A stretch of 64,000 nt of DNA, taken from contig NC_015676.1 of assembly GCF_000217995.1 (NCBI RefSeq), positions 1,657,708 through 1,721,707 of the forward strand, read 5' to 3'. Positions 1 to 64,000 of this stretch are shown here, piece after piece. A program made the position numbers and the translations under genes. The notes below the pieces were generated by a model, which saw only the letters and a list, made by a program, of their open reading frames with translations, was not told where the DNA came from and did no database searches. This DNA comes from Methanosalsum zhilinae DSM 4017. GTDB lineage: Archaea > Halobacteriota > Methanosarcinia > Methanosarcinales > Methanosarcinaceae. How positions within the stretch are numbered: the first letter of the stretch is position 1; the number at the start of each line of letters is the position of its first letter.

Positions 1-453
1 TCTTGCTGCCAGTTTATTCTTTCCTGCAACCATGAGCCTGTGGATTGCTGCATTCATGACTCCATCATATTCAGCTACAACAATCCCTGCAGTAATATAG
101 GCTCCCCCATCCTTTTCAAAATGAGTCATTATGGGAAGGGATGAAAGGTCCACCTCATCCTCTATTACCTCCATTGTAGGAGATGTATCCACAATTCTGA
201 TTTCACCTTCAGGCTTTACGGTGGATAGTTTCTGTATTATCTGTTCCTTTGGCACATTTAACATTGCAGCCAGTTGTTCCCTGGTACCCAGCAAATTCAT
301 GACAGCTTTCCTGTTGTTAATATCATTAAACAGAACTGCAGATTTTTCCCTGCTTGCTATCACTGGTGCCTGGAATCTGGGAGAAACCGATTTATTCACT
401 TCAACCAGCATCTGATCCTTCTTAAGCTGGTCAATAAAACTCCTGTAACTCAT
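1..453 (-). CDS. UbiD-family decarboxylase, N-terminal part (cut by window edge)
   Basis: The frame opens at ATG 453 and is still open at base 1, giving 151 residues of a larger protein. The translation starts MSYRSFIDQLKKD and contains SLPIMTHFEKDGGAYITAG, the prenyl-FMN-binding N-terminal pattern of UbiD (3-octaprenyl-4-hydroxybenzoate carboxy-lyase) proteins. In methanosarcinal archaea a UbiD homolog acts as anhydromevalonate phosphate decarboxylase in the modified mevalonate pathway, so isoprenoid synthesis is the likeliest role. That is inference, because other UbiD paralogs exist. The catalytic Glu/Arg region lies outside the window. Confidence 0.8.
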   Translation of the reverse strand, partial: MSYRSFIDQLKKDQMLVEVNKSVSPRFQAPVIASREKSAVLFNDINNRKAVMNLLGTREQLAAMLNVPKEQIIQKLSTVKPEGEIRIVDTSPTMEVIEDEVDLSSLPIMTHFEKDGGAYITAGIVVAEYDGVMNAAIHRLMVAGKNKLAAR

Positions 454-580
454 AGTGCACAGTATTAAATGCCAGGAAATATATATATTACTCCATCAGG
501 ACAGATACGACATTGATGATATACATTATCAGATGTCTCAATATTACAGATAAACCTAAAGCTATACATGGGGGTATAAA

Positions 581-1096
581 ATGAAAGCAATTATATTTGC
601 AGCTGACGGATTTGAAGATCTTGAACTGTTTTATCCACAGCACAGGCTGAAAGAAGAAGGAATTGATGTAAAGATTGCATCTATGCAGAAAAACAGGATA
701 ACAGGAAAACATGGATATACATCCCATGTGGATCTGAGATTTGATGAGATTGATCCGAAGCTATTTGATATACTGGTAATTTCAGGCGGAAAAGGGCCAG
801 AAAAGATGCGTCTTGACATGAGTGCACTGGATATTATAAAGCATTTCTTTGATGAACAAAAAGTAGTTGCTGCAATCTGCCACGGACCACAGATGCTGAT
901 CTCTGCCCGCGTGATCAAGGATAGAAAAGCAACATCCTATATTGGAATAAAAGATGATATCATAGCTGCAGGAGCAGAGTATCTTGACCAGGAGGTTGTA
1001 GTTGACAACAATCTGATCACTTCAAGACATCCCGCAGATCTATATGCATTTGGAAGGGAGCTTGTTAAACTGATCCGAAAGCCAGGGATAATGTAA
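581..1096 (+). CDS. DJ-1/PfpI family protein
   Basis: This 171-residue cytoplasmic protein has the family core. Glu12 follows the first beta strand (AADGFEDLE), and the nucleophile elbow AAICHGPQM places Cys100 next to His101, as in Pyrococcus PfpI/PH1704. Family members are cysteine peptidases, deglycases or chaperones, and the true substrate cannot be read from sequence. The start at ATG 581 is preceded by a GGGGGT-type ribosome binding site. The gene stands alone between the divergent ubiD-like gene and an unknown gene. Length matches intact single-domain members. Confidence 0.9.
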   Translation: MKAIIFAADGFEDLELFYPQHRLKEEGIDVKIASMQKNRITGKHGYTSHVDLRFDEIDPKLFDILVISGGKGPEKMRLDMSALDIIKHFFDEQKVVAAICHGPQMLISARVIKDRKATSYIGIKDDIIAAGAEYLDQEVVVDNNLITSRHPADLYAFGRELVKLIRKPGIM

Positions 1097-1265
1097 CTTC
1101 ACTTTACCTGCCAAATAACAGAGTAAAAATTATATTAGATACACCATTAATCTTATTTCCTGTATGAGTAGCAGGCCATAGATAATATGTTACAGTAATA
1201 TATCACACCAGGTCAGCAATATAAATGCAAAAATATTAATCATTAAAGACTGAGATAATAAGTTA

Positions 1266-1658
1266 ATGGTGTACGGGCAGATGACAGACAAAGATGATAC
1301 TGGATCTGAATATGAGAAATTTATAAGCAGAGAGGCACTCATCTGCTTTGTGGTTATCAGGAGAAAAAACCGCATCTGTATTGAACCCCTGAAATATGAC
1401 TGGCAGGGGATGAGCAGTGCAGGATCTGAACTTGAATTAAATTATGACGATGAAATACTTGCAGTTATACCTGCACCTGAGAAGAGTTATGAGATAAAGG
1501 GACTTGTAGAACATGATGACAGCATCAGTGACTGTCAGGTATGGGGTGAATGGGTTAGCTTGGGATATGAATTTAAAGGTGCAACATATCCTGACTGGAA
1601 AAAACTATTAACCAGTGAACGTACAAAAATAAAAAATTCAAAACATATGGATGAATAA
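1266..1658 (+). CDS. Hypothetical protein
   Basis: This 130-residue acidic protein belongs to no family I recognise. It has no signal peptide, no membrane segment and no metal-binding cysteine cluster. The middle (VIRRKNRICIEPLKYDWQG, then ELNYDDEILAVIPAPE) looks like a small beta-rich domain, and the C-terminus is lysine-rich and probably flexible. An in-frame ATG at 1281 is an alternative start, and neither start has a clear ribosome binding site. Sequence composition is like the neighbours. It is monocistronic, between the PfpI gene and a tiny minus-strand zinc-ribbon gene. Confidence 0.6.
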   Translation: MVYGQMTDKDDTGSEYEKFISREALICFVVIRRKNRICIEPLKYDWQGMSSAGSELELNYDDEILAVIPAPEKSYEIKGLVEHDDSISDCQVWGEWVSLGYEFKGATYPDWKKLLTSERTKIKNSKHMDE

Positions 1659-1684
1659 CTTATTAAAAATATGTTGTCGACTCC

Positions 1685-1831
1685 TCATTTAGCCTCATAA
1701 ACTGTTTTTCTTTTTCCGCATCTGCTGCACATAAAATATTTTTCACGTACATTTGATGAAAACTCGGTGTGACCACCTTTTTTCTCCCATCTGTGAAGAC
1801 CTATCAGACACAAAATTCTGGAAATACCCAT
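1685..1831 (-). CDS. Small zinc-ribbon-like protein (48 aa)
   Basis: The minus-strand frame from ATG 1831 to TGA 1685 encodes 48 residues, starting MGISRILCLIGLHRWEKKG and ending with CSRCGKRKTVYEAK. The layout Cys-x4-His ... Cys-x2-Cys resembles very short zinc-binding proteins of the DUF1660 type, in which a CxxGxHxW motif is followed by CxxCG. Function is unknown. It lies downstream of hcp on the same strand, about 90 bases beyond the hcp stop, so co-transcription is possible. It is short, but the motif makes it more than a random ORF. Confidence 0.55.
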   Translation of the reverse strand: MGISRILCLIGLHRWEKKGGHTEFSSNVREKYFMCSRCGKRKTVYEAK

Positions 1832-1922
1832 GATTTATCCCTAAATGTATTATACAGAACGGATATATCTTTTTGCCGGTAAAAAAGATAAGTAAAGAGC
1901 AGAAAATGAAGAGACTGAATGA

Positions 1923-3545
1923 TTATAAAAGTCTCTCCATATCCTCTTCAACTGTAGTGTTCTTGGTAATATTGAACTTATCTACCAGTACATCCAGAAC
2001 AGCCGGGGAGACAAAAGCCGGCAATCTTGGACCAATTGTCATGTCCTTTACTCCAAGACTTAGCAGTGCAAGCAGCACTGCAACTGATTTCTGTTCATAC
2101 CAGGCAATGTTGTATGAAATTGGTAGTTCATTGATATCATCCATTCCAAATGCCTCTGCCAGTTTCTGTGCAATTACCACCAGAGAATACGAATCATTGC
2201 ACTGTCCTGCATCCAGTATTCTGGGAATGCCATCAATTTCACCCAGATCCAGCTTATTGTATCTGTATTTAGCACAGCCTGCAGTCAGTATAACGGCACT
2301 TTCAGGGAGCTGCTTTGCAAATTCAGTATAGTATTCCCTTTCTTTATGCCTTCCATCACAACCGGCCATTACAACAAATCTGCTGATCTTTCCGCTTTTT
2401 ACAGCGTCTATAACCTTATCAGCCACACTCAGAACCGCATTATGTGCAAAACCTCCCATAATGTTTCCAGTTTCCAGCTCTACAGGAGGCTGACATTCCT
2501 TTGCCTGCTCAATCAGCGCTGAGAAATCCTTGGTCCCATCTTCCTTCACATCAATGTGGCGGGCACCATCATATCCAACAATACTGGTGGTATAAAGCCT
2601 GTCAAGGTAAGAGCCCTTTGGGGGAACAATACAATTTGTTGTCATCAGTATTGGACCATTGAACTTTTCAAACTCCTCTTTCTGCTTCCACCAGGAATTT
2701 CCATAATTACCTACAAAGTGATCATATTTTTTAAAGGACGGATATGCATTGGCAGGGATCATTTCACCATGGGTATAGATATCCACACCACTACCCTTGC
2801 TCTGCTCCAGAAGCTGCTCCATATCCTTAAGATCATGACCACTTATCAGAATACCAGGATTCTTACCGGTACCTATATTGATCTTTGTAGGTTCCTGATG
2901 ACCATACGTACCCGTGTTTGCACTATCAAGAAGTGCGAGGGTTGTGACACTGGCTTTTCCGCACTCCATAACAACTGCAGTCAGATCTTCTGCTGTAAGG
3001 CTATCATCAAGTGTTGCCAGAAGCCCTTTCTCAAAGAAACGGAATATTTCATCATCTGTATATCCAAGCACTGCTGCATGGTGAGCATATGCAGCCATTC
3101 CCTTCATCCCATAGGTAAGAAGTTCACGCAGGGACCTTATATCCTCATCTTCTGTAGCAAGAACACCGACGTTTTCATCATTAGCAATCTCATCAGGTTT
3201 TACAGTTGCAGCTGAAGGAATGTCAGATCCCAGATCTACATTATTCTCATCAAGTTTCTGTCTGATCTGTTCGCGGATACTGAATCCTTCTTCAATTCTT
3301 TTTTCAAATGAACCTTCACTGAAATTGGTATTGGTAAGTGTTGCAAATAGTGAATCCAGTATAAACCTCTCAGCCATTCTATCATTTAGATCATGTTCTC
3401 TGGCTTTAGAGTTGTAAAATGCAATCCCTTTTAGGAGATATACCAACTGATCCTGTAAATTAGCTACATCTTCCTGTTTACCACACACTCCGACTTTTGT
3501 ACATCCTGTTCCTTTAGCTGTTTCTTCGCACTGAAAACAAAACAT
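1923..3545 (-). CDS. hcp: Hydroxylamine reductase / hybrid cluster protein
   Basis: This 540-residue protein has an N-terminal Cys3-x2-Cys6-x8-Cys15-x5-Cys21 motif, the class I signature of anaerobe-type Hcp for its simple [4Fe-4S] cluster. The C-terminal half carries the hybrid-cluster cysteines in [17 protein letters not shown] and DAGQCND. Hcp reduces hydroxylamine in vitro and is now best viewed as an NO reductase or nitrosylase in nitrosative-stress defence. It acts in the cytoplasm. The ribosome binding site GAGGGTGA precedes ATG 3545. It is divergent from a cysteine-rich HxlR regulator, which is likely to control it. Length is full for the family. Confidence 0.96.
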
Positions 3546-3613
3546 TTTAATTCACCCTCTATAAAGTATATTTTTTATATTTACTATTATATGTATACCC
3601 TTTTATATAGATG

Positions 3614-3635
3614 ATAGTGTCATATAAGATACTAT
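3614..3635. promoter_or_regulatory. 22-bp imperfect palindrome, candidate operator in the hcp/hxlR intergenic region
   Basis: The bases from 3614 read ATAGTGTCAT and the right arm ends GATACTAT. The two arms match at 9 of 11 pairs. The site overlaps the ATG (3634) of the HxlR-type regulator and lies about 70 bases upstream of hcp. TATA-like stretches (TATATTT, TTATATAG) lie between the genes. HxlR proteins are dimeric winged-helix DNA binders, so an autoregulatory operator is a reasonable inference. Confidence 0.5.
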
Positions 3636-4008
3636 GAAAGATTGTACCTTATATAAAACAATGGATATAATAGGCAAGAGATGGACACTCTGCATATTGC
3701 TTGAATTGTATAAAGGAAATGAAAAGAAGCAATTCAATGAACTGAAAAATATGCTGGAAACCATTACTCCAAAAACCCTCTCTACAAGACTCAGAGAACT
3801 TCAGGAGCATGGTCTTGTTAAAAAGGAGGTTGAAAGCTCACAAACACCTGTTAGATGCAATTATTCACTTACTGAATGTGGCAGAGAGTTTATTCAGGTA
3901 ATCGATGAGATCAAAAACTGGGGACTTCGCTGGAAATTCGATAACCAGGAGTGCAGTATGTCGGATTGTCGATTCTGTGGTATCGAAGATGTCCTCTATA
4001 CTAAGTAA
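3634..4008 (+). CDS. HxlR-type winged-helix transcriptional regulator, cysteine-rich
   Basis: This 124-residue protein shows the HxlR/DUF24 pattern: GKRWTLCILLEL, then FNELKN, then ITPKTLSTRLRELQEHGLV (recognition helix) and YSLTECGREF. It has seven cysteines: 4, 20, 75, 82, 107, 112 and 115. Three of them form a C-terminal Cys-x4-Cys-x2-Cys tail (ECSMSDCRFCG) that is not part of the usual fold. Such a tail could bind metal, an Fe-S cluster or act as a redox switch. Divergent placement from hcp suggests it controls hcp in response to NO or redox state (inference). Confidence 0.85.
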   Translation: MKDCTLYKTMDIIGKRWTLCILLELYKGNEKKQFNELKNMLETITPKTLSTRLRELQEHGLVKKEVESSQTPVRCNYSLTECGREFIQVIDEIKNWGLRWKFDNQECSMSDCRFCGIEDVLYTK

Positions 4009-4133
4009 GTCATATAATCTGATACATTAACCACATGCAATAATCCCCATATATGGAAAACATTATCAATCATTAGCAAGAATAATTAATGAAGGGATAC
4101 TGAGTTCCTGCTTCCAGGAACAGGGGGATTAAA

Positions 4134-4571
4134 ATGCCAAAACTTGCAATTGTTTACCTGAGCACTCAGGGAAATACCATGCTGATGGCAGAGGGTATTG
4201 CAGAGGGTGCCATTTCAAGAAATATTGATGTTGAGGTCAGGAGTTTCTATGAATGGAACCCGATGGATGCTGCATCTGCAGACGGTATTGCTGTGGGGTC
4301 GTCTACATTTAACTATGCAATGCACCCTCCGATTCAGAAGTTTCTGGATCAGATGCTAGAGACAGAGGTTAAAGGAAAAATAGGAGCAGCTTTTGGATCA
4401 TATGGATGGAGCGGTGAAGCTCCTGTTATGATCGCAGATAAAATGAGAAAGGCGGGAATGAATGTCATTGATCCTGTCCTGAGGATACAGTACAGGCCAA
4501 CTGAAAAAGATATTGCAGAATGTGTCCGGCTTGGGAAGGACCTTGCTGAAAAGATCAAACACAATAAATGA
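4134..4571 (+). CDS. Flavodoxin-domain protein
   Basis: This 145-residue single-domain flavodoxin has the FMN phosphate loop STQGNTMLMAEGIAEG near the N-terminus and the isoalloxazine-side loop FGSYGWSGEAP. Both are closest in style to the C-terminal domain of flavodiiron proteins (FprA, F420H2 oxidase), here without the diiron beta-lactamase domain. It is probably a cytoplasmic electron carrier. The ribosome binding site GGGGG lies 7 bases before ATG 4134. With the PNPOx-like gene that follows and the upstream regulator and hcp, it forms a redox-stress neighbourhood. Confidence 0.88.
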   Translation: MPKLAIVYLSTQGNTMLMAEGIAEGAISRNIDVEVRSFYEWNPMDAASADGIAVGSSTFNYAMHPPIQKFLDQMLETEVKGKIGAAFGSYGWSGEAPVMIADKMRKAGMNVIDPVLRIQYRPTEKDIAECVRLGKDLAEKIKHNK

Positions 4572-4649
4572 ACAGGTTTCATACAATAGTTAAACAGCTG
4601 ACATACAACTAATAACAATTAGCAGATGAAAGGATAATGGTGATTAAAT

Positions 4650-5054
4650 ATGGTTAAAATGCCAGATGAAGTAATTCAGACACTTAAAAAACAGAATCCA
4701 GTTCCTGTTGCTACAGCCAGTCAAAATGGCATTCCGAATGTAGCCCTTGTAGGTTTTTTGAAGGTAATGAATGAAGAAACAATAATGATCGCAGACAATT
4801 TTTTCAACAAGACCGAAACAAACCTGAAAGAAAACCCAGAAATAGCTATAGTGGCGTATGACGGATATACCAAAAAATCATATCAGATCAAAGGACATAC
4901 TGAAATAAAGACCTCAGGTCCTGAGTATACAGCAATGGTGGAATGGGTCAATTCTGTTATGCCTGATATGCCAAAGAAGGCTGCAGTTATTGTTCATGTT
5001 GACGGGGTATATAACTCACAGCCGGGACCAGATGCAGGAAAAAAAATCGTATGA
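4650..5054 (+). CDS. Pyridoxamine 5'-phosphate oxidase-like FMN-binding protein
   Basis: This 134-residue split-barrel flavoprotein has the family opening PVPVATASQNGIPNVALVGF, followed by a strand with IMIADNFFNKTETNL and AIVAYDG. Small archaeal members bind FMN, or sometimes F420 or heme, and their substrates are mostly unknown. It lies 78 bases downstream of the flavodoxin gene on the same strand, so a shared transcript and FMN-based electron transfer between them are plausible. It converges with the ADP-ribosylglycohydrolase gene, with only 4 bases between the stops. Confidence 0.82.
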   Translation: MVKMPDEVIQTLKKQNPVPVATASQNGIPNVALVGFLKVMNEETIMIADNFFNKTETNLKENPEIAIVAYDGYTKKSYQIKGHTEIKTSGPEYTAMVEWVNSVMPDMPKKAAVIVHVDGVYNSQPGPDAGKKIV

Positions 5055-5058
5055 AGTA

Positions 5059-5988
5059 TCAGTATACCTCATCTCTTATTTTTAGAAGTTGTTTTGCATA
5101 GTATTCAATGAGTTCCCGCTTTACAAGTCTGGACAGCCACCTTTCAGGAATTGATCCTGCACCATAATAGGCTCCTGCCAGCTGGCCAAATATGGCACCT
5201 GTAGTATCTGCATCTTCTCCAAGATTTACTGCCATGAGACACCCTTGCTCAAATGACCTGCTTCTATAGAAGGCCCACATAGCAGCTTCCAGACTATTGA
5301 CAACATACATTGTACCTTTTATCTGGGGTGGCTCTTTGATTTTGAATGAACCTGAAGCAATCACTCTGATTTCATTGCACAGAGGATTTTTCTGCCAGTA
5401 TTCTCTTAAAGGGTAATAGCAGCTGGAGAGAAGTGCTTCTTTTCGCACCCCCAGTAGTGCACCTGTTATAAGCGCACCCATGTATCTGCATGCATCAATG
5501 GCAATCCTTGAATTGTGGGTGGTTTTTGAACTCTTACCAGATAACTCTATTGCTTTTTGTGGATCCTCTGCAAAAGCCAGGGGAACAGGCGCCAGTCTCA
5601 TAAGGGAACCATTGGTAGGCATTCCATCGTGAACAGGAGCAACTGAGAATCGCTCTTTTTCAAACAACTCAAGGCTTCGGGATGTGGTGGGACCTATGCC
5701 AAAGCATTTTCCGGTGCTGCTCAGGTAACCTTCCCTGTACCATTTAAGATACCTTTCAAGCTGATCCTCCTGATCAAATCCCATTTTTTCAATAAGGCTT
5801 TCTGCAAGGCATAGTGCCTGGGAGGTATCATCTGTCCATTCTCCCGGATTCAGGTTAAATGACCCACCACCGGTCATATCAAGGATCGGATCAAAGTTAC
5901 CAGGTGGTTTTGACTCAACCGGTGCACCAAGAGCATCACCAGTTGCAAGTCCCAGCAGGGAGCCAAGATATCTTGTTTCCATTTTCAT
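5059..5988 (-). CDS. ADP-ribosylglycohydrolase family protein
   Basis: From ATG 5988 this is a 309-residue enzyme with the family's magnesium-site motifs: [10 protein letters not shown] near the N-terminus, [15 protein letters not shown], and [18 protein letters not shown] near the C-terminus. These enzymes remove ADP-ribose from proteins or small molecules (DraG/ARH type). A longer frame reaches 6075 but would overlap the upstream gene by over 80 bases and adds residues that do not fit the family start, so 5988 (or ATG 5982) is preferred. It follows the FMN-reductase gene by 4 bases, which suggests co-translation. Confidence 0.88.
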
Positions 5989-5992
5989 AGAA

Positions 5993-6700
5993 TCATCTAT
6001 ATTCAGGATTTGGATGATCGAATCTGCATCCTGCATCCCATTTAGATCTCTGGTTCCCGTGTGCAGGAATACCACCCAGGTCCTTCAGAATCCGGGCCAT
6101 ATGCATAAGGTTCCATGTCATAAAGGTTGTGTTCCTATTTGTAAAATCATTTTCCGGACCACCTGAACCTTCATCCAGATAGGAGGGTCCCGGACCAATC
6201 TCACCAATCCAGGCCGCATCTGACTGTGGAGGTATCACATATCCCAAATGCTGCAGAGAGTACAGAATGTTCATTGCACAGTGCTTTGCACCATCCTCAT
6301 TACCAGTAATAACAGTACCTCCAGCCCTACCATAGTAAATGTACTGCCCATTTTCATTCAATTCACCTGATGAGGAATACAGTCTCTCCACAACCCGGGT
6401 ACAGACAGAAGATTTATCCCCAAGCCAGATTGGTGTTCCCATGATCAGAATATCAGCATCCATTACCTTTTTGAAAATCTGCGGCCATTCATCAACCTCC
6501 CACCCATATTCCTTCATATCTGGATAAACCCCTGGAGCAATCTGATAATCAACCGGTCTTAATATTTCAACCAGGACTCCGTTTTTCTCCATAATTGCCT
6601 TTGATTTATTCAGAAGACCTTCAGTATGTGACAGTTCAGGTGATCTTTTCAGAGTACAGTTCAGGAACAGAGCTTTTAGATCATTGAATTTCATATTCAT
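5993..6700 (-). CDS. NADPH-dependent FMN reductase-like flavoprotein
   Basis: This 235-residue protein has a flavodoxin-like fold: [20 protein letters not shown] (FMN phosphate loop), [24 protein letters not shown] and [20 protein letters not shown]. These match the NAD(P)H-dependent oxidoreductase/FMN reductase superfamily. The electron acceptor is unknown. It is sandwiched between the AIM24-family gene (9 bases upstream) and the ADP-ribosylglycohydrolase (4 bases downstream), so the three form an operon. The C-terminal 30 residues (after [12 protein letters not shown]) are polar and probably disordered. Confidence 0.85.
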
Positions 6701-6709
6701 GCCACTTCT

Positions 6710-7408
6710 TTATTTGGATGATGACGCCTGGAAGGCAATTTCCTCATAGGGCTGAATAACTACAAAACCCTCGCCTCTGAATTTCATCTGTATCGTTTCA
6801 CCACTTGCTCTTCCAAGAAGTGTTTTCATAGAGATATCAGTTTTCAGCTCCGGCATCAGATTACCAGACCATGCAACTGTGGCAGTGGGGTCTGTGAATA
6901 CAGATTCATTACCTGTAACTCTCAGAGTAAGAGGATCATAATGGGTTGTAATGGCAACCATGCCCGTACCTTCAAGCCTTACATTAAAAAGGCCGCCGGA
7001 TACCATACCAGTAATTTTTTTCATGAGCTTGATGTCCCAGTCAAGAGTATTATCAAATGCAAGCAGGTCATTACCATTGACAACAATCGACTGGTCCTCA
7101 AGATTTATCACCGAAACCTTCTTACCCATGTCTGCCAGATAGAGTTTTCCTTCACCTTCAGCCCTGGTAAGAGTCATCCCTTCACCTGTCAGTGTCTTTT
7201 TCACCAGTTTACCAAGTCCGTGCTCTAAAACACCTTCCCGGGAAAATCTGATGTTTCCAAAATATGCAACCATTGACCCCATTTTAGTCCATACACTGCC
7301 ATCAAGGTTTATCTCAAGGAATCTCTCCCTTTCAAGCCGGACCCTTTCATCTCCATCTCCTGTTTTTCCGGTAATATTTACAAATTCTTCTATTGAATAT
7401 TTTTCCAC
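6710..7408 (-). CDS. AIM24 family protein
   Basis: This 232-residue protein starts at a GTG (7408) preceded by GAGGT. It has the AIM24/DUF124 beta-helix pattern: a run of short beta repeats, with VWTKMGSMVAYFGNIRF early and GLFNVRLEGTGMVAITTH in the middle. The N-terminal leader EEFVNITGKTGDGDERVRLE is a common variant in archaeal and bacterial members. The mitochondrial namesake affects inner-membrane organisation, and the prokaryotic role is unknown. It heads the three-gene operon with the FMN reductase and ADP-ribosylglycohydrolase. Confidence 0.82.
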   Translation of the reverse strand: MEKYSIEEFVNITGKTGDGDERVRLERERFLEINLDGSVWTKMGSMVAYFGNIRFSREGVLEHGLGKLVKKTLTGEGMTLTRAEGEGKLYLADMGKKVSVINLEDQSIVVNGNDLLAFDNTLDWDIKLMKKITGMVSGGLFNVRLEGTGMVAITTHYDPLTLRVTGNESVFTDPTATVAWSGNLMPELKTDISMKTLLGRASGETIQMKFRGEGFVVIQPYEEIAFQASSSK

Positions 7409-7878
7409 AGTATAACCTCTATAGAAGTATATTTTAGTCCCTGTTTAAATCTCTTTTTAAGGAAATAGTAATAACAGTACCAATGGTGATAACATCATAC
7501 CACAAAATCAGTTTTACTGGTTCCATAAGGAACCAGCAATACCAATTCTTTCGGAAAAAAAGATCCCAGAGTCAATTTTGTTAACCATGAGGAAGAAACA
7601 TAGTTAACTGCCAGCTCAGATAGCATATACATAAACTACCTGAACTGATATAATGGTGATTTTTTGAATAACGTATGTTATCTAATAACATAATATATCT
7701 ATCTTAATTCGATATATGCAGATTATGCCAACAATATCCCAATAAGTTCATAACCCATTTACGGATTGTGAAAATAACAGTCTCAACTATAATCAATATA
7801 ATAATAAATTTATACAAAAAGAACAGGTACTTTCCTGAAATGAAATTGCTGTTGAAATAATATAACTGGAGTTATAAA
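7409..7878. other. 470-bp intergenic region between divergent genes, with a perfect 8-bp hairpin at 7517-7536
   Basis: No ORF is supported here. The region is AT-rich and must hold the promoters of the AIM24 operon (leftward) and the sensor kinase (rightward). At 7517-7536 the arms CTGGTTCC and GGAACCAG flank the loop ATAA, a perfect palindrome about 110 bases upstream of the AIM24 start. It could be a regulator site or an RNA hairpin. No oligo-T follows it, so it is not an obvious terminator. Confidence 0.5.
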
Positions 7879-9537
7879 ATGAACATAATCCCGTTACTTG
7901 TTTTTTTCAGCTTTATATTTTACATATATTTCAGCATACACACTCTAAAACTTGATCCAAACAGCAGGCTCAATCAGATATTTTCGGTCATGTGTATAAT
8001 CATGGGAATCTGGGCTTTTGGTTACACATTCATGATCCCTGCAGCAACTGCTGAAACTGCTATGTTCTGGAGAAAGATATCAGCTATTGGATGGTGTATC
8101 ATATACAGTTTGATACTGCATTTTTCACTGGTATTGACTGGAAGAGAAGATATATTGAAGAGATGGTGGACTTACCCGGTAATATATTCTCCAGGAATTT
8201 TTTTTGCTTACTACTATATATCAGACAGAGGAATGTCCATCCAGAATTTTGTAGAGACTGATCTTGGCTGGACATACCTGTACTCAATCAATATGGGAAT
8301 TCTTGACTGGGCATTCCATCTGTACTATACCATATATGTACTTGCAGCAATCATTCTTATCTGGCAGTGGAGTGGAGTAGCTAAGTTCATGCGTGAGAAA
8401 AAGCAGGCATACATTATTGTTTCAACTTTTGCAGTCGTATTTTTATTCGGAGTTATCACTGACAACATACTGCCCATATTAGGCAAAGCTGTCGTTCCTC
8501 CGATTGCAATAGTGTTTACCCTTATTCCTGCATATGCGCTCCATTACTCGATCAGAAGATACAGATTCCTTGCAATGTCCCCGAAGAATACAATCAATGA
8601 CATAATTGAAAATATGTCAGACGGTCTTCTGTTACTGGATGAAAATGGAAGAATAACAATGGCAAACCCGAGAGCATTGAATCTGTTAGGGTACAGTAAA
8701 GTGGAGATTATAAGCAGGCCTATTGAATCCATTCTTGCAGACGCGAATGCATCATCTATCTATTCAATTAAGGATGATAAAAATAAAAACATTATCCAGA
8801 ATCTGGAAAAGGAGATTTTGACAAAGGACAATACAAAGTTATCTGTCCTGATCTCAGCCTCATTGATAAAGGACGATTGGGGAGAACTGCTGGGAATGAC
8901 ATTCATCTTCCATGATATAACAGAACGCAAAAAAATGGAAGAAATGCACCTGAAAGAAGTTCATCACAGGATCAAAAACAATCTTCAGGTCATAGCCAGC
9001 CTTCTGAATCTTCAGTCAAGAAACTTTGAAGATGAAACTATAAAAAGTGCTTTCAGAGACAGTCAGAACAGAGTTCGCTCAATGTCCCTTGCACATGAAA
9101 AACTATACAGGTCTCCTGATCTTGCAAGTATTGAAGTCTCAGATTACATAAAAAATCTTACAGACAACATTTTCCAGACATATTCTACAGGAAATAACAG
9201 GATAAAGCTGGATATCCAGGCAGATAAAGAATATCTCCAGATCGACAAAATAGTACCTGTTGGACTTATTTTAAACGAACTGATCACAAATTCTTTCAAG
9301 TATGCGTTCCCGGAAAATGAAGAGGGGATAATATCTATCAAATTTGTCATTAAAGGGAGCGAATATATTCTTGAGGTCAAAGACGATGGAATCGGGATGC
9401 CTGATAATTTTGATATTGATTCATCTTCATCCCTGGGTTTAAAAGTAGTGAATATGCTGGTACAGCAACTTGAAGGTACAATAGAATATAATATTTCCAG
9501 TGGAACCGGGTATATTATAAGCTTCCCCAATAACTGA
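7879..9537 (+). CDS. Sensor histidine kinase: 7TM sensor, PAS, HisKA_2, HATPase
   Basis: This 552-residue membrane protein has roughly seven hydrophobic helices in residues 1-225 (7TM histidine kinase sensor type). A PAS domain (about 235-350) ends in the characteristic HDITERKK. Next is a HisKA_2 dimerisation domain with EVHHRIKNNLQVIASLLN, where His362/His363 hold the phosphoacceptor, then a HATPase with NELITNSFKYAFPE and DDGIGMPDN. No receiver domain or response-regulator gene is adjacent. The C-terminal 190 residues are very close to those of the second kinase at 40657-42765. The ligand is unknown. Confidence 0.92.
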   Translation: MNIIPLLVFFSFIFYIYFSIHTLKLDPNSRLNQIFSVMCIIMGIWAFGYTFMIPAATAETAMFWRKISAIGWCIIYSLILHFSLVLTGREDILKRWWTYPVIYSPGIFFAYYYISDRGMSIQNFVETDLGWTYLYSINMGILDWAFHLYYTIYVLAAIILIWQWSGVAKFMREKKQAYIIVSTFAVVFLFGVITDNILPILGKAVVPPIAIVFTLIPAYALHYSIRRYRFLAMSPKNTINDIIENMSDGLLLLDENGRITMANPRALNLLGYSKVEIISRPIESILADANASSIYSIKDDKNKNIIQNLEKEILTKDNTKLSVLISASLIKDDWGELLGMTFIFHDITERKKMEEMHLKEVHHRIKNNLQVIASLLNLQSRNFEDETIKSAFRDSQNRVRSMSLAHEKLYRSPDLASIEVSDYIKNLTDNIFQTYSTGNNRIKLDIQADKEYLQIDKIVPVGLILNELITNSFKYAFPENEEGIISIKFVIKGSEYILEVKDDGIGMPDNFDIDSSSSLGLKVVNMLVQQLEGTIEYNISSGTGYIISFPNN

Positions 9538-9569
9538 GTGAAGAATCAGCAATTAACTCTGCAGTCAGA

Positions 9570-9680
9570 CCGGTTGGCGTGAATGAAAGCATTTGTCCAT
9601 AACTTTTCAGCAATATATAGAGTATTTACTTACTTTTTGAGGGGATAGTCTCTATTTACCACGAAGCTTACACCAACCGG
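9570..9680. other. 111-bp element closed by a 13-bp inverted repeat (candidate structured RNA or MITE-like remnant)
   Basis: The left arm starts CCGGTTGGCGTGA (9570) and the right arm ends TTACACCAACCGG (9680). They pair at 12 of 13 positions, counting one G-U. Inside, TATAGAG can pair with CTCTATT. The element begins 32 bases after the sensor-kinase stop. It may be a 3'-UTR structure, a small RNA or a miniature inverted-repeat element. I see no clear target duplication at its edges. Confidence 0.45.
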
Positions 9681-9955
9681 CACAAAATAATTGAACTCAG
9701 GATAATATATATTTTTTGAAAATATAATACATATTAAATAAATTTTATCTTCTGTGATTATTTCACATAATAATTATTTAGGTTTCTGCAACAAAATTCG
9801 GTTGCCCAAAAATATATATGCCTTTTAAACAATGTTGTACAGCTTCAGTGGAGAAAGGACCCATAAACCATAACCAGATCACTTTGAAAATCGGCAGGTG
9901 CAATAAATTGAAAACCCTAACAGAAGAACTGCTAAAAACACACCTTCACGGAAAT

Positions 9956-10300
9956 ATGCAGGTATTTCGACATCACATCTATGAATACCAGAAAGGTCTC
10001 AGGCACCTGATTCTGCACACAACCAGTCAATGTTTTGAAGATGAGATTATCAGCCTGCTTGAAAAGAAGAGAATAGACTACCTGATACAGCCAGCTTCCG
10101 GAAAGAAAATAAATGTATTTTTCGGAGACCGAAGATGCATTGAAGTACTTAACCGGATTGGAAGAAAGAATCTTTCACGATTCACAGATGAGGAGGATTT
10201 CATACTTGGAATAATGCTTGGATATGACCGTCTGAAACAGTGTGAACGATACCTTGAACGGAAAAATAAGAACGGAATAATTGAACCTCTCGTGGGATAA
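9956..10300 (+). CDS. DUF2023 family protein
   Basis: From ATG 9956 this is a 114-residue protein. It opens MQVFRHHIYEYQKGLRHLIL and continues with INVFFGDRRCIEVL and EEDFILGIMLGYDRLKQCER, which are the conserved blocks of DUF2023. The family is small, mostly found in anaerobes, with no known function and a predicted dimeric alpha/beta fold. The frame stays open up to ATG 9818, adding 46 residues that do not resemble the family. The TATA-like run at 9809-9818 also argues for a downstream start, but neither start has a clear ribosome binding site. Confidence 0.75.
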   Translation: MQVFRHHIYEYQKGLRHLILHTTSQCFEDEIISLLEKKRIDYLIQPASGKKINVFFGDRRCIEVLNRIGRKNLSRFTDEEDFILGIMLGYDRLKQCERYLERKNKNGIIEPLVG

Positions 10301-10373
10301 TTGAATTCAGTTAGATTGGAATGATCATATTGTAAGGCCAGTTCAATTTAGTGCAAATCTGGGATCAGAAATT

Positions 10374-10399
10374 AAGATCATGAGAACAGTCTTGATCTT
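10374..10399 (+). terminator. Possible weak terminator after the DUF2023 gene
   Basis: AAGATCA and TGATCTT form a 7-bp stem around a 12-base loop, followed by only a short T run. It lies between the convergent DUF2023 and PLP-protein genes and touches the 3' end of the latter. Confidence 0.3.
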
Positions 10400-10401
10400 T
10401 C

Positions 10402-11052
10402 TCAGTACTCCCTCTCCCCAAATATTGCAGAGCCTACCCGTACCATGGTGGCACCTTCTTCGATGGCAACCATGTAATCATTGGACATGCCCATTGATAG
10501 CTCCTGGATGTCTATGTTATCCCTGTTTTCCTGTTTCAGCTCATCGAAAAGGGATTTCATCTTCCTGAAATATGGACGTGCCTGTTCAGGAGATACATAA
10601 GGGGGTATACACATGAGCCCTTTTACACAAACATTTTTGAGAGAAGCAATTTCAGGTATAACCTGTTTTATCTCATCCAGTCCCAGCCCATGCTTTTGCG
10701 GTTCATTGCCTATATTGACCTGGAGAAAAACCATCTGTATTTTATCAATAGCCCTGGCTCTTTTATTTATCTTCTTTAACACTTTCATGGAATCTGCAGA
10801 CTGAATTACATCAAATAGCTGGACCGCTCTTTTGACCTTATTGGTCTGTAAATGTCCTATAAAATGTACCTCACATGGCAGGATCTTATCGCGTTTTTCC
10901 TCAAATTCCTGAACACGGTTCTCTCCTATGATGGTAACACCTGCCCTGATGGCTTCGTTTATCCTTGCAGGCTCAACAGTCTTGGTGACACAGATAAGAG
11001 TTGCATCTCCAACCTCTTCAAAGATCCGTTTTACATTTTCATCCACTGACAT
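10402..11052 (-). CDS. YggS-type pyridoxal phosphate homeostasis protein
   Basis: This 216-residue TIM-barrel protein has the PLP lysine at position 24 (LICVTKTVEPARI). Family motifs are IGENRVQEFEEK, HFIGHLQTNKVK, VNIGNEPQKHG, LSMGMSNDYMVAIEEGATMVRVGSAIFG. The protein binds PLP without known enzyme activity and buffers the cofactor and amino-acid metabolism. Its length is near that of bacterial YggS (about 230). It is the last housekeeping gene before the CRISPR island on the left side. Confidence 0.93.
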   Translation of the reverse strand: MSVDENVKRIFEEVGDATLICVTKTVEPARINEAIRAGVTIIGENRVQEFEEKRDKILPCEVHFIGHLQTNKVKRAVQLFDVIQSADSMKVLKKINKRARAIDKIQMVFLQVNIGNEPQKHGLGLDEIKQVIPEIASLKNVCVKGLMCIPPYVSPEQARPYFRKMKSLFDELKQENRDNIDIQELSMGMSNDYMVAIEEGATMVRVGSAIFGEREY

Positions 11053-11124
11053 TATTTATCCCAGGATCATGTTCTGATTATTGTAAATACATATTCTCAA
11101 CTGCTTCAGCTCTCAGCAAATTTA

Positions 11125-11283
11125 ATGCTTAAAGGCAATAAGGTTATTGGCCGGGTTGTCAGCGGGTATGAGAATGAATCTGAATTTGTTAGCAATGATC
11201 GCATAGAAGTAGTTAAACAATTATTCTGTAATGGGAATCATAGATATGATAAGACAGGATGGATATCTGTTAAAAGAGCTTAA
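11125..11283 (+). CDS. Unrecognised 52-aa ORF in the 530-bp gap left of the cas operon
   Basis: The frame from ATG 11125 to TAA 11281 encodes 52 residues starting MLKGNKVIGRVVSGYENESE. I recognise no family. The frame has no stop for a further 70 bases upstream, so it may be the tail of a decayed gene rather than an intact one. It sits at the left margin of the CRISPR-Cas island. The rest of 11053-11582 is AT-rich and noncoding apart from the solitary CRISPR-like repeat at 11454. Confidence 0.25.
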   Translation: MLKGNKVIGRVVSGYENESEFVSNDRIEVVKQLFCNGNHRYDKTGWISVKRA

Positions 11284-11453
11284 AATTGAAAATAAATAAT
11301 AAAAGGCTTTGAAATTAAAAAATAGGTAAAAAATAGGAAGTTTCAGGTCGTATACTTAAAAACAATATCAAGCCTATACCCCTATTAATTGCATTATATA
11401 GAGATAATACTTAAGATCATGGTCCAGCCATCTATAGATATGCTTGGGGATCA

Positions 11454-11480
11454 GTTCATCCCCATGTGTATGGAGAGCTA
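11454..11480 (+). repeat. Solitary degenerate CRISPR repeat downstream of cas2
   Basis: The bases from 11454 read GTTCATCCCCATGTGTATGG. They match the array repeat at 22 of 27 positions and in the same orientation as the array. Two of the five differences (C to T and G to A) face each other in the repeat hairpin and keep a base pair. No second repeat is visible 61 bases on either side. An alternative 7-bp hairpin, TGGGGAT with ATCCCCA, spans 11445-11464. It lies about 100 bases beyond the cas2 stop. Confidence 0.75.
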
Positions 11481-11582
11481 ACTGATTCATATATATATTC
11501 GATTAAAATAAATGACAACAAGTTTCTTCTGGAGATATAAATATTTGTAGATATCATTAAGAATTTCATGCTGATTCTTCAT

Positions 11583-12771
<1,189 letters not shown>

Positions 12772-12781
12772 TCTACCGACC

Positions 12782-13465
12782 TCATCGAATTGGTTTAACT
12801 AACATGAGGCCACATCCAAAGCTTTTTGCTGGACCAATACCATTAAACAATGCATTTGTGAAAGATTCCATGTCTGTAACTTGAATCATACCATCAAAAT
12901 CAAGTGTACTAATTTTAATTTGGCCACTACCTTTAGGTTTTTTGAAATTGTGGGTCTGGTATCCATCAGCTCTTACGTTTCTCCAATCAAAAGTAAAGCC
13001 ATTTTTGAGACCTTTTTTATTTAGCCACTCCAAACCTTTTTCATGTGCAATTTCTGAAATCGGTGGAAGTTTACTACTATTTAGTTTCTCACTTTGAAGC
13101 CTATATTTTTCATCCATCACCACATCATGTCTTTTTTGTTTTCCATTTTCATCCCTCTTAGTAACAACCGGATTGGCCCTGAGTGAAAAAAGAAAATGTT
13201 GACCAGGATTTATTTTTGGATCATATGTTTTTACATCAATATTGAAATAAGACAAATTATTAGCAGGAATACTCTTTGAAACTACGTAAAAAGTAGGAAC
13301 ATTCCTATTAAATTCATAGCGGTATAAAAAATCTCTCTTATCGTCTGGCTTTTTTGAAAAGAGCGACCAAACAAGTTGATGTATACTATACGTGTTTTGC
13401 AGTTTATTCCAGACATCTTTATCAAAAACTTTGTCCGGGAGAATTTCTGCCTTTGTCATATACAT
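12782..13465 (-). CDS. cas6e: CRISPR RNA endoribonuclease Cas6e (Cse3/CasE)
   Basis: This 227-residue protein has an N-terminal RAMP fold and the glycine-rich C-terminal loop GPAKSFGCGLMLVKPIR diagnostic of Cas6e. The candidate catalytic His29 (with Tyr26) lies in TYSIHQLVWSLF, matching the N-terminal histidine of the family. It cuts the precursor RNA at the base of each repeat hairpin and stays bound to the 3' handle in Cascade. The start at 13465 is 2 bases after the cas5e stop, and ATG 13459 is an equally possible start. Confidence 0.94.
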   Translation of the reverse strand: MYMTKAEILPDKVFDKDVWNKLQNTYSIHQLVWSLFSKKPDDKRDFLYRYEFNRNVPTFYVVSKSIPANNLSYFNIDVKTYDPKINPGQHFLFSLRANPVVTKRDENGKQKRHDVVMDEKYRLQSEKLNSSKLPPISEIAHEKGLEWLNKKGLKNGFTFDWRNVRADGYQTHNFKKPKGSGQIKISTLDFDGMIQVTDMESFTNALFNGIGPAKSFGCGLMLVKPIR

Positions 13466-13467
13466 GT

Positions 13468-14190
13468 TTAATTCTCCATATTAACCATTGCATAATATTC
13501 ATTCCTTCTAGAGAATTGCCATCTTTTACGACTGAGTATCTCATCATATTTGGAGATTACTTGATCCGAATCTATATTTTCATCAGGATCCTCCCAATAA
13601 AATCTACAATTTTGAGATGAGTTTAGCTCTGGTATAAAAATTCTATCTCTGAAATCGGTGATCAATAGCGCTTCTTTCATATTACTTGCTGAAACTACCT
13701 TTGGATCTAAAGGCAGAGATAGTGGACAGGACTTTCTACCGAGATATAGGTTGAAACTCGGGTTATTTAGTTTATCGATTAACATTGAAAATGGGTAGGG
13801 TGGCTCCTCACTCTTTGAGGATAAAATAATAGTATACAGACAGTCACTATAATAGTCCCGTGTAGAGATAATGGTGTTCAAATTATTATCATCCGTTTCT
13901 AATTCTTCTTTTCTTGAAGAATGAGTCTTTTTACTTTTCCCAGGTACTTGAGATGTGTGATAGTCTCGCAACATATTTCCATGAGAATTTACTAAAACAC
14001 CATAATTGTAAGATGAATTTAATTTTAAATGAGCTTCATCATCATCTCTATCAATGCCCAAAGCAGCTGCTAGCAACCCAAAAATTGCAGATTTTGAAGG
14101 ATGGTCAAACGTTGGTCTGTGTGTACCTATCGCAATATCTCCCCAAGATGCTATTGGTGCATATATCCGGAAAATTAAATAATCTTTCAT
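13468..14190 (-). CDS. cas5e: Cascade subunit Cas5e (CasD)
   Basis: From ATG 14190 this is 240 residues, opening MKDYLIFRIYAPIASWGDIA, followed by RPTFDHPSKSAIFGLLAAALGI. This is the canonical Cas5e N-terminus, where the RAMP fold grips the crRNA 5' handle. GGAG and GGGT lie just upstream of 14190. A GTG at 14205 would add only MELGQ. The C-terminal part with SRKRWQFSRRNEYYAMV is also family-like. It sits between cas7e and cas6e in the standard I-E order. Confidence 0.94.
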   Translation of the reverse strand: MKDYLIFRIYAPIASWGDIAIGTHRPTFDHPSKSAIFGLLAAALGIDRDDDEAHLKLNSSYNYGVLVNSHGNMLRDYHTSQVPGKSKKTHSSRKEELETDDNNLNTIISTRDYYSDCLYTIILSSKSEEPPYPFSMLIDKLNNPSFNLYLGRKSCPLSLPLDPKVVSASNMKEALLITDFRDRIFIPELNSSQNCRFYWEDPDENIDSDQVISKYDEILSRKRWQFSRRNEYYAMVNMEN

Positions 14191-14211
14191 TTGACCCAGC
14201 TCCACTTTAAA

Positions 14212-15330
14212 TTAGTTACTGATAAAATCCATTAGTTCTGACATATTGCCTTCACCAGTGTAAACATTCATCGTCTTAACTTCGTCTGCACATGGGCCAT
14301 ACACTTGATCCATCTTCGCTTTTGTAGTTTCCAATTTATCAATAGCATCCTTCAGCATGTCATCACCAGTAATAGATTTTAAGTATGACACTGCCAAACT
14401 CCGTGGCTGTTGATTTCCTTTTTCTACCATCACATAAGATGCATAGGATCTTGAAGCAAAGCTATTTTGTTTACCAGTGGGTGAAACTTTAGAAGCAGCT
14501 TCTATCAACGCCTTTAGAGAGTTGGATACTAAATTCTTATCACCGCCTAAGTTTGATTCCAATAAATCCTTATCAACACATATATATGTATAAAATAAAC
14601 CAGAACCAAACTCATTCTCTCCAAGGTGCCCCGATCCCATGTTTTCTTCACCTTTGTTCAGGTCGTCAACAGCAGTGAAATAGTCATCTTCAACGGCAAC
14701 TTTGTTGGCAGTGATGGCATGAGATACTTGAACCGCAGCTTCTGTATTATACATTGTATCCGATGCAAGCATACGTCCAAACATCGCAATATCAACTGCC
14801 GTATGCTTTTGTTTCAATAAATCCAGTTTTTTAATATCTTCTTTAGAAGGTTTTTTTTGTTCTTGGGCTATTTGTGACATTAATTCATCTATTGATGTTA
14901 TTTCTTCTGGGCTGAAATGAGCAAGTTGCTCGATCTCCAGTTCAGCAAGTGGATTATTTTTATTTTCTTTTTTGATTTTTCCAAAAACATCAGCAATTGC
15001 TTTTGCCCATTCTTTTGCTACACTTTCCTCTACAGGATTGTTAACCTTATCGGAGTTAAAACCGTTATTTAAAAAATCTTTTAGTGTGAAGCCATTTGTT
15101 AATGCTTTGAAAACACTCACACCCATACTTTTGGTTCTAATTCCGATATTTCCATCAAGTTTTTCTTTGAATATATCAGATGTTCTCCATGCTCTTTTTA
15201 GACTCTGCGAAGATATCCTCAATCTTTGAGTACCACCCATTATAGCAGTTTTTGGTCTCCCAAGATCATCTCTATTAAGATTGGAAGGAGGATACGATAC
15301 TAAAGTGTGTATTTGTACAAATTTTGACAT
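14212..15330 (-). CDS. cas7e: Cascade backbone subunit Cas7e (CasC/Cse4)
   Basis: This 372-residue protein opens MSKFVQIHTLVSYPPSNLNR, then GRPKTAIMGGTQRLRISSQS and LKRAWR, the hallmark of Cas7e. AMFGRMLASDTMYNTEAAVQVSHAIT and GSGLFYTYICVDKDLLE follow. Six copies form the crRNA-binding backbone in type I-E Cascade. A helical lysine/glutamate-rich stretch around residues 125-160 is the usual variable thumb region. It is preceded by a GGTGATC ribosome binding site. Length agrees with the family (about 350-370). Confidence 0.96.
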   Translation of the reverse strand: MSKFVQIHTLVSYPPSNLNRDDLGRPKTAIMGGTQRLRISSQSLKRAWRTSDIFKEKLDGNIGIRTKSMGVSVFKALTNGFTLKDFLNNGFNSDKVNNPVEESVAKEWAKAIADVFGKIKKENKNNPLAELEIEQLAHFSPEEITSIDELMSQIAQEQKKPSKEDIKKLDLLKQKHTAVDIAMFGRMLASDTMYNTEAAVQVSHAITANKVAVEDDYFTAVDDLNKGEENMGSGHLGENEFGSGLFYTYICVDKDLLESNLGGDKNLVSNSLKALIEAASKVSPTGKQNSFASRSYASYVMVEKGNQQPRSLAVSYLKSITGDDMLKDAIDKLETTKAKMDQVYGPCADEVKTMNVYTGEGNMSELMDFISN

Positions 15331-15348
15331 TTCTAGATCACCTTTTTT

Positions 15349-15840
15349 TTAATTTGATAATTTGTCATAGTATTCAAAAGCCCAGTTCTTTTTAGTAATA
15401 TCATTCCACCAATAGATACTATTAGCAAGATTACATATGTTGACATTCCCATTCATGAGTTTTATTAACCTAACAAGATAAATGAAGAGTTCTTCTCTTT
15501 CATCGATTGTCAAGACCCTTCTAAACCTCAGTTCACTTACTTTTGGTTTTGAGCCATCTTTGGTTTTTGCCATTTGACCTGCAAATGTGTTATTAGTATC
15601 ATTTTCTTTGACATGAGCTAAGACACCTGCAAGAAGTGCTACTGCTCTTTTGTTCTTAAAACCTAAATTACTTAGCTGGTGCCATAGATAGTGATAAGAT
15701 GGAGTGAATACAACCTCGCTCAGGTCGTGGCATCTACGAAGATTAGCTCTATCCGCTTTTCTGTTTTCCAGGTCCTTCCACCACTGAATTACAATTTTAC
15801 AAACATCTTCTTGTTCTAATGAACTTTTCATTTTTGTCAA
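15349..15840 (-). CDS. cas11e: Cascade small subunit Cas11e (Cse2/CasB)
   Basis: This 163-residue all-helical protein matches Cse2. It has an N-terminal helix ending in WWKDLENRKADRANLRRCHD, then FTPSYHYLWHQLSNLGF, an arginine-rich FRRVLTIDEREELFIYLVRL, and a tryptophan-rich end (SIYWWNDITKKNWAFEYY). Two copies form the belly of Cascade and stabilise the R-loop. It is located between cas8e and cas7e, 18 bases before cas7e, in the standard I-E arrangement. Confidence 0.92.
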   Translation of the reverse strand: MTKMKSSLEQEDVCKIVIQWWKDLENRKADRANLRRCHDLSEVVFTPSYHYLWHQLSNLGFKNKRAVALLAGVLAHVKENDTNNTFAGQMAKTKDGSKPKVSELRFRRVLTIDEREELFIYLVRLIKLMNGNVNICNLANSIYWWNDITKKNWAFEYYDKLSN

Positions 15841-15871
15841 TTATTATCACCTCGAGCAAGAACTAATCAAC

Positions 15872-17446
15872 TTATGTTGATAGACCTAAAGCCTTAATGA
15901 CTTGTTTGTTCTTTTGAGAATTATAATTTCTAAGATTACGGCGAGAAGTAGCTACTTTTTTAGGGTTTACTATACTCTGTTGAGCCGGATTCGTATATTC
16001 ATCAAACAAATTCAAGGATTGCTTTGATAAGTATTTGAGCCAATCAAGTTTGACTTGGTTAATAAGTGCTTCATCATCACTTTGTTTTGATATAACATCA
16101 ACAAACGAGTAGAATTCGGCTTCTGTCCTATACCAAAACTGCGAATCTATATGTGATAGTTCACCCGAGCTACTCGACTTTGGTACTATGGCGTTTTTAA
16201 CACAACTTCTTGTATTATTTTTTATCACTTCAGCACATGTAACCAACCTTTCAACAGTAATTTCATATTTCTTTCTAATGTTTTCATTTACAGTTATAAG
16301 TGGCATGGTGCTTTCATACCAACTACGTACTTTCATATTATCAAAATCAAAGCCAAATGCCCACAGTCTAGGTGAATGCTGAAACACTTCACTTAAATTT
16401 CTTGGTCTTTTAAAGAACTCATCGACCACTAAAGCGGGGTGATATGAATCACTACTATCGTGCTGGACTAGCCCTACCCAATATCTATACGTAATACCGC
16501 CTGGCTGTGGATGTCTTGGGAGCAACTGTGACTTTTCTTCACGATGTGGAGATAAAGTATGTGCCCAATTACCTTCATAATTAACACCATAGTTTTTTGT
16601 AATGTATTTTGTGATTAAACTGTCACACGATTCACTACAAATATCACATTCACCATCTTCTCTTTGCTCAAAATCAATCTTGATTCTTCGAGGCATCCCC
16701 CAATACATTTGCTTTGGGCTTACATCCATAGGTGTTGTGATTACACCAGTTCTTGGTTCACTTGTCCTTGTAGGCCCCATCCAAGGAAAGATATCTGAGA
16801 GATCTGTGTGACTGACATCTCCTAATTGAGTAAAGTTATCTTCAACAACAATATTGAGCCAGACATGGTGCCATAAATTCTCGCCAAGTATGAGAGTAGT
16901 TAGTGGTCCACCACCTCTTAATGAAGTACGGTGACCGGCACCACCAGATGGTGCATTTAATTGTAAATTGAAAAGTGCCATAGCACAACATGTTGGACAC
17001 ATCTTGGTTACACTATCACGCTTTAGAAAATGATCTGCATTGTTTTTTAAAGTATTGTCTCCAGGCATTTCCATTAACAGAGAATCTACTCTGGATTTTT
17101 TTGAATCGATATTTAATTCATAATCTTGCATGAATAAACCCGACCCATTTTCATCAAAGTTGAATGCAGAAGAAACTGAAGAAAACGATTCTTTCAATTG
17201 TTCAGGTGTAGGAGGTCTTAAAAAATGTTTTCTCCACGTTCTATCATCCTTTGGAGAAATGGTTGTTTGAACCAGTCCAATCAAAAATTGCATCATAGAA
17301 CCATTAAAATCGGGCCGTGGAGTATTTATTGAGACTATAGGATTAGTTTCAATATTAGTTGTAATCTCCCATGGTGCAATTTTTTCTGCAGTACCATCAG
17401 CTCTCTTTACACCAATCCATTTATCGTAAATTAAATTGAATGTCAT
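15872..17446 (-). CDS. cas8e: Cascade large subunit Cas8e (Cse1/CasA)
   Basis: This 524-residue protein opens MTFNLIYDKWIGVKRADG, like E. coli CasA. It carries a zinc-site-like Cys pair in MCPTCCAMALF, a glycine-rich segment GAGHRTSLRGGGPLTTL, and CDICSESC. The C-terminal four-helix bundle starts near residue 380. Cas8e recognises the PAM and recruits Cas3 after R-loop formation. It follows cas3 by 15 bases. Length is typical (about 500). Confidence 0.95.
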   Translation of the reverse strand: MTFNLIYDKWIGVKRADGTAEKIAPWEITTNIETNPIVSINTPRPDFNGSMMQFLIGLVQTTISPKDDRTWRKHFLRPPTPEQLKESFSSVSSAFNFDENGSGLFMQDYELNIDSKKSRVDSLLMEMPGDNTLKNNADHFLKRDSVTKMCPTCCAMALFNLQLNAPSGGAGHRTSLRGGGPLTTLILGENLWHHVWLNIVVEDNFTQLGDVSHTDLSDIFPWMGPTRTSEPRTGVITTPMDVSPKQMYWGMPRRIKIDFEQREDGECDICSESCDSLITKYITKNYGVNYEGNWAHTLSPHREEKSQLLPRHPQPGGITYRYWVGLVQHDSSDSYHPALVVDEFFKRPRNLSEVFQHSPRLWAFGFDFDNMKVRSWYESTMPLITVNENIRKKYEITVERLVTCAEVIKNNTRSCVKNAIVPKSSSSGELSHIDSQFWYRTEAEFYSFVDVISKQSDDEALINQVKLDWLKYLSKQSLNLFDEYTNPAQQSIVNPKKVATSRRNLRNYNSQKNKQVIKALGLST

Positions 17447-17461
17447 AGTTTTATATTTCCT

Positions 17462-20215
17462 TCAATATTTACTTGTGTGTAATCCTGTCTTTGCATCGTA
17501 TATTAGCTTCACTTTCTGACGATTTTGGTTCTCTCCAAAACCTAGCCACATACCGTCTTCCTGCAGTTCCATAGGTATAAACAAACTCCATTTACATTTA
17601 TCTTTCATAGAATTTTTAGTTTCATCAATTAGTTCATTTATCTCCTCAGGATAACTAGGATATTTAACACGAATTGCGCTTACATTGACTTGGCTCATCT
17701 CCCAGGGGTGTCGGGTTGAACTATTAAGTGGTAATATCGCACCGTTTACTAATTTACCTAACCTTAAAGTTATAGAATCACCTAAGCGCGTTGGTACGAC
17801 CGTATCATCGATCCATTGAGTACCTGTACGATCATATCCCTGAAATATTTTTAAAGATCTCCAGACGGCCATTGATTTTTCAGCCATAGTTTCGCCATAA
17901 GCATTCCTATCCACATTTAACAAAGCACTGGGGATGCTTTCATCTGCATTAGGTCCAAAAACACCTTCTATTAAGTATCTGCTATCTCGAGGAATATGCA
18001 TTTCTTTCATTTCCAAAAGCAACTTTGCAGTAAGCCAAAGTTTACCATGTGTTTGATATACATAGCAACCTTTTGAAAACATACCAGAATACCAGCTATC
18101 AGATGCATCTTCTGTCGGCCTTGGGGATAATATACCCAATACTGGAGTTTTTCTAGAATCTTGCGTAGCAATATTACCATTTAAATCACGTTTGTGTCTA
18201 TGTAACCGACCTGCCCTTTGAATAATAAGGTCAATTGGAGCCAAATCTGTTACCATATAATCAAAATCAAGGTCTAGTGATTGTTCAACAACCTGCGTAG
18301 ATATTAAAATCTTACCAGCCCTCTGTTTATTACCACTGTTTTTGCCAAATGTCTCGAGTACTGACTCTTCAATTTTGAGTCTATCTCCCATTGTGAATCT
18401 TGCGTGGAATAAAATAACATTCTCGTGACCTATACAGTTGGCAATTGAATTATAAGCATCTATGGCATCATCTACTGTATTTCGAATCCAACAGCAACAA
18501 AATCCATTATTTGAAGCATCTATTATACTTTTTCGAACATGAGTTTTATCATGGAAAAATTCACATGAAACAACTCGTTCATTTTGAGATAAGTAATCAA
18601 CTGGTTGTTCTTCTGATCCAGAACTTGATATATGTGTAACCAAAGGGTACTCGATCTTAGACACTGATTCAAACTCATAGCCTGCTCCAGTAGAAAACGA
18701 TCGGACCAAATCATTTTTTTGTTTTAGCGGTAATGTAGCTGATAAAAGAATTACACTTCCACCCAGGGAAGCATGGAAAGTGAGCAAATTACATAACAAT
18801 TCATGCATATAAGGATCATATGCGTGGACTTCATCAACTATCAACACATTTCTAGATAAACCTAATAGTCTTAGAGATTGGTGCTTTGATGGGAGCACAC
18901 TCATAATAGCTTGATCAATTGTACCAACCCCAACGTCAGCTAACAACGATTTTTTTCTATTATCTGCTATCCAAGCAGAACATTGAGCTGAAATGGTTGA
19001 TTCTTTGGTATTGTTCTCACCATAAAAATCATTTTCAGTTTTATTTGGTCCTATAGTATTTCTAAAAATTTTTGAGAGATGACTTTGTCCGTGTGCTAGA
19101 ACCAGTGATGGATTGGATATAGGCTCATATATCTTCGAATAAGACTCGTATAATCTTTCATACATTGCATTAGAAGTAGCCATTGTGGGTAACCCAAAAA
19201 ACAAACCATGTAGCCCTTCTCTAATCATTAACCTGTGAGATAAAGAAATTGCTGCCTCTGTTTTTCCACTACCTGTAGTATCTTCTATAATGAAAAGCTG
19301 TGGACCATTTCCAAGCTCCATCTCAGAAACAAAATTTTGCATTGGGGTAGGTTTTTTGATATAACCAAACAGGTGATTAATTCCACTCTCATGAGATACC
19401 TGTGATGGACATATCCCCGAATCTTTTAAAGCTTTTTTAGAGGCAGGTAACGCTATCTCAGTCCAGTATTTTTCTAAATTCATTATTGATGAATTATAAT
19501 TAAAATATGACTCTGACGACCCTATCCAGTCACTGACTACTGCAAGGCCAGATAGAAGCCAAGAAGTTTTTTTAAAATATCTTTCCAAATCTTCAAAGAT
19601 ATCTACATCCCCACTATTTGAGGTTAGTGAGCTAAATCCATTTTTGAGTATAAGTTGGGATATTGACTCAATATAAGAAACTGCCATTTCCTTGTCATCA
19701 CTGGAGAACAATTCATCATAGTTGATTTGGACTCCATTGTTTATATAAATAGGAGGATAGCCATGATGCCCAGTAGTAGCACGCAGCCACGGTAATATCA
19801 GTTCATTCCAGTCAAACTCATCATAGATTGTTTTATCAAGTGATAATATATTCATTTTCCACAAATCATTCCATAAGCTGTTCCATAGATGGTATCCTAA
19901 ACTGTCATGTCTTATTTCATAACTTTTCTCAGAGCTATAACCTCTCAATTTTTTCATAAGATGAGGTTGTAGTGACTGGAAATTCTTAGAAAATTTACCG
20001 ATATCATGAATTGCAATATAAAATGTTATAAGGCAAATCAAATCGTCGTCTTCTATTGGTAAATAATTTTTAAATTTTTCTAAGAAGATCTTGTCATTGT
20101 GTAATAATGAATTAGCAGTTGCTGCTACATCAAGACAATGATATGCTAACAAGTGGTAGTTAAATTCTTCATCAGAACCTGTTCTGAATTTTCCCCAATT
20201 ATTGTAAAAATTCAC
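17462..20215 (-). CDS. cas3: CRISPR-associated helicase/nuclease Cas3 (HD domain fused)
   Basis: This 917-residue protein has an N-terminal HD nuclease domain (YHCLDVAATA, His70-Asp71 in IAIHDIGKF, TGHHGYPP, VSDWIGSS). An SF2 helicase follows, with Walker A DTTGSGKTE at about 312-320, DEVH at 461-464, ILLSATLP, and the motif VI region QRAGRLHRH. It degrades DNA strands opened by Cascade. The start is GTG 20215 with GGGAT upstream. It is first in the cas operon. All nuclease and helicase motifs look intact. Confidence 0.96.
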   Translation of the reverse strand: MNFYNNWGKFRTGSDEEFNYHLLAYHCLDVAATANSLLHNDKIFLEKFKNYLPIEDDDLICLITFYIAIHDIGKFSKNFQSLQPHLMKKLRGYSSEKSYEIRHDSLGYHLWNSLWNDLWKMNILSLDKTIYDEFDWNELILPWLRATTGHHGYPPIYINNGVQINYDELFSSDDKEMAVSYIESISQLILKNGFSSLTSNSGDVDIFEDLERYFKKTSWLLSGLAVVSDWIGSSESYFNYNSSIMNLEKYWTEIALPASKKALKDSGICPSQVSHESGINHLFGYIKKPTPMQNFVSEMELGNGPQLFIIEDTTGSGKTEAAISLSHRLMIREGLHGLFFGLPTMATSNAMYERLYESYSKIYEPISNPSLVLAHGQSHLSKIFRNTIGPNKTENDFYGENNTKESTISAQCSAWIADNRKKSLLADVGVGTIDQAIMSVLPSKHQSLRLLGLSRNVLIVDEVHAYDPYMHELLCNLLTFHASLGGSVILLSATLPLKQKNDLVRSFSTGAGYEFESVSKIEYPLVTHISSSGSEEQPVDYLSQNERVVSCEFFHDKTHVRKSIIDASNNGFCCCWIRNTVDDAIDAYNSIANCIGHENVILFHARFTMGDRLKIEESVLETFGKNSGNKQRAGKILISTQVVEQSLDLDFDYMVTDLAPIDLIIQRAGRLHRHKRDLNGNIATQDSRKTPVLGILSPRPTEDASDSWYSGMFSKGCYVYQTHGKLWLTAKLLLEMKEMHIPRDSRYLIEGVFGPNADESIPSALLNVDRNAYGETMAEKSMAVWRSLKIFQGYDRTGTQWIDDTVVPTRLGDSITLRLGKLVNGAILPLNSSTRHPWEMSQVNVSAIRVKYPSYPEEINELIDETKNSMKDKCKWSLFIPMELQEDGMWLGFGENQNRQKVKLIYDAKTGLHTSKY

Positions 20216-20373
20216 TATTGTATCCCACTAGATAAATAACTTACATTAGTAATTTTTATGATAGTATATCAATTTTTTTATTTAGATTAATTTTTAGTTT
20301 GTGTTATGATTTTGTTATATCTACATACGTAGGTAATCTATCCGGTCTACAACAGCGATTTATAAAAACTGCG

Positions 20374-22052
20374 GATTCATCCCCACGTGTGTGGGGAACT
20401 CCAGAAGGGATTCAGGCCGTTCGGGGGAATACGCGGTTCATCCCCACGTGTGTGGGGAACTCTTCAAAGAATTCTATAGGGTTAAAAACAAGTGAGGTTC
20501 ATCCCCACGTGTGTGGGGAACTCATCTGTTGAATATGTTACTGTTCGATTTACTGCGGTTCATCCCCACGTGTGTGGGGAACTCATGGTCTGTGGAGATG
20601 ATGGTGAGAGGAAGGTCGGTTCATCCCCACGTGTGTGGGGAACTCAGTGCCAGCACTCTCATCCACTTTCCAATACCCGGTTCATCCCCACGTGTGTGGG
20701 GAACTCCCTATTTTAATCTCATCTTTCATTATTAAAACCGGTTCATCCCCACGTGTGTGGGGAACTCTCGATCAGACAGGGACGGATGCAAGTTCTAACT
20801 GGTTCATCCCCACGTGTGTGGGGAACTCATCACCCCTAAGCGTTTTAGTACTCCCTGGTAAAAGGTTCATCCCCACGTGTGTGGGGAACTCTGGGACAGA
20901 CTTTACACAGTTCAACCCGTTAACGGTTCATCCCCACGTGTGTGGGGAACTCGTTGAAGGATTAACTCCGAATCTATCCGCTACATGGTTCATCCCCACG
21001 TGTGTGGGGAACTCTTTTTCCTCAACACAAAATAACCACATGGGGTCGGTTCATCCCCACGTGTGTGGGGAACTCATTATCATAATCATTGAACCAAACC
21101 GTTTTAACGGTTCATCCCCACGTGTGTGGGGAACTCGGTCCTGAATTCGCAGGTATCATATATTGCATCGGTTCATCCCCACGTGTGTGGGGAACTCATC
21201 CCGCACATAAACCCGTTGTCGCACCCGCTCGGTTCATCCCCACGTGTGTGGGGAACTCGATTGATGCTATCGATTTCTTCCCCGTTGTGTCGGTTCATCC
21301 CCACGTGTGTGGGGAACTCTCTTTATCCCCCATGGGTGCATAATGTGACCACGGTTCATCCCCACGTGTGTGGGGAACTCTCTTTCAGCAAGCCTTCTTT
21401 TTGCTTCTGAATCGGTTCATCCCCACGTGTGTGGGGAACTCATATTGCTTCAGCAATATCTAAACCAATATTTCGGTTCATCCCCACGTGTGTGGGGAAC
21501 TCTGGTAAAGCAAGGTTTTGTCCAAACTTTAGTCCGGTTCATCCCCACGTGTGTGGGGAACTCGAATTACTCATATCGGTATCAAATAAATTATACGGTT
21601 CATCCCCACGTGTGTGGGGAACTCTGCATCACCATACCACATCATGATATGCCCGACGGTTCATCCCCACGTGTGTGGGGAACTCATCTAAACTCAAACC
21701 TACTCGTTACGATTAAACGGTTCATCCCCACGTGTGTGGGGAACTCTTCGCATTATATCAGAATTTGATTTACCTGTAGCGGTTCATCCCCACGTGTGTG
21801 GGGAACTCTACCCATCATCAGTGAATCCGTCATCTGGTACTGGTTCATCCCCACGTGTGTGGGGAACTCGTAAGTATATTCGAAGATATCGACAGGGTAA
21901 ACGGTTCATCCCCACGTGTGTGGGGAACTCCCGTCACCGCTTTTTTGTGGCAAAAACTTTACAGGTTCATCCCCACGTGTGTGGGGAACTCTGGTTCTAA
22001 GTTGTCCCATAGTACTAAAAAGCCGGTTCATCCCCACGTGTGTGGGGAACTC
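20374..22052 (-). CRISPR. Type I-E CRISPR array, 28 repeats and 27 spacers
   Basis: Twenty-eight copies of a 28-base repeat start at 20374, 20435, 20496 and so on to 22025. Read on the minus strand, the repeat begins GAGTTCCCC and ends GGGGATGAACC, like the E. coli I-E repeat, with the palindrome CCCCAC/GTGGGG. Spacing is 61 bases (33-base spacers) except for one 35-base and two 34-base spacers. The only variant repeat is the leftmost one (one substitution), so 20374 is the trailer and the leader is on the right. Transcription is therefore leftward, the same strand as the cas genes. The spacers are all different by eye. Confidence 0.98.
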
Positions 22053-22255
22053 TGTTTCTTATATATTTGATTAGAAAGGATGAAGGCAACTTTCTTCCGT
22101 ATACAGAATTATTGCGTTAAACATACATTGTCATTAACTTCTTTTACGTCTCCATCTATATTATTTTTTACCGAACTGATTTCAAAAATATAAAACAAAT
22201 TATAAAAAAATTGTTTATTATCACCTATTATATCCTGATTTTGCTGCAATTCTTA
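22053..22255 (-). promoter_or_regulatory. CRISPR leader region
   Basis: This AT-rich stretch borders the newest, non-degenerate end of the array and has no ORF. Read leftward it contains TATA-like runs around 22185-22205 (TTTTATATTT, TTTATAATTT) that could drive pre-crRNA transcription. New spacers should be inserted at 22052. The exact promoter is not resolved. Confidence 0.6.
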
Positions 22256-22668
22256 TCATTGCATTTCAATTTTTTCTGCAAAGTATAAATGCTGTCGGTC
22301 AGGACAGTACATATCGAGTTCGATCTTCAGTCTCTGCACTAAATCGCAGCAATACCGGTAAGCTATTCCAAAGTTTTGTTTCAGGATTCTGCATAGCTGG
22401 TATGTTGTGATTCCGTCGTATACATATCCTCGCAGTTCACGCAGAATCTCCTAGACCAGTTGTTCTTTGGTAGCTGAATCTGTAACCTTTACATCACAGA
22501 CTATGTAAGTAACTTTTTTCTCCCGAATTTCTTTAACTATTTCGACAGAATGGACAAATAATATATTCTTTTAGTATCGCTTCATTTTTAAATAACCGCT
22601 TTTCAACAAGTATGGTGTTCATGCATTCCGGACATATAGATATTATTTTTTTGCAGGTTGCATTAAGG
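22256..22668 (-). pseudogene. Decayed zinc-ribbon/helical protein gene
   Basis: Leftward translation gives fragments of one protein broken by a frameshift and a stop. The first fragment is ISICPECMNTILVEKRLFKN, then ICPFCRNS and a stop (Cys-x2-Cys pairs of a zinc ribbon). After a +1 shift come VKEIREKKVTYIVCDVKV, an in-frame TAG, then ILRELRGYVYDGITTYQLCR and a helix to TGA 22256. No family is recognised. It lies inside the island, between the leader and the integrase fragment, and is clearly not functional as one protein. Confidence 0.55.
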
Positions 22669-22697
22669 CATCTTCTTCATCAAAAACTACAGAATGA

Positions 22698-22963
22698 TTA
22701 TTCAAAATGATACATGATTCGTTCAATTTCAGCAACCACTCTATACACGTCTGTAAGAGTTACTTCATTAAAATCCTTGCTAAAATATCTAACTGGCTAA
22801 GATATTTCAAAACAAGTGTGTCTGACAATCCTTCCCCATACAGAACATTTACAAATTCAAAAATTATATCTTTGTTTCGATGTAAATAATCTGCATCAAT
22901 AATTGTTTTTCTGCAGATTCTATTTTGATTAGATAAATATCCAAAATTAGCTGGGTGAAAGTA
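22698..22963 (-). pseudogene. Remnant of a tyrosine recombinase/integrase (N-terminal part)
   Basis: Leftward translation gives NKDIIFEFVNVLYGEGLSDT, then LVLKYLSQLDILA. After a one-base shift it continues DFNEVTLTDVYRVVAEIER and stops shortly after. This matches the SAM-like N-terminal domain of archaeal XerA/phage-type tyrosine recombinases, where such a segment is followed by the YSEWTKHDYK region that is missing here. The catalytic domain is gone. It lies 24 bases from the tRNA-Thr gene, the usual place for an integrase of a tRNA-targeting element. Confidence 0.55.
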
Positions 22964-22986
22964 TTAGGCTTGATACTGTCTTAAGA

Positions 22987-23058
22987 AGCCTCGGGCGGGA
23001 TTTGAACCCGCGACCTCGTCCTTACCAAGGACGCGCTATGCCCCTAAGCCACCGAGGC
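22987..23058 (-). tRNA. tRNA-Thr (anticodon GGT)
   Basis: The minus strand folds into a full cloverleaf: acceptor GCCTCGG paired with CCGAGGC, anticodon stem CGTCC/GGACG with loop TTGGTAA (anticodon GGT), and T arm GCGGG TTCAAAT CCCGC. The discriminator base is U, as in archaeal tRNA-Thr. CCA is not encoded and there is no intron. The 3' end faces the CRISPR island, so this gene is the probable integration site. Confidence 0.96.
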
Positions 23059-23135
23059 TCATTGTAAGAATAATGAGTTGATTCCACCAGATGTTGCGAA
23101 TCAATTATGAAGGTTTCGGTTGAAACCGGAAAATG

Positions 23136-23642
23136 TCAGAGGTTCCATCGCTCATCTACCGGGAAACTCTCTTTTATCCACATGAGAGTATAGCCATGAT
23201 GCATTATCCGGTATGTTCTTGAGAGAACCTTATGGCATCCGAAAAGATCTTCACCATTATCAAGCCGGATGGTTTCAAAGTCCCTGCGGGTTTCAATTCC
23301 ATGGTTTCTCAGGATCTTGCCAATTGGAATATCTGCCCTCATCAGATCCTGCTGCATTCCAGGAGGCATTCTTGAGAGAGGAGACATGGATGTGGCATGC
23401 ACATACTCAACATCACCTGCCATAAGTGTGACTGTACGCAGATTGACATCTTCATCAGGATTTACTCCAAGCACTGATGCCATCTCATTATCAGCCTTAA
23501 CCACATGCTGGTTCTCTGTGATTACTGAAACGTCATTTCGGGTCATGATTTCAAGAAGGAATGTTACTGACCCGTCAGTTCCTGCACATACCCTGAGGCA
23601 GGTGGGAATATCAAACTCCTTCAGTTTTTCAAGAAATGCCAT
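23136..23642 (-). CDS. Chorismate lyase-like protein (UbiC/DUF98 type)
   Basis: This 168-residue protein has the chorismate pyruvate-lyase pattern: VNLRTVTLMAGDVEYVHATS, then MSPLSRMP (the UbiC-like arginine and hydrophobic strand) and DIPIGKILRNHGIETRRDF. In methanogens a protein of this type is thought to make 4-hydroxybenzoate from chorismate for the methanopterin pathway, and that is the likeliest role here (inference). It follows the DUF5611 gene by 18 bases on the same strand. The segment FLEKLKEFDIPTCLRVCAGTD-like N-terminus fits the family length of about 170. Confidence 0.72.
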   Translation of the reverse strand: MAFLEKLKEFDIPTCLRVCAGTDGSVTFLLEIMTRNDVSVITENQHVVKADNEMASVLGVNPDEDVNLRTVTLMAGDVEYVHATSMSPLSRMPPGMQQDLMRADIPIGKILRNHGIETRRDFETIRLDNGEDLFGCHKVLSRTYRIMHHGYTLMWIKESFPVDERWNL

Positions 23643-23660
23643 AGGAATTCTTCACAGGAT

Positions 23661-23969
23661 TTACTTGGTAACTTCCTTTTTAGCCTGCTTGACCCGCTCT
23701 TTTGCAGAATATCCTGTAGCATCGTCAAGAAACTGCCTGAAACGCTTATTGGTATCAAGTATCAGATTTTCATCGGTAACATCGGTATCAGATACTGTAT
23801 CCACCACAAGTTTCTTGTTCTCTATCCATACTTCCATTTTCGAGATTGCGCCATAAGATGTCACAAGTCGGTCATCTGTACGTTCTATCTCCGGAAAATT
23901 CTCTTCAAGGACTGAATGAATACGATCAATATCAGGACTGTAACCGCGTTTTAGTTTGTATGACTGCAT
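23661..23969 (-). CDS. DUF5611 family archaeal protein
   Basis: This 102-residue protein opens MQSYKLKRGYSPDIDRIHSV and contains MEVWIENKKLVVDTVSD and ILDTNKRFRQFLDDATGYSA, followed by a lysine-rich end. I recognise it as the conserved methanogen family DUF5611, whose function is unknown. The compact alpha/beta layout with a KERVKQAKK tail could bind nucleic acid or a partner protein, but nothing more can be said. It is the first gene of a two-gene unit with the chorismate-lyase-like gene. Confidence 0.75.
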   Translation of the reverse strand: MQSYKLKRGYSPDIDRIHSVLEENFPEIERTDDRLVTSYGAISKMEVWIENKKLVVDTVSDTDVTDENLILDTNKRFRQFLDDATGYSAKERVKQAKKEVTK

Positions 23970-24117
23970 TTTAAAACCTCTTATTACAACCTCTTTATTC
24001 CGGATAATAGCTACATATTTTACTTAATCCTTTTGATTTAAAAACAGTAAGCGATCATTTTTTATTCAATTGAGGATATCATTTCAGGAATACCACAGCC
24101 ATATACAGGTGATCAGA

Positions 24118-24420
24118 ATGCCCAAAAAATTATCATTTGAAGATCTTGTAGCAGAGAAGGAGAAAGAAGCAGAAGATGTCGAAAACATTGAACTTGAGGA
24201 CATGTACGACCTGATAATACCTCCAGGGACCCCTTCGTACATCATATATGACCTTGTGGAAGAATTCAATCTCGAACCTGTGGACAGGAGAGTTAAGGTC
24301 AATATCGTAGACTGTGATGAACGGGATGTACTGGCACTCAGGGGTCAGCTGGAAGATGTCCAGGAAGCTGAACAGATTCTCTACAGAGAATTGAAAGCCT
24401 GGGCAGAAGACCAGGAATAA
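24118..24420 (+). CDS. Conserved acidic hypothetical protein (100 aa)
   Basis: ATG 24118 is preceded by a strong AGGTGATC ribosome binding site, so it is preferred over an upstream ATG at 24070. The protein is very acidic: a helical EKEKEAEDVENIELEDMYDL segment, then IIPPGTPSYIIYDLVEEF and VKVNIVDCDERDVLALRG. It looks like a small alpha/beta domain without cysteine clusters or membrane segments. No function is known to me. It converges on the marker 2 gene with one base between stops. Confidence 0.75.
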   Translation: MPKKLSFEDLVAEKEKEAEDVENIELEDMYDLIIPPGTPSYIIYDLVEEFNLEPVDRRVKVNIVDCDERDVLALRGQLEDVQEAEQILYRELKAWAEDQE

Positions 24421-24421
24421 A

Positions 24422-25423
24422 TCAGAAGTCCATATTTATACCGGTAATGGTATCACTGTTAAAATCAAAAACTGTTGCTTTTGAATCCTCATTGAAAATC
24501 TCAAGTCTGCGGCTATCATTAATCGAGCCGATCACAGCTGCAGTAATACCTGCATCCCTGAAGATACGGATACATTCTGATGCATTCTCCTCCTTTGCAG
24601 TAAGAACATAACCTGTTGCAGGATAGACCTTGAGCCACTGTTCAAGATCAACTGAATCAGGAACAGGAATCCGATCAAGATCAACCATTGCACCAACTTT
24701 ACTGCTCTCACACAGCATTCCCAGAGTGCCAATTGTCCCGGGGTTGCTGATATCCTTGCCTGCGGTTGCAATTTTTGCCTCACCTATCTTCTGCATTACC
24801 ATATACATCTCCCTGACCTGGGAAGGATCCTTGAATGATGTTGTATCCCAGCTATATGGTGAGTTGGGGCCTAACCTGCCATCCAGATCATAGGCTGCAA
24901 TTACTGCATCACCGGCCTGGGCAGTATCACTCCTGATAATGCAATCCTTTTTAGCTATTCCAATAATAGCAACGGATATTGAAGTATAGGGAGTGTCAGG
25001 GTGCATGTGTCCACCAACCATGGGCACACTGAATTTTTTAACACCATCGGATATCCCCTTTATCAGCTGCTCACAGGCATCCATATTGTCTGTTGACAGA
25101 ATATTGACCATTGCCAGTGGACGCCCGCCCATAGCAGATATGTCATTTACATTCACAAGCACTGAAGAGTATCCTGCCCACCATGGACTGGCTTCAGTGA
25201 TTTTTCCCCATATGCCGTCTGCTGCAAAGAGGATTACGTCATCTCCTCCGATACCAATCACTGCAGCATCATCACCAAAATCTATAATCGTTCCCTGGTA
25301 ATCAGAACGAACATTTTCAAAAATACGGACAATATCTTCAATTGGCTTCTTTCGGGTAAGACCCTCAAATTCCCTGATGTCGCGGACAATTTTTTTCAGA
25401 TCCAGACCGGTCATCTCCAACAA
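24422..25423 (-). CDS. Methanogenesis marker protein 2 (AIR synthase/ThiL-like)
   Basis: This 333-residue protein of the PurM/ThiL/SelD fold has GTIIDFGDDAAVIGIGGDDV at the nucleotide site, FAADGIWGKITEASPWWAGY, VLVNVNDISAMGGRPLAMVN and VGGHMHPDTPY. The FAADGIWGK...PWWAGY block is characteristic of the putative methanogenesis marker 2 family, which is near-universal in methanogens and of unknown reaction. An ATP-dependent activation step is expected from the fold. It lies 18 bases downstream of the nifB-type gene on the same strand, so the two are probably co-transcribed. Confidence 0.85.
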   Translation of the reverse strand: MLEMTGLDLKKIVRDIREFEGLTRKKPIEDIVRIFENVRSDYQGTIIDFGDDAAVIGIGGDDVILFAADGIWGKITEASPWWAGYSSVLVNVNDISAMGGRPLAMVNILSTDNMDACEQLIKGISDGVKKFSVPMVGGHMHPDTPYTSISVAIIGIAKKDCIIRSDTAQAGDAVIAAYDLDGRLGPNSPYSWDTTSFKDPSQVREMYMVMQKIGEAKIATAGKDISNPGTIGTLGMLCESSKVGAMVDLDRIPVPDSVDLEQWLKVYPATGYVLTAKEENASECIRIFRDAGITAAVIGSINDSRRLEIFNEDSKATVFDFNSDTITGINMDF

Positions 25424-25441
25424 ATCCCTGCCATAACAGTA

Positions 25442-26386
25442 TTAACTATCCCTTTTTAACCGGATCAGCCTTCTTCTCTCCTCACTCACCTGAGACAGAT
25501 CCTTTCCAAGAAGTCCGTAGGCATCAGCGCGGCACTGTCTGCAGTGCTTCATCTGGCTTACAAATTCCTCACATGCCTTCTGAGCCTTTGCCCTTTCTTC
25601 CGTGGTAGGCGCTCTGAGGGATGAAAACTCACCCTGTGGTATCATCGGAATGATATTCATGATATACACTCCCATCTCACTCATCCTTCTGGCAATATCT
25701 ACCACATGGTCATCATTGATAGTAGGAATAAGAACTGTGTTGATCTTCACAACAATACCGGCATCCACAGCTGCTCTGATACCTTCCATCTGGCGCCTGT
25801 GGAGTATCTTTGCCGCTTCCGGACCTTTGTAGATCTTCCCTTCATGAACTATATGTGAATAGATCTTCTCCATAATTTTAGGATCAACTGCATTCACAGT
25901 AACTGTAAGAGTGGATATATCCAGCCTAACCAGATCATCCACCCTATCAGGAAGAGCCAGACCATTGGTGCTCATGCACAGAAGAAGATCAGGAAACTCT
26001 TTCTTAACCAGCTCAAGAGTTTCAAATGTCTCATCATTTGCCAGTGGATCTCCAGGCCCTGCAATTCCCACCACCTTGATATAAGGGTGTTCACTTAGCA
26101 CATTTCGAAGTTTGGAGACAGCCTCCTGGGGGGTTAGAACTTCACTGGTAACCCCGGGCCTGCTCTCGTTGACGCAGTCGTATTCACGTACACAGAACCT
26201 GCACTGGATATTGCATGCAGGTGCAACAGGAAGATGTATCCGTCCATACTTGTGCTGGGCTTTTGGATCATAGCAGGGATGATCAGCTATCTTTCTTAGA
26301 ACATCACTGCCCTCATATTCAGGACATGCTGATATTTCCGAATGCCTGCTATCTCCCTGAACCTTCTCATTTTCTTTATCTGGCAT
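25442..26386 (-). CDS. nifB: NifB-type radical SAM protein
   Basis: From ATG 26386 (GGAG 8 bases upstream; the frame also extends to 26410) this is 314 residues. It has the NifB core: HPCYDPKAQHKYGRIHLPVA, the radical SAM motif CNIQCRFC (Cys-x3-Cys-x2-Cys), ESRPGVTSEVLTP, GIAGPGDPLAN, CMSTNGLALP and TVTVNAVDPKI. The C-terminal Cys pair is CRQCRADAYGLLG. NifB builds the carbide-containing 8Fe-9S precursor of nitrogenase cofactor. No nifH, nifD, nifK, nifE or nifN lies in the window. Its partner here is marker 2, hinting at a methanogenesis role. Confidence 0.9.
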   Translation of the reverse strand: MPDKENEKVQGDSRHSEISACPEYEGSDVLRKIADHPCYDPKAQHKYGRIHLPVAPACNIQCRFCVREYDCVNESRPGVTSEVLTPQEAVSKLRNVLSEHPYIKVVGIAGPGDPLANDETFETLELVKKEFPDLLLCMSTNGLALPDRVDDLVRLDISTLTVTVNAVDPKIMEKIYSHIVHEGKIYKGPEAAKILHRRQMEGIRAAVDAGIVVKINTVLIPTINDDHVVDIARRMSEMGVYIMNIIPMIPQGEFSSLRAPTTEERAKAQKACEEFVSQMKHCRQCRADAYGLLGKDLSQVSEERRRLIRLKRDS

Positions 26387-26492
26387 CTTATTCTCCATGA
26401 GTAAAAGCAATCACAGTACAATTAAAACATTAAAATCCATCTATAAATTAGCATCCGTTCATTGATATATGTTTTGCAAATGCAAACAGGTC

Positions 26493-26843
26493 TCATTCAA
26501 TTGAACTTAGTTCACACCATTTATTATGGCCTTCCCACACCTTTACAGATAGGGGATACCCCAGTTCATTGCTCAGCTTTGAATGGATATGTTCACATAT
26601 GTTCTCTGCACTGGGGTAATCAAGGATATCATTTAGAAGAACATGGTCATAGGTACTGAGAATATCCTTGATTTTCTTTTTCATGTCATAGAAGTCCATT
26701 ACCATTCCACTTTCCTTCTTTTCACCTTCAATAACCACTTCAACCCTATACGTATGTCCATGCACAATCCCACATGAATCATGAGCAGGCAGATAATGTG
26801 CACTATCTATATGTTCTATAATTCCAAGTTTCATTTTACTCAT
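26493..26843 (-). CDS. queD: 6-carboxy-5,6,7,8-tetrahydropterin synthase (QueD/PTPS family)
   Basis: This 116-residue protein starts at ATG 26843, which overlaps the queE stop as TAATG with AGGGTG upstream. Zinc ligands are His in DSAHYLPAHDSCG and the pair in VHGHTYRVEV. MVMDFYDMKKKIKD, DHVLLND and PSAENICEHI are family motifs. It converts dihydroneopterin triphosphate to 6-carboxytetrahydropterin, the second step of preQ0 synthesis for archaeosine. It is the last gene in the queC-DUF366-queE-queD operon. Confidence 0.93.
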   Translation of the reverse strand: MSKMKLGIIEHIDSAHYLPAHDSCGIVHGHTYRVEVVIEGEKKESGMVMDFYDMKKKIKDILSTYDHVLLNDILDYPSAENICEHIHSKLSNELGYPLSVKVWEGHNKWCELSSIE

Positions 26844-27559
26844 TAGAGACACCCTAGCATTTTATGAGTCTGAGGTATAATTCTTGTATCTACTGTATCA
26901 AGCAATCGGTCCTGAATATCAAGCAGTACCCTGACATCAGCAGAGTTTGGACTGTTGGTCACAGGCTGTAAGACCACACAGGATACATAATCAGATATCG
27001 AATCCACCACACTGAACAGAAGCTGCATATCAGTATCCCCTGATATCACTATTTTGGAAAAGCATATCCTCTCAGAAGTGCTCCTGAGTTGCCTGAAACA
27101 CCTGATTGTACTGTCAAGATGATGCTCCAGTTCAGATCCAGCCATCTTATCTATGAGTTTTATATCACCTGAGACGTACGCCACATTATCACGGATATTT
27201 CGAGCAGCATCCGGGAGTGTCATATTTGATTCAAGATATAGCGGATACGAGGTCTGCATGTGTTTAATAAAATCACTGTACAAAAGGGGCTCACCCCCAG
27301 TCAGTGACACTGAATGTATGTTATTGAACCCTGAGATCAGTAAATCAACCTTTTCAGCTGTCAGAGGATTGGACATATATTCAAATACAGAGGTGCCGGG
27401 TTCAGGTTCAAACCGGCATTGGGATGCAATTTCCTGTGGAGTGTCACAGTAAGAGCATGAAAGATTGCAGCCAGAGAACCGCACAAATACCTGTCTTGTC
27501 CCCACATAGGGACCTTCACCCTGCACCGAACAAAAAATCTCACTTATCGGAGCCTGCAT
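26843..27559 (-). CDS. queE: 7-carboxy-7-deazaguanine synthase (QueE), radical SAM
   Basis: This 238-residue protein opens with SEIFCSVQGEGPYVGTRQVF and has the radical SAM motif CNLSCSYC (Cys-x3-Cys-x2-Cys). The SAM-binding segment SLTGGEPLLY follows. It rearranges 6-carboxytetrahydropterin to 7-carboxy-7-deazaguanine. It shares one base with the DUF366 gene upstream and overlaps the queD start, so the operon is tightly coupled. The C-terminal end KMLGCL is as in archaeal homologs. Confidence 0.94.
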   Translation of the reverse strand: MQAPISEIFCSVQGEGPYVGTRQVFVRFSGCNLSCSYCDTPQEIASQCRFEPEPGTSVFEYMSNPLTAEKVDLLISGFNNIHSVSLTGGEPLLYSDFIKHMQTSYPLYLESNMTLPDAARNIRDNVAYVSGDIKLIDKMAGSELEHHLDSTIRCFRQLRSTSERICFSKIVISGDTDMQLLFSVVDSISDYVSCVVLQPVTNSPNSADVRVLLDIQDRLLDTVDTRIIPQTHKMLGCL

Positions 27560-28116
27560 CAGATCACATCCAAAGGTCTTGATTTTCGAAGATCCCTTTC
27601 AATATCCTTAAATTCCATACAGTATCGATCACATATTTCATCCATCAGTGAATATATATCGTCTTCTTTGATACCTGCCATTTTCAGGCTTGCATAATGT
27701 TCATGTACTATATTCATTCCAAAATGAAATTTCTGGGATACGGGTGAAACACTGGCAATTGATACAGATAGTTTCCGGTCATTGAAAAAGAGATCATCTC
27801 CATTGCGTTCTGTTACCAATCCATATCTGGAAAGTATTTCAGATACTATCAGAACAAATAATCTCTGTCTTGCATAAACAAGCTTTAGATCAGTGGAATC
27901 AAAATGTTCGCAAATGAAATGTATCATGTCAGGTGACTCTATTGACTCATCTGATACCCTATCCTCCAGATCTATCATATGTTCAATGCTGACACCACAT
28001 GGTCCCCTGAATGCAATGATGGTGTCATCAAGAGAGCCAGTGTTTTCATAGGCCCACAGTGAAGATATCTGATGGCCGTCATAGCTTACCTCATCTTCCA
28101 GAACAATATATTTCAC
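27559..28116 (-). CDS. DUF366 family protein in the preQ0 operon
   Basis: This 185-residue protein opens MKYIVLEDEVSYDGHQISSL and has AFRGPCGVSIEHMIDLEDR, YARQRLFVLIVSEIL, FNDRKLSVSIASVSPVSQKF and HFGMNIV. I recognise archaeal DUF366, an alpha/beta family resembling the catalytic core of class II synthetase-like enzymes. Its function is unestablished. Its position between queC and queE, sharing a base with queE, strongly suggests a step in 7-deazaguanine or archaeosine metabolism. It cannot be assigned further from sequence. Confidence 0.82.
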   Translation of the reverse strand: MKYIVLEDEVSYDGHQISSLWAYENTGSLDDTIIAFRGPCGVSIEHMIDLEDRVSDESIESPDMIHFICEHFDSTDLKLVYARQRLFVLIVSEILSRYGLVTERNGDDLFFNDRKLSVSIASVSPVSQKFHFGMNIVHEHYASLKMAGIKEDDIYSLMDEICDRYCMEFKDIERDLRKSRPLDVI

Positions 28117-28131
28117 AGATCATACCTCCTG

Positions 28132-28839
28132 TCAGTTCTGACCATTCAAATTCCCGCATCTTAAAAGAAGAGGATCCTGAACACCGGCGTTCTCAAATGC
28201 CATCTTTCTTCTCATACAACTCTCACAGACACCACATGGAGTCTCACCATCATGATAGCAGCTCCAGCTCCACTCAAGTGGCGCATTGATCTCAAGCCCC
28301 TTTTTCACAATCTCTGTTTTATTGCAGTCTATCAGAGGAGCTATTACCTCAACTCCGTTCTTTGTGGAATATGATAGGGACATATTGACAGCTTCTAGAA
28401 AATAAAGGGAGTTGTCAGGAAATGTTTCGGCTTCCTCGCCATTAAATCCAGTTACTATATACTCACAGTCCATACTCTCTGCAAAGCTGGCAGCTATATT
28501 GATCATAACACCATTTCTATTTGGAACCCATACCTGCTTTGCTGAATATTCTACGGTTTCCGGCGAATCGGAAAGAATGTCATCTTCTGAAATATGTGGA
28601 ATATCCACGTCCCTGTTCACAAGGGAAGTATCAGTAATTTCAGCCAGCCAGTTCAGTTCGATTACTTTACATTCAATATCAAAATGCTCACATATTCTCC
28701 TGGAAAATTCGATCTCACGTCTGGCTGCACGCTGTCCGTAATCAAAAATAAGTGCCAGTACAATATCCATATTTTCGTTTGCAGAAGCGGTTGCCACAAC
28801 AGAATCAAGGCCACTGCTTAATAATGATATAGCTCTCAT
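28132..28839 (-). CDS. queC: 7-cyano-7-deazaguanine (preQ0) synthase QueC
   Basis: This 235-residue protein has the PP-loop [13 protein letters not shown] at residues 8-20 for ATP activation and the zinc site [14 protein letters not shown] near the C-terminus. [20 protein letters not shown] and [13 protein letters not shown] are also typical. It converts 7-carboxy-7-deazaguanine to preQ0, the base inserted at tRNA position 15 for archaeosine. It is the first gene of the que operon, followed by DUF366 after 15 bases. Confidence 0.95.
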
Positions 28840-28976
28840 GTTCCCATCTCATATGATTTGGATGTTGTTGAGCAGGACTATTATTTAACAATAGCGAAAT
28901 ATCGGTCCTGAAGAGACCTGAATATTTTTAAAAAAATATAAATATAAATCTTAGATACAACAACAGTAAATGCAGT

Positions 28977-29207
28977 TCAGTCTGAAGAAACTGTATTCAG
29001 CACTGATACCGGGTTAACTGAAAATGAATTAAATGACAAGTCAACAAACCCGCTTTCATCGATCTCAGTAAAATGAGCACCTGCATTTTCGTTACCATTG
29101 GTCCTTTCATCTATGTAACCTTCTTCATCATATTCCAGGCAGCCAGTTGTAAATACAGCACCCACGGCACCAAAGATTATTGCAATAAATATCAGTTTCA
29201 TGTGCAT
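28977..29207 (-). CDS. Small lipoprotein, truncated relative of the neighbouring cupredoxin lipoprotein
   Basis: This 76-residue protein has a signal sequence ending in the lipobox TTGCLEYDEEG (Cys23). The mature part ends with FVDLSFNSFSVNPVSVLNTV, which aligns with YVDIVLESFTINPDNVTISE in the next gene. The protein stops where the cupredoxin barrel should start. It is therefore either a decayed copy or a short anchor protein. It is on the same strand as its paralog, 113 bases downstream. Confidence 0.65.
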   Translation of the reverse strand: MHMKLIFIAIIFGAVGAVFTTGCLEYDEEGYIDERTNGNENAGAHFTEIDESGFVDLSFNSFSVNPVSVLNTVSSD

Positions 29208-29320
29208 GATTCGATCCTTCCTTATAATCAGATATCAGGAAATTATACTTCATATATAATATCCCATATATAAACAGGAAGATTATATAATAAATAGTTA
29301 TTGTGATATTTTTTGAGTGT

Positions 29321-29695
29321 TCATTCCACAATAACAGTTCCTCTCAAAGCAGTAACTATGCACAAATAATCATGCTGGCCCTTTGATTCAAATGTGTGTG
29401 TGAAGGTTTCATTCACTTCTATTATTCCAGAATCAAAATCAGCTCCAAGCAGCCTGTGAACCCTGGGACCTTTGTTGATCCATCTGACAGTATCTCCTTC
29501 AGAGATGGTCACATTATCAGGATTTATCGTAAATGATTCAAGGACAATATCCACATATTCATCACCATTGCCATCAGCCGAAGGGATGGTATTATTCATA
29601 TCATCCAGAGGCTCACCATTATCAAGGCACCCCATTGAAAGAGAAATACCAGTTATGGCCAGTACAAGCAGTACAAGCATTCCTTTTGTGTTCAT
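29321..29695 (-). CDS. Cupredoxin-domain lipoprotein with incomplete copper site
   Basis: This 124-residue protein has signal peptide and lipobox SLSMGCLDNGE (lipid-modified Cys about 23), an acidic linker, then a plastocyanin-like domain: GDTVRWINKGPRVHRLLGAD, TFTHTFESKGQHDYLC and GTVIVE. The first histidine and the cysteine ligands are present. The expected Cys-x2-His and Met positions read CIVTALRG, so the second histidine and the methionine are missing. Electron transfer through a normal type 1 copper site is unlikely. It sits on the cell surface in a monocistronic or two-gene unit. Confidence 0.82.
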   Translation of the reverse strand: MNTKGMLVLLVLAITGISLSMGCLDNGEPLDDMNNTIPSADGNGDEYVDIVLESFTINPDNVTISEGDTVRWINKGPRVHRLLGADFDSGIIEVNETFTHTFESKGQHDYLCIVTALRGTVIVE

Positions 29696-29956
29696 AATTT
29701 ACCCACTCCTATTCATATTATTCATAGATATTAGAATGATATTCTGAAAATCCTATAATAAATAGTTATGCTATACGGATTGTAGATAACTGAATTTATT
29801 GATGATCATGTTCTCCTTAAGCAATATTTGATCTCTGCAAAATTACTGCACAGTTGAATACATGAATCCATATAATTTGTATCAGATATCCCTTCCGTAT
29901 CTATTGTCAACAGATTCTTTAAGGTAATTGTCAGATATAAGAATGGATGGTATAAC

Positions 29957-31306
29957 ATGAATAATTTCTTCAATCCTGTAATGGAAACAATGCCTCGCAG
30001 TGACCTGGAAGCAATGATAGATGAAAGGATAAAATACACTGTACAGTATGCAGCTGATAACTCACCTTTTTACAGAAAATGGTTCAGGGAGCACAATATT
30101 GATCCTGCCAACATAACCAGTCATGAAGACCTTCTCAACCTGCCGATCATTTCCAGCAATACTATCAGGAACTATCAGCCACCTGAAACCTCTGACTTTG
30201 AATTTAAGAGTATAGACTGGAATCGCATATTCACAATCCATGAAACCAGCGGTACCAGCGGCATCCCAAAATCATTTTTTCTGACATGGGATGACTGGCA
30301 GAGATATGCAGAAAAGTATTCAAGAGCATTTGTTTCCCAGGGATTTGGACCCGGTGATAGGGTTGTTGTATGCGCATCCTATGGCATGAACGTTGGTGCA
30401 AATACAATGACACTTGCTGCCAGAGATGTTGGAATGACCATTATCCCTGAAGGCAAATGCATGTTTCCGGTAAGAATAATGACCTCATACAAACCCACAG
30501 CAATTGTCGGAAGTGTCTTCAAACTGATAAAATTGGCACAGAGAATGAAAGAATCCGGAATTGAGCCTTCAGAGTCCAGTATCCAGAGACTGGTTGTTGG
30601 AGGAGAGAGCTTTGCGGAAGAATCGAGGCAATATGTTTCACAGCTGTGGGGGTGTGAGGTCTATAATACCTATGGCAGCACTGAAGGTACCATGTGCGGA
30701 GAATGCAGTCAAATAGATGGACTGCACGTTCCTGAAGATCTGGTGCATCTGGATGTATATGACCCGCAGCTCAGGACTTTTGTAGAAGATGGGGAGTGCG
30801 GACGTGCAATATTGACAACCCTGCTGCCACCGGGCGCAAGATGCGGCACCCTTCTTCTCAACTATGATACCGAGGACACCACCCTTGTGCATTCAAGAAA
30901 GAAATGTGCCTGCGGCAGAACACATATGAAGATCGAGAATCCACAGCGTGAAGCTGAAACTTTCTGGATCGCAGGCAGTCCCTTTAACAGAGTGGATGTT
31001 GAGAGAGGAGTTTTTCAGAGAGAGAATATGGAATATCTAACTGGTGAATATGAGGCTTTCATATATGGAGGGGATGATGAAGGGGAGACCATATTAAGAG
31101 TCAGTATTGAATGCATGGATTCAATGTTCAAAGAAGCTGAAACCGTAAAAGAAAACTTCACCAGGGCATTTCTGAAACATAAACCACTGCTGAGGAATGC
31201 TTTTGATGACGAGGTCCTAAAAATAATCTTTAATTTCACACAACCAGGTCAGCTGGAACTGTATAAGGTCAAAGGAAGACCAAAAAGGGTGGTTGACAGA
31301 CGATAA
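29957..31306 (+). CDS. Coenzyme F390 synthetase / phenylacetate-CoA ligase-like adenylating enzyme
   Basis: This 449-residue ANL-superfamily enzyme has the AMP-binding loop HETSGTSGIPKSFFLTWDD, YNTYGSTEGTMCGECS and the C-terminal lysine region GQLELYKVKGRPKRV. A zinc-like pair CACGRTH is included. PaaK-like homologs in methanogens include coenzyme F390 synthetase, which adenylates F420 when oxygen appears. Aryl- or acyl-CoA ligases are the alternative. Sequence alone does not separate these. It is monocistronic with its own promoter in the gap after the lipoprotein. Confidence 0.82.
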   Translation: MNNFFNPVMETMPRSDLEAMIDERIKYTVQYAADNSPFYRKWFREHNIDPANITSHEDLLNLPIISSNTIRNYQPPETSDFEFKSIDWNRIFTIHETSGTSGIPKSFFLTWDDWQRYAEKYSRAFVSQGFGPGDRVVVCASYGMNVGANTMTLAARDVGMTIIPEGKCMFPVRIMTSYKPTAIVGSVFKLIKLAQRMKESGIEPSESSIQRLVVGGESFAEESRQYVSQLWGCEVYNTYGSTEGTMCGECSQIDGLHVPEDLVHLDVYDPQLRTFVEDGECGRAILTTLLPPGARCGTLLLNYDTEDTTLVHSRKKCACGRTHMKIENPQREAETFWIAGSPFNRVDVERGVFQRENMEYLTGEYEAFIYGGDDEGETILRVSIECMDSMFKEAETVKENFTRAFLKHKPLLRNAFDDEVLKIIFNFTQPGQLELYKVKGRPKRVVDRR

Positions 31307-31435
31307 CGGGGTTATTCACACAGACACAAACTGAAGATGGAAATATATTATAACTGTCATATATACTTTCGAAATAAATATATATCAGAGTCACCAATAG
31401 CATATTGATTAATACTTAAAGGGAGTGATCGAGAA

Positions 31436-31702
31436 ATGTTATTTATGGATATAAGTACCTGGGAGCCACATGACAGAGATGAAATATTAAAACACTTCAA
31501 GGAACTGAAAGTTCCGGAAGGAATAAAGATCAAGAATCAGTGGGTTGACCTCACTGGGGGAAGATACTTTATACTTTACGAAGCAGAGTCAGCTGAAGCG
31601 GTTGCAGCGTTCAACCTTCCATGGTCAGATATCTGCCTCATTGAATCAATACCTGTTATGGAAACAGGTGAATTCATGAGCCTGATGTCAAAATATAAAT
31701 AA
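31436..31702 (+). CDS. DUF3303 family protein
   Basis: This 88-residue protein has the DUF3303 pattern: MLFMDISTWEPHDRDEILKH, KVPEGIKIKNQWVDLTGGRY, then EAVAAFNLPWSDICLIESIP. The fold is ferredoxin-like alpha/beta, related to dimeric barrel proteins. No function is known. ATG 31436 follows the ribosome binding site GGGAGTGATC. It ends at the hairpin terminator at 31721. Confidence 0.8.
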   Translation: MLFMDISTWEPHDRDEILKHFKELKVPEGIKIKNQWVDLTGGRYFILYEAESAEAVAAFNLPWSDICLIESIPVMETGEFMSLMSKYK

Positions 31703-31720
31703 ATGAATTAAATGGGAGAC

Positions 31721-31746
31721 AGATGAGATAAAACTCATCTTTTTTT
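31721..31746 (+). terminator. Intrinsic-type terminator after the DUF3303 gene
   Basis: AGATGAG and CTCATCT form a perfect 7-bp stem around ATAAAA, followed by a run of six T. It lies 18 bases after the DUF3303 stop and overlaps the stop codon of the convergent gene. Confidence 0.75.
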
Positions 31747-32338
31747 ATTCACTGCTTTCCTTCTTTGAGTTCAGGAATACATCCTTAATAATGTCTCCTG
31801 CTTTTACCTTGAACTCACCGCCTACAAGTGAAGAGGTGTCATAGCTGTAATTGAAACTACCATCTTCATCTACTTTAATGGTCTGTACAGCCTCAACCAC
31901 AATTGTTACACGATCCCTGTTATCCATGGCTTTGCCGTCAACTCTTATATCATAGGTGCCAGCTGGAACATCTGAATCTGAAAAGACAGCAACACCATCA
32001 GATGCATGGGATGTACGTGTAAACATCACAAACATCTTGACCGTGAAATTAAGATCTTCAACACCTATTGCCTTTACTGTATATCTATTGGAACCTTCGG
32101 GGATCTTTACCCTGTCAAATTCATAAAAATACCTGCCTTCATTTACAGGCAACTCCTTCTCAAATGAAACAAGTATATCTATTTCAGAATCAGGCGTACC
32201 CTTCCCATAAATTTCCATAAGATCCCCAATACTTGGATCCGGAGGTTTTATGGTAAGTTCTGTAACCGATCCTCCATCCTCATCTGCAGTTTTTTTCCTG
32301 TTATCAGAGCCAAATATCCTGTTAATTGTGCTTAGCAA
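31745..32338 (-). CDS. Hypothetical beta-rich protein
   Basis: This 197-residue acidic protein has no signal peptide or membrane helix despite a beta-sandwich look: alternating hydrophobic strands such as IDILVSFEKELPV, KVKIPEGSNRYTVKAIG-type turns, and FKVKAGDIIKDVFLN at the end. Two similar Ig-like halves (about 30-130 and 130-190) are suggested by the repeated DGSF/GEFKVK endings. Similar beta-rich proteins are common in Methanosarcinaceae. Function is unknown. It follows the alanine dehydrogenase-like gene after 54 bases on the same strand. Confidence 0.6.
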   Translation of the reverse strand: MLSTINRIFGSDNRKKTADEDGGSVTELTIKPPDPSIGDLMEIYGKGTPDSEIDILVSFEKELPVNEGRYFYEFDRVKIPEGSNRYTVKAIGVEDLNFTVKMFVMFTRTSHASDGVAVFSDSDVPAGTYDIRVDGKAMDNRDRVTIVVEAVQTIKVDEDGSFNYSYDTSSLVGGEFKVKAGDIIKDVFLNSKKESSE

Positions 32339-32392
32339 TTTCTGGTATCCATATTTACCAATTCCAGATCTCAGTCAGACCACCCCCGTATT

Positions 32393-33373
32393 TTAAAATA
32401 TCTCAAGCTTTTTTCCGATATTGTTATGCAAAGCCTTAGTATAAACATAGTTTGCAGTTGCAACATCCTGTATTGCCAGTCCTGTGGAATCAAATATTGT
32501 GATCTCTTCATCACTCTGTCTTCCCTGGCATACTCCGGCAATAACATGTCCCAATTCACAGTAAATATCATCCACCTTCATAAATCCTTCTGAGATCGCC
32601 ACATTCACCTCACCTGAATGGGATGCCTGAGGAACATCATCAACAATGACCTTTGAATGCAGAAGCAGTTCAGAATCAAGTTCCTGTTTACCTTTTGCAT
32701 CAGCACCAATTGCATTGATGTGGGTGCCGGCCTTTATCCATTCCCTGCGAACCAGAGGTTTTCTAACAGGAGTAGTAGTTACCAGTATATCGCAATCACA
32801 CACTTCTTCAATATCCATGGTAAGGGTAAATTCACAATCCAGCACAGGTTTCAGATCCCGCTCAAGCATTTCATTTTCTTCCATGTCAGCAGATGTTACC
32901 TTTACATGCTTTATATCAAACAAGTGGGAAAGAGCCAGAAGCTGAGTATGGGCCTGGTGTCCTGCACCGATCATACCAATTACATGAGAGTTTTTTCTTG
33001 CCAGATATTTTGCTGCAATGCCTCCTGCAGCACCTGTGCGGACATCAGTAAGATAAGAGGCTTCCATCATTGCAAGAGGTGCACCAGTACTTGTAGAATT
33101 CAGCAGTACAACTGCCATGACCGTAGGCAGTCCTACCCTTTGATTATCAGGATGTACATTCACAACCTTGACTCCACAGATATCCTGGTTCTCTATAAAA
33201 GCAGGCATTGTACGAAGGTCACCATTGTACTCATGCATGTAAAGATATGATTTTACCGGCATCTGAACATTTCCCAGACCATGTTGAAGAAAAGCATCCT
33301 CATTTACTTCAATTGCCGACGACATATCCAGAATTTTTTTTACATCTTTTTGATTCAAAAACAGAATATCCAT
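32393..33373 (-). CDS. Alanine dehydrogenase / ornithine cyclodeaminase family (AF1665 type)
   Basis: From ATG 33373 (GGGTG 8-10 bases upstream; an ATG at 33388 has no good site) this is 326 residues. It has TDVRTGAAGGIAAKYLAR, the Rossmann motif GMIGAGHQAHTQLLAL, and TTTPVRKPLVRREW, with late TGLAIQDVATANYVY. These match the archaeal NAD-dependent alanine dehydrogenase of the mu-crystallin/ornithine cyclodeaminase family. Pyruvate amination is the likeliest reaction. Ornithine cyclodeaminase or imine reductase are alternatives. It is divergent from the DUF434 gene. Confidence 0.88.
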   Translation of the reverse strand: MDILFLNQKDVKKILDMSSAIEVNEDAFLQHGLGNVQMPVKSYLYMHEYNGDLRTMPAFIENQDICGVKVVNVHPDNQRVGLPTVMAVVLLNSTSTGAPLAMMEASYLTDVRTGAAGGIAAKYLARKNSHVIGMIGAGHQAHTQLLALSHLFDIKHVKVTSADMEENEMLERDLKPVLDCEFTLTMDIEEVCDCDILVTTTPVRKPLVRREWIKAGTHINAIGADAKGKQELDSELLLHSKVIVDDVPQASHSGEVNVAISEGFMKVDDIYCELGHVIAGVCQGRQSDEEITIFDSTGLAIQDVATANYVYTKALHNNIGKKLEIF

Positions 33374-33405
33374 GAAGATTGCACCCATAAAAGGAATTAA
33401 CTGCG

Positions 33406-34161
33406 ATGTGTATAAATGTTACTACAGATAATTCCGATAACAGAATCATGAGAAATGAAAATGAGAAAAATATCCTGATTAGTGCTGCAGATGATATAAG
33501 ATACCTGCTAAAAAGAGGTTATCCAAAACCAGGTGCACTTCGATTTGTATGCAATCACTACCGTCTGGACAGTGAATATAGAAATATATTAAACAGGGTA
33601 ACAGTATCTCCTGATATTGCACAGGATCGTATGAAAAAAAGGACAGAGTGCTGTCAGCTTACAGGAAAAAAAATTGCAGTTGATGGATACAATCTCCTGA
33701 TAACTGTTGACAGCATGTTAACAGGTCATACATTATGGAAATGCGACGACGGTTTTATACGGGATGCAAGAGGTGCATTCAGAGGATATTCAATAACTCC
33801 TGCGACCTACAAAGCCGTGAAATGTGTATTGTCCCTGCTTTCAAAGAATTCACCTGCATATGTGAAAATACTACTGGATACTCAAATGAGCAGGAGCGGA
33901 GAACTTGCAGGATACATGAGAGAACAGTTTAACCATACAATCCTGAATTTTGAGGTGAAAACATCACGCAGGGTGGACCACGATCTTAAAAAATGCAGTG
34001 AGGACATGATCATTGCTACCTCAGACGGAGTGATAATTGATGCTGCAGCAAAGGTTGTAGATCTTGCAGGATGTATTTCAAAAGATATACAGATAAATCC
34101 CGAAAAGATACCTTCTAAAATTCAGATATGTTCATCTAAAAATAATGATCAATATGAATGA
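33406..34161 (+). CDS. DUF434 domain protein
   Basis: This 251-residue protein has an N-terminal helical DUF434 domain (AADDIRYLLKRGYPKPGALR, then FVCNHYRL) and a C-terminal alpha/beta domain starting KKIAVDGYNLLITVDSMLTG, with DDGFIRDARGAFRGY and an acidic Asp-containing end (MIIATSDGVIIDAAAKV). The Asp-rich second half looks nuclease-like (PIN/NYN style), but this is only a fold impression. It overlaps the ATP-grasp gene start by 8 bases, so the two are translationally coupled. ATG 33448 is an alternative start. Confidence 0.75.
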   Translation: MCINVTTDNSDNRIMRNENEKNILISAADDIRYLLKRGYPKPGALRFVCNHYRLDSEYRNILNRVTVSPDIAQDRMKKRTECCQLTGKKIAVDGYNLLITVDSMLTGHTLWKCDDGFIRDARGAFRGYSITPATYKAVKCVLSLLSKNSPAYVKILLDTQMSRSGELAGYMREQFNHTILNFEVKTSRRVDHDLKKCSEDMIIATSDGVIIDAAAKVVDLAGCISKDIQINPEKIPSKIQICSSKNNDQYE

Positions 34162-35068
34162 GATTGCAATCATAGTGACTGAGCCTGATGACTGGACTGC
34201 TTCCTCCCTGATGGATTCTGTCAAGGTTTATGGAGGAAAACCGATAGCTGTAAACCTTTCCACTGTACAGTGCAGAATAGACAGATCCAGTACCTGTAGT
34301 GCTGAAGAAATTGATATTTTCAGCATGGATGGAATTATCGTAAGGGATATAGGTTCAGGTACCCTTGATGAAATGGCATTTCGATCAGATATACTGGTTC
34401 AGGCCCAGGAGATGGGAATCCCTGTGATCAATTCTCCAGAATCCATACAGAAAGCTGCCAACAAATATTATTCAACCCACCTATTCTCAAAGGCTGGACT
34501 CCCCCATCCACCTACAAGAGCAGTACAGGACCTTGACAGTGCAATGAATGTGGTTGAAGAATTCAGAGATTGTATAATCAAGCCGATTTTTGGATATAAG
34601 GGCATGGATATTTTGAGAATAAGGAATGGAATAATCATAAGCCAGGATGGAAGAACGGACAGGTCATTGCAGATAGAAAATGTCATGGACAGGATCATTG
34701 AAAATAGAGGTGTAGTATATATACAGAAATTCATAGAGAACCCTGGCCGTGATATAAGATGTTTTGTTGTTGGCGGAAGTGTGGCAGGTGCGATCTTGCG
34801 CAATGCACAGCCAGGATCATGGATCAGTAACCTGAGCCAGGGAAGCATTCCGGAAAAGTATATACCTTCTGAACATATCAAAGAAATGGCCTGTCGTGCT
34901 GCAGAGACCATTGGAACTGTTTTTAGCGGGGTAGATATCATTGAAGGACCTAACGGACCGGTAATACTGGAAATAAATGCCACACCTTCCGGAGCTGGCA
35001 TATACAGAGCATGGGGTATAAATGTATCAGACCATATAGTAAGATATCTTTTTGAGACCATCAAATAA
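34154..35068 (+). CDS. RimK-like ATP-grasp alpha-L-glutamate ligase (MptN/CofF type)
   Basis: This 304-residue protein has ATP-grasp features: INSPESIQKAANKYYSTHLF, IIKPIFGYKGMDI, YIQKFIENPGRDIRCFVVGG and metal-binding VILEINATPSGAGIY. In methanogens two RimK-like enzymes of this size add glutamate to pterin (MptN, giving tetrahydrosarcinapterin) or to F420 (CofF). I cannot separate them by motif. Either fits a methanosarcinal genome. It overlaps the DUF434 gene and precedes pth2 by 28 bases. ATG 34145 is an alternative start. Confidence 0.85.
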   Translation: MNEIAIIVTEPDDWTASSLMDSVKVYGGKPIAVNLSTVQCRIDRSSTCSAEEIDIFSMDGIIVRDIGSGTLDEMAFRSDILVQAQEMGIPVINSPESIQKAANKYYSTHLFSKAGLPHPPTRAVQDLDSAMNVVEEFRDCIIKPIFGYKGMDILRIRNGIIISQDGRTDRSLQIENVMDRIIENRGVVYIQKFIENPGRDIRCFVVGGSVAGAILRNAQPGSWISNLSQGSIPEKYIPSEHIKEMACRAAETIGTVFSGVDIIEGPNGPVILEINATPSGAGIYRAWGINVSDHIVRYLFETIK

Positions 35069-35096
35069 AATAAATTATCATACCTGGAGAAATAGC

Positions 35097-35444
35097 ATGA
35101 GCGAATACAAACAGTGTATTATAATCAGAGATGACCTGAAGCTTTCAAAGGGAAAACTGGCAGTCCAGGTAGCACATGCTGCTGTATCTGCCATGCAGTG
35201 GGCTGACAGGGATGCGATTGAAAAATGGAAAAGAGGCGGCCAGAAAAAAGTTGTTCTAAGGGTTGCGACACTGAAAGAAATGTTCGAGCTGAGGGAAGAA
35301 GCAAGGAGAAAAAACCTTCCTGTTGCACTTATACAGGATGCAGGTCTGACACAGGTTGAACCCGGTACTGTAACAGTGCTGGGAATAGGGCCGGCTGATG
35401 CTGAGGTACTTGACCGGGTCACAGGTCACCTGAAACTTGTCTGA
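35097..35444 (+). CDS. pth2: Peptidyl-tRNA hydrolase 2
   Basis: From ATG 35097 with GGAGAAATAGC just upstream, this is 115 residues, the exact size of archaeal Pth2. Motifs are KLSKGKLAVQVAHAA near the N-terminus, EKWKRGGQKKVVLRV, then LIQDAGLTQVEPGT and VLGIGPA. It releases peptidyl-tRNA from stalled ribosomes. An upstream in-frame ATG at 35052 overlaps the previous gene and is not needed. It lies in a forward run with the ATP-grasp and lipoprotein genes. Confidence 0.96.
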   Translation: MSEYKQCIIIRDDLKLSKGKLAVQVAHAAVSAMQWADRDAIEKWKRGGQKKVVLRVATLKEMFELREEARRKNLPVALIQDAGLTQVEPGTVTVLGIGPADAEVLDRVTGHLKLV

Positions 35445-35472
35445 TCACATTAAAAAAATGGAGATTCTTCGA

Positions 35473-36633
35473 ATGAAAAAAAGTTCCTGTATAGTATCAA
35501 TGATCCTTATTATATTATCAATAATTTTTTCAGGATGCATTTCAGAACCTGTACCAAAGATTGAACAGTTCATTGAGAGTACCGGCATTGCCCCACAATC
35601 TTCTGAAAGGTATGAACCTGACCCGGATTCATTTACCATTCCAGCAATACCTGAGTACGATCCTGCAAAATATGAGAATGCACCGCAGGCAAATTCCCAG
35701 AGACCACCTGGTTTTGAACTTTCCAGCAGCTATTACTACAGACCCTTTTACAGTTCAGGGACTGCGGTTGTGGAAGTATTTATAGAAAACAAAGGTGCAT
35801 CGCCTGTATTTGTTTATGAGTACGGATTGAGAGCACCTGACAGCAGTATACAAACAATGAAAATTACAGGAAAGACCATAGAATCCGGACAGAAAGAATA
35901 TCTGGGAATTGCTACAATACCAGTACCTTCCGGTACAGATAATATGTCCCTTCAGCTTGGAATATCAATGCTTGCACAGGATAGGGACGGCAAATGGTAT
36001 GATTATAACATACGTTATTTTGAAGAGTTTACAGTAGAAATCAGATCAATTCCAGAAAAAGAAGAGCCTATGTATCACACAAACCCACCACATCTCTTCA
36101 AAAGAACAAACAATAACATAGAGCCACTTCATCCGGATATAAGAGCAGCATCAACCCTGGCTGCAAGAGAATACCCCGGAGAGTACAATATATATCAGGT
36201 ATGTGCTATCTTCGATCATGTCAGGAATAATATCAACTATGTAAGTGATCCAAGAGGAACAGATTACTGGGCCCCTGCTTCAGAGACGCTCCAGATAGGG
36301 GCAGGTGACTGTGAAGATTATGCAATATTGATCATATCAATGGTTGAATCTGTTGGCGGTACAGGACGCATGTATGTAACCGATACACATGCTTTTGCAG
36401 GAGTATATATTGGAAATGATCCAGAGAAGGTCAACCGGATCACAGAAGGTGTCCGGAAATACTATGGAGACGTACCGGTATATTATTCAACAGATACATA
36501 TGGTTCATGGCTGATTTTGGATGCAACAGCAGGTATATATGCAGGAGATCTTCCGGCAGACGCAGCACCTACAGAAGACGGATGGACCTATATGGGAACA
36601 GATACCATCACAGCCATTGATATTGACCATTGA
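35473..36633 (+). CDS. Transglutaminase-like lipoprotein
   Basis: From ATG 35473 (GGAG upstream) this is a 386-residue protein with signal peptide and lipobox IIFSGCISEP. A beta-rich region of about 190 residues contains FKRTNNN and repeated strands. The C-terminal transglutaminase-like domain has AGDCEDYAILIISMVES, THAFAGVYIG and WLILDATAG, which place the Cys-His-Asp triad. It is exported and anchored. Members act as cysteine peptidases or amidases, and the substrate is unknown. It follows pth2 by 28 bases. Confidence 0.85.
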   Translation: MKKSSCIVSMILIILSIIFSGCISEPVPKIEQFIESTGIAPQSSERYEPDPDSFTIPAIPEYDPAKYENAPQANSQRPPGFELSSSYYYRPFYSSGTAVVEVFIENKGASPVFVYEYGLRAPDSSIQTMKITGKTIESGQKEYLGIATIPVPSGTDNMSLQLGISMLAQDRDGKWYDYNIRYFEEFTVEIRSIPEKEEPMYHTNPPHLFKRTNNNIEPLHPDIRAASTLAAREYPGEYNIYQVCAIFDHVRNNINYVSDPRGTDYWAPASETLQIGAGDCEDYAILIISMVESVGGTGRMYVTDTHAFAGVYIGNDPEKVNRITEGVRKYYGDVPVYYSTDTYGSWLILDATAGIYAGDLPADAAPTEDGWTYMGTDTITAIDIDH

Positions 36634-36694
36634 TGCAGATATTAAATTAAAGGATGGTCCAGACCAGTTAACCCAGGAAAATACTGTGATTCAA

Positions 36695-38011
36695 ATGCAG
36701 GTTTACGATATAGAAAAACAGATAGGAATAGAATTATACTCTACCTCATCCCAGGGAACCGGAGGTATTCTCAGAAAGCTTATCGAGGATTTTCAGGTAA
36801 GGGAAATTACAAATCGAAAGGAAGGATTTGAAGGTAAATATCTGATACTTGAACTGACAAAACATAACTGGGATACGCATCACGTTGTCAGGGAACTCTC
36901 ACGCAGGCTCAGGATCAGCCAGAAAAGAATAGGTTTTGCAGGTACCAAGGATAAAAGAGCAGAAACCACACAGAAAATAAGTATATTTGACCTGAATGAA
37001 ACTGATATAGAAAATGTTCACCTCAAAGATGTGGATCTAAAAGTGATCGGAAGATCCAATAAATCCATAGGGCTGGGAGATCTTACAGGAAATGAATTCA
37101 GAATAACTATACGCAATATTGATCACAGCAAGGCTGAACTAAAAGAGATACTCAGTAGCATCACAATGGAAATCGATAAAAACGGTGGTGTTCCAAACTA
37201 TTTCGGTATTCAGAGATTTGGCTCCCTGCGACCCATTACACATCTTGTGGGTGAATCTCTTGTTAAGGGAGATTCAGAGGAAGCTGCACTTAAATATATT
37301 TCCATGACATTTCAGGACGAACCTGAGGATACAAAGAATGCAAGGAACTTTGTTGCTGATACCAGGAATTTTATAGAAGGGTTGAAACTGTATCCTCACC
37401 ATCTTCGATATGAAAGAACAATGATGCATCATCTGGTTAATGAACCCGGTGACTATGAAGGTGCTTTCCTGATACTGCCGGAAAACCTTCGCAGAATGTT
37501 TGTACACGCTTATCAGTCATATATATTCAACCGGATTATCTCAGAGAGAATGCGAAGAGGACTTCCATTGAACCAGGCTGTTAAAGGAGATGTTGTATGC
37601 TTCAAGAACAGTGCCGGACTTCCTGACACATCCAGAACTGAAAAGGTAAGTGAAAGAACGATTGATGGAATAAATAATCTTATCCGGCGAAAAAGAGCTT
37701 TTGTAACTGCTCCTCTTATCGGATACGAAACTGAGTTCAGTGAAGATGAACCTGGTGAAATTGAGAGAACAATATTCGATCAGACCGGTGTTTCCAGAAA
37801 GCATTTTGCAGAAATTCCTGTCAGTGGTATATCTTCCAGAGGCATGAGACGAGAGATATTGCTCAACGTGAGTCCTGTATTCAGTACTGAAGATGACGAG
37901 ACGAGTCCTGGCAGATCAAAGGCAATCCTTGAATTTACTCTTCCAAAGGGTAGCTATGCAACAACTGTTCTCAGGGAGTACATGAAAGTACATCCCCTTG
38001 AAATGTCCTGA
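36695..38011 (+). CDS. truD: tRNA pseudouridine(13) synthase TruD
   Basis: From ATG 36695 this is 438 residues. The TruD signature is FAGTKDKRAETTQ with catalytic Asp86, followed by GLGDLTGNEFRITIRNI, GGVPNYFGIQRFG and LPKGSYATTVLREYM at the C-terminus. It makes pseudouridine at tRNA position 13. The frame is open upstream to 36521, but that part overlaps the previous gene and has no family match. The previous gene ends at 36633. No ribosome binding site is strong here. It converges on pyrG. Confidence 0.95.
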   Translation: MQVYDIEKQIGIELYSTSSQGTGGILRKLIEDFQVREITNRKEGFEGKYLILELTKHNWDTHHVVRELSRRLRISQKRIGFAGTKDKRAETTQKISIFDLNETDIENVHLKDVDLKVIGRSNKSIGLGDLTGNEFRITIRNIDHSKAELKEILSSITMEIDKNGGVPNYFGIQRFGSLRPITHLVGESLVKGDSEEAALKYISMTFQDEPEDTKNARNFVADTRNFIEGLKLYPHHLRYERTMMHHLVNEPGDYEGAFLILPENLRRMFVHAYQSYIFNRIISERMRRGLPLNQAVKGDVVCFKNSAGLPDTSRTEKVSERTIDGINNLIRRKRAFVTAPLIGYETEFSEDEPGEIERTIFDQTGVSRKHFAEIPVSGISSRGMRREILLNVSPVFSTEDDETSPGRSKAILEFTLPKGSYATTVLREYMKVHPLEMS

Positions 38012-38059
38012 AATGATTGATCAAAGAGTTCTGACATTCATGTCCTGACAGGACATTTC
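38000..38059. other. Inverted repeat joining the 3' ends of truD and pyrG
   Basis: GAAATGTCCTG (38000-38010) and CAGGACATTTC (38049-38059) are perfect 11-base inverted copies around the two stop codons, and ATGTCCTG-A-CAGGACAT is itself palindromic at 38040-38056. Each transcript could fold into a hairpin at its end. No long T run follows, so terminator function is uncertain. Confidence 0.4.
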
Positions 38060-39657
38060 TCTTCAAGGAAAGAGTATTCTGTCATTGACTCCACAAATGC
38101 TTTAAACAGGGGTGAAGGTCTTCCCGGCCTTGACCTGAACTCCGGATGGAACTGGGATGCAAGGAAAAATCTTTTTGAAGGAATTTCTGCAATCTCCATC
38201 CTCCTTCCATTATTGATGCCTGAAAAATGCATCCCCTGAGACTCTATGCGTTCAATGAATTCAGGGTTTACCTCATAACGGTGCCTGTGGCGTTCAATGA
38301 TCTTTCTGCTATTGTAGATCTTTTCTGCCATTGAACCCTGTTTGATTACAGCTTCGTAGTCACCAAGTCTCATTGTTGCACCCATATCGACAACATTTTT
38401 CTGTTCTGGCAGAATATCTATCACCGGATAAGGCGTATCTGGATCAAATTCGGTGCTGTTTGCTTTTTCCAGTCCCACTACATTTCTTGCAAATTCGATA
38501 ACTGCAACCTGCATTCCAAGACATAGTCCAAAGAACGGGATATTATTTTCACGAGCATATCTGACAGCGGAAATTTTACCTTCAATTCCCCTTTCACCAA
38601 ATCCACCGGGTACCAGAATTCCATCATAAGAGGATAGTTCATTCACCAGTGCAGGATCCGTGTCAAATGCCTCAGCATCAACCCAGCATGTTTCCACCCG
38701 TGTCCCGCACTCAATAGATGCATGTTTAATGGATTCAGTTATACTCAGATACGAGTCTTCAAGGTGAATATATTTACCAACTATTGCAAGCCTTACAATG
38801 CTTTTTACATTTTTCATTCGGGAAACCATATCGTACCACGATCTATCGTTGCCCTTTGCCACAATATCAAGCAGATTCATCATATGTTCTGTAAGCCCTT
38901 CATTTTCCATCAGTATCGGAACCTCATAGATATCACCTGCATCATGGGCACTTATCACAGACCTTTCCAGTACATCACAGAAGAGAGAAATCTTTGAACG
39001 GGTGCTTTTTAAAAGTGGCTCCTTACACCTTGATACAATCACATCAGGAGTCAGTCCAAGTTGCCTGAGATCCCTTACTGAATGCTGTGTGGGTTTTGTC
39101 TTCTGGTCACCCTGAGAATCAATGGGAACCAGTGTCACATGAACAAACACTATGTCGTTTTGTTTTTCCTCCCTGTGCATCTGCCTGACAGCTTCCAGAA
39201 AAGGCATACTTTCAATATCACCAACTGTTCCTCCAACTTCCACCAGACATATCTCAGCACCGCTCTCCTCTGCCACTGTGCGTATCCTCTCTTTGATTTC
39301 ATTGGTAATGTGGGGGATGATCTGAACAGTCTTTCCCAGATATTCACCACGCCTCTCTTTTGAGATCACAGACTGGTAGACCTTTCCGGTAGTTATATTG
39401 TGTTCCCTTGTAAGCTCGGTATCAAGAAATCGTTCATAATTACCCAGATCCAGGTCGACCTCTCCACCATCCTTTAAAACAAATACCTCTCCATGCTGGA
39501 AGGGGCTCATTGTACCTGCATCAATATTTATATAGGGATCGATCTTGATGGCAGTTACCCTGTGGCCCATATTTTTCAGGTTTCTGCCGATGGATGCTGC
39601 AGTAATTCCTTTTCCAAGCCCGCTCATTACTCCACCGGTAACAATAATGTATTTCAT
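38038..39657 (-). CDS. pyrG: CTP synthase
   Basis: This 539-residue enzyme has an amidoligase domain ([20 protein letters not shown]) and a glutamine amidotransferase domain with [18 protein letters not shown] (catalytic Cys) and [15 protein letters not shown] (His-Glu). It converts UTP to CTP with glutamine as nitrogen donor. Length and motifs are complete. A TTG/ATG choice does not arise: ATG 39657 is the standard start. It converges with truD and is followed upstream by a hypothetical membrane protein gene. Confidence 0.97.
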
Positions 39658-39685
39658 AGAAAACCAACTACCTCATTAATTTGAA

Positions 39686-40339
39686 TTAAAGAAATCTGAT
39701 CAGAACGTATGATATTATAGATGTGAATACTATTGAAAGGAAAACTGCCTGATAAAAAGGAGACAGTAATCCAAGATCTGACTGATAAAGAAGATATAAT
39801 AATATAAAGGCAACGCTTACAGCCGAAAAAATAAGTACGGATTTTAAAAAGGCACCATCAGAGAAGCCAGAAACAAAACTGGAATAAATGCCGGATAAAT
39901 TCATGGCACTGCACGAGCGCATTCCGGTTGCACGCTGATGTGTGCCTGTGAACTCGGGTTCGTCTTCATCATCAACAATATAGATCTCATCACTTACTGA
40001 AAAACCAATATCCACTCTAAAACCAGCTTTCCTTGATCCGTATCCAACGGTTACATATATCTGCCCACTGTTCATAAGTCTGCCACCTGGAGGTATGCGT
40101 GCAATAACAGGAACATATTCCTCATGCATCACATATGGTTTCTCTTCCAGGAAAGTGATGTTTTCTTCAAGAGATTTATCTGCAGATAGGTGTACATATG
40201 TTGGAGAACCATAGTTGATCAGTATAATTTCAAAGCTATGTTCATCGCCTGGCTTCAATGGAATGCTAACAATATCATTATCAAATTCAATTGAATTTAC
40301 ACCAAGACGATTAATGTGCACATGCTGCAAAAAATCCAC
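39686..40339 (-). CDS. Hypothetical membrane-anchored beta-domain protein
   Basis: This 217-residue protein has a beta-rich first half (about 1-130, with GDEHSFEIILINYGSPTYVH and YVTVGYGSRKAGFRVDIGFS) and two hydrophobic helices near the C-terminus (ILLYLLYQ and AVFLSIVFTSIISYVLI). There is no signal peptide, so the beta domain may face either side. The family is not recognised beyond resembling conserved archaeal proteins of unknown function. It lies between the Trm112-like gene and pyrG, 28 bases upstream of pyrG on the same strand. Confidence 0.65.
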   Translation of the reverse strand: MDFLQHVHINRLGVNSIEFDNDIVSIPLKPGDEHSFEIILINYGSPTYVHLSADKSLEENITFLEEKPYVMHEEYVPVIARIPPGGRLMNSGQIYVTVGYGSRKAGFRVDIGFSVSDEIYIVDDEDEPEFTGTHQRATGMRSCSAMNLSGIYSSFVSGFSDGAFLKSVLIFSAVSVAFILLYLLYQSDLGLLSPFYQAVFLSIVFTSIISYVLIRFL

Positions 40340-40353
40340 ACCTTAAGTGATTA

Positions 40354-40536
40354 TCAGTCTCCATCCTCTGGAGGGAGCATATTTGGAATTCCTTCATCTA
40401 TTGGATAATGTATTTTGCATGCAGGGCAGAAGATGGTTCCTTTAATAACTTCCTTTTCATCTTCCTCACTTACATTTAAAACAAGGTCTCCTTTGCATAC
40501 AGGACATGCCAGAATATCCATAAGTTCTCGTTTCAA
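40354..40536 (-). CDS. Trm112-family small zinc protein
   Basis: This 60-residue protein has two Cys-x2-Cys pairs, LACPVCKGDL and FCPACKIHYP, followed by IDEGIPNMLP, the Trm112/YcaR pattern. In archaea and eukaryotes Trm112 is the activating partner of several methyltransferases for tRNA, rRNA or release factor. Its partner is not encoded next to it. It lies 14 bases before the hypothetical membrane protein gene on the same strand. Confidence 0.9.
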   Translation of the reverse strand: MKRELMDILACPVCKGDLVLNVSEEDEKEVIKGTIFCPACKIHYPIDEGIPNMLPPEDGD

Positions 40537-40656
40537 CTTGGCTCACCAGCAAAACAGATTATTTACTCTCAATATCAAACTTTTGGTATGATCACCAACA
40601 GGATTTATCATTAAATAGCTACTTTGAAAATATAATTCAGTAAAAAACAACGCTCT

Positions 40657-42765
40657 TCACGATTTCCTGAACCTTATCACATAATCTGTACCATTGGAAG
40701 AATTCAGACTAAGTGATCCCTGAAGTTGCTGTACCAGCATATTCACTATTTTGAGGCCCAGTGATTTCGAGCTTTCAACATCGAACTCATCAGAAATTCC
40801 AATACCGTTGTCACTTATTTTCAGCAAATATTCATCTTCAAAAGACCTGAAGGTAACAGATATCATTCCTTCCTTTCGGTCAATGAAGGCATGTTTGAAT
40901 GAATTGGTCATCAGTTCAGTCAGGATCAGGCCAAGAGGGACAACTATATCAATTCCCAGATATGCAGTATCAAGGTCGTTTTCCAGTTCAATATCTTTAG
41001 CATAGGTATTGTAGCTTTGAAGTACGTAGTGTTCCAGACTTTTGATGTAATCAGATATTTCAATATTTGACAGTTCTGATGACCCGTATAATTTTTCGTG
41101 TGCAAGGGACATTGAACGAACCCGATTCTGGCTGTCCCTGAATGCACCTTTTACTTTTTCATCATCAAAATTACGGGACTGCATATTCAGCAGACTTGCT
41201 ATCACCTGAAGGTTATTCTTGACCCTGTGATGAACTTCTTTTAAAAGAATCTCCTTTTGCTGCATCTCCTTCAGTTTCTTGTCCCTGGTAACATCCCATA
41301 CTGTGGAAATCATCAGTTCAGTATCAGGTATAGGAATATTTCTTGCAGTAACGTAGGACGTTTCTTCACCCTTTCGTACAATAGGAATTTCAGACCACTG
41401 CATTCGGACAGGGTCACCACTTGCACAATCTTCAATAACTTTCTTTTTTAAGCTCTCCCTGAATTCAGGATCTTCATAGACTACATTCCAGAATGAATCA
41501 GAAGAAGTGAGTTTTTCCCTGGTGGTCCTGTAAATTCTGGGGAAATTGTCATTCATATATTCAAAATTAACATCTGGATCAACAGAATTAACAGCTATAC
41601 CAATAGGAAGATTGTTAAGCACGGTTTCAATGAAAGATTCACGCTCTTTCAATTTTCTTTCTGCCTGTTTTCTTTTATTTTCCATTTCAATATTATAGAG
41701 AGCAAAACCCAGGTTATCAGCCAGTTCCTTAAATAGAATCTTTTCCTCATCAGTATAAGCGTATTCCTGGGGAATGGATGCTGCAATTATTCCATATGTT
41801 TTTTCTTTGTAGCAGAGTGGAATGAACATATCTGCATTATCCAGATGATCAATTCGAAGCGGACATTCTATGGGTTCTGCAGCATGGCCACCTGCAATCA
41901 CAACATCATCCGCTTCAAGGGCAGTGTTGATCCAAGTATCAAATCTTGCGTTTAATACATCACGTTTAAGGTCAGCGGCCATGTCATTATCTCCTGATGA
42001 GGTAACTGAAGATACATTTCCTGAATCATCAAACATCACTATACAGGAATTAGAATATCCCAGGTTATCGGTCAGTTTTTTACATGCCTTCTCTATCAAC
42101 TTACTTGGATCTGATTCCTTGACAATCATCTGGCTGACATTACTGATACCCATTAGAACCTTCTTTATGTGATGATCATAGGCTTCTGCCTTTTTTCTGC
42201 GATTAATGTTCTTTATCAGAAAAATTATCATTATGGCCATTGCAGCAAGAGCAGTTGCTATCAGTGAGAATATGATATTGTTTCTGGTCTCGACCTCTCT
42301 TTCAGCCTGAATTTTGTCTGTAACATCAATTATTATGGAAAAAAGCAGGGTTTTGCCGTTAATTTCTATGGGATAGGAATACACTTCTACATCCCTTATA
42401 CTGCCATCTGCCAGAAGATGCCTGAACTGAAAAAAATTATTATCAAGTCTGGATGCACGTTCCATTTCCTCCTGAACCTGTACCGGAGTCAAAGTGTTAA
42501 TACGCTGTATATTCATATCATCCAGATCAGGATACCCATAATATTCAAACGCTGCCAGATTGGCATAAATAATTTCACCTGTAGCTGGATCAATAATCAG
42601 CATCACATTTCCGTGATTATAGAAAAGATCAAAAAAGAATTCATTATCATCCATCCACATGTCATCCAGATAATTTTCCTGTGCAGGAGTTGATGTGGTA
42701 AGTACAGAAATTAAGATCAGAGATAATACTATATATACTGTTATCTTTGTTTTTATGGAGTCCAT
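40657..42765 (-). CDS. Membrane sensor histidine kinase: PAS, GAF, PAS, HisKA_2, HATPase
   Basis: This 702-residue protein has an N-terminal hydrophobic segment (residues 8-25) and an extracytoplasmic-looking PAS domain (MLIIDPATGEIIYANLAAFE). A transmembrane helix lies around 165-185, then a GAF domain (about 210-360), a second PAS and HisKA_2 with EVHHRVKNNLQVIASLLN (phosphoacceptor His513), then the HATPase (DNGIGISDE). The kinase module is nearly identical to the 7879-9537 kinase. No response regulator is adjacent. The signal is unknown. Confidence 0.9.
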   Translation of the reverse strand: MDSIKTKITVYIVLSLILISVLTTSTPAQENYLDDMWMDDNEFFFDLFYNHGNVMLIIDPATGEIIYANLAAFEYYGYPDLDDMNIQRINTLTPVQVQEEMERASRLDNNFFQFRHLLADGSIRDVEVYSYPIEINGKTLLFSIIIDVTDKIQAEREVETRNNIIFSLIATALAAMAIMIIFLIKNINRRKKAEAYDHHIKKVLMGISNVSQMIVKESDPSKLIEKACKKLTDNLGYSNSCIVMFDDSGNVSSVTSSGDNDMAADLKRDVLNARFDTWINTALEADDVVIAGGHAAEPIECPLRIDHLDNADMFIPLCYKEKTYGIIAASIPQEYAYTDEEKILFKELADNLGFALYNIEMENKRKQAERKLKERESFIETVLNNLPIGIAVNSVDPDVNFEYMNDNFPRIYRTTREKLTSSDSFWNVVYEDPEFRESLKKKVIEDCASGDPVRMQWSEIPIVRKGEETSYVTARNIPIPDTELMISTVWDVTRDKKLKEMQQKEILLKEVHHRVKNNLQVIASLLNMQSRNFDDEKVKGAFRDSQNRVRSMSLAHEKLYGSSELSNIEISDYIKSLEHYVLQSYNTYAKDIELENDLDTAYLGIDIVVPLGLILTELMTNSFKHAFIDRKEGMISVTFRSFEDEYLLKISDNGIGISDEFDVESSKSLGLKIVNMLVQQLQGSLSLNSSNGTDYVIRFRKS

Positions 42766-43021
42766 TTTTCCTCAATTCACTGCAGATCATTCTCTGAATA
42801 GTCAGTACCTAAAATCAGTCAGATACGATTTAAATTGACTGGAACAATATATATGTACATTCAGTTTGTATTTCAGTGAAATATATTTTTCCCTGAAAGA
42901 ATAACTGGAAGGGAACAGCCCATAAACTATGTGTCATTTCACATATCTTTTGAGAAATCGATTGATTTTTCAGTCATATGCCGCATAAATTAATCTATCG
43001 GAGTGTTTAATCAGCTTGTCA

Positions 43022-43972
43022 ATGGAAATCAATATACTGGAAATATTTTTCAGGGTCGTGGACTTTGCAGTTCCCATCATAATAATGATCTTCCTGGGAC
43101 TGATAGGTGCAGGAATTCTTATTGAAATGGGTTTCATGCAGAGATTTTCAGGAATTGTAAAACCATTGTTCAGTCATACAAATCTTCCGGATTCGTGCGC
43201 TGCAACATTTCTTGTTGCACTGGGGTCTACAGTTGCTGCAAACAGTATGGTTGTAAAGCTCAAGGAAGATCAGTGCCTCCAGAACAGGGAAGTGGTCCTC
43301 TGTGCAGCCCTTAACAGCACACCTGCCTATTTCCGGGAAATACTTACCTACCAGATACCTATTGTGATACCAGCTCTCGGGCTTATAGTTGGTGGATTTT
43401 ATGTGATGGTATTTATCATAACAGCTATTGTCAAAATATCTCTTATAATACTCCTGAGCAGATTATTTCTGAAAAAGAACAAATGTAATGTACCTGAAGA
43501 CGGAAACTCTGAAAAGATTTCCTTAAAAACTGCATTTCGGCGTGCTTTGAAACGAGAAAAAAAGCTGTTCTTTAAGATCGCTACCATATACCTTGCCATG
43601 ACAACTCTTGTGTTCGCACTTCAGGATATGGGAGTATTTGAGATATTCAGTGTTCTTCCACTGGTAGATATTTTCGGAATACCACCTGAAAGCATTGTGC
43701 CCCTGACAAGCTATGTGGTAAGCCCCATACTTGGAATATCTCTGCTTGGCCCCATGATCCATGAAGGTACCATTACAGCTATTCAGGCGATGATCATACT
43801 CATGGTAGGAAGTATGTTCATGATACCTTTCTTTGGAATAAAGTCGCTGCTTCCAAGATATGTATCCATATTCGGTCCAAAAACAGGCATTACCATAGTC
43901 TCATTCTCACTGTCAATGACCATGGGTGTAAGACTGACTATACTGATAGTACTGCTTCTGATAGCATCATGA
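43022..43972 (+). CDS. Nucleoside recognition (Gate) domain membrane protein
   Basis: This 316-residue integral membrane protein has about eight hydrophobic helices in two halves, each with Gate-domain traits (VPIIIMIFLGLIGAGIL, GSTVAANSMVVKL in the first; TSYVVSPILGISLLGPMIHE and GIKSLLPRYVSIFG in the second). A charged cytoplasmic loop (about 150-190) joins the halves. Gate-domain proteins are linked to nucleoside or ion transport, and this one's substrate is unknown. TTG 43016, 10 bases after GGAGTG, is an alternative start. It converges with the fpo operon. Confidence 0.75.
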   Translation: MEINILEIFFRVVDFAVPIIIMIFLGLIGAGILIEMGFMQRFSGIVKPLFSHTNLPDSCAATFLVALGSTVAANSMVVKLKEDQCLQNREVVLCAALNSTPAYFREILTYQIPIVIPALGLIVGGFYVMVFIITAIVKISLIILLSRLFLKKNKCNVPEDGNSEKISLKTAFRRALKREKKLFFKIATIYLAMTTLVFALQDMGVFEIFSVLPLVDIFGIPPESIVPLTSYVVSPILGISLLGPMIHEGTITAIQAMIILMVGSMFMIPFFGIKSLLPRYVSIFGPKTGITIVSFSLSMTMGVRLTILIVLLLIAS

Positions 43973-44000
43973 GAGCAGTGGTGTATACATTAAAATTAAA

Positions 44001-44030
44001 AAAAAAGTTAATGGTGGCCTGAGCCACCAT
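44001..44030 (-). terminator. Terminator hairpin inside the last codons of fpoO
   Basis: ATGGTGGC (44011) and GCCACCAT (44030) form a perfect 8-bp stem around CTGA. It encodes the Gly-Gly-Ser-Gly-His-His end of FpoO. Read leftward it is followed by TAAC and a run of nine T, then more T-rich sequence. This is a convincing end of the fpo transcript. Confidence 0.75.
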
Positions 44031-44439
44031 CTGATGACATCTTTTCGTAAACTTCCCTGCACGCTTCCAGGCAGCTGGCACATATGTGTGAACTATCAGG
44101 TTCACTGCCCCGGGAAAATGAAGGGATTTCAATATCTACCTCAAAGAGCATAGCTCTGGCACCACACATCTCACATGTCCCGCTTGTACCAGCGGATTTA
44201 TTCTCCTCTGATAGAACAGTCTCTGCAGCTTCACTGGCAGACCTGAGACATTTGTCACAAAGCCCGGCCCATACCCCCAGAGGGGCATGGGATGTATACC
44301 TGGGCATCATTACGGACTGGCCTTCAGTTTTGCGTATGCGTTTTGAGCCAAATGATGATTTATCATCATCTTCTGGAGCAAATACTTTTACATTGTTAAG
44401 GGTTGGTAGAGCTACTCCACATAAATCACAATCTGTCAT
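44008..44439 (-). CDS. fpoO: F420H2 dehydrogenase subunit FpoO
   Basis: This 143-residue protein has four Cys-x2-Cys pairs: CDLC at the N-terminus, CDKC, CEMC and CASC. These suggest one or two metal sites. FpoO is the last gene of the Methanosarcina fpo operon and has no counterpart in bacterial complex I. It is probably a peripheral Fe-S or zinc subunit, though its exact task is not settled. It follows fpoN by 15 bases. Its 3' end forms the operon terminator. Confidence 0.85.
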   Translation of the reverse strand: MTDCDLCGVALPTLNNVKVFAPEDDDKSSFGSKRIRKTEGQSVMMPRYTSHAPLGVWAGLCDKCLRSASEAAETVLSEENKSAGTSGTCEMCGARAMLFEVDIEIPSFSRGSEPDSSHICASCLEACREVYEKMSSDGGSGHH

Positions 44440-44454
44440 ATCTTCATTCCTCCA

Positions 44455-45906
44455 TCAGATCAAAAGCACCTTTGCAGCTTCTGTTGCCCAGTAGATAAAC
44501 GGTTCAGGCCATATTCCAATAATCAGTACTGCAGCCAGTGCAATAATCATTGCTACTGCAAACGGAGCAGGTTCTGAGACCCTTCCACCTTCTGCAGGCA
44601 TGAAGTACATGTACTTTACAACTCTTGCGTAATAGAACAGTGAGATAGCACTGTTGAGAATCGCAATCACTGCAAGCCATACAAGTCCTGCTTCAATGGT
44701 TGATGCAAACAGTACGAACTTACTCACAAATCCTGCGGTTGCAGGTATTCCTGCCAGGGCAAACAAAAAGACCATGAGGGAAAAAGCAGTTACTGGCATT
44801 CTTTTTCCAAGTCCTTTAAAATTATCGATGTGGTCAACATTGCGTGCTTCCCTGTTCCCAAGGAGTACCATAAACCCGACGATTCCTACTGCAATAAAAG
44901 CACCTGCCTTCATGAATGCATGGGACATAATGTAAAGGATACCACCTGCAAGGGCTGTTGGTGTCAGTACAACAAAAGCCATTGCAATATATCCTGCCTG
45001 TGCAACAGAGGAATAGGCAAGCATCCTTTTGACACTTGTCTGGGTCAGTGCAACCACATTTCCAAGGGTCATTGTGATCACAGCAAGAACAGCAAATATT
45101 GTTCTCCAATCAGCACTAAGAGCAATCAGTGCAACTATAATTACCTTGAATGCTGCGATGAATCCCATCTTTTTTGAAGCGCCTGCAAGCAGTGCCGAGA
45201 TCACAGGAGATGCACCCTGGTAAGTGTCAGGTGCCCACATATGGAACGGTACAAGGGCCATCTTGTATCCAAATCCTGCAATCAGAAGAACAACAGCTAC
45301 AAGTCCTACAGGGCTTTCTGCAAGAAGGGAAGCATTTTCAGCAATACCAGGTATACTTGTTGTTCCTGTCATACCATATACATAGGACATTCCAAAAAGA
45401 ATGAGAGCTGATGAAAGTGCTCCTATGATGAAATACTTCATCGAAGCTTCCAGCAGAACAATGTTCTTTTTCTCAAATCCTACCAGTGCATAAGTTGCAA
45501 GTCCTGCAAGCTCAAATCCTACAAAGAGAGTGATCAGATCATTGGATGATGAGACCACCATCATACCTATTACTGCCAGAAGCATGAGAGAATAGAACTC
45601 TTCAGTATTTCTGCTGCCACTGACGTATTTTATTGATGCTATTGATACCAGCAGTGCAACTGACAGGAATATCAGCTTGAATAGCTGGGATAGTGAATCT
45701 ATCACCATTGTATCATAGAACATCGAGGCTGTTGTCCTGGAAAGCATGATACTCAGTGTCAGAGCCATTGAAATGATGACTCCGGCAACTGCAATATATC
45801 CAAGTACGGATTTATGTTCTGTTTTCAGGAACAGACCTGTAAACAGTACTACTATCGCGGTAACAGCCAGTATTATTTCAGGTGAAAATAAAAGTATATT
45901 TTCCAT
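44455..45906 (-). CDS. fpoN: F420H2 dehydrogenase subunit FpoN (NuoN-like)
   Basis: This 483-residue membrane subunit has about 14 hydrophobic helices. It has the antiporter-like core of the NuoN family: GFELAGLATYALVGFEKKNI, GFGYKMALVPFHMWAPDTYQ and LMVFLFALAGIPATAGFVSK. Conserved lysines in these helices form part of the proton path. It belongs to the Fpo complex that oxidises F420H2 and reduces methanophenazine while pumping protons. It is 3 bases from fpoM and 15 from fpoO. Confidence 0.95.
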   Translation of the reverse strand: MENILLFSPEIILAVTAIVVLFTGLFLKTEHKSVLGYIAVAGVIISMALTLSIMLSRTTASMFYDTMVIDSLSQLFKLIFLSVALLVSIASIKYVSGSRNTEEFYSLMLLAVIGMMVVSSSNDLITLFVGFELAGLATYALVGFEKKNIVLLEASMKYFIIGALSSALILFGMSYVYGMTGTTSIPGIAENASLLAESPVGLVAVVLLIAGFGYKMALVPFHMWAPDTYQGASPVISALLAGASKKMGFIAAFKVIIVALIALSADWRTIFAVLAVITMTLGNVVALTQTSVKRMLAYSSVAQAGYIAMAFVVLTPTALAGGILYIMSHAFMKAGAFIAVGIVGFMVLLGNREARNVDHIDNFKGLGKRMPVTAFSLMVFLFALAGIPATAGFVSKFVLFASTIEAGLVWLAVIAILNSAISLFYYARVVKYMYFMPAEGGRVSEPAPFAVAMIIALAAVLIIGIWPEPFIYWATEAAKVLLI

Positions 45907-45909
45907 TTT

Positions 45910-47400
45910 TCACACCCCCGCCACTGCCATAAGGCCAACTATGTGTTCTGCATTTGTTATTATCATATCCATTACCGGGCTCGGGTTTAATCCAAAATAC
46001 AGTGCCAGCAGGACAAATACTGCCATTGAAAAGGTCTGCAGATTGGATATATCATGAATATCTCCAAGTTTCTCATTGAACACTCCAAACATAGCCCTCT
46101 GCAATGCCCATAGATGATATGCAGCTGTGATCACTATCGCAAATATTGCAGCTATCACATAGGAAGGCAGGGATATGTAAGAGAAGTTAAGCACCGTGAA
46201 CTCTGCAATAAATCCACTAAATCCTGGAAGTCCCAGATAGGCCATAAATCCAGCTACCATCAAAAATGCCAGTTTTGGCATTTTTTGAGCCAGACCGCCC
46301 AGTTCTGAGATCAGCCGGGTACCAGCCATAACCTGTATCGCGCCTATTGACATAAACATCAGGCATGTGATAAGACCATGAGAGAACATCTGGAACATTG
46401 CACCTGATACAGACAGTGGTACAAATGCCATTGCACCCAGTGTAACAAAGCCCATATGGCTTACACTGGAGAATGCAACCATCCTCTTGAGGTCATCCTG
46501 TGCCAGTGCAAGGAATGCACCGTAAATAATGCTCAGAACACCCAGTGCTGCCAGTATGCTTACCATCAGATCAGTACTACCTGTAAATGGGAGCATCGGA
46601 AGAATGAACCTGAACAGAGCATATGCACCCATCTTTGACATTATTGCAGCCATCAGGATTGTACCTGCAGTTGGTGCCTGCACATAGGCATGAGGCAGCC
46701 AGCTGTGGAAGGGAACTGCAGGCATTTTCACAATGAATCCGATCAGCAGTGCAATGAATATCATTGTACGGGCTAGATCAGATTCAAACAGTTGATACTG
46801 AGCAAGAAGTGTTGGAATATCAAATGTAGCGATTCCTGTCTGGAATAAAGTTCCAAAGTACATTGCAAATATTCCAAGAAGCATTACCAGTGATGCAACA
46901 TGAGTGTAGAGCAGGAACTTCATTGAAGCATATGCCTTATCAGGTCCTCCCCACATGTTGATCATAAAGAACATTGGTATAATGCTCAGTTCCCAGAATA
47001 CATAGAACAGGAAGAAGTCCATTGATGTAAATACACCGATCACACCTGCATAGGTTGCAAGTATCATGGCATAGAACTTTCCTGGGTTCTTGGATTCGTT
47101 CCATGAATACAGAACTACCAGAGGGATCACAATTGCTGTGAGAAGTACAAGAGGCATTGAAATTCCATCAACACCTACAGTGTATGTTACTCCAAGTGAA
47201 GGGATCCAGTTAAAGGAATCCACAAACTGAAGCATGGGTGATTCACTGTCAAATCTGAAGAACATGTACAGGGCACCAATCAGTGCAACCAGTGATGTTG
47301 CCAGTGCAATCATCCTTGCCTGTTCTTTTGTTCTGGTAAATAGTGTAACTATAGCACCAACCAGTGCTATCAGGATCATGAGGGAAATTATTGGTAACAT
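45910..47400 (-). CDS. fpoM: F420H2 dehydrogenase subunit FpoM (NuoM-like)
   Basis: This 496-residue membrane subunit has about 14 helices. Typical NuoM blocks are FYVFWELSIIPMFFMINMWG (conserved Glu), KMPAVPFHSWLPHAYVQAPT (Lys) and KRMVAFSSVSHMGFVTLGAM. It provides one of the proton channels of the Fpo complex in the cytoplasmic membrane. The start codon shares a base with the fpoL stop (47400), so translation is coupled. No residue changes are evident in the charged core. Confidence 0.96.
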   Translation of the reverse strand: MLPIISLMILIALVGAIVTLFTRTKEQARMIALATSLVALIGALYMFFRFDSESPMLQFVDSFNWIPSLGVTYTVGVDGISMPLVLLTAIVIPLVVLYSWNESKNPGKFYAMILATYAGVIGVFTSMDFFLFYVFWELSIIPMFFMINMWGGPDKAYASMKFLLYTHVASLVMLLGIFAMYFGTLFQTGIATFDIPTLLAQYQLFESDLARTMIFIALLIGFIVKMPAVPFHSWLPHAYVQAPTAGTILMAAIMSKMGAYALFRFILPMLPFTGSTDLMVSILAALGVLSIIYGAFLALAQDDLKRMVAFSSVSHMGFVTLGAMAFVPLSVSGAMFQMFSHGLITCLMFMSIGAIQVMAGTRLISELGGLAQKMPKLAFLMVAGFMAYLGLPGFSGFIAEFTVLNFSYISLPSYVIAAIFAIVITAAYHLWALQRAMFGVFNEKLGDIHDISNLQTFSMAVFVLLALYFGLNPSPVMDMIITNAEHIVGLMAVAGV

Positions 47401-49415
47401 CAGAGTACCTCCACGATCAGTTTAAGCAGTACGATCAGCAGACCAACCCCTGCAATGACCGCAGTCACATAGTTCTGAACAACACCTGTCTGTATCCGTC
47501 TCAGGACATTACCTGTGGACATTGTTACTTTACCGGTCCCGTCTACTATGGAATCTATAAACTTGCGGTCGAAGAAATCAGCTGAAAGACTTATTGTTTC
47601 ATATACAATCCTTGTTGCCAGCAGTTCAGTCAGTATCCTGTGCTGGTAATATCTGTTATAAAGCAGTTTGTATACAGGATTCTGTCTTGAAACCACTTTA
47701 TTGATATCAATCACCTGTCTGTAATAGAGTAGATATGATATCACAAGACCAGCTGCTGCAACAATTACAGGCAACCACAGGATCAGCAGAGGTTCATGTC
47801 CATGTTCCTGAACAAGATTATAATTTCCAAGGCTTGCCAGGTGTTCAATGTTAAGGCTGACCACGTTATTTTCAAAGGTTCGCTCCAGGAAGTGGATGAA
47901 TGGCTTCATTGTGAGTGCACCAAATATCAGTGAAAATACTGCCAGTATCATCAATGGAACGGTCATGATAGAAGGCGATTCATGCGCCTTTGTTTTACTG
48001 CGTGCCTTTCCGGCAAATGTCATGAAAAACAGCCTGAATATATAAATGGACGTTAGAAGGGCTGCCAGGATTGCAAACAGATACGGAATCCAGTCATGAG
48101 TATGCTGTCCAAATACAAATGCAGTTTCAATGATTTCATCCTTACTGAAGAAACCACTGGTGCCCACCGATGTTCCAGGAATACCAAATCCTGCCAGTGA
48201 GACGGAAGCAATAAGCATCGTAATTGCGGTTATGGGCATCGCTTTACCAAGTCCTCCCATCTGGCGCATATCCTGAGTGCCTACAGCATGGATAACACTT
48301 CCAGCACACAAAAAGAGCAGTGCCTTGAAGAATGCATGGTTGATCAGATGGAACACAGATACACCAATAGCTTCCAGTCCTACTGCTGCACCCATTCCAA
48401 GTCCAAGTACCATGTAACCCAGCTGACTGACTGTGGAATATGCAAGTACACGTTTGATATCATTCATCACAAGTCCCATGGTTGCTGCAAACAGCGCTGT
48501 GAACCCTCCAATATAAGCTACCACAAGCAGTGCATCAGGTGCTGCAAGGAACATAGGGAAAGTTCTTGCTACCAGATACACACCGGCTGTAACCATGGTT
48601 GCTGCATGGATGAGAGCCGAGACTGTTGTTGGACCTTCCATTGCATCAGGAAGCCATACATGCAGCGGGAACTGGCCTGATTTACCTATAGCTCCTCCAA
48701 AGAAGAGCAGTGCGATCAGTGTCAGATGACCTACTTCCATTCCAAATATGGTTGCAGTCATTCCTGACAATGCATCTATGTTATTGAACATTTCACTAAA
48801 CTGCAGAAGATAGACACCCTCCGGAATCTCACCATGGAATGCCTGGAACATGCTAGCAAACAGGATGATTATTCCTGCAAGGAACATGATGTCTCCTACA
48901 CGGGTTGTCAGGAATGCTTTCTTTGCAGCTGCAGCTGCAGAAGGCTTCTGGTACCAGAAACCAATAAGAAGATAAGAACACAGACCTACCAGTTCCCAGA
49001 AAATGAACATCTGAAGGATATTATCTGAGAGTACCACACCAAGCATTGCGGCAGTGAACAGGGATGTTTCTGCAAAATATCTTGGTTTTGAGGGGTCATG
49101 TTCCATATAACCTATAGCATAAATATGGATCAACAGGCTCACAAGTGATACCATTGTCAGCATGACCGCAGCAAGCGGATCAATCAGAATACCCAGATTG
49201 AACACAGCAAACCAGTGGACAGACTGGTGTATAACCTGATCAGGATTCTGTAGCAGATTAATGGTTATCAGCAGTGAGATTACAAATGATGCACCAATTG
49301 CCCCTATTGGAAGCAGTGCACCTCCGGAATACATCTTCTTTCCAAAGAAGAGAGTAACTACAAACGCAAGTGCCGGAAGAAGTGGTATTAAAAATGCAAT
49401 ATCTCCTATGTTCAT
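47400..49415 (-). CDS. fpoL: F420H2 dehydrogenase subunit FpoL (NuoL-like)
   Basis: This 671-residue membrane subunit is the largest of the operon. It has the NuoL core (FIFWELVGLCSYLLIGFWYQ, GKSGQFPLHVWLPDAMEGPT, then KRVLAYSTVSQLGYMVLGLG) and a C-terminal extension. The extension includes the lateral-helix region with LIVEVL at the end. It forms the distal proton channel of the Fpo complex. It is 3 bases downstream of fpoK. Length matches NuoL-type subunits. Confidence 0.96.
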   Translation of the reverse strand: MNIGDIAFLIPLLPALAFVVTLFFGKKMYSGGALLPIGAIGASFVISLLITINLLQNPDQVIHQSVHWFAVFNLGILIDPLAAVMLTMVSLVSLLIHIYAIGYMEHDPSKPRYFAETSLFTAAMLGVVLSDNILQMFIFWELVGLCSYLLIGFWYQKPSAAAAAKKAFLTTRVGDIMFLAGIIILFASMFQAFHGEIPEGVYLLQFSEMFNNIDALSGMTATIFGMEVGHLTLIALLFFGGAIGKSGQFPLHVWLPDAMEGPTTVSALIHAATMVTAGVYLVARTFPMFLAAPDALLVVAYIGGFTALFAATMGLVMNDIKRVLAYSTVSQLGYMVLGLGMGAAVGLEAIGVSVFHLINHAFFKALLFLCAGSVIHAVGTQDMRQMGGLGKAMPITAITMLIASVSLAGFGIPGTSVGTSGFFSKDEIIETAFVFGQHTHDWIPYLFAILAALLTSIYIFRLFFMTFAGKARSKTKAHESPSIMTVPLMILAVFSLIFGALTMKPFIHFLERTFENNVVSLNIEHLASLGNYNLVQEHGHEPLLILWLPVIVAAAGLVISYLLYYRQVIDINKVVSRQNPVYKLLYNRYYQHRILTELLATRIVYETISLSADFFDRKFIDSIVDGTGKVTMSTGNVLRRIQTGVVQNYVTAVIAGVGLLIVLLKLIVEVL

Positions 49416-49418
49416 TTA

Positions 49419-49721
49419 TTACCACCTCAGTATATTAACTTCATTAAGGTTGATATCATCACGCACCCTGTAGATGGACAGCATAATAGCAAGTCCTATT
49501 GCAGCCTCTGCTGCTGCCAGTGCAATAATGAACAGTGCAAATACCTGCCCGGTTATATCATGACTGTATGCAGAGAAGGCTACAAGATTGATTATTGCTG
49601 CATTCAGCATAAGTTCAATACACATCATAAGACGTATACCGTTCTTCAGGGTCATCAGTCCATAGAGACCTATTGAGAAAATGATTGCAGAAAGTACCAG
49701 GTAATGTTCCAGAGCAATCAT
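49419..49721 (-). CDS. fpoK: F420H2 dehydrogenase subunit FpoK (NuoK-like)
   Basis: This 100-residue, three-helix membrane protein has the NuoK signature [20 protein letters not shown] with its conserved glutamate. A second glutamate lies in [17 protein letters not shown]. The pair of buried Glu residues is essential for proton pumping in complex I. Its start overlaps the fpoJ C-terminal gene by 4 bases. Confidence 0.96.
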
Positions 49722-50020
49722 TTTTCGACCTCCTCTCTTGCAAGATATATCGCACCTATAAGGCTTGCAAGCAGGGCCAGTGCAAGTACCTCAAAAGCAA
49801 CAACAAATTCAGTAAACAGCAGCATTCCAATTTTTTCTATGTTGCTTGGATCTGCAAAATCAGCTATTGGCTGATCTGCAACCGGCCATGTTGTACCTAT
49901 CAGGGATACTGAAATAACTGCCAGAAAGAGCAGTACGATCAACAGACTGCCAGGATTTGAGGGAACAAATCTGGATAATGGTGCAAGTTTTTCAACCGGG
50001 TTATCTAACATCACTATCAC
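49718..50020 (-). CDS. fpoJ2: F420H2 dehydrogenase subunit FpoJ, C-terminal half (NuoJ-like)
   Basis: This 100-residue protein carries the second part of NuoJ: two membrane helices ([18 protein letters not shown] and [20 protein letters not shown]) joined by a periplasmic loop. The N-terminal half is a separate gene just upstream, as in Methanosarcina. The start is GTG 50020 or, more likely, ATG 50011 (GGGAAGTGAT upstream); both overlap the preceding gene's stop. Confidence 0.9.
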
Positions 50021-50273
50021 TTCCCATCTCTGTTTTTGTCAGCATTATCGCAAACAGAATCAGTATACCAATTGCACCTACATATACCAGCACCTGGATC
50101 ACTCCAAGAAAGTAGGCGTTAAGCAGCATATAAAGCCCTGCCACACTGAACAGGGAAACTATAAGGGATAACCCTGCCCTGACAATGTTCTTCGCTGCTA
50201 TAACAAAGATAGAAGAAGCGATCAGGGCGACTGCAAATATTAAAAATGCGATTAGTTCTCCAATAACGTACAT
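50001..50273 (-). CDS. fpoJ1: F420H2 dehydrogenase subunit FpoJ, N-terminal half (NuoJ-like)
   Basis: This 90-residue protein has three hydrophobic helices matching the first part of NuoJ, including NIVRAGLSLIVSLFSVAGLY and the conserved VLVYVGAIGILILFAIML. In bacteria this and the next gene are one protein of about 170-180 residues. The split is real: the two frames differ and each has its own ribosome binding site. It begins immediately after the fpoI stop. Confidence 0.92.
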   Translation of the reverse strand: MYVIGELIAFLIFAVALIASSIFVIAAKNIVRAGLSLIVSLFSVAGLYMLLNAYFLGVIQVLVYVGAIGILILFAIMLTKTEMGSDSDVR

Positions 50274-50687
50274 TTACTCCTTTCCCTCCTCATCATCGAT
50301 CGGAACATCCCTTGCCAGCATATCCGGCGTGCAGAGAAGCTCCTCATGTTTCCATTTTACAATTCCTTTAGAACATACTCCTGTACTTGACAGAGCTTCC
50401 TTTGGACACTGGTCAATGCATAGACCACAGAACATACAGTGACCAATATCTATTTCCGGGAACCACCTTTGCTTATCACTGTCTTTGCTGACCTTTGCCC
50501 TTACTACCCTTATCGCTCTGTTGGGGCATGTGTTTGCACATATACCACAGCCAATACATTTGGATTTATCAAGTTTCTGAAGCCCCTTATACCTCTCAGA
50601 CATCTCAGTTTCTGATTCCGGATATTTTCGGGTAACGGGGGGTCTGTAGATGTTCCTTAATGATTTTAATATATTTTTCATTACCAT
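50274..50687 (-). CDS. fpoI: F420H2 dehydrogenase subunit FpoI (NuoI-like ferredoxin subunit)
   Basis: This 137-residue protein has two [4Fe-4S] motifs, CIGCGICANTCPNRAI and CMFCGLCIDQCPKEAL, ligands for clusters N6a/N6b of complex I-like enzymes. It is a peripheral arm subunit passing electrons toward FpoB. An N-terminal amphipathic segment binds the membrane arm. It precedes fpoJ1 with no gap and follows fpoH by 6 bases. ATG 50681 is an equally good start. Confidence 0.96.
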   Translation of the reverse strand: MVMKNILKSLRNIYRPPVTRKYPESETEMSERYKGLQKLDKSKCIGCGICANTCPNRAIRVVRAKVSKDSDKQRWFPEIDIGHCMFCGLCIDQCPKEALSSTGVCSKGIVKWKHEELLCTPDMLARDVPIDDEEGKE

Positions 50688-50693
50688 AAAATC

Positions 50694-51746
50694 TCACACT
50701 CCCATGTACAGAGTCAATGCTATGGCCCAGACGAGGTTTATTACTGAGAGTGGGAATAGTTTCTTCCAGCTCAGGTTCACAACCTGATCGATCCTGAACC
50801 TTGGAACTGCCCATCTAAGCATGATTATAAACATCAGGACAATACCTGCTTTTGCCACCAGGACAACTGTAGGCACAATGAATCCCAGGATCAAATTCGA
50901 GGTTAATATTCCCGGTACAAGCCCTGGCAGATTCCATCCTCCAAGGAACAGAAGAGCAATCAGGAATGATCCAAGAATCATATGGATATATTCTGCAAAA
51001 AAACCAAGACCAAATCTCATACCTGTATATTCGGTGATCCATCCTGCCACAAGTTCTTCTTCTGCCTCCGTCTGGTCAAAAGGCAGACGCCCCATCTCGG
51101 ACATTGAAGCTACAAAGAATACAAAGAAGCCAATTGGCTGTAGTATAATAAACCACATAGGATCCTGAACTTTCACAATCTCAATAATATCAAGACTGTT
51201 TGCCATTATTGCCACACTTATAATGGTGATCATGAGTGGGACTTCATATCCAACCATTCTTGCAAAGTTCCTGAAAGCCCCTATAAGAGAATATTTATTG
51301 TTGGAACCGTAGGCAACCATGAAAATACCTATCAGGGATATTGCGGACATTGCCTGAATATAAAGAATACTTATATCCATTTCAGCGGCCACGATCGGGT
51401 ATACAGTATCATTGATTATTACGGCTCCAAATGGAATTGCCACAAGCATAAGAAATACCGATGCCATCATAACCATGGGAGCAGTTACAAAAAGAATTCT
51501 GTCTGCTTTATTGGGGATAATATCCTCTTTTGTGAACAATTTTATCGCATCAGCAACCAGCTGGAATATTCCAAATTTTCCAAGGCGGTTTGGTCCTATC
51601 CTGTACTGAACATCGGCTGATATCTTACGTTCCAGCCATACAGCAATCATTGCACCGATAAAAATTACTCCGATCAGTACAAGGCCAAGAACACCTCTTA
51701 GCCAGGGATTATTATACAGTTCTATAATATCCACCATCATACTCAC
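50694..51746 (-). CDS. fpoH: F420H2 dehydrogenase subunit FpoH (NuoH-like)
   Basis: This 350-residue membrane subunit has about eight helices. NuoH landmarks are AVWLERKISADVQYRIGPNR, GKFGIFQLVADAIKLFTKED and FDQTEAEEELVAGWITEYTG. It forms the quinone-binding cavity at the foot of the peripheral arm, here for methanophenazine, together with FpoD and FpoB. It overlaps the fpoD stop by 4 bases. All charged motifs are in place. Confidence 0.97.
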   Translation of the reverse strand: MSMMVDIIELYNNPWLRGVLGLVLIGVIFIGAMIAVWLERKISADVQYRIGPNRLGKFGIFQLVADAIKLFTKEDIIPNKADRILFVTAPMVMMASVFLMLVAIPFGAVIINDTVYPIVAAEMDISILYIQAMSAISLIGIFMVAYGSNNKYSLIGAFRNFARMVGYEVPLMITIISVAIMANSLDIIEIVKVQDPMWFIILQPIGFFVFFVASMSEMGRLPFDQTEAEEELVAGWITEYTGMRFGLGFFAEYIHMILGSFLIALLFLGGWNLPGLVPGILTSNLILGFIVPTVVLVAKAGIVLMFIIMLRWAVPRFRIDQVVNLSWKKLFPLSVINLVWAIALTLYMGV

Positions 51747-52867
51747 CTGTCCGCCTCACTGGTACATGAATCCATGCTACCGGCAATCGCAGTAACATCA
51801 GCTATAGACTCTCCTTTGATCAATGGAGGCAATGCCTGCATTGTAGGGAACACAGGACCTCTGACCTTTACACGGTATGGTTTATCAGAACCATCTGACA
51901 CCATGTACATTCCCATCTCACCCCGTGGATCCTCCACCCTGAAGAATACCTCACCCTGGGGAACTCTCATTACAGGGGTTCTTCTGCCATACGGTGAATC
52001 TTCCGGGAACAGAGGACCCTGAGGGATCTGGTCAAGGGCCTGCTCTATTATATACATGCTCTCACGGATCTCATCCAGACGTACCTTGACCCTGGCAAAT
52101 ATATCGCCTTCTTTCTGGGTGCAGACATTGAAATCAAGATCATCATATGCCAGATATGGCTCATTTCTGCGTATATCAAAAGGCACGCCAGTGGCGCGGA
52201 GTGCAGGTCCTGCAACACCATATTCTTTAGCAATGTCAGCAGTCAGGACTCCTACACCAACTGCCCTCTCCTTGAAAATAGTATCTGTGCTCAGCAGTTC
52301 TTCATATTCATCACAGGCAATCCTGACACCTTCAAATACCTTTTTACACTTCTCTTCAAAACCTTCCGGAAGGTCTTCCCTTACACCGCCAAACCGGATA
52401 TAAGAATGAGTTATCCTGGCACCTGTAACCATTTCAAGCAGAGACAGTACCTCTTCCCTTTCTTTGATCGTGAACATGAACATTGAGGCATAGCCTATGA
52501 AGTGCCCGAACTCTCCGAATCCAAGCAGATGGCTCTGTATTCGGGACAGTTCCTCAACTATTACTCGAATATACTGGGATCTTGGTGTGGGTTCAATACC
52601 AGCCAGACGCTCTACACACCCGCAGAATACCTCTTCATTGGAAAGAGCAGCAAGATAGCACATTCTATCCACAATTGTGATTCCCTGCAGGTATGTCTTA
52701 CTTTCCAGAATTTTTTCAATACCTTTATGGATAAATCCCAGTTCCACATCAAGATCCACAACTGTTTCACCATGCAGCTTGACATTGAGTCTGTAGGGAC
52801 CAGGCTGCATCGGGTGCTGGGGACCGATGTGAACTATCATCTCAGAAGGAGTGGTTTTCTCTATCAT
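51743..52867 (-). CDS. fpoD: F420H2 dehydrogenase subunit FpoD (NuoD/49-kDa-like)
   Basis: This 374-residue protein opens with IVHIGPQHPMQPGPYRLNVK and has LGFIHKGIEKILE, FMFTIKEREEVLSLLEMVTG and GSMDSCTSEADR at the end. These are features of the complex I 49-kDa subunit related to NiFe hydrogenase large subunits, with the nickel cysteines absent. It lines the electron-acceptor cavity. It overlaps fpoH by 4 bases and follows fpoC by 9 bases. Confidence 0.97.
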   Translation of the reverse strand: MIEKTTPSEMIVHIGPQHPMQPGPYRLNVKLHGETVVDLDVELGFIHKGIEKILESKTYLQGITIVDRMCYLAALSNEEVFCGCVERLAGIEPTPRSQYIRVIVEELSRIQSHLLGFGEFGHFIGYASMFMFTIKEREEVLSLLEMVTGARITHSYIRFGGVREDLPEGFEEKCKKVFEGVRIACDEYEELLSTDTIFKERAVGVGVLTADIAKEYGVAGPALRATGVPFDIRRNEPYLAYDDLDFNVCTQKEGDIFARVKVRLDEIRESMYIIEQALDQIPQGPLFPEDSPYGRRTPVMRVPQGEVFFRVEDPRGEMGMYMVSDGSDKPYRVKVRGPVFPTMQALPPLIKGESIADVTAIAGSMDSCTSEADR

Positions 52868-52876
52868 TTGTATCCC

Positions 52877-53353
52877 TCACACCAGATTTTTAGCTGTTTT
52901 CTGGGGAAAGCCCTCGTAATCTTTTCGAAGGGGCCATTCACCAAGCATTTCCTCAGGAAGAACCAGTGCTCTTAGATCAGGATGATTGGTGTAACTGACA
53001 CCAAAAAGCTCGTAGTTCTCTCTCTCATACCAGTTAGCGTTCCAGTATACATCAACAATGGAATCAATTTCCGGTTTATCTCTGGGAAGTATTGCCTTCA
53101 GGGTCAGTACGACCGGATGGTCATATGAAGCTATATGATATACCACCTCGAGTTCATCCCTTTTAATATAATCAACAACCGATTCACAGCAGAGATGATC
53201 AAAACCCAGGCTTTCTTTAAGATATCTGCACACCTCAACAACATCTGAAAATGAAACATATGCAGATACCCTTATTTCAGATTCAATTAAGGTATTTGAT
53301 ATAGAATCAGAAAATTCGTTACTTATAGAATCAATAATTGTTTTCGCATCCAT
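52877..53353 (-). CDS. fpoC: F420H2 dehydrogenase subunit FpoC (NuoC/30-kDa-like)
   Basis: This 158-residue peripheral-arm subunit has the NuoC C-terminal pattern: KRDELEVVYHIASYDHPVVL, DSIVDVYWNANWYERENYEL, FGVSYTNHPDLRALVLPEEM. The PLRKDYEGFP motif near the end is characteristic. It carries no cofactor and stabilises FpoB and FpoD. It is 9 bases from both fpoB and fpoD. Confidence 0.96.
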   Translation of the reverse strand: MDAKTIIDSISNEFSDSISNTLIESEIRVSAYVSFSDVVEVCRYLKESLGFDHLCCESVVDYIKRDELEVVYHIASYDHPVVLTLKAILPRDKPEIDSIVDVYWNANWYERENYELFGVSYTNHPDLRALVLPEEMLGEWPLRKDYEGFPQKTAKNLV

Positions 53354-53362
53354 ATTTTAACC

Positions 53363-53932
53363 TCAGTAGTTGGTACCCTTATCTTTCTTTGCTGCAATTT
53401 TCTTCTGAAGCTGGATGAAACCTTCAAGCAAAGCCTCAGGTCTTGGAGGACAGCCGGGAATGAACACATCAATCGGGAATATCTCATCAATATTCTGCAC
53501 AGTGCTGTATGACTCATAGAATGGACCACCGCTTATTGAACAATCACCCATGGCAATGATCCATTTGGGTGAGGCCATCTGTTCCCATAGTTTTTTAAGG
53601 GCAGGCAGGTACTTTTTGGTCACATAGCCACTTATAATCATAACATCTGCATGCCTTGGCGAGTTCCTTGGAATTATACCAAACCTGTCAGTGTCATAGT
53701 GGGCACAGCCTGTTGCAATCATTTCCACACCACAGCAACCCATGGGCTGGGTCATGAACCATAGAGAATTCTTTCTGCCCCAGTTAATAAAATCCTGGGC
53801 TGCTGTCTTTTTTATAAAATCACTTATTGCATTGGAAGTTGTGGTAATGACTCCGGGAATCTCTTCCGGATTTACTTCTTCCTCCACTTTTTCTTTGATT
53901 TTCTGGGTCATATTCTGATTCATTTCTCCCAT
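53363..53932 (-). CDS. fpoB: F420H2 dehydrogenase subunit FpoB (NuoB/PSST-like)
   Basis: This 189-residue subunit has the N2-cluster ligands: the Cys-Cys pair in QPMGCCGVEMIATGC, GDCSISGGPF and PGCPPRPEALLEG. Cluster N2 passes electrons to methanophenazine. The N-terminal 30 residues (KIKEKVEEEVNPEEIPGV) are an acidic extension, and the C-terminal KIAAKKDKGTNY tail is lysine-rich. It overlaps the fpoA stop by 13 bases. Confidence 0.97.
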   Translation of the reverse strand: MGEMNQNMTQKIKEKVEEEVNPEEIPGVITTTSNAISDFIKKTAAQDFINWGRKNSLWFMTQPMGCCGVEMIATGCAHYDTDRFGIIPRNSPRHADVMIISGYVTKKYLPALKKLWEQMASPKWIIAMGDCSISGGPFYESYSTVQNIDEIFPIDVFIPGCPPRPEALLEGFIQLQKKIAAKKDKGTNY

Positions 53933-54294
53933 TTAAGGCCCTCCTTCTTCCACAGGTATATGAATCCAAACAGGAGGATCGTAATGAATATCAAGAGTTC
54001 AATGGTCAAGATTGCAGCCATATCATATCCAGCAAAGATCACCGACCACGGGAACATGAACAGTATAGCCACGTCAAAAATAACAAAAGCAATAGCATAT
54101 AAGTAATATTCGACCTTGAACTGAATCCTTGCTTCACCTGTTGGATCCGAACCTGATTCATAGGTAGAGAACTTTGTTTCACCCGGACTTCGGGGACTCA
54201 GGATGTTCACAAAGAACATCGTAATAATAGGCATAATGATTGCCACTACTAGTATGATGGCAACTGGGATGTAACTGTCAATTATTCCTGCCAT
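53920..54294 (-). CDS. fpoA: F420H2 dehydrogenase subunit FpoA (NuoA-like)
   Basis: This 124-residue membrane protein has three hydrophobic helices and the NuoA block YESGSDPTGEARIQFKVEYY, followed by LYAIAFVIFDVAILFMFPWS. It is the first gene of the operon. ATG 54294 has the ribosome binding site AGGTGAT 5 bases upstream, and a TATA box at 54335-54342. The F420H2-oxidising subunit FpoF is not in this operon, as in other Methanosarcinaceae. Confidence 0.96.
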   Translation of the reverse strand: MAGIIDSYIPVAIILVVAIIMPIITMFFVNILSPRSPGETKFSTYESGSDPTGEARIQFKVEYYLYAIAFVIFDVAILFMFPWSVIFAGYDMAAILTIELLIFITILLFGFIYLWKKEGLKWEK

Positions 54295-54334
54295 AATATA
54301 TCACCTGATGATACCAATCGTAGATAAGCTATTT

Positions 54335-54342
54335 CTATATAA
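54335..54342 (-). promoter_or_regulatory. TATA box of the fpo operon
   Basis: Read leftward the sequence is GGAAATAG-TTATATAG, a BRE-like purine stretch followed by a TATA element. It lies 40-47 bases before the fpoA start, predicting transcription start near 54312 and a short leader with the AGGTGAT ribosome binding site. A second TATA-like run (GATATATAATATTT) near 54520-54540 could be an additional upstream promoter. Confidence 0.55.
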
Positions 54343-54577
54343 CTATTTCCAAATATCAGTCACAGTTGATTATGAAAAATAGAAATTAAGCCACATTACT
54401 TTAATTTATCTAAATTTTAACCAGACCAGATCCATCTGAGATCCTGTCAGGTTAGAATATCTCAGGACTCGATAGTCATAGACCTTATAGATGAAAATAG
54501 TTGTAAGCAAAGCAGATGCCATAGATAAATATTATATATCACCGGTGTTATCAGATAGTCAGATAGAAATAGTGGAA

Positions 54578-54633
54578 AAATGCACAGACGGAGGAACATT
54601 CTGTGCATTTAGTCCATGCCGGTAACATCCGGC
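54578..54633. other. Two tandem perfect hairpins between the divergent fpo and ferredoxin operons
   Basis: AAATGCACAGA (54578-54588) pairs perfectly with TCTGTGCATTT (54600-54610), an 11-bp stem with loop CGGAGGAACAT. Seven bases later GCCGG (54618) pairs with CCGGC (54633) around TAACAT. They sit in a 544-bp gap (54295-54838) that has no supported ORF. Candidate small RNA or regulator binding region; strand is not decided. Confidence 0.45.
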
Positions 54634-54838
54634 TAATCAGGTCAGCTATATCGTACTATCAGCAAAGTGTTCAGTTGCAGAAATTCTGGCAGGTAACACC
54701 AGCAGGTTACTTACTGGCACAAACACTATACTTATAATATACAACTGTATTTAACTCATCCATAATAAATCTGAGCAAACCGGTAAATCAGAGTTATAAT
54801 AGAGTTCTAATATTATCTAAAAAATGGTGGCCTGGTAC

Positions 54839-54994
54839 ATGAAAATAAATGGTCTGTGTGTCGGATGCGGTCAGTGTGCTGCGATATGTAAAAAAGATGC
54901 TATTGATGTGATGGGAAGGGCAGAATTCAATGACAGGTGCAATGAATGCGGGTCATGTGCTGAGTACTGTCCCCTGAAAGCAATAGAGGTATGA
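54839..54994 (+). CDS. Small 2[4Fe-4S] ferredoxin paired with an FAD oxidoreductase
   Basis: The frame from ATG 54839 encodes 51 residues with two cluster motifs, CVGCGQCAAICKKDA and CNECGSCAEYCPLKA. It has a GGTGG ribosome binding site and a TATA-like run (TTATAATA, 54794-54801). The stop overlaps the next start as ATGA, so the ferredoxin and the FAD oxidoreductase are translationally coupled. It is likely the electron donor of that enzyme, as in the geranylgeranyl reductase pair at 59243. Confidence 0.9.
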   Translation: MKINGLCVGCGQCAAICKKDAIDVMGRAEFNDRCNECGSCAEYCPLKAIEV

Positions 54995-56277
54995 TCTTGA
55001 AGGCAACAATCATAGGTGCAGGACTTGGAGGGCTGCTGAGTGCAGCAAAGCTTGCCAGAAGCGGATATGATGTAGAAGTATTTGAAAGACTCCCGGTAAT
55101 CGGCGGCAGGTTCACAAATATTGATCATAAAGGATATAAATTAAGCACCGGTGCCCTGCACATGATCCCCCATGGGCCCAGCGGACCTCTGGCACAGATA
55201 CTAAGGGACGTGGGAGCTGAAGTGGAAATAGTGCGTTCCAGGCCAATGTCAGTTATACGCATGCCTGCAGATAAAGATTCAGAGGACTATAAAGGAGGGT
55301 ATGTGGATATGCCCTTCAATCATTTTACCAAACCCTTCTCCTTTATAAACAGGTTGAAAATTGCATTTTACACCACAGCAACAAAGATATTTCCTCCAAA
55401 GGAGGGATCCTTTCAGGAGTGGTTTTCAAAGCACATACATGAAGACTGGACATACAGGATCGCAGATTCTTTCTGTGGCTGGTCACTGAGCCTTAGAAGC
55501 AGTGACGTGCCTGCAAAGGAGGCTTTTGAAATCTTTTCAAACCTGTACCGTTACAGTGGCTCAGGTGTTCCCATCGGAGGGTGTGAAGCCGTGATCCGGG
55601 CACTGGAAGATGTGATCGTTTCATGCGGTGGCAGAATACATACAGGCCATGAGGTCAGTGAAATAATCACAGAAAATGGAAATGCAACCGGTATTCTCTG
55701 TGAGGGAAATTCCTATTCTGCAGATATCGTTATCAGCAATCTGGGCCACAGGGAAACTGCCAGGATCTGTCCGGATCTCAGGAACAAAGATAATTACAAA
55801 GAATATCTGGACAGCCTTGAGAAGATAAAGCCCTCAGCCGGTGTGAAGATATGCCTTGGTGCAGAAGAGCCTCTTATTGGACATGGAGGTGTGCTGCTGA
55901 CACCCTATGCCCGCAGAGTCAATGGAATCAATGAGGTTACCAATATAGACCCCGGACTTGCACCTCCTGGCAAACACCTGGTAATGGCGCATCAATGCAC
56001 ACCCTGGGACAGAATAGATCATCTTGAAGAGGAGATTGAGCTTGGACTTAGAGATCTTGAAGAAATATTTACCGGGAAAAACTACGAGGTATTAATGGTT
56101 CAGTCCTACCATAACGGCTGGCCGGTTAACAGGGCGGGTTCAGGACAGGATATAGGGAATACAACACCCATCGAGAGCCTGTTTGTTGTAGGCGACGGGG
56201 CAAAAGGTCATGGTGGTATTGAGGTTGAGGGTATAGCCCTTGGAGTATCCGGCACAATGAAGAAGATCATCCACTAA
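54991..56277 (+). CDS. FAD-dependent phytoene desaturase-like oxidoreductase
   Basis: This 428-residue protein has the Rossmann FAD motif ATIIGAGLGGLLSAAKLARS and VEVFERLPVIGGRF at the N-terminus. The matching C-terminal LFVVGDGAKGHGGIEVEGIA completes the phytoene-dehydrogenase/amine-oxidase-like fold. Substrates of this branch are isoprenoids or related polyenes. Coupling to a ferredoxin and closeness to fpo suggest reduction or desaturation of an isoprenoid carrier such as methanophenazine side chain or a lipid (inference only). No membrane helix is visible. Confidence 0.85.
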   Translation: MILKATIIGAGLGGLLSAAKLARSGYDVEVFERLPVIGGRFTNIDHKGYKLSTGALHMIPHGPSGPLAQILRDVGAEVEIVRSRPMSVIRMPADKDSEDYKGGYVDMPFNHFTKPFSFINRLKIAFYTTATKIFPPKEGSFQEWFSKHIHEDWTYRIADSFCGWSLSLRSSDVPAKEAFEIFSNLYRYSGSGVPIGGCEAVIRALEDVIVSCGGRIHTGHEVSEIITENGNATGILCEGNSYSADIVISNLGHRETARICPDLRNKDNYKEYLDSLEKIKPSAGVKICLGAEEPLIGHGGVLLTPYARRVNGINEVTNIDPGLAPPGKHLVMAHQCTPWDRIDHLEEEIELGLRDLEEIFTGKNYEVLMVQSYHNGWPVNRAGSGQDIGNTTPIESLFVVGDGAKGHGGIEVEGIALGVSGTMKKIIH

Positions 56278-56364
56278 AGATTATTATCTCTTATTTTTAT
56301 GGACCGTTTAAATTATAATCATCAGGTTAAATTTATGTAATTGCTTGGACATTGGATTGATATC

Positions 56365-57360
56365 ATGGCTGATTTTGTTACATTTGCACGCAATGTATTC
56401 ATACCGGTTACAAATGTGTGCAGGAACAGATGCGGATACTGTGGTTTCAGAAAGGAGCCAGATGATCCACAATCACATCTCATGAGCCCTGCAAAGATAA
56501 GACCCATACTTGAAAAGGGCAAAGAGCTGGGATGCAGTGAGGCACTGTTTACCTTTGGAGAACAGCCTGAAGAAGTGGAAGGTTATTCAGAACTTCTGCA
56601 GGAACTGGGATATTCCACCAATATAGACTATATAACAGATCTGTGCAGGATCGCGGTGGAAACCGGACTTCTACCCCATACCAATGCGGGAATTGTTACT
56701 CACTCCAGTATGAAGCAGCTTGCAGAATTTAATGCAAGTATGGGCCTGATGCTGGAGACCACAGCCACAGTAAAGGTCCACAGCAATTCTCCTGGTAAGC
56801 TACCTGAGAGGAGAATAGAGGTTATAAAGAGCGCAGGCGAGCTTAAAATACCATTTACCACAGGAATACTGGTAGGGATTGGAGAAAGCCGGGAAGATCG
56901 CATTCACTCCCTTGAAACCATAGCTAAACTCCACAAGAAATACGGGCATATACAGGAAGTGATCATCCAGAACTTTACCCCGAAACCCGGGACCGAAATG
57001 GAAAATTGTATTGCTCCAGATATTGATACCATGATAGATACAGTATCTCTGGCAAGGAAAATATTGCAGGATGATATTGCAGTCCAGGTACCTCCAAACC
57101 TGACAGACCCACGCCATCTCATAAGAGCCGGAGCATCCGATCTGGGTGGGATCTCTCCTGCAACCATTGACTGGATAAATCCAGAATCCAGCTGGCCTTC
57201 TGTGGATAGACTGCAGCAGATGGTTGGGAGCATACCTCTTCGCGAACGACTGCCCATATATCCGCAGTATATTGAGAAAGGTTGGTACAGTGACTCAATA
57301 GCAGAACTTATCGAATTTCTAGGCTGCAATGGATACCGGAAAGATCAATCCATAAAATAG
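56365..57360 (+). CDS. cofG: FO synthase subunit 1 (CofG)
   Basis: From ATG 56365 this is 331 residues. The radical SAM motif CRNRCGYC (Cys-x3-Cys-x2-Cys) follows FARNVFIPVTNV, and HTNAGIVTHSSM, IPFTTGILVGIGES and NFTPKPGTEMEN are CofG motifs. With CofH it joins tyrosine and diaminouracil to make FO, the deazaflavin of F420. An in-frame TTG at 56341 is less likely. It follows the FAD oxidoreductase by 87 bases. Confidence 0.96.
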   Translation: MADFVTFARNVFIPVTNVCRNRCGYCGFRKEPDDPQSHLMSPAKIRPILEKGKELGCSEALFTFGEQPEEVEGYSELLQELGYSTNIDYITDLCRIAVETGLLPHTNAGIVTHSSMKQLAEFNASMGLMLETTATVKVHSNSPGKLPERRIEVIKSAGELKIPFTTGILVGIGESREDRIHSLETIAKLHKKYGHIQEVIIQNFTPKPGTEMENCIAPDIDTMIDTVSLARKILQDDIAVQVPPNLTDPRHLIRAGASDLGGISPATIDWINPESSWPSVDRLQQMVGSIPLRERLPIYPQYIEKGWYSDSIAELIEFLGCNGYRKDQSIK

Positions 57361-57385
57361 ACAATCAAACCAGATAGGGTAAAAG

Positions 57386-58471
57386 ATGAAATCTGAAACA
57401 TCCACAATCCCCGAAGAAATTATTGAACGCTCATTTGCTGGCAGGATCAGCAGAGATGATGCACTCCTGCTTGCAGGTTCCAGTCCGCTTGAGGTGCTAG
57501 GACTGGCAGACAGGCTCAGAAGTACATCATCCGGAAATGATGTCAGCTACATAATCAACCGCAATATAAACTTTACAGACCATTGCTCAGGATCATGCAG
57601 GTTCTGTGCATTCAAGGACAGTACAGGCTACATTATGAGCCTGGATCAGATACTGGAAAAGGTTGAAAAGGCAGTACAGGCAGGATCATCTGAAGTCTGT
57701 ATCCAGGGCGGACTCATGGAAAACATTGACCTGGGTTTCTATACAGAAATGCTTGAAACTATCAGATCCAGTTTTCCTTCAATACACATACATGCCTTTT
57801 CCCCAATGGAAATATACCATGCAGCCAGCCTCAGCGGAATGAGTATCAAGCAGACCCTTCTGACTCTAAAGAAAAGCGGACTTAATACAATGCCGGGTAC
57901 TGCTGCTGAAATACTCTCAGACCGGGTCCGGAAAACAGTATGTCCTGAAAAGATCACCACCAAAGAGTGGATAGATATCATAACCACTGCCCATAATACA
58001 GGCATTCGCACAACTTCCACAATGATGTATGGGCACGTGGAAACCATTGAGGAACGTATTGATCATATAATGACCATCAGGGATATCCAGGACAGGACAG
58101 GCGGGTTTACTGAATTCGTACCCCTGCCCTTCATGCCCTACAACAATTCCCTGGGAGAGGAGATGATGCGTTCTGGCAGATATATGGTTACAGGAACTGA
58201 TGACCTGATGATACATGCACTTGCCCGTATCATCCTGCACAGGCATCTGAACAATATACAGGCAAGCTGGGTCAAGCTTGGAAAGAAGGCAGCACAGTTT
58301 GCACTGCACTGCGGAGCAAATGATCTTGGAGGGACACTGATGGAAGAGAGGATCTCAAAATCCGCAGGTGCAAAAAGCGGGGAGTATATGTCAGCTGAAG
58401 AATTTGAATGGATGATCAGATCCGCCGGCAGAACCCCTGTAAGGCGCAATACGCTGTATGAGAGGATATAA
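57386..58471 (+). CDS. cofH: FO synthase subunit 2 (CofH)
   Basis: This 361-residue radical SAM enzyme has NFTDHCSGSCRFCAFK (Cys-x3-Cys-x2-Cys), EVCIQGGLMENIDL, HIHAFSPMEIYHAA and LNTMPGTAAEILSDRVRK, typical of CofH. It makes the aminouracil-tyrosine adduct used by CofG. It is 25 bases after cofG and ends 1 base before cofC, so cofG-cofH-cofC form one operon. Confidence 0.96.
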   Translation: MKSETSTIPEEIIERSFAGRISRDDALLLAGSSPLEVLGLADRLRSTSSGNDVSYIINRNINFTDHCSGSCRFCAFKDSTGYIMSLDQILEKVEKAVQAGSSEVCIQGGLMENIDLGFYTEMLETIRSSFPSIHIHAFSPMEIYHAASLSGMSIKQTLLTLKKSGLNTMPGTAAEILSDRVRKTVCPEKITTKEWIDIITTAHNTGIRTTSTMMYGHVETIEERIDHIMTIRDIQDRTGGFTEFVPLPFMPYNNSLGEEMMRSGRYMVTGTDDLMIHALARIILHRHLNNIQASWVKLGKKAAQFALHCGANDLGGTLMEERISKSAGAKSGEYMSAEEFEWMIRSAGRTPVRRNTLYERI

Positions 58472-58472
58472 C

Positions 58473-59120
58473 ATGAGAGCTGTAATCCCCTACAAGAAAG
58501 AGAATGCAAAATCACGATTATCTTCTGTTCTGGATCTTCACGAGCGTGAGGAATTTGTGGAACTTATGTTAAAGGATGTGTTCAATACACTCAGATCAGC
58601 AGGTATTGAGAACATAGATGTTCTTACAACCAGCCGTGCCAGTATCGCACCTGATCTGGATGTGGGCATTATAGAGAATGAAAAAGGACTCAACGAAGCA
58701 ATTAACCAGTACCTGGCATCCATTGATGAGCCGGTATTGATTGCAATGGCAGACCTGCCGCTTCTTGCTCCCTGCCAGGTGATGGATATTACAGAAAAAC
58801 AGACTGATGTGGTAATTGTACCTGGCAAAGGCGGGGGTACAAACATAATCCGAATCATGCAGCCATCCAGATTCCATGTAAAATATTATGGTTCAAGTTT
58901 TCTAAACCACTATGCAATAGCACAAGAGTGTGGAATGTCAGTACATGTATATGATTCATTCAGAGCCAGCACTGATATTGACGAGCCCCAGGACCTTGTG
59001 GAGTTACTTGTACATGGGAGTGGACTTGCAAAGGAATATATTAAAGAAAGGTTCAGTATGCGTTCCGGAAAAGGAAGGGTAGCTATCCTGTCTGACACAT
59101 GCAGGATAGCATCCGAGTGA
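58473..59120 (+). CDS. cofC: 2-phospho-L-lactate guanylyltransferase (CofC)
   Basis: This 215-residue nucleotidyltransferase opens MRAVIPYKKENAKSRLSSVL and has VLIAMADLPLLAPCQVMDI and VPGKGGGTNIIRIMQPSRFH, the CofC pattern. It activates 2-phospholactate with GTP to form the lactyl side chain of F420. ATG 58473 follows GAGG and is 1 base after the cofH stop, so an upstream ATG at 58458 is not needed. The C-terminal 30 residues are variable. Confidence 0.95.
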   Translation: MRAVIPYKKENAKSRLSSVLDLHEREEFVELMLKDVFNTLRSAGIENIDVLTTSRASIAPDLDVGIIENEKGLNEAINQYLASIDEPVLIAMADLPLLAPCQVMDITEKQTDVVIVPGKGGGTNIIRIMQPSRFHVKYYGSSFLNHYAIAQECGMSVHVYDSFRASTDIDEPQDLVELLVHGSGLAKEYIKERFSMRSGKGRVAILSDTCRIASE

Positions 59121-59242
59121 TTTCAGGCACTGCCTGTAGAAAATGATTGAAATATCTTTTGCTGGATAAATAAATATAATTAACAAAAATTATATCTGAA
59201 CAGACTCTATAGAAGTGCCAGATACATTACAGGTGATTGTCA

Positions 59243-59416
59243 GTGACTGTTAACGTTAATAGATACAAATGCGGATATTGTGGTGCATGTGTGGCGGTAT
59301 GCCCTGAAAGCTCACTGGAACTTATAGAAACATGGATTGAAGTTGATAGCAGCTGCATTTCATGCGGAATATGTGAGAGGGTATGCCCTGTCGGGGCGCT
59401 TGAGGTGGATAAATGA
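59243..59416 (+). CDS. 2[4Fe-4S] ferredoxin of the geranylgeranyl reductase
   Basis: GTG 59243 (AGGTGAT upstream) opens 57 residues with cluster motifs [15 protein letters not shown] and [15 protein letters not shown]. The stop overlaps the geranylgeranyl reductase start as ATGA. In Methanosarcina acetivorans a ferredoxin encoded directly before this reductase is required for full saturation of lipid chains, and the arrangement here is the same. Confidence 0.93.
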
Positions 59417-60660
59417 AAGATGAATATGATGTGGTTGTTGTGGGAGCAGGCCCTGCTGGCTCTATTGCTGCCAAGAACGCGGCCCTGAAAGGTCTTGATG
59501 TTTTGCTTATTGAAAAAAGGCAGGAGATCGGAGATCCTGTCAGATGTGCAGAAGGTGTGGGTAAATTCAATCTCAGGCAGCATATAGAACCTGATCCCAG
59601 GTGGATATGTGCAGATATGAAAGGATCACGCATTTACTCTCCTGACGGAACAATAATAGAGATGGCTGAGGAGATTGCAGGAGGAGAAGTCGGTTATGTT
59701 CTTGAACGCAAGGTTTTTGACAGGGCGCTTGCCTTTGAAGCTGCTGTCGCCGGTGCAGAGGTGCAGGTAAAGACCAGGGCAACAGGACTTCTGATAGAGG
59801 ATGGTTTTGTCCGGGGAGTACAGCTGATGCAGTTTGGAGAGGAGTATACAGTCCGGGCAAAGATAGTTATCGCAGCTGATGGTGTGGAATCAAAGGTCGC
59901 ACGATGGGCCGGGATCGATACCACCCTGAAACTGAAGGATATTGAAACATGTGCCCAGTACCTGATCACAGGAACTGAGATTGATCCGGGTTACTGCCAC
60001 TTCTATCTGGGCAATGAAGTTGCACCATCCGGCTACATATGGATATTTCCCAAGGGAGAAAAAATGGCCAATGTGGGAATTGGAATACTTGGCAGTGAAT
60101 CCAATGATCAGCAGAGGGCCATTGACTATCTCAACCGTTTTGTGGAAAAGAACATGCCTGAGGGTAAAATAATAGAAATGGTTGTCGGTGGAGTTCCTGT
60201 CTGCGGTTCCATTGAGAAGACCATTGCAAACGGCCTGATGGTTGTAGGAGACGCTGCAAGGCAATCAGATCCGATCACAGGTGGAGGGATAATCAATGCA
60301 ATGGATGCAGGAAAGATCGCAGCAGAGGTTGCAGCTGAAGCTATTGAAGCCGGTGATGTATCAGAAAAAATGCTGATGAACTATGAAAAGCGCTGGAAGG
60401 CAACTATTGGAAAGGAAATCGATTGCAGTCTCATTGTCAAGAACAACTTTATCAATTTTACCGATAAGCAGTTGAATTCACTGGCCTATTCATTAAAAGA
60501 TGTGAATTTTACCAGCATGAGCCTGATGGACCTCCTGTTTGCTCTGTTTAAGGCCAACAAGAAACTCCTGTGGGATCTGCGAGTGATATTCAAGGATGTT
60601 TTGAAGAATGAAATGGATTTCAAGTATAGATCAGAAATCAAATCAGAAACTTCTGATTGA
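59413..60660 (+). CDS. Geranylgeranyl reductase (digeranylgeranylglycerophospholipid reductase)
   Basis: This 415-residue FAD enzyme has [20 protein letters not shown] at the N-terminus, [20 protein letters not shown], the substrate-side segment [19 protein letters not shown] and [18 protein letters not shown]. These define archaeal geranylgeranyl reductases that saturate the isoprenoid chains of membrane lipids. It uses the ferredoxin encoded just upstream. Length matches the Methanosarcina enzyme. It is the last gene of the forward cofactor/lipid cluster. Confidence 0.94.
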
Positions 60661-60743
60661 TATTTTTAAAAGTTTGATTTTTGAAAATAAAAATAACTGA
60701 TATCCTTAAAAGTTACTGAAAAAAGTCAAAAAATTAAAAATAA

Positions 60744-60768
60744 AAATTGGCACTGATAGTGCCAATTT
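60744..60768 (-). terminator. Terminator hairpin after the exported-protein gene
   Basis: AAATTGGCACT and AGTGCCAATTT form a perfect 11-bp stem around GAT. Read leftward it is followed by T-rich sequence (TTTTTATTTTTAATTTTTT). It ends the minus-strand gene at 60775 and may also stop the forward geranylgeranyl reductase transcript. Confidence 0.75.
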
Positions 60769-60774
60769 AAGTCC

Positions 60775-61875
60775 TTACTCACAGGAAATGCAATAAGGAA
60801 TATACTCGAAATAAGTTGCCCAATTCTTTTCATTGAATTTCGAAGGATCTTCACAGTCAGCTCCCCATGCGCTCTCCTCATCTATTTCAACTTCTCCAGA
60901 CAGTTTTACAACACTTGCATGTGCTGCTATTATAAGCCTATCACAGTATCCATCTAACTTATCCAGCGGAATCGTCTCCGAATACTCTTTTAGATAATCT
61001 AAACTGTCATTTCCATATTCAAATCTTCCTGGAATTGGATTAGAACTCCTGCTTTGGCTGATATCAGAAACATCAGTTGCAATATCAAAGTGAGTTTCAG
61101 TGAAATACCAGTCCAAATACTCTTTATCATTGATCATATATTTCACATACAGGTTTTCGCAGTCGTGCCAGACATCTACTGTACCTATTGGTATGTCCTG
61201 GCCTGCAAAAAGACAGTATGTTGATAGAGTTGGGTCATATGCATCGAAACAGATGTTGTCAATTGCAAATCTTTCAGTTGGATTTGTTACAAGTTCAACG
61301 TAAGCGATTCCAGGTCCATTCACTACCAAAGTTTGTGGTCCATATAGAGCATCATACATTAGACTGATATCAGTTATATTGATAGAGGCTGAATTTATCA
61401 TAACTCCAGATGCATTATAGGCTATTAAAGTCGCATTAACATAACCTAAATTAAACCCTCCATCAAAATCTCCAAAATCAAAGAGCTCAAGTGAAAAATT
61501 ATTCACCAGAGTATTTCCCTTAAAGGTGAATTTAAATATTTCTTCTGGTGAACTTCGATTACTGCGATTATAGAAGTCTATACCAATACCGTTACCTGTC
61601 AGGTATCCATTGTCATACTTATTAACGTTGCTGTCATTAATGTTTGCCTGGTAAGCAATAATAGCTGAATTATTTTCAGCAACCAGATATACAGTATTTG
61701 TGGCATTTATGCAAAGCATATCCCTCCAATAAATTCCTTCTACCGGATCACCCGGAGCTACGCCCACTGTTGCATTGTCTTCAAAATCTATACAAACTAC
61801 TCCGGCTGAAGCAGTTGAAACAAACATAATTGTCAGGAAAGCTAAAGCTCCCAACAAAATTTTTATTTTATTCAT
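60775..61875 (-). CDS. Exported surface protein, probably N-glycosylated
   Basis: This 366-residue protein has a signal peptide (LLGALAFLTIMFVSTASAG) and a beta-rich mature part with many Asn-x-Ser/Thr sites (NATV, NNSA, NRSN, NASG, NITD). Two cysteine-containing strands and a Cys-rich C-terminus (CISCE) are present. No sortase signal, PGF-type sorting motif or membrane anchor is seen. It looks like an archaeal secreted or surface-layer-associated protein of unknown role. The ribosome binding site GGGGGAT precedes ATG 61875. Confidence 0.7.
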   Translation of the reverse strand: MNKIKILLGALAFLTIMFVSTASAGVVCIDFEDNATVGVAPGDPVEGIYWRDMLCINATNTVYLVAENNSAIIAYQANINDSNVNKYDNGYLTGNGIGIDFYNRSNRSSPEEIFKFTFKGNTLVNNFSLELFDFGDFDGGFNLGYVNATLIAYNASGVMINSASINITDISLMYDALYGPQTLVVNGPGIAYVELVTNPTERFAIDNICFDAYDPTLSTYCLFAGQDIPIGTVDVWHDCENLYVKYMINDKEYLDWYFTETHFDIATDVSDISQSRSSNPIPGRFEYGNDSLDYLKEYSETIPLDKLDGYCDRLIIAAHASVVKLSGEVEIDEESAWGADCEDPSKFNEKNWATYFEYIPYCISCE

Positions 61876-61899
61876 TATGTATCCCCCTATCTAGTTGTA

Positions 61900-61992
61900 G
61901 GCTATCATAGCCACAGAAAACAGTGAAGCGGGGCCTGCAAGAAAAGTAATTACGTAGAACGCTCCCGTGCCTCATGTAATGCCGTACTTTTC
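61900..61992 (-). promoter_or_regulatory. Structured 5' leader of the exported-protein gene
   Basis: GAAAAGTA+ATTAC (61941-61953) pairs with GTAAT (61976-61980) and TACTTTTC (61985-61992), giving 13 bp with a 4-base bulge (61981-61984). Closer to the gene, GGCTA and TAGCC form a small hairpin at 61900-61912. A TATA-like run lies beyond 62000. This may be a cis-regulatory RNA; it matches no riboswitch class I recognise. The rest of 61876-62266 holds only a ferredoxin pseudogene. Confidence 0.4.
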
Positions 61993-62101
61993 ACTTTCTT
62001 AAAATCAAAAGCTCATATTATAGTCTACTAAATTAATATTATGGAATTATGAGATAATAAAATTATCTATTAATTAACTATCATCAGATATCAATGAAAG
62101 T

Positions 62102-62236
62102 TGTTACATCCAGTGTACAAAATGTGGCTAGGTATACCCAATTCAGCTGTAAGTGAGTTCACTGGAACAAAAGCCTGACTGCATCAAATGTGAGAGATGT
62201 ATTGTCAGTTGTCCAAAAGACGCACTTTGGTTCTGA
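62102..62236 (+). pseudogene. Decayed 2[4Fe-4S] ferredoxin gene
   Basis: In one frame the sequence reads CYIQCTKCG, stop, VYPIQL, stop, then an intact second motif PDCIKCERCIVSCPKDALWF and a stop at 62236. The first cluster motif is broken by two in-frame stops and has lost its last cysteine. The pattern is that of a ferredoxin domain that is no longer translated as one piece. Confidence 0.55.
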
Positions 62237-62266
62237 ATAGTTATTCGGTGCTATTGCTTTCAATTA

Positions 62267-62605
62267 TTATAGGATTTTAGTGGGTTCTGCTGGTCTGGGC
62301 ATCTTGACAACAAGAAACCTCACCTTGCTATTACTGATATTCATGACCCTGTGGGGGATCTTTGCAGGACTTTCAACAAGATGATCCTGTTCCACCTCCT
62401 GGATTTCGTCACCTATCTCTACTGTCGCAGTGCCTTCAAGTACATAAAAGAATACATCAACGGGTGTTATATGTTTATTTAGACTCTGTCCTGTATTCAG
62501 TTCTATATGAATTGCCTGTCCATGATCTCTGTTATATATTCTTCTTGCATCCACACCATGTGGATTTTTGTGTATGGGTTCTGATTCTACATCTATGATC
62601 TTCAT
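62267..62605 (-). CDS. Cupin-domain protein
   Basis: This 112-residue protein is a single cupin barrel. Motif 1 is around LNKHITPVDVFFYVLEGTAT (His, then Glu) and motif 2 around ESPAKIPHRVMNIS (His). The ligand set looks reduced to one motif-1 histidine, a glutamate and a motif-2 histidine. Small archaeal cupins are often of unknown function, such as metal-dependent isomerases or sugar-binding proteins. It is monocistronic between the pseudogene and trkH, with GGAGGT upstream of its start. Confidence 0.85.
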   Translation of the reverse strand: MKIIDVESEPIHKNPHGVDARRIYNRDHGQAIHIELNTGQSLNKHITPVDVFFYVLEGTATVEIGDEIQEVEQDHLVESPAKIPHRVMNISNSKVRFLVVKMPRPAEPTKIL

Positions 62606-62691
62606 CTGAATATACCTCCAAAATAAATGCCATTGATCATTGATTTATCTTTCTTTAATCCATCAAATCATGAATTCCCAGCAAAAGCATA

Positions 62692-64000
62692 TTACCTGTT
62701 CTTCCAGAACTCTGGAGTTAGCAGTACCAGTACTGTAAATATTTCAAGTCTACCTGCCCACATATTAAAAATGAGAATAATTTTTCCCATTACCGGTATC
62801 ATTGCAAAGTTTTCCATGGGTCCCACCATTCCAAGTCCGGGTCCAATGTTTCCCAGTGTGGCTATTGAAGCTGTGATAGCAGAAACGATATCAAGACCAA
62901 GTTCTGCAAGAATCAGTGAGCTTACACAAAATATTGCCAGATAGAGTACTACAAATGCAATGACCGACTGCAGTTGAATTAAAGGTACTTCCCGTCCGTT
63001 AAGCCTGAGGACATTGACAGATAATGGAAGAACAGGTCCTTTTAAGCGGATATATGTATATTTTAATAGCAAAAGTATACGAACCATTTTGATTCCACCA
63101 GCTGTGGAACTTGCACATCCTCCTGTAAACATCAGTGCCAAAAGGATCATTCGGGAAGAATCTGTCCAGAGATCAAAATCAGCTGATGCAAAGCCTGTGG
63201 AAGTGATTATGGTAAGTGACTGGAACGATGCATACCTGAGAGAATCGAATATACCAAAGTTCATATCCCTCCACAAAACAAAAGCAAGAGCCACAATCGC
63301 CAGGAAAACAACTGCCAGATAGAACCTGAATTCCTCATCCCTTAATATATCTTTTCGGGGACCATAAAGTGTCCTGTAATGAAGTACAAAATTGATACCT
63401 GCCAGAAACATGAACAGTGTTATTGTGCCTTCTATCAGAGGACTGTTGAACGCTGCGATACTGTCTGCATATGGAGAAAAACCACCGCATGCAACGGTTG
63501 TAAATGTATGTGTCACTGAATCATACAGTGAAAGACCAAGAATAAGGAATATCAGCACCATTATTACCGAAAGTAGAAGATAGACCATCCACAATAACTT
63601 GGCCGTTTCCCTGACACGTGGTTTGATACCCTCCTTATCAGGGCCCGGGACTTCAGCATAATACATCTCACGTCCTGCAACACCAAGTTTTGGAAGAATG
63701 GCAATAAACAGAAGGATAATACCCATTCCTCCCAGCCACTGGGTCATGCTTCTCCAGAAAAGGAGACTCCGGGAATATGATTCAATATCCATCAGGACGG
63801 TGGATCCGGTTGTGGTAAAGCCTGACATTGATTCAAAAAAAGCATTGATAGGAGATATTCCACTAAGGATGAAAGGGATTGAACCAAATGCAGCAGCAAG
63901 CAGCCAGCCACCTGCAACAATAGCAAACCCTTCCCTGTGATACCACCTCTCCTTTTCTTCGAAGTTTATTGAAAGAAGGGAACCTGATAAAATCGAAGCT
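62692..64000 (-). CDS. trkH: TrkH/KtrB-type potassium uptake channel (cut by window edge)
   Basis: The frame ends at 62692 and is open to the right edge, so the N-terminus is missing. ATG 63828 is internal. The four selectivity-filter loops are visible: MSGFTTTGSTVL, FTTVACGGFSPY, TIITSTGFASADF and ATLGNIGPGLG. Helices between them match TrkH. The protein moves K+ (or Na+) across the membrane, usually with a TrkA NAD-binding subunit, which would lie outside the window. The last residues end PEFWKNR. Confidence 0.93.
   Translation of the reverse strand, partial: ASILSGSLLSINFEEKERWYHREGFAIVAGGWLLAAAFGSIPFILSGISPINAFFESMSGFTTTGSTVLMDIESYSRSLLFWRSMTQWLGGMGIILLFIAILPKLGVAGREMYYAEVPGPDKEGIKPRVRETAKLLWMVYLLLSVIMVLIFLILGLSLYDSVTHTFTTVACGGFSPYADSIAAFNSPLIEGTITLFMFLAGINFVLHYRTLYGPRKDILRDEEFRFYLAVVFLAIVALAFVLWRDMNFGIFDSLRYASFQSLTIITSTGFASADFDLWTDSSRMILLALMFTGGCASSTAGGIKMVRILLLLKYTYIRLKGPVLPLSVNVLRLNGREVPLIQLQSVIAFVVLYLAIFCVSSLILAELGLDIVSAITASIATLGNIGPGLGMVGPMENFAMIPVMGKIILIFNMWAGRLEIFTVLVLLTPEFWKNR

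Follow-up and report, generated by a model that had tools for sequence, protein, structure and literature searches.

A single decayed type I-E repeat lies just past cas2 in Methanosalsum zhilinae DSM 4017, and the 102 bases ahead of it are, judging by sequence alignment, a degraded version of the leader in front of the active array at 22 kb. Based on the arrays that relatives carry at the same place and on the homologous leader, we consider this leader and repeat to be the remnant of a lost ancestral cas2-adjacent array, with a probability of about 0.9. The repeat is most likely an ordinary evolutionary remnant and not a new regulatory RNA.

Results

The window, that is, the whole 64,000-nt stretch of DNA that was analyzed, belongs to a genome that consists of a single contig of 2,138,444 bp. 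The type I-E operon lies on the minus strand in the order cas3, cse1, three ORFs, cas6e, cas1, cas2. The features of the locus are as follows, with coordinates counted from the first base of the window:

11453..11480, minus strand: lone degenerate I-E repeat, TAGCTCTCCATACACATGGGGATGAACT, agreeing with the array repeat at 22/28 positions and sitting where relatives have an array
11481..11582, minus strand: degraded CRISPR leader between the cas2 stop and the lone repeat, assigned by local alignment to the active-array leader
11583..11879, minus strand: cas2 (type I-E, Cas_Cas2CT1978; Pfam PF09707, E 1.4e-33)
11860..12771, minus strand: cas1 (Pfam PF01867)
12782..13465, minus strand: cas6e (Pfam PF08798)
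13468..15840, minus strand: three ORFs at the expected positions of cas5e, cas7e and cse2, named by gene order between cas6e and cse1
15872..17446, minus strand: cse1 (cas8e; Pfam PF09481)
17462..20215, minus strand: cas3 (Pfam PF18019, PF22590)
20374..22052, minus strand: active I-E array of 28 repeats upstream of cas3, the degenerate end repeat at 20374 marking the trailer
22053..22130, minus strand: active-array leader, which aligns with the leader of the relic and with those next to cas2 in M. natronophilum and PWGE01000204

The active array is read on the minus strand, with its leader starting from 22053, as judged by the orientation of its repeats, the trailer repeat at 20374 and the leader alignment. 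Two stretches between this leader and tRNA-Thr have further copies in the genome: 22540-22710 (76% over 168 bp) and 22928-23060 (90% over 49 bp). The former may be a mobile element remnant, and the latter overlaps the region beside and within tRNA-Thr.

On the plus strand, the letters of 11454-11480 are GTTCATCCCCATGTGTATGGAGAGCTA, and 22 of the 27 positions agree with the array repeat. The first-pass annotation had reported the same match, about 100 bases past cas2 and 9 kb from the array. Measured here, the cas2 stop is 102 nt away and the active array 8.9 kb. Compared with the full 28-nt array repeat, the lone copy has six changes, five of which are transitions, and it lies on the minus strand, the same as the cas operon. 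It is not a chance match, since the next best sites are worse. In the 64-kb window with the array excluded, the lone repeat has 6 mismatches to the repeat and the next best site has 11. Across the whole genome, the 16-nt hairpin core has 0 mismatches at the lone repeat and 2 at the closest matches outside the locus. The annotation had also seen no second repeat, and none was found near the lone one; the next best site between 9.7 and 11.6 kb has mismatches at 13 of 28 positions. The element is therefore a single copy with no spacers, as in a collapsed array. A search of 11300-11700 against Rfam at a lax threshold returned only chance-level matches and no CRISPR family. Descent from another repeat variant carrying CCATACACATGG was considered and rejected, as this form is absent from the arrays of the relatives examined.

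When the 102-nt stretch between cas2 and the repeat was locally aligned to the active-array leader, none of 5000 dinucleotide shuffles scored as high, and this stretch scored best of all window tiles. Searched against its own genome, the relic leader with its repeat gave 73% identity over 92 bp (E 1.9e-6). The relic leader can also be aligned to the M. natronophilum leader. In a multiple alignment, the aligned leaders have the core GAAGAAA.TTG...TCAT...TAATC.AATATATA in common. The relic carries about 4 extra nt between this core and the repeat, with indels at the leader-repeat junction.

The comparison across genomes that the annotation had proposed was run with 80 relatives fetched with Cas1, and it showed that relatives carry an array at this same place. 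A repeat was found after cas1 in 72 of them, lying 351-910 nt past the cas1 match in all 72 and 351-452 nt past it in 69; the distance here is 380 nt. The contigs of the 8 relatives with no detected repeat stop 87-456 nt past cas1. In 12 relatives (Methanosarcinaceae and a Methanosalsum-like contig, L029), the gap from the cas2 stop to the first repeat is 90-167 nt, compared with 102 nt here. At the cas2-adjacent site, the congeneric M. natronophilum AME2 carries 50 repeats, beginning 90 nt past the cas2 stop. The contig L029 (PWGE01000204.1) is titled Candidatus Sumerlaeota bacterium. Its cas1 is 87% identical to the one in the window and its leader is nearly that of M. natronophilum; it is probably a mis-binned Methanosalsum contig.

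The repeat of the active array is letter for letter that of M. natronophilum, and active repeats are identical among this genome, M. natronophilum and several Methanolobus, Methanococcoides and Methanohalophilus strains. Invariance across several genera indicates strong conservation of the repeat where it functions. In the lone copy, 6 of 28 positions are changed, which exceeds the active repeats. In the Methanosarcinaceae flanks that were fetched, an array finder reported no array upstream of cas3, so the arrangement in this genome, with the array upstream of cas3, looks derived. The lone-repeat state was seen in one genome only. When the intergenic stretch was searched in two other Methanosalsum genomes, matches with E < 0.01 were limited to the M. 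natronophilum repeats and leader and a 25-bp piece.

Since relatives hold a leader and array exactly there and the sequence preceding the lone repeat is a leader homologue, the repeat is read as a relic. The annotation had offered this only as a fallback, and it is now strongly backed. The repeat is most likely the first repeat of the lost array, or a hybrid of its first and last repeats. Its final bases are GAACT, compared with GAACA in the last repeat of M. natronophilum and GAATC in the last repeat of the active array here, both being present-day repeats and not the ancestral last one.

What stands against a simple relic is the hairpin. On the transcribed minus strand the stem is CUCCAU/AUGGGG, and all six pairs survive, five of them Watson-Crick and one a U-G pair that arises from a C-to-T change in the second stem pair. 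The annotation was right that the hairpin is kept, but its count of 5 of 6 pairs came from reading the plus strand. The flanks add a perfect 7-bp outer stem, ATCAGTT/AACTGAT, around the lone repeat (11440-11500, minus strand), giving 14 pairs with the inner stem. This outer stem was looked at post hoc. Its chance is about 0.005 when the flanks are drawn at random from local sequence, and 0.01 when energies are compared with those of shuffled flanks. The fold of the 61 nt, also assessed post hoc, has z = -2.0, with 8 of 200 shuffles as good.

The annotation further took a compensatory change in the stem as a hint of selection for an RNA that Cas6e could bind, a suggestion not supported when set against random substitution. 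When six substitutions are placed at random in the repeat, the full set of six pairs survives 8-20% of the time, and in 10-27% of cases a pair (or more than one) is altered on both sides yet still pairing, the ranges depending on the transition and G+C bias assumed. Three of the twelve stem positions are altered in the lone repeat; given exactly three stem hits, all pairs are kept with a chance of 2-14%. The double change is weak evidence of selection because it is expected fairly often by chance, and the kept stem alone cannot separate selection from incomplete decay. The outer 7-bp stem is the stronger signal of the two, though a post hoc one.

One alternative is that the relic has been reused as a CreR/CreA-like guide RNA. 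The old leader would drive transcription, Cas6e would cleave the product, and the 32 nt following the repeat would direct Cascade to a cas or toxin promoter. The putative processed RNA would have the 5' handle AUGAACUG, running from 11460 toward lower coordinates. The kept hairpin and most of the 5' handle fit this idea, and known creA repeats are also degenerate (PMC8501985) and one-repeat forms exist (PMC9458426). Matching the 32 bases to the cas promoters, as the annotation had advised, gave nothing beyond shuffles. Seed positions 1-5 and 7-11 of the 32 nt were scanned in both registers over the cas locus and compared with shuffled guides. In the cas3 upstream, array leader and local cas2-alr intergenic regions, the best seed matches were 7 or 8 of 10, which were reached by 99/100 and 63/100 shuffles. 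A total identity of 20/32, equaled by 1 of 100 shuffles, is an inverted repeat (GGGGAT/ATCCCC) at the lone element itself and not a promoter. There is also no second repeat, reading the sequence revealed no T run directly after the guide or within about 60 nt of it, and the element was not found in the two other Methanosalsum genomes searched. Judged from the sequence, the guide-RNA reading is not supported and appears very improbable. The regulation of this type that the annotation had brought up is left with a guide that has no seed match, a double change expected by chance and a state seen in one genome only.

The hairpin might instead have been exapted for a guide-independent role at the 3' end of the cas transcript, in mRNA stability or 3' end formation. 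The 14 pairs of the inner and outer stems, the z of -2.0 and the rarity of the outer stem by chance favor this. Since these statistics are post hoc and modest, and the lone-repeat state was seen in one genome with no relatives for covariation, we regard it as very unlikely. A broader version, in which the array was lost and the leader and repeat were then kept as a hairpin RNA with the outer 7-bp stem, either binding Cas6e or shaping the 3' end of the cas transcript, is also unlikely. If true, a CRISPR array would here have become a regulatory element at its original site. Another possible explanation is that the leader and single repeat form a dormant integration site that Cas1-Cas2 could still extend. 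In the E. coli I-E system, a leader and one repeat are enough for acquisition, and an AT-rich leader core is still recognizable here. However, the inverted motif is altered at three of its twelve stem positions, the start of the repeat is altered, and the leader-repeat stretch contains indels, whereas active repeats do not vary. This site has gained no spacer, though the other array is long and uniform. A usable site is therefore extremely unlikely.

Discussion

The relic reading implies the following course of events. The ancestral array beside cas2 would have been lost, leaving its leader and a single repeat in place. The leftover repeat, freed from array selection, would then have drifted, mostly by C-to-T and G-to-A changes, and immunity would now rest on the array upstream of cas3. 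The lone repeat would most likely be functionless today, save for a hairpin that may form in the cas transcript's 3' tail. The array may have been lost by recombination between its repeats or by a rearrangement with an edge close to the repeat. The second route is an alternative because the similarity to M. natronophilum has its limits at cas2 and shortly upstream of cas3: the two Methanosalsum loci form one aligned block between these points, and similarity is lost past both ends. Either route may have operated.

The surroundings of tRNA-Thr were also compared. A piece of about 20 bp that follows tRNA-Thr(GGT) in M. natronophilum lies here about 75 bp beyond the relic (11355-11379, plus strand). 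Near the active array, a diverged copy follows tRNA-Thr (22985-23059, minus strand) in inverted orientation, the copy and the tRNA together spanning 22966-23059 (minus strand). The CRISPR-Cas locus is thus bracketed by the two copies. The inverted orientation of the piece beyond the relic does not fit the idea that the locus was carried in on a simple island integrated at tRNA-Thr. In M. natronophilum, the sequence downstream of tRNA-Thr is found on two contigs, G001:C21 (L111) and G001:C32 (L109), one with an intact tRNA and the other with its 3' end only, which suggests that an element integrated at this tRNA.

This locus offers a clear example of a dying CRISPR array site, in which the array is lost while another serves and the leader and repeat decay in place. 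A preserved stem in a lone degenerate repeat near cas genes need not mean a regulatory RNA. A suitable check for such repeats is whether relatives have an array and leader at the same spot.

Several known systems resemble this element. In most CreA genes there are two degenerate repeats and a seed match to the promoter (PMC8501985), and CreR RNAs are reported from type I and V-A systems (review PMC12737573). Like these (CreTA modules, cas autoregulation), the lone repeat is degenerate, ectopic and close to cas genes, and it retains a Cas6-type hairpin, here with 6/6 pairs including one U-G. Unlike them, it shows no guide-promoter complementarity in the tested regions and has no second repeat, and the array leader preceding it shows direct descent from an array. 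It also resembles solitary repeat units and the Racr RNA anti-CRISPRs (PMC10651486) in being a single repeat outside an array. Such units and RNAs, however, have their genes on phages and plasmids and far from cas genes, while the lone repeat is at a chromosomal array site behind cas2. An identity as a Racr or viral solitary repeat unit was rejected, as the repeat is directly downstream of cas2 in a single-contig genome. In Legionella pneumophila, PMC7056967 describes collapsed arrays that leave a single repeat (Rao et al. 2017, cited there) and proposes loss by recombination between the first and last repeats. The locus described here is likewise an array locus down to one repeat with no spacers. 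It differs in that a second array is intact and the single repeat has decayed, whereas the Legionella arrays are inferred to have been refilled.

Follow-up and report, generated by a model that had tools for sequence, protein, structure and literature searches.

What does NifB do in a methanogen that has no nitrogenase, and does the gene beside it, methanogenesis marker 2, share in that work? Almost all methane of biological origin comes from methyl-coenzyme M reductase (MCR), an enzyme that has to be activated by way of nitrogenase-like clusters. The question is raised by Methanosalsum zhilinae, whose closed genome of 2,138,444 bp (2.14 Mb) contains the 64-kb stretch of DNA analysed here, which we term the window. 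An earlier note on this DNA proposed that NifB has a use beyond nitrogen fixation, in MCR activation, and that marker 2 may act in the same maturation path; we find that the NifB half of this interpretation is supported and that the marker 2 half is not. The account we favour, to which we assign as a whole a probability of roughly 60%, is that NifB provides L-clusters for McrC and Mmp7 and that marker 2 has a separate role.

Profile matches above the cut-offs of TIGR01290 and TIGR03267 confirmed that NifB and marker 2 are encoded on one strand, 18 bases apart, as the earlier note had described. The nifB gene (25442–26386, minus strand) encodes the 314-amino-acid, short methanogen form of the enzyme, which consists of the radical SAM core only. 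It scores 372.4 bits against the equivalog model TIGR01290 (cut-off 343.65) and matches positions 3–281 of the 441-position model, the NifX domain being absent, as in other methanogens. Marker 2 (24422–25423, minus strand; AIR-synthase fold) starts at TTG 25423, 18 nt from the nifB stop, or at an in-frame ATG at 25414, 27 nt from it. In an alignment with M. acetivorans NifB (offset 8), for which the ligand positions have been described (PMC7145814), the window protein has every one of the nine cluster cysteines as well as the histidine of K1: the CX3CX2C motif of the SAM cluster, K1 (three Cys and the His) and K2 (three Cys), with 10/10 ligands identical. The known methanogen NifB proteins (M. 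thermautotrophicus 7JMA/7BI7, 6Y1X; M. acetivorans) are the same short radical-SAM enzyme, and the window protein, which scores 372 bits against 6Y1X, has nothing distinctive in its sequence; it differs in its genomic neighbour, marker 2. NifB would join two [4Fe-4S] clusters and add carbide and sulfide, yielding the [8Fe-9S-C] L-cluster.

No client for such a cluster is provided by nitrogenase. The earlier note had seen no nif structural genes, and this holds genome-wide: in a profile search of the whole closed genome with PF00142 and PF00148, the only nitrogenase-like genes were those of CfbC (F430_CfbC, 428 bits) and CfbD (CfbD/methan_mark_13, 540 bits) near 520 kb, which belong to F430 synthesis. 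PF00148 matched at one place; PF00142 gave one strong match and two weaker ones, which are presumably MinD-like ATPases. Thus nifB is not a member of a nif operon in this genome, and the finding that the note had named as fatal to its idea, nifHDK present elsewhere, does not apply. Shared nif regulation found no support either: the exact pattern GGAA-N6-TTCC, taken as the NrpR operator, occurs twice in the window, about as often as expected by chance, and not near nifB. That nifB is the leftover of a lost nitrogenase is conceivable given that nifDK is present in 22 Methanosarcinaceae relatives, but all 21 of the 21 family genomes without nifDK retain nifB in the same place, nifB lies outside the nif cluster even in the family genomes that have nifDK, and the ligands of the window protein are all intact; we therefore reject this idea as extremely improbable.

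The MCR-activation set, by contrast with nitrogenase, is complete in the genome, comprising A2, Mmp3, Mmp5, Mmp6, Mmp7, Mmp15, Mmp17 and McrC; A2-Mmp3-Mmp6-Mmp5-Mmp15-Mmp17-Mmp7 form one gene run roughly 310 kb from nifB. Our comparison with the published MCR activation complex (PMC12176620) covered every named component other than DUF2098, and all of these are present here; marker 2 is not mentioned among the parts of that complex. Inspected by eye, with residue numbers unmapped, McrC and Mmp7 have His/Cys in sequence contexts that fit the cluster-ligand sites reported in M. maripaludis (PMC12176620). As there is no nitrogenase, McrC and Mmp7 are the only L-cluster clients found in the genome. 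We propose that McrC and Mmp7, as parts of the ATP-driven activation complex, receive the clusters, which would there pass electrons to F430. That a non-diazotrophic genome has NifB together with the whole set of activation genes, and that no further client for the cluster was detected in it, supports a role for NifB in methane metabolism that is independent of nitrogen fixation. This use of NifB, well supported here, is already in print: NifB was reported to be essential in methanogens, nitrogenase-free ones included, and probably to supply clusters for MCR activation (Nature 2025, PMC12176620, which cites earlier work and, on the essentiality of NifB for methanogens, a preprint of 2023). New here are the restriction of the pairing to one family, together with its promoter, the association of marker 2 with marker 4, and the exceptions (two mcrA-bearing genomes and the ANME-1 archaea) described below.

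The pairing with marker 2 is conserved throughout the Methanosarcinaceae. In 59 of the 60 genomes of this family that have both genes, they lie on one contig and the same strand with nifB first, and in the sixtieth they are split by contig ends; an order kept family-wide rules out chance adjacency. The order is identical in the 21 genomes without nifDK and the 22 with nifDK. Measured between model matches, the two genes are <210 bp apart in six genera and 505–1125 bp apart in two Methanosarcina-like genera. In the window, the pair lies directly 3′ of the preQ0 genes, all on the minus strand: queC (28132–28839; TIGR00364, 194 bits), the gene for a DUF366 protein (27559–28116; PF04017, 253 bits, and synteny), a queE-like radical SAM gene (26843–27559; profile matches and synteny) and queD, encoding 6-carboxytetrahydropterin synthase (26493–26852; TIGR03367, 95 bits, and synteny). 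The preQ0 genes move along with the pair, and the order queC-DUF366-queE-queD-nifB-marker 2 is met again and again in Methanosarcinaceae, with varying outer genes. The spacer between queD and nifB (26387–26492, minus strand) carries a BRE/TATA-like promoter, CAAAACATATATC, that is kept across Methanosarcinaceae: the motif CCAAAAC-N-TATATC stands before nifB and after queD in 27 of 46 family loci, against a mean of 1.4 and a maximum of 6 in shuffles, a count that overstates independence because the loci are related. This position suggests that nifB and marker 2 form their own transcription unit, at least in the genera where the genes are close, and weakens the view that the pair belongs to the preQ0 operon, with which it may still be co-transcribed.

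Such a small co-oriented unit with one promoter would fit a marker 2 that works in the NifB path, supplying sulfur in an ATP-driven step, or releasing L-clusters or inserting them into McrC/Mmp7, just as HypE, which has this fold, works in hydrogenase maturation. The breadth of the two genes seems at first to agree. We surveyed 247 genomes of Halobacteriota, the group covered here, and counted by genus: nifB occurs in 53/55 mcrA-bearing genera, marker 2 in 54/55 as well as in 5/41 genera without mcrA, and both together in 53/55, and within Halobacteriota the distribution of marker 2 matches that of mcrA. Over all genera, nifB is found with marker 2 in 54/59, versus 5/37 of those lacking marker 2, a strong association, so the absence of co-occurrence that the earlier note had named as a refutation is not what raw counts give. 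The co-occurrence is not specific, however. Among genera without mcrA, nifB accompanies marker 2 in 1/5 versus 5/36 (p 0.57), whereas marker 4 (MtxX) accompanies it in 5/5 versus 0/36 (p ~1e-6), both p values being nominal because genera are not independent. Since the link between nifB and marker 2 vanishes once mcrA is accounted for, their joint presence is explained by a shared methanogenesis gene set.

Genomic context points the same way. The nifB–marker 2 pair is confined to Methanosarcinaceae, whereas in 54 genomes outside that family (Methanomicrobiales-like and Methanotrichaceae-like families, and genome G137) marker 2 sits immediately beside the phosphotransacetylase-like marker 4, on the same strand, which makes marker 4 the neighbour with the wider spread. 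Four MCR-less genomes (G140, G149, G275 and G244) have both markers and lack McrC and nifB, so marker 2 persists without its supposed partner and without the enzyme to be matured. In a tree, the G244 copy falls within the marker 2 family, unlike the G140 and G275 copies, which sit on a deep branch; marker 2 of MCR-less Archaeoglobaceae scores under the family cut-off and, given this and the deep branch, may have changed function. With marker 2 following marker 4 and being retained where MCR is absent, these patterns turn attention away from NifB in the search for what marker 2 does.

The protein itself points to an AIRS-fold enzyme. Against TIGR03267, which has a cut-off of 365, marker 2 reaches 512 bits, and it has the domains PF00586 (AIRS) and PF02769 (AIRS_C). 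Its AlphaFold model (pLDDT 89.8) matches PurL (Z 27.5), HypE (26), SelD (24.8) and ThiL (23.7) with no clear winner. It shares with the AIRS superfamily (ThiL, SelD, HypE, PurM/PurL) the fold and conserved Asp/Asn/Lys/His positions; its invariant residues include D49, D66, N88, D91, H136, K220, D221 and N224. It differs in forming its own family, TIGR03267, and in lacking the SelD and HypE cysteines: across 23 marker 2 proteins there is no conserved Cys column. Assignment as SelD or HypE was rejected, as scores lie under the family cut-offs (SelD 63.7 of 125 bits, HypE 25.8 of 251.6; likewise ThiL, 96 of 184) and both the catalytic Cys/Sec of SelD and the C-terminal Cys of HypE are absent. These invariant residues, with no cysteine among them, make marker 2, as far as its sequence can tell, likely an active ATP-using enzyme, and likely neither an iron–sulfur scaffold nor SelD or HypE proper. 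In the literature searched for marker 2 itself, the protein is named only by the ProPhylo paper, where it was a perfect methanogen marker with no assigned role (PMC3226654).

These observations bear on two views of marker 2. The proximity of its fold to HypE (Z 26), a hydrogenase maturase, could be taken for a part in the NifB path, but the missing conserved Cys, the restriction of the pairing to one family, the 0.5–1.1 kb between the genes in Methanosarcina-like genera and the retention of marker 2 without nifB, McrC or mcrA all speak against it. We consider such a part unlikely, and the stronger form of the idea, which would make the Methanosarcinaceae pair a unit dedicated to assembling MCR clusters, with marker 2 as an ATP-dependent helper that either activates sulfur for the NifB-made L-cluster or passes this cluster on toward McrC/Mmp7, more doubtful still. 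The link proposed in the earlier note is thus unproven and less likely than its author thought.

Alternatively, marker 2 and marker 4 might together make or modify a cofactor that serves either methanogenesis or the methanopterin pathway, with marker 2 as a ThiL-like kinase or a PurM-like ligase and the link to nifB incidental. This is a more specific version of the marker 2 half of our favoured account. The adjacency of the two markers, their joint retention in MCR-less genera and the identity of the closest PDB sequence match of marker 2, a thiamine-monophosphate kinase, are in its favour, but most ANME-1 archaea that retain nifB and marker 2 lack marker 4, which shows that marker 2 can do without this partner as well, and the scores against the ThiL, SelD and HypE models are far under their cut-offs. 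We regard it as a tentative proposal that falls somewhat short of even odds.

In the account we favour, nifB and marker 2 would form a small co-oriented unit with its own promoter in Methanosarcinaceae, and marker 2 would be an ATP-using AIRS-fold enzyme of the wider methanogenesis set that works at another step, in many cases alongside marker 4/MtxX, with a small molecule as its probable substrate. The two genes would then be neighbours because they are expressed together, and not because they share a pathway. The service of NifB to MCR is supported by the retention of every known ligand, the lack of nifDK, the presence of the activation genes, the occurrence of nifB in 53/55 mcrA-bearing genera, a pairing that is the same with or without nifDK, and the marker 14 and Mmp neighbours of nifB elsewhere. 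A separate role for marker 2 is supported by its adjacency to marker 4, their co-retention in MCR-less genomes, the lack of an invariant Cys and its being unnamed in the description of the activation complex (PMC12176620).

In M. marburgensis, nifB comes after the Mmp cluster, so that methanogenesis-marker genes adjoin it as they do here, those genes being further Mmp genes and not marker 2 (PMC12176620). In four methanogenic Archaeoglobi (loci L116, L145, L146 and L147), nifB overlaps or abuts marker 14, and in three of the four marker 4 lies ~4–5 kb away. The link between nifB and methanogenesis is therefore repeated, with marker 2 only one among several partners. In 5/10 ANME-1 loci having nifB, this gene comes right after a small one that resembles siroheme sulfite reductases. 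Sulfite has been reported as the source of the ninth sulfur of the L-cluster (PMC13245594), to which this neighbour is possibly linked. At these loci (L115:9514-11234, L141, L142, L143 and L152), nifB also lies downstream of a beta-lactamase-fold gene.

Counting against our favoured account are the possible change of function of marker 2 in MCR-less Archaeoglobaceae, a survey confined to Halobacteriota with genera that are not independent, the absence of marker 4 in most ANME-1, and two mcrA-bearing genomes, G299 and G291, in which NifB was not detected, looser searches included, only weak radical-SAM matches being obtained. Both are metagenome-assembled genomes of one family (G299, 99% complete: L133, G299:C29; G291: L136, G291:C63); both encode mcrA and Mmp7-like proteins with the conserved Cys/His, and G299 also encodes McrC. 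Either assembly loss or another cluster source would account for this; a true absence of NifB would imply another route to the clusters. Conversely, NifB relatives occur in genomes where mcrA was not found (L153–L158, in G189, G179, G124, G142, G165 and G133).

Several further features were observed. Tandem duplicates of nifB occur in Methanosarcina-like genomes (L018:10726-13080; G034, G068, G097 and G109), in which the copy adjoining marker 2 scores below the other. Two family members have nitrogenase-like gene pairs of ~430 and ~740 codons (L149, G076:C5:596250-598756; L150), with no further nifDK-like match in these genomes at that threshold. G119, a genome of the same order, has two places with the same marker 2 score (L023 and L024), each behind a thymidylate-synthase-like gene. 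Convergent with marker 2 in the window is the gene for a 100-amino-acid protein (24118–24420, plus strand), whose end lies a single base short of the stop codon of marker 2; a search of Pfam and NCBIfam profiles gave no match, and its family is present in 6/9 Methanosarcinaceae loci compared. Farther along the window, the open reading frames at 20635–22000 are, from the appearance of the sequence, a translated probable CRISPR array (peptide repeats HPHVCGEL and SSPRVWGT), which a Cas3-like gene (17462–20215), recognized in the same way, adjoins.
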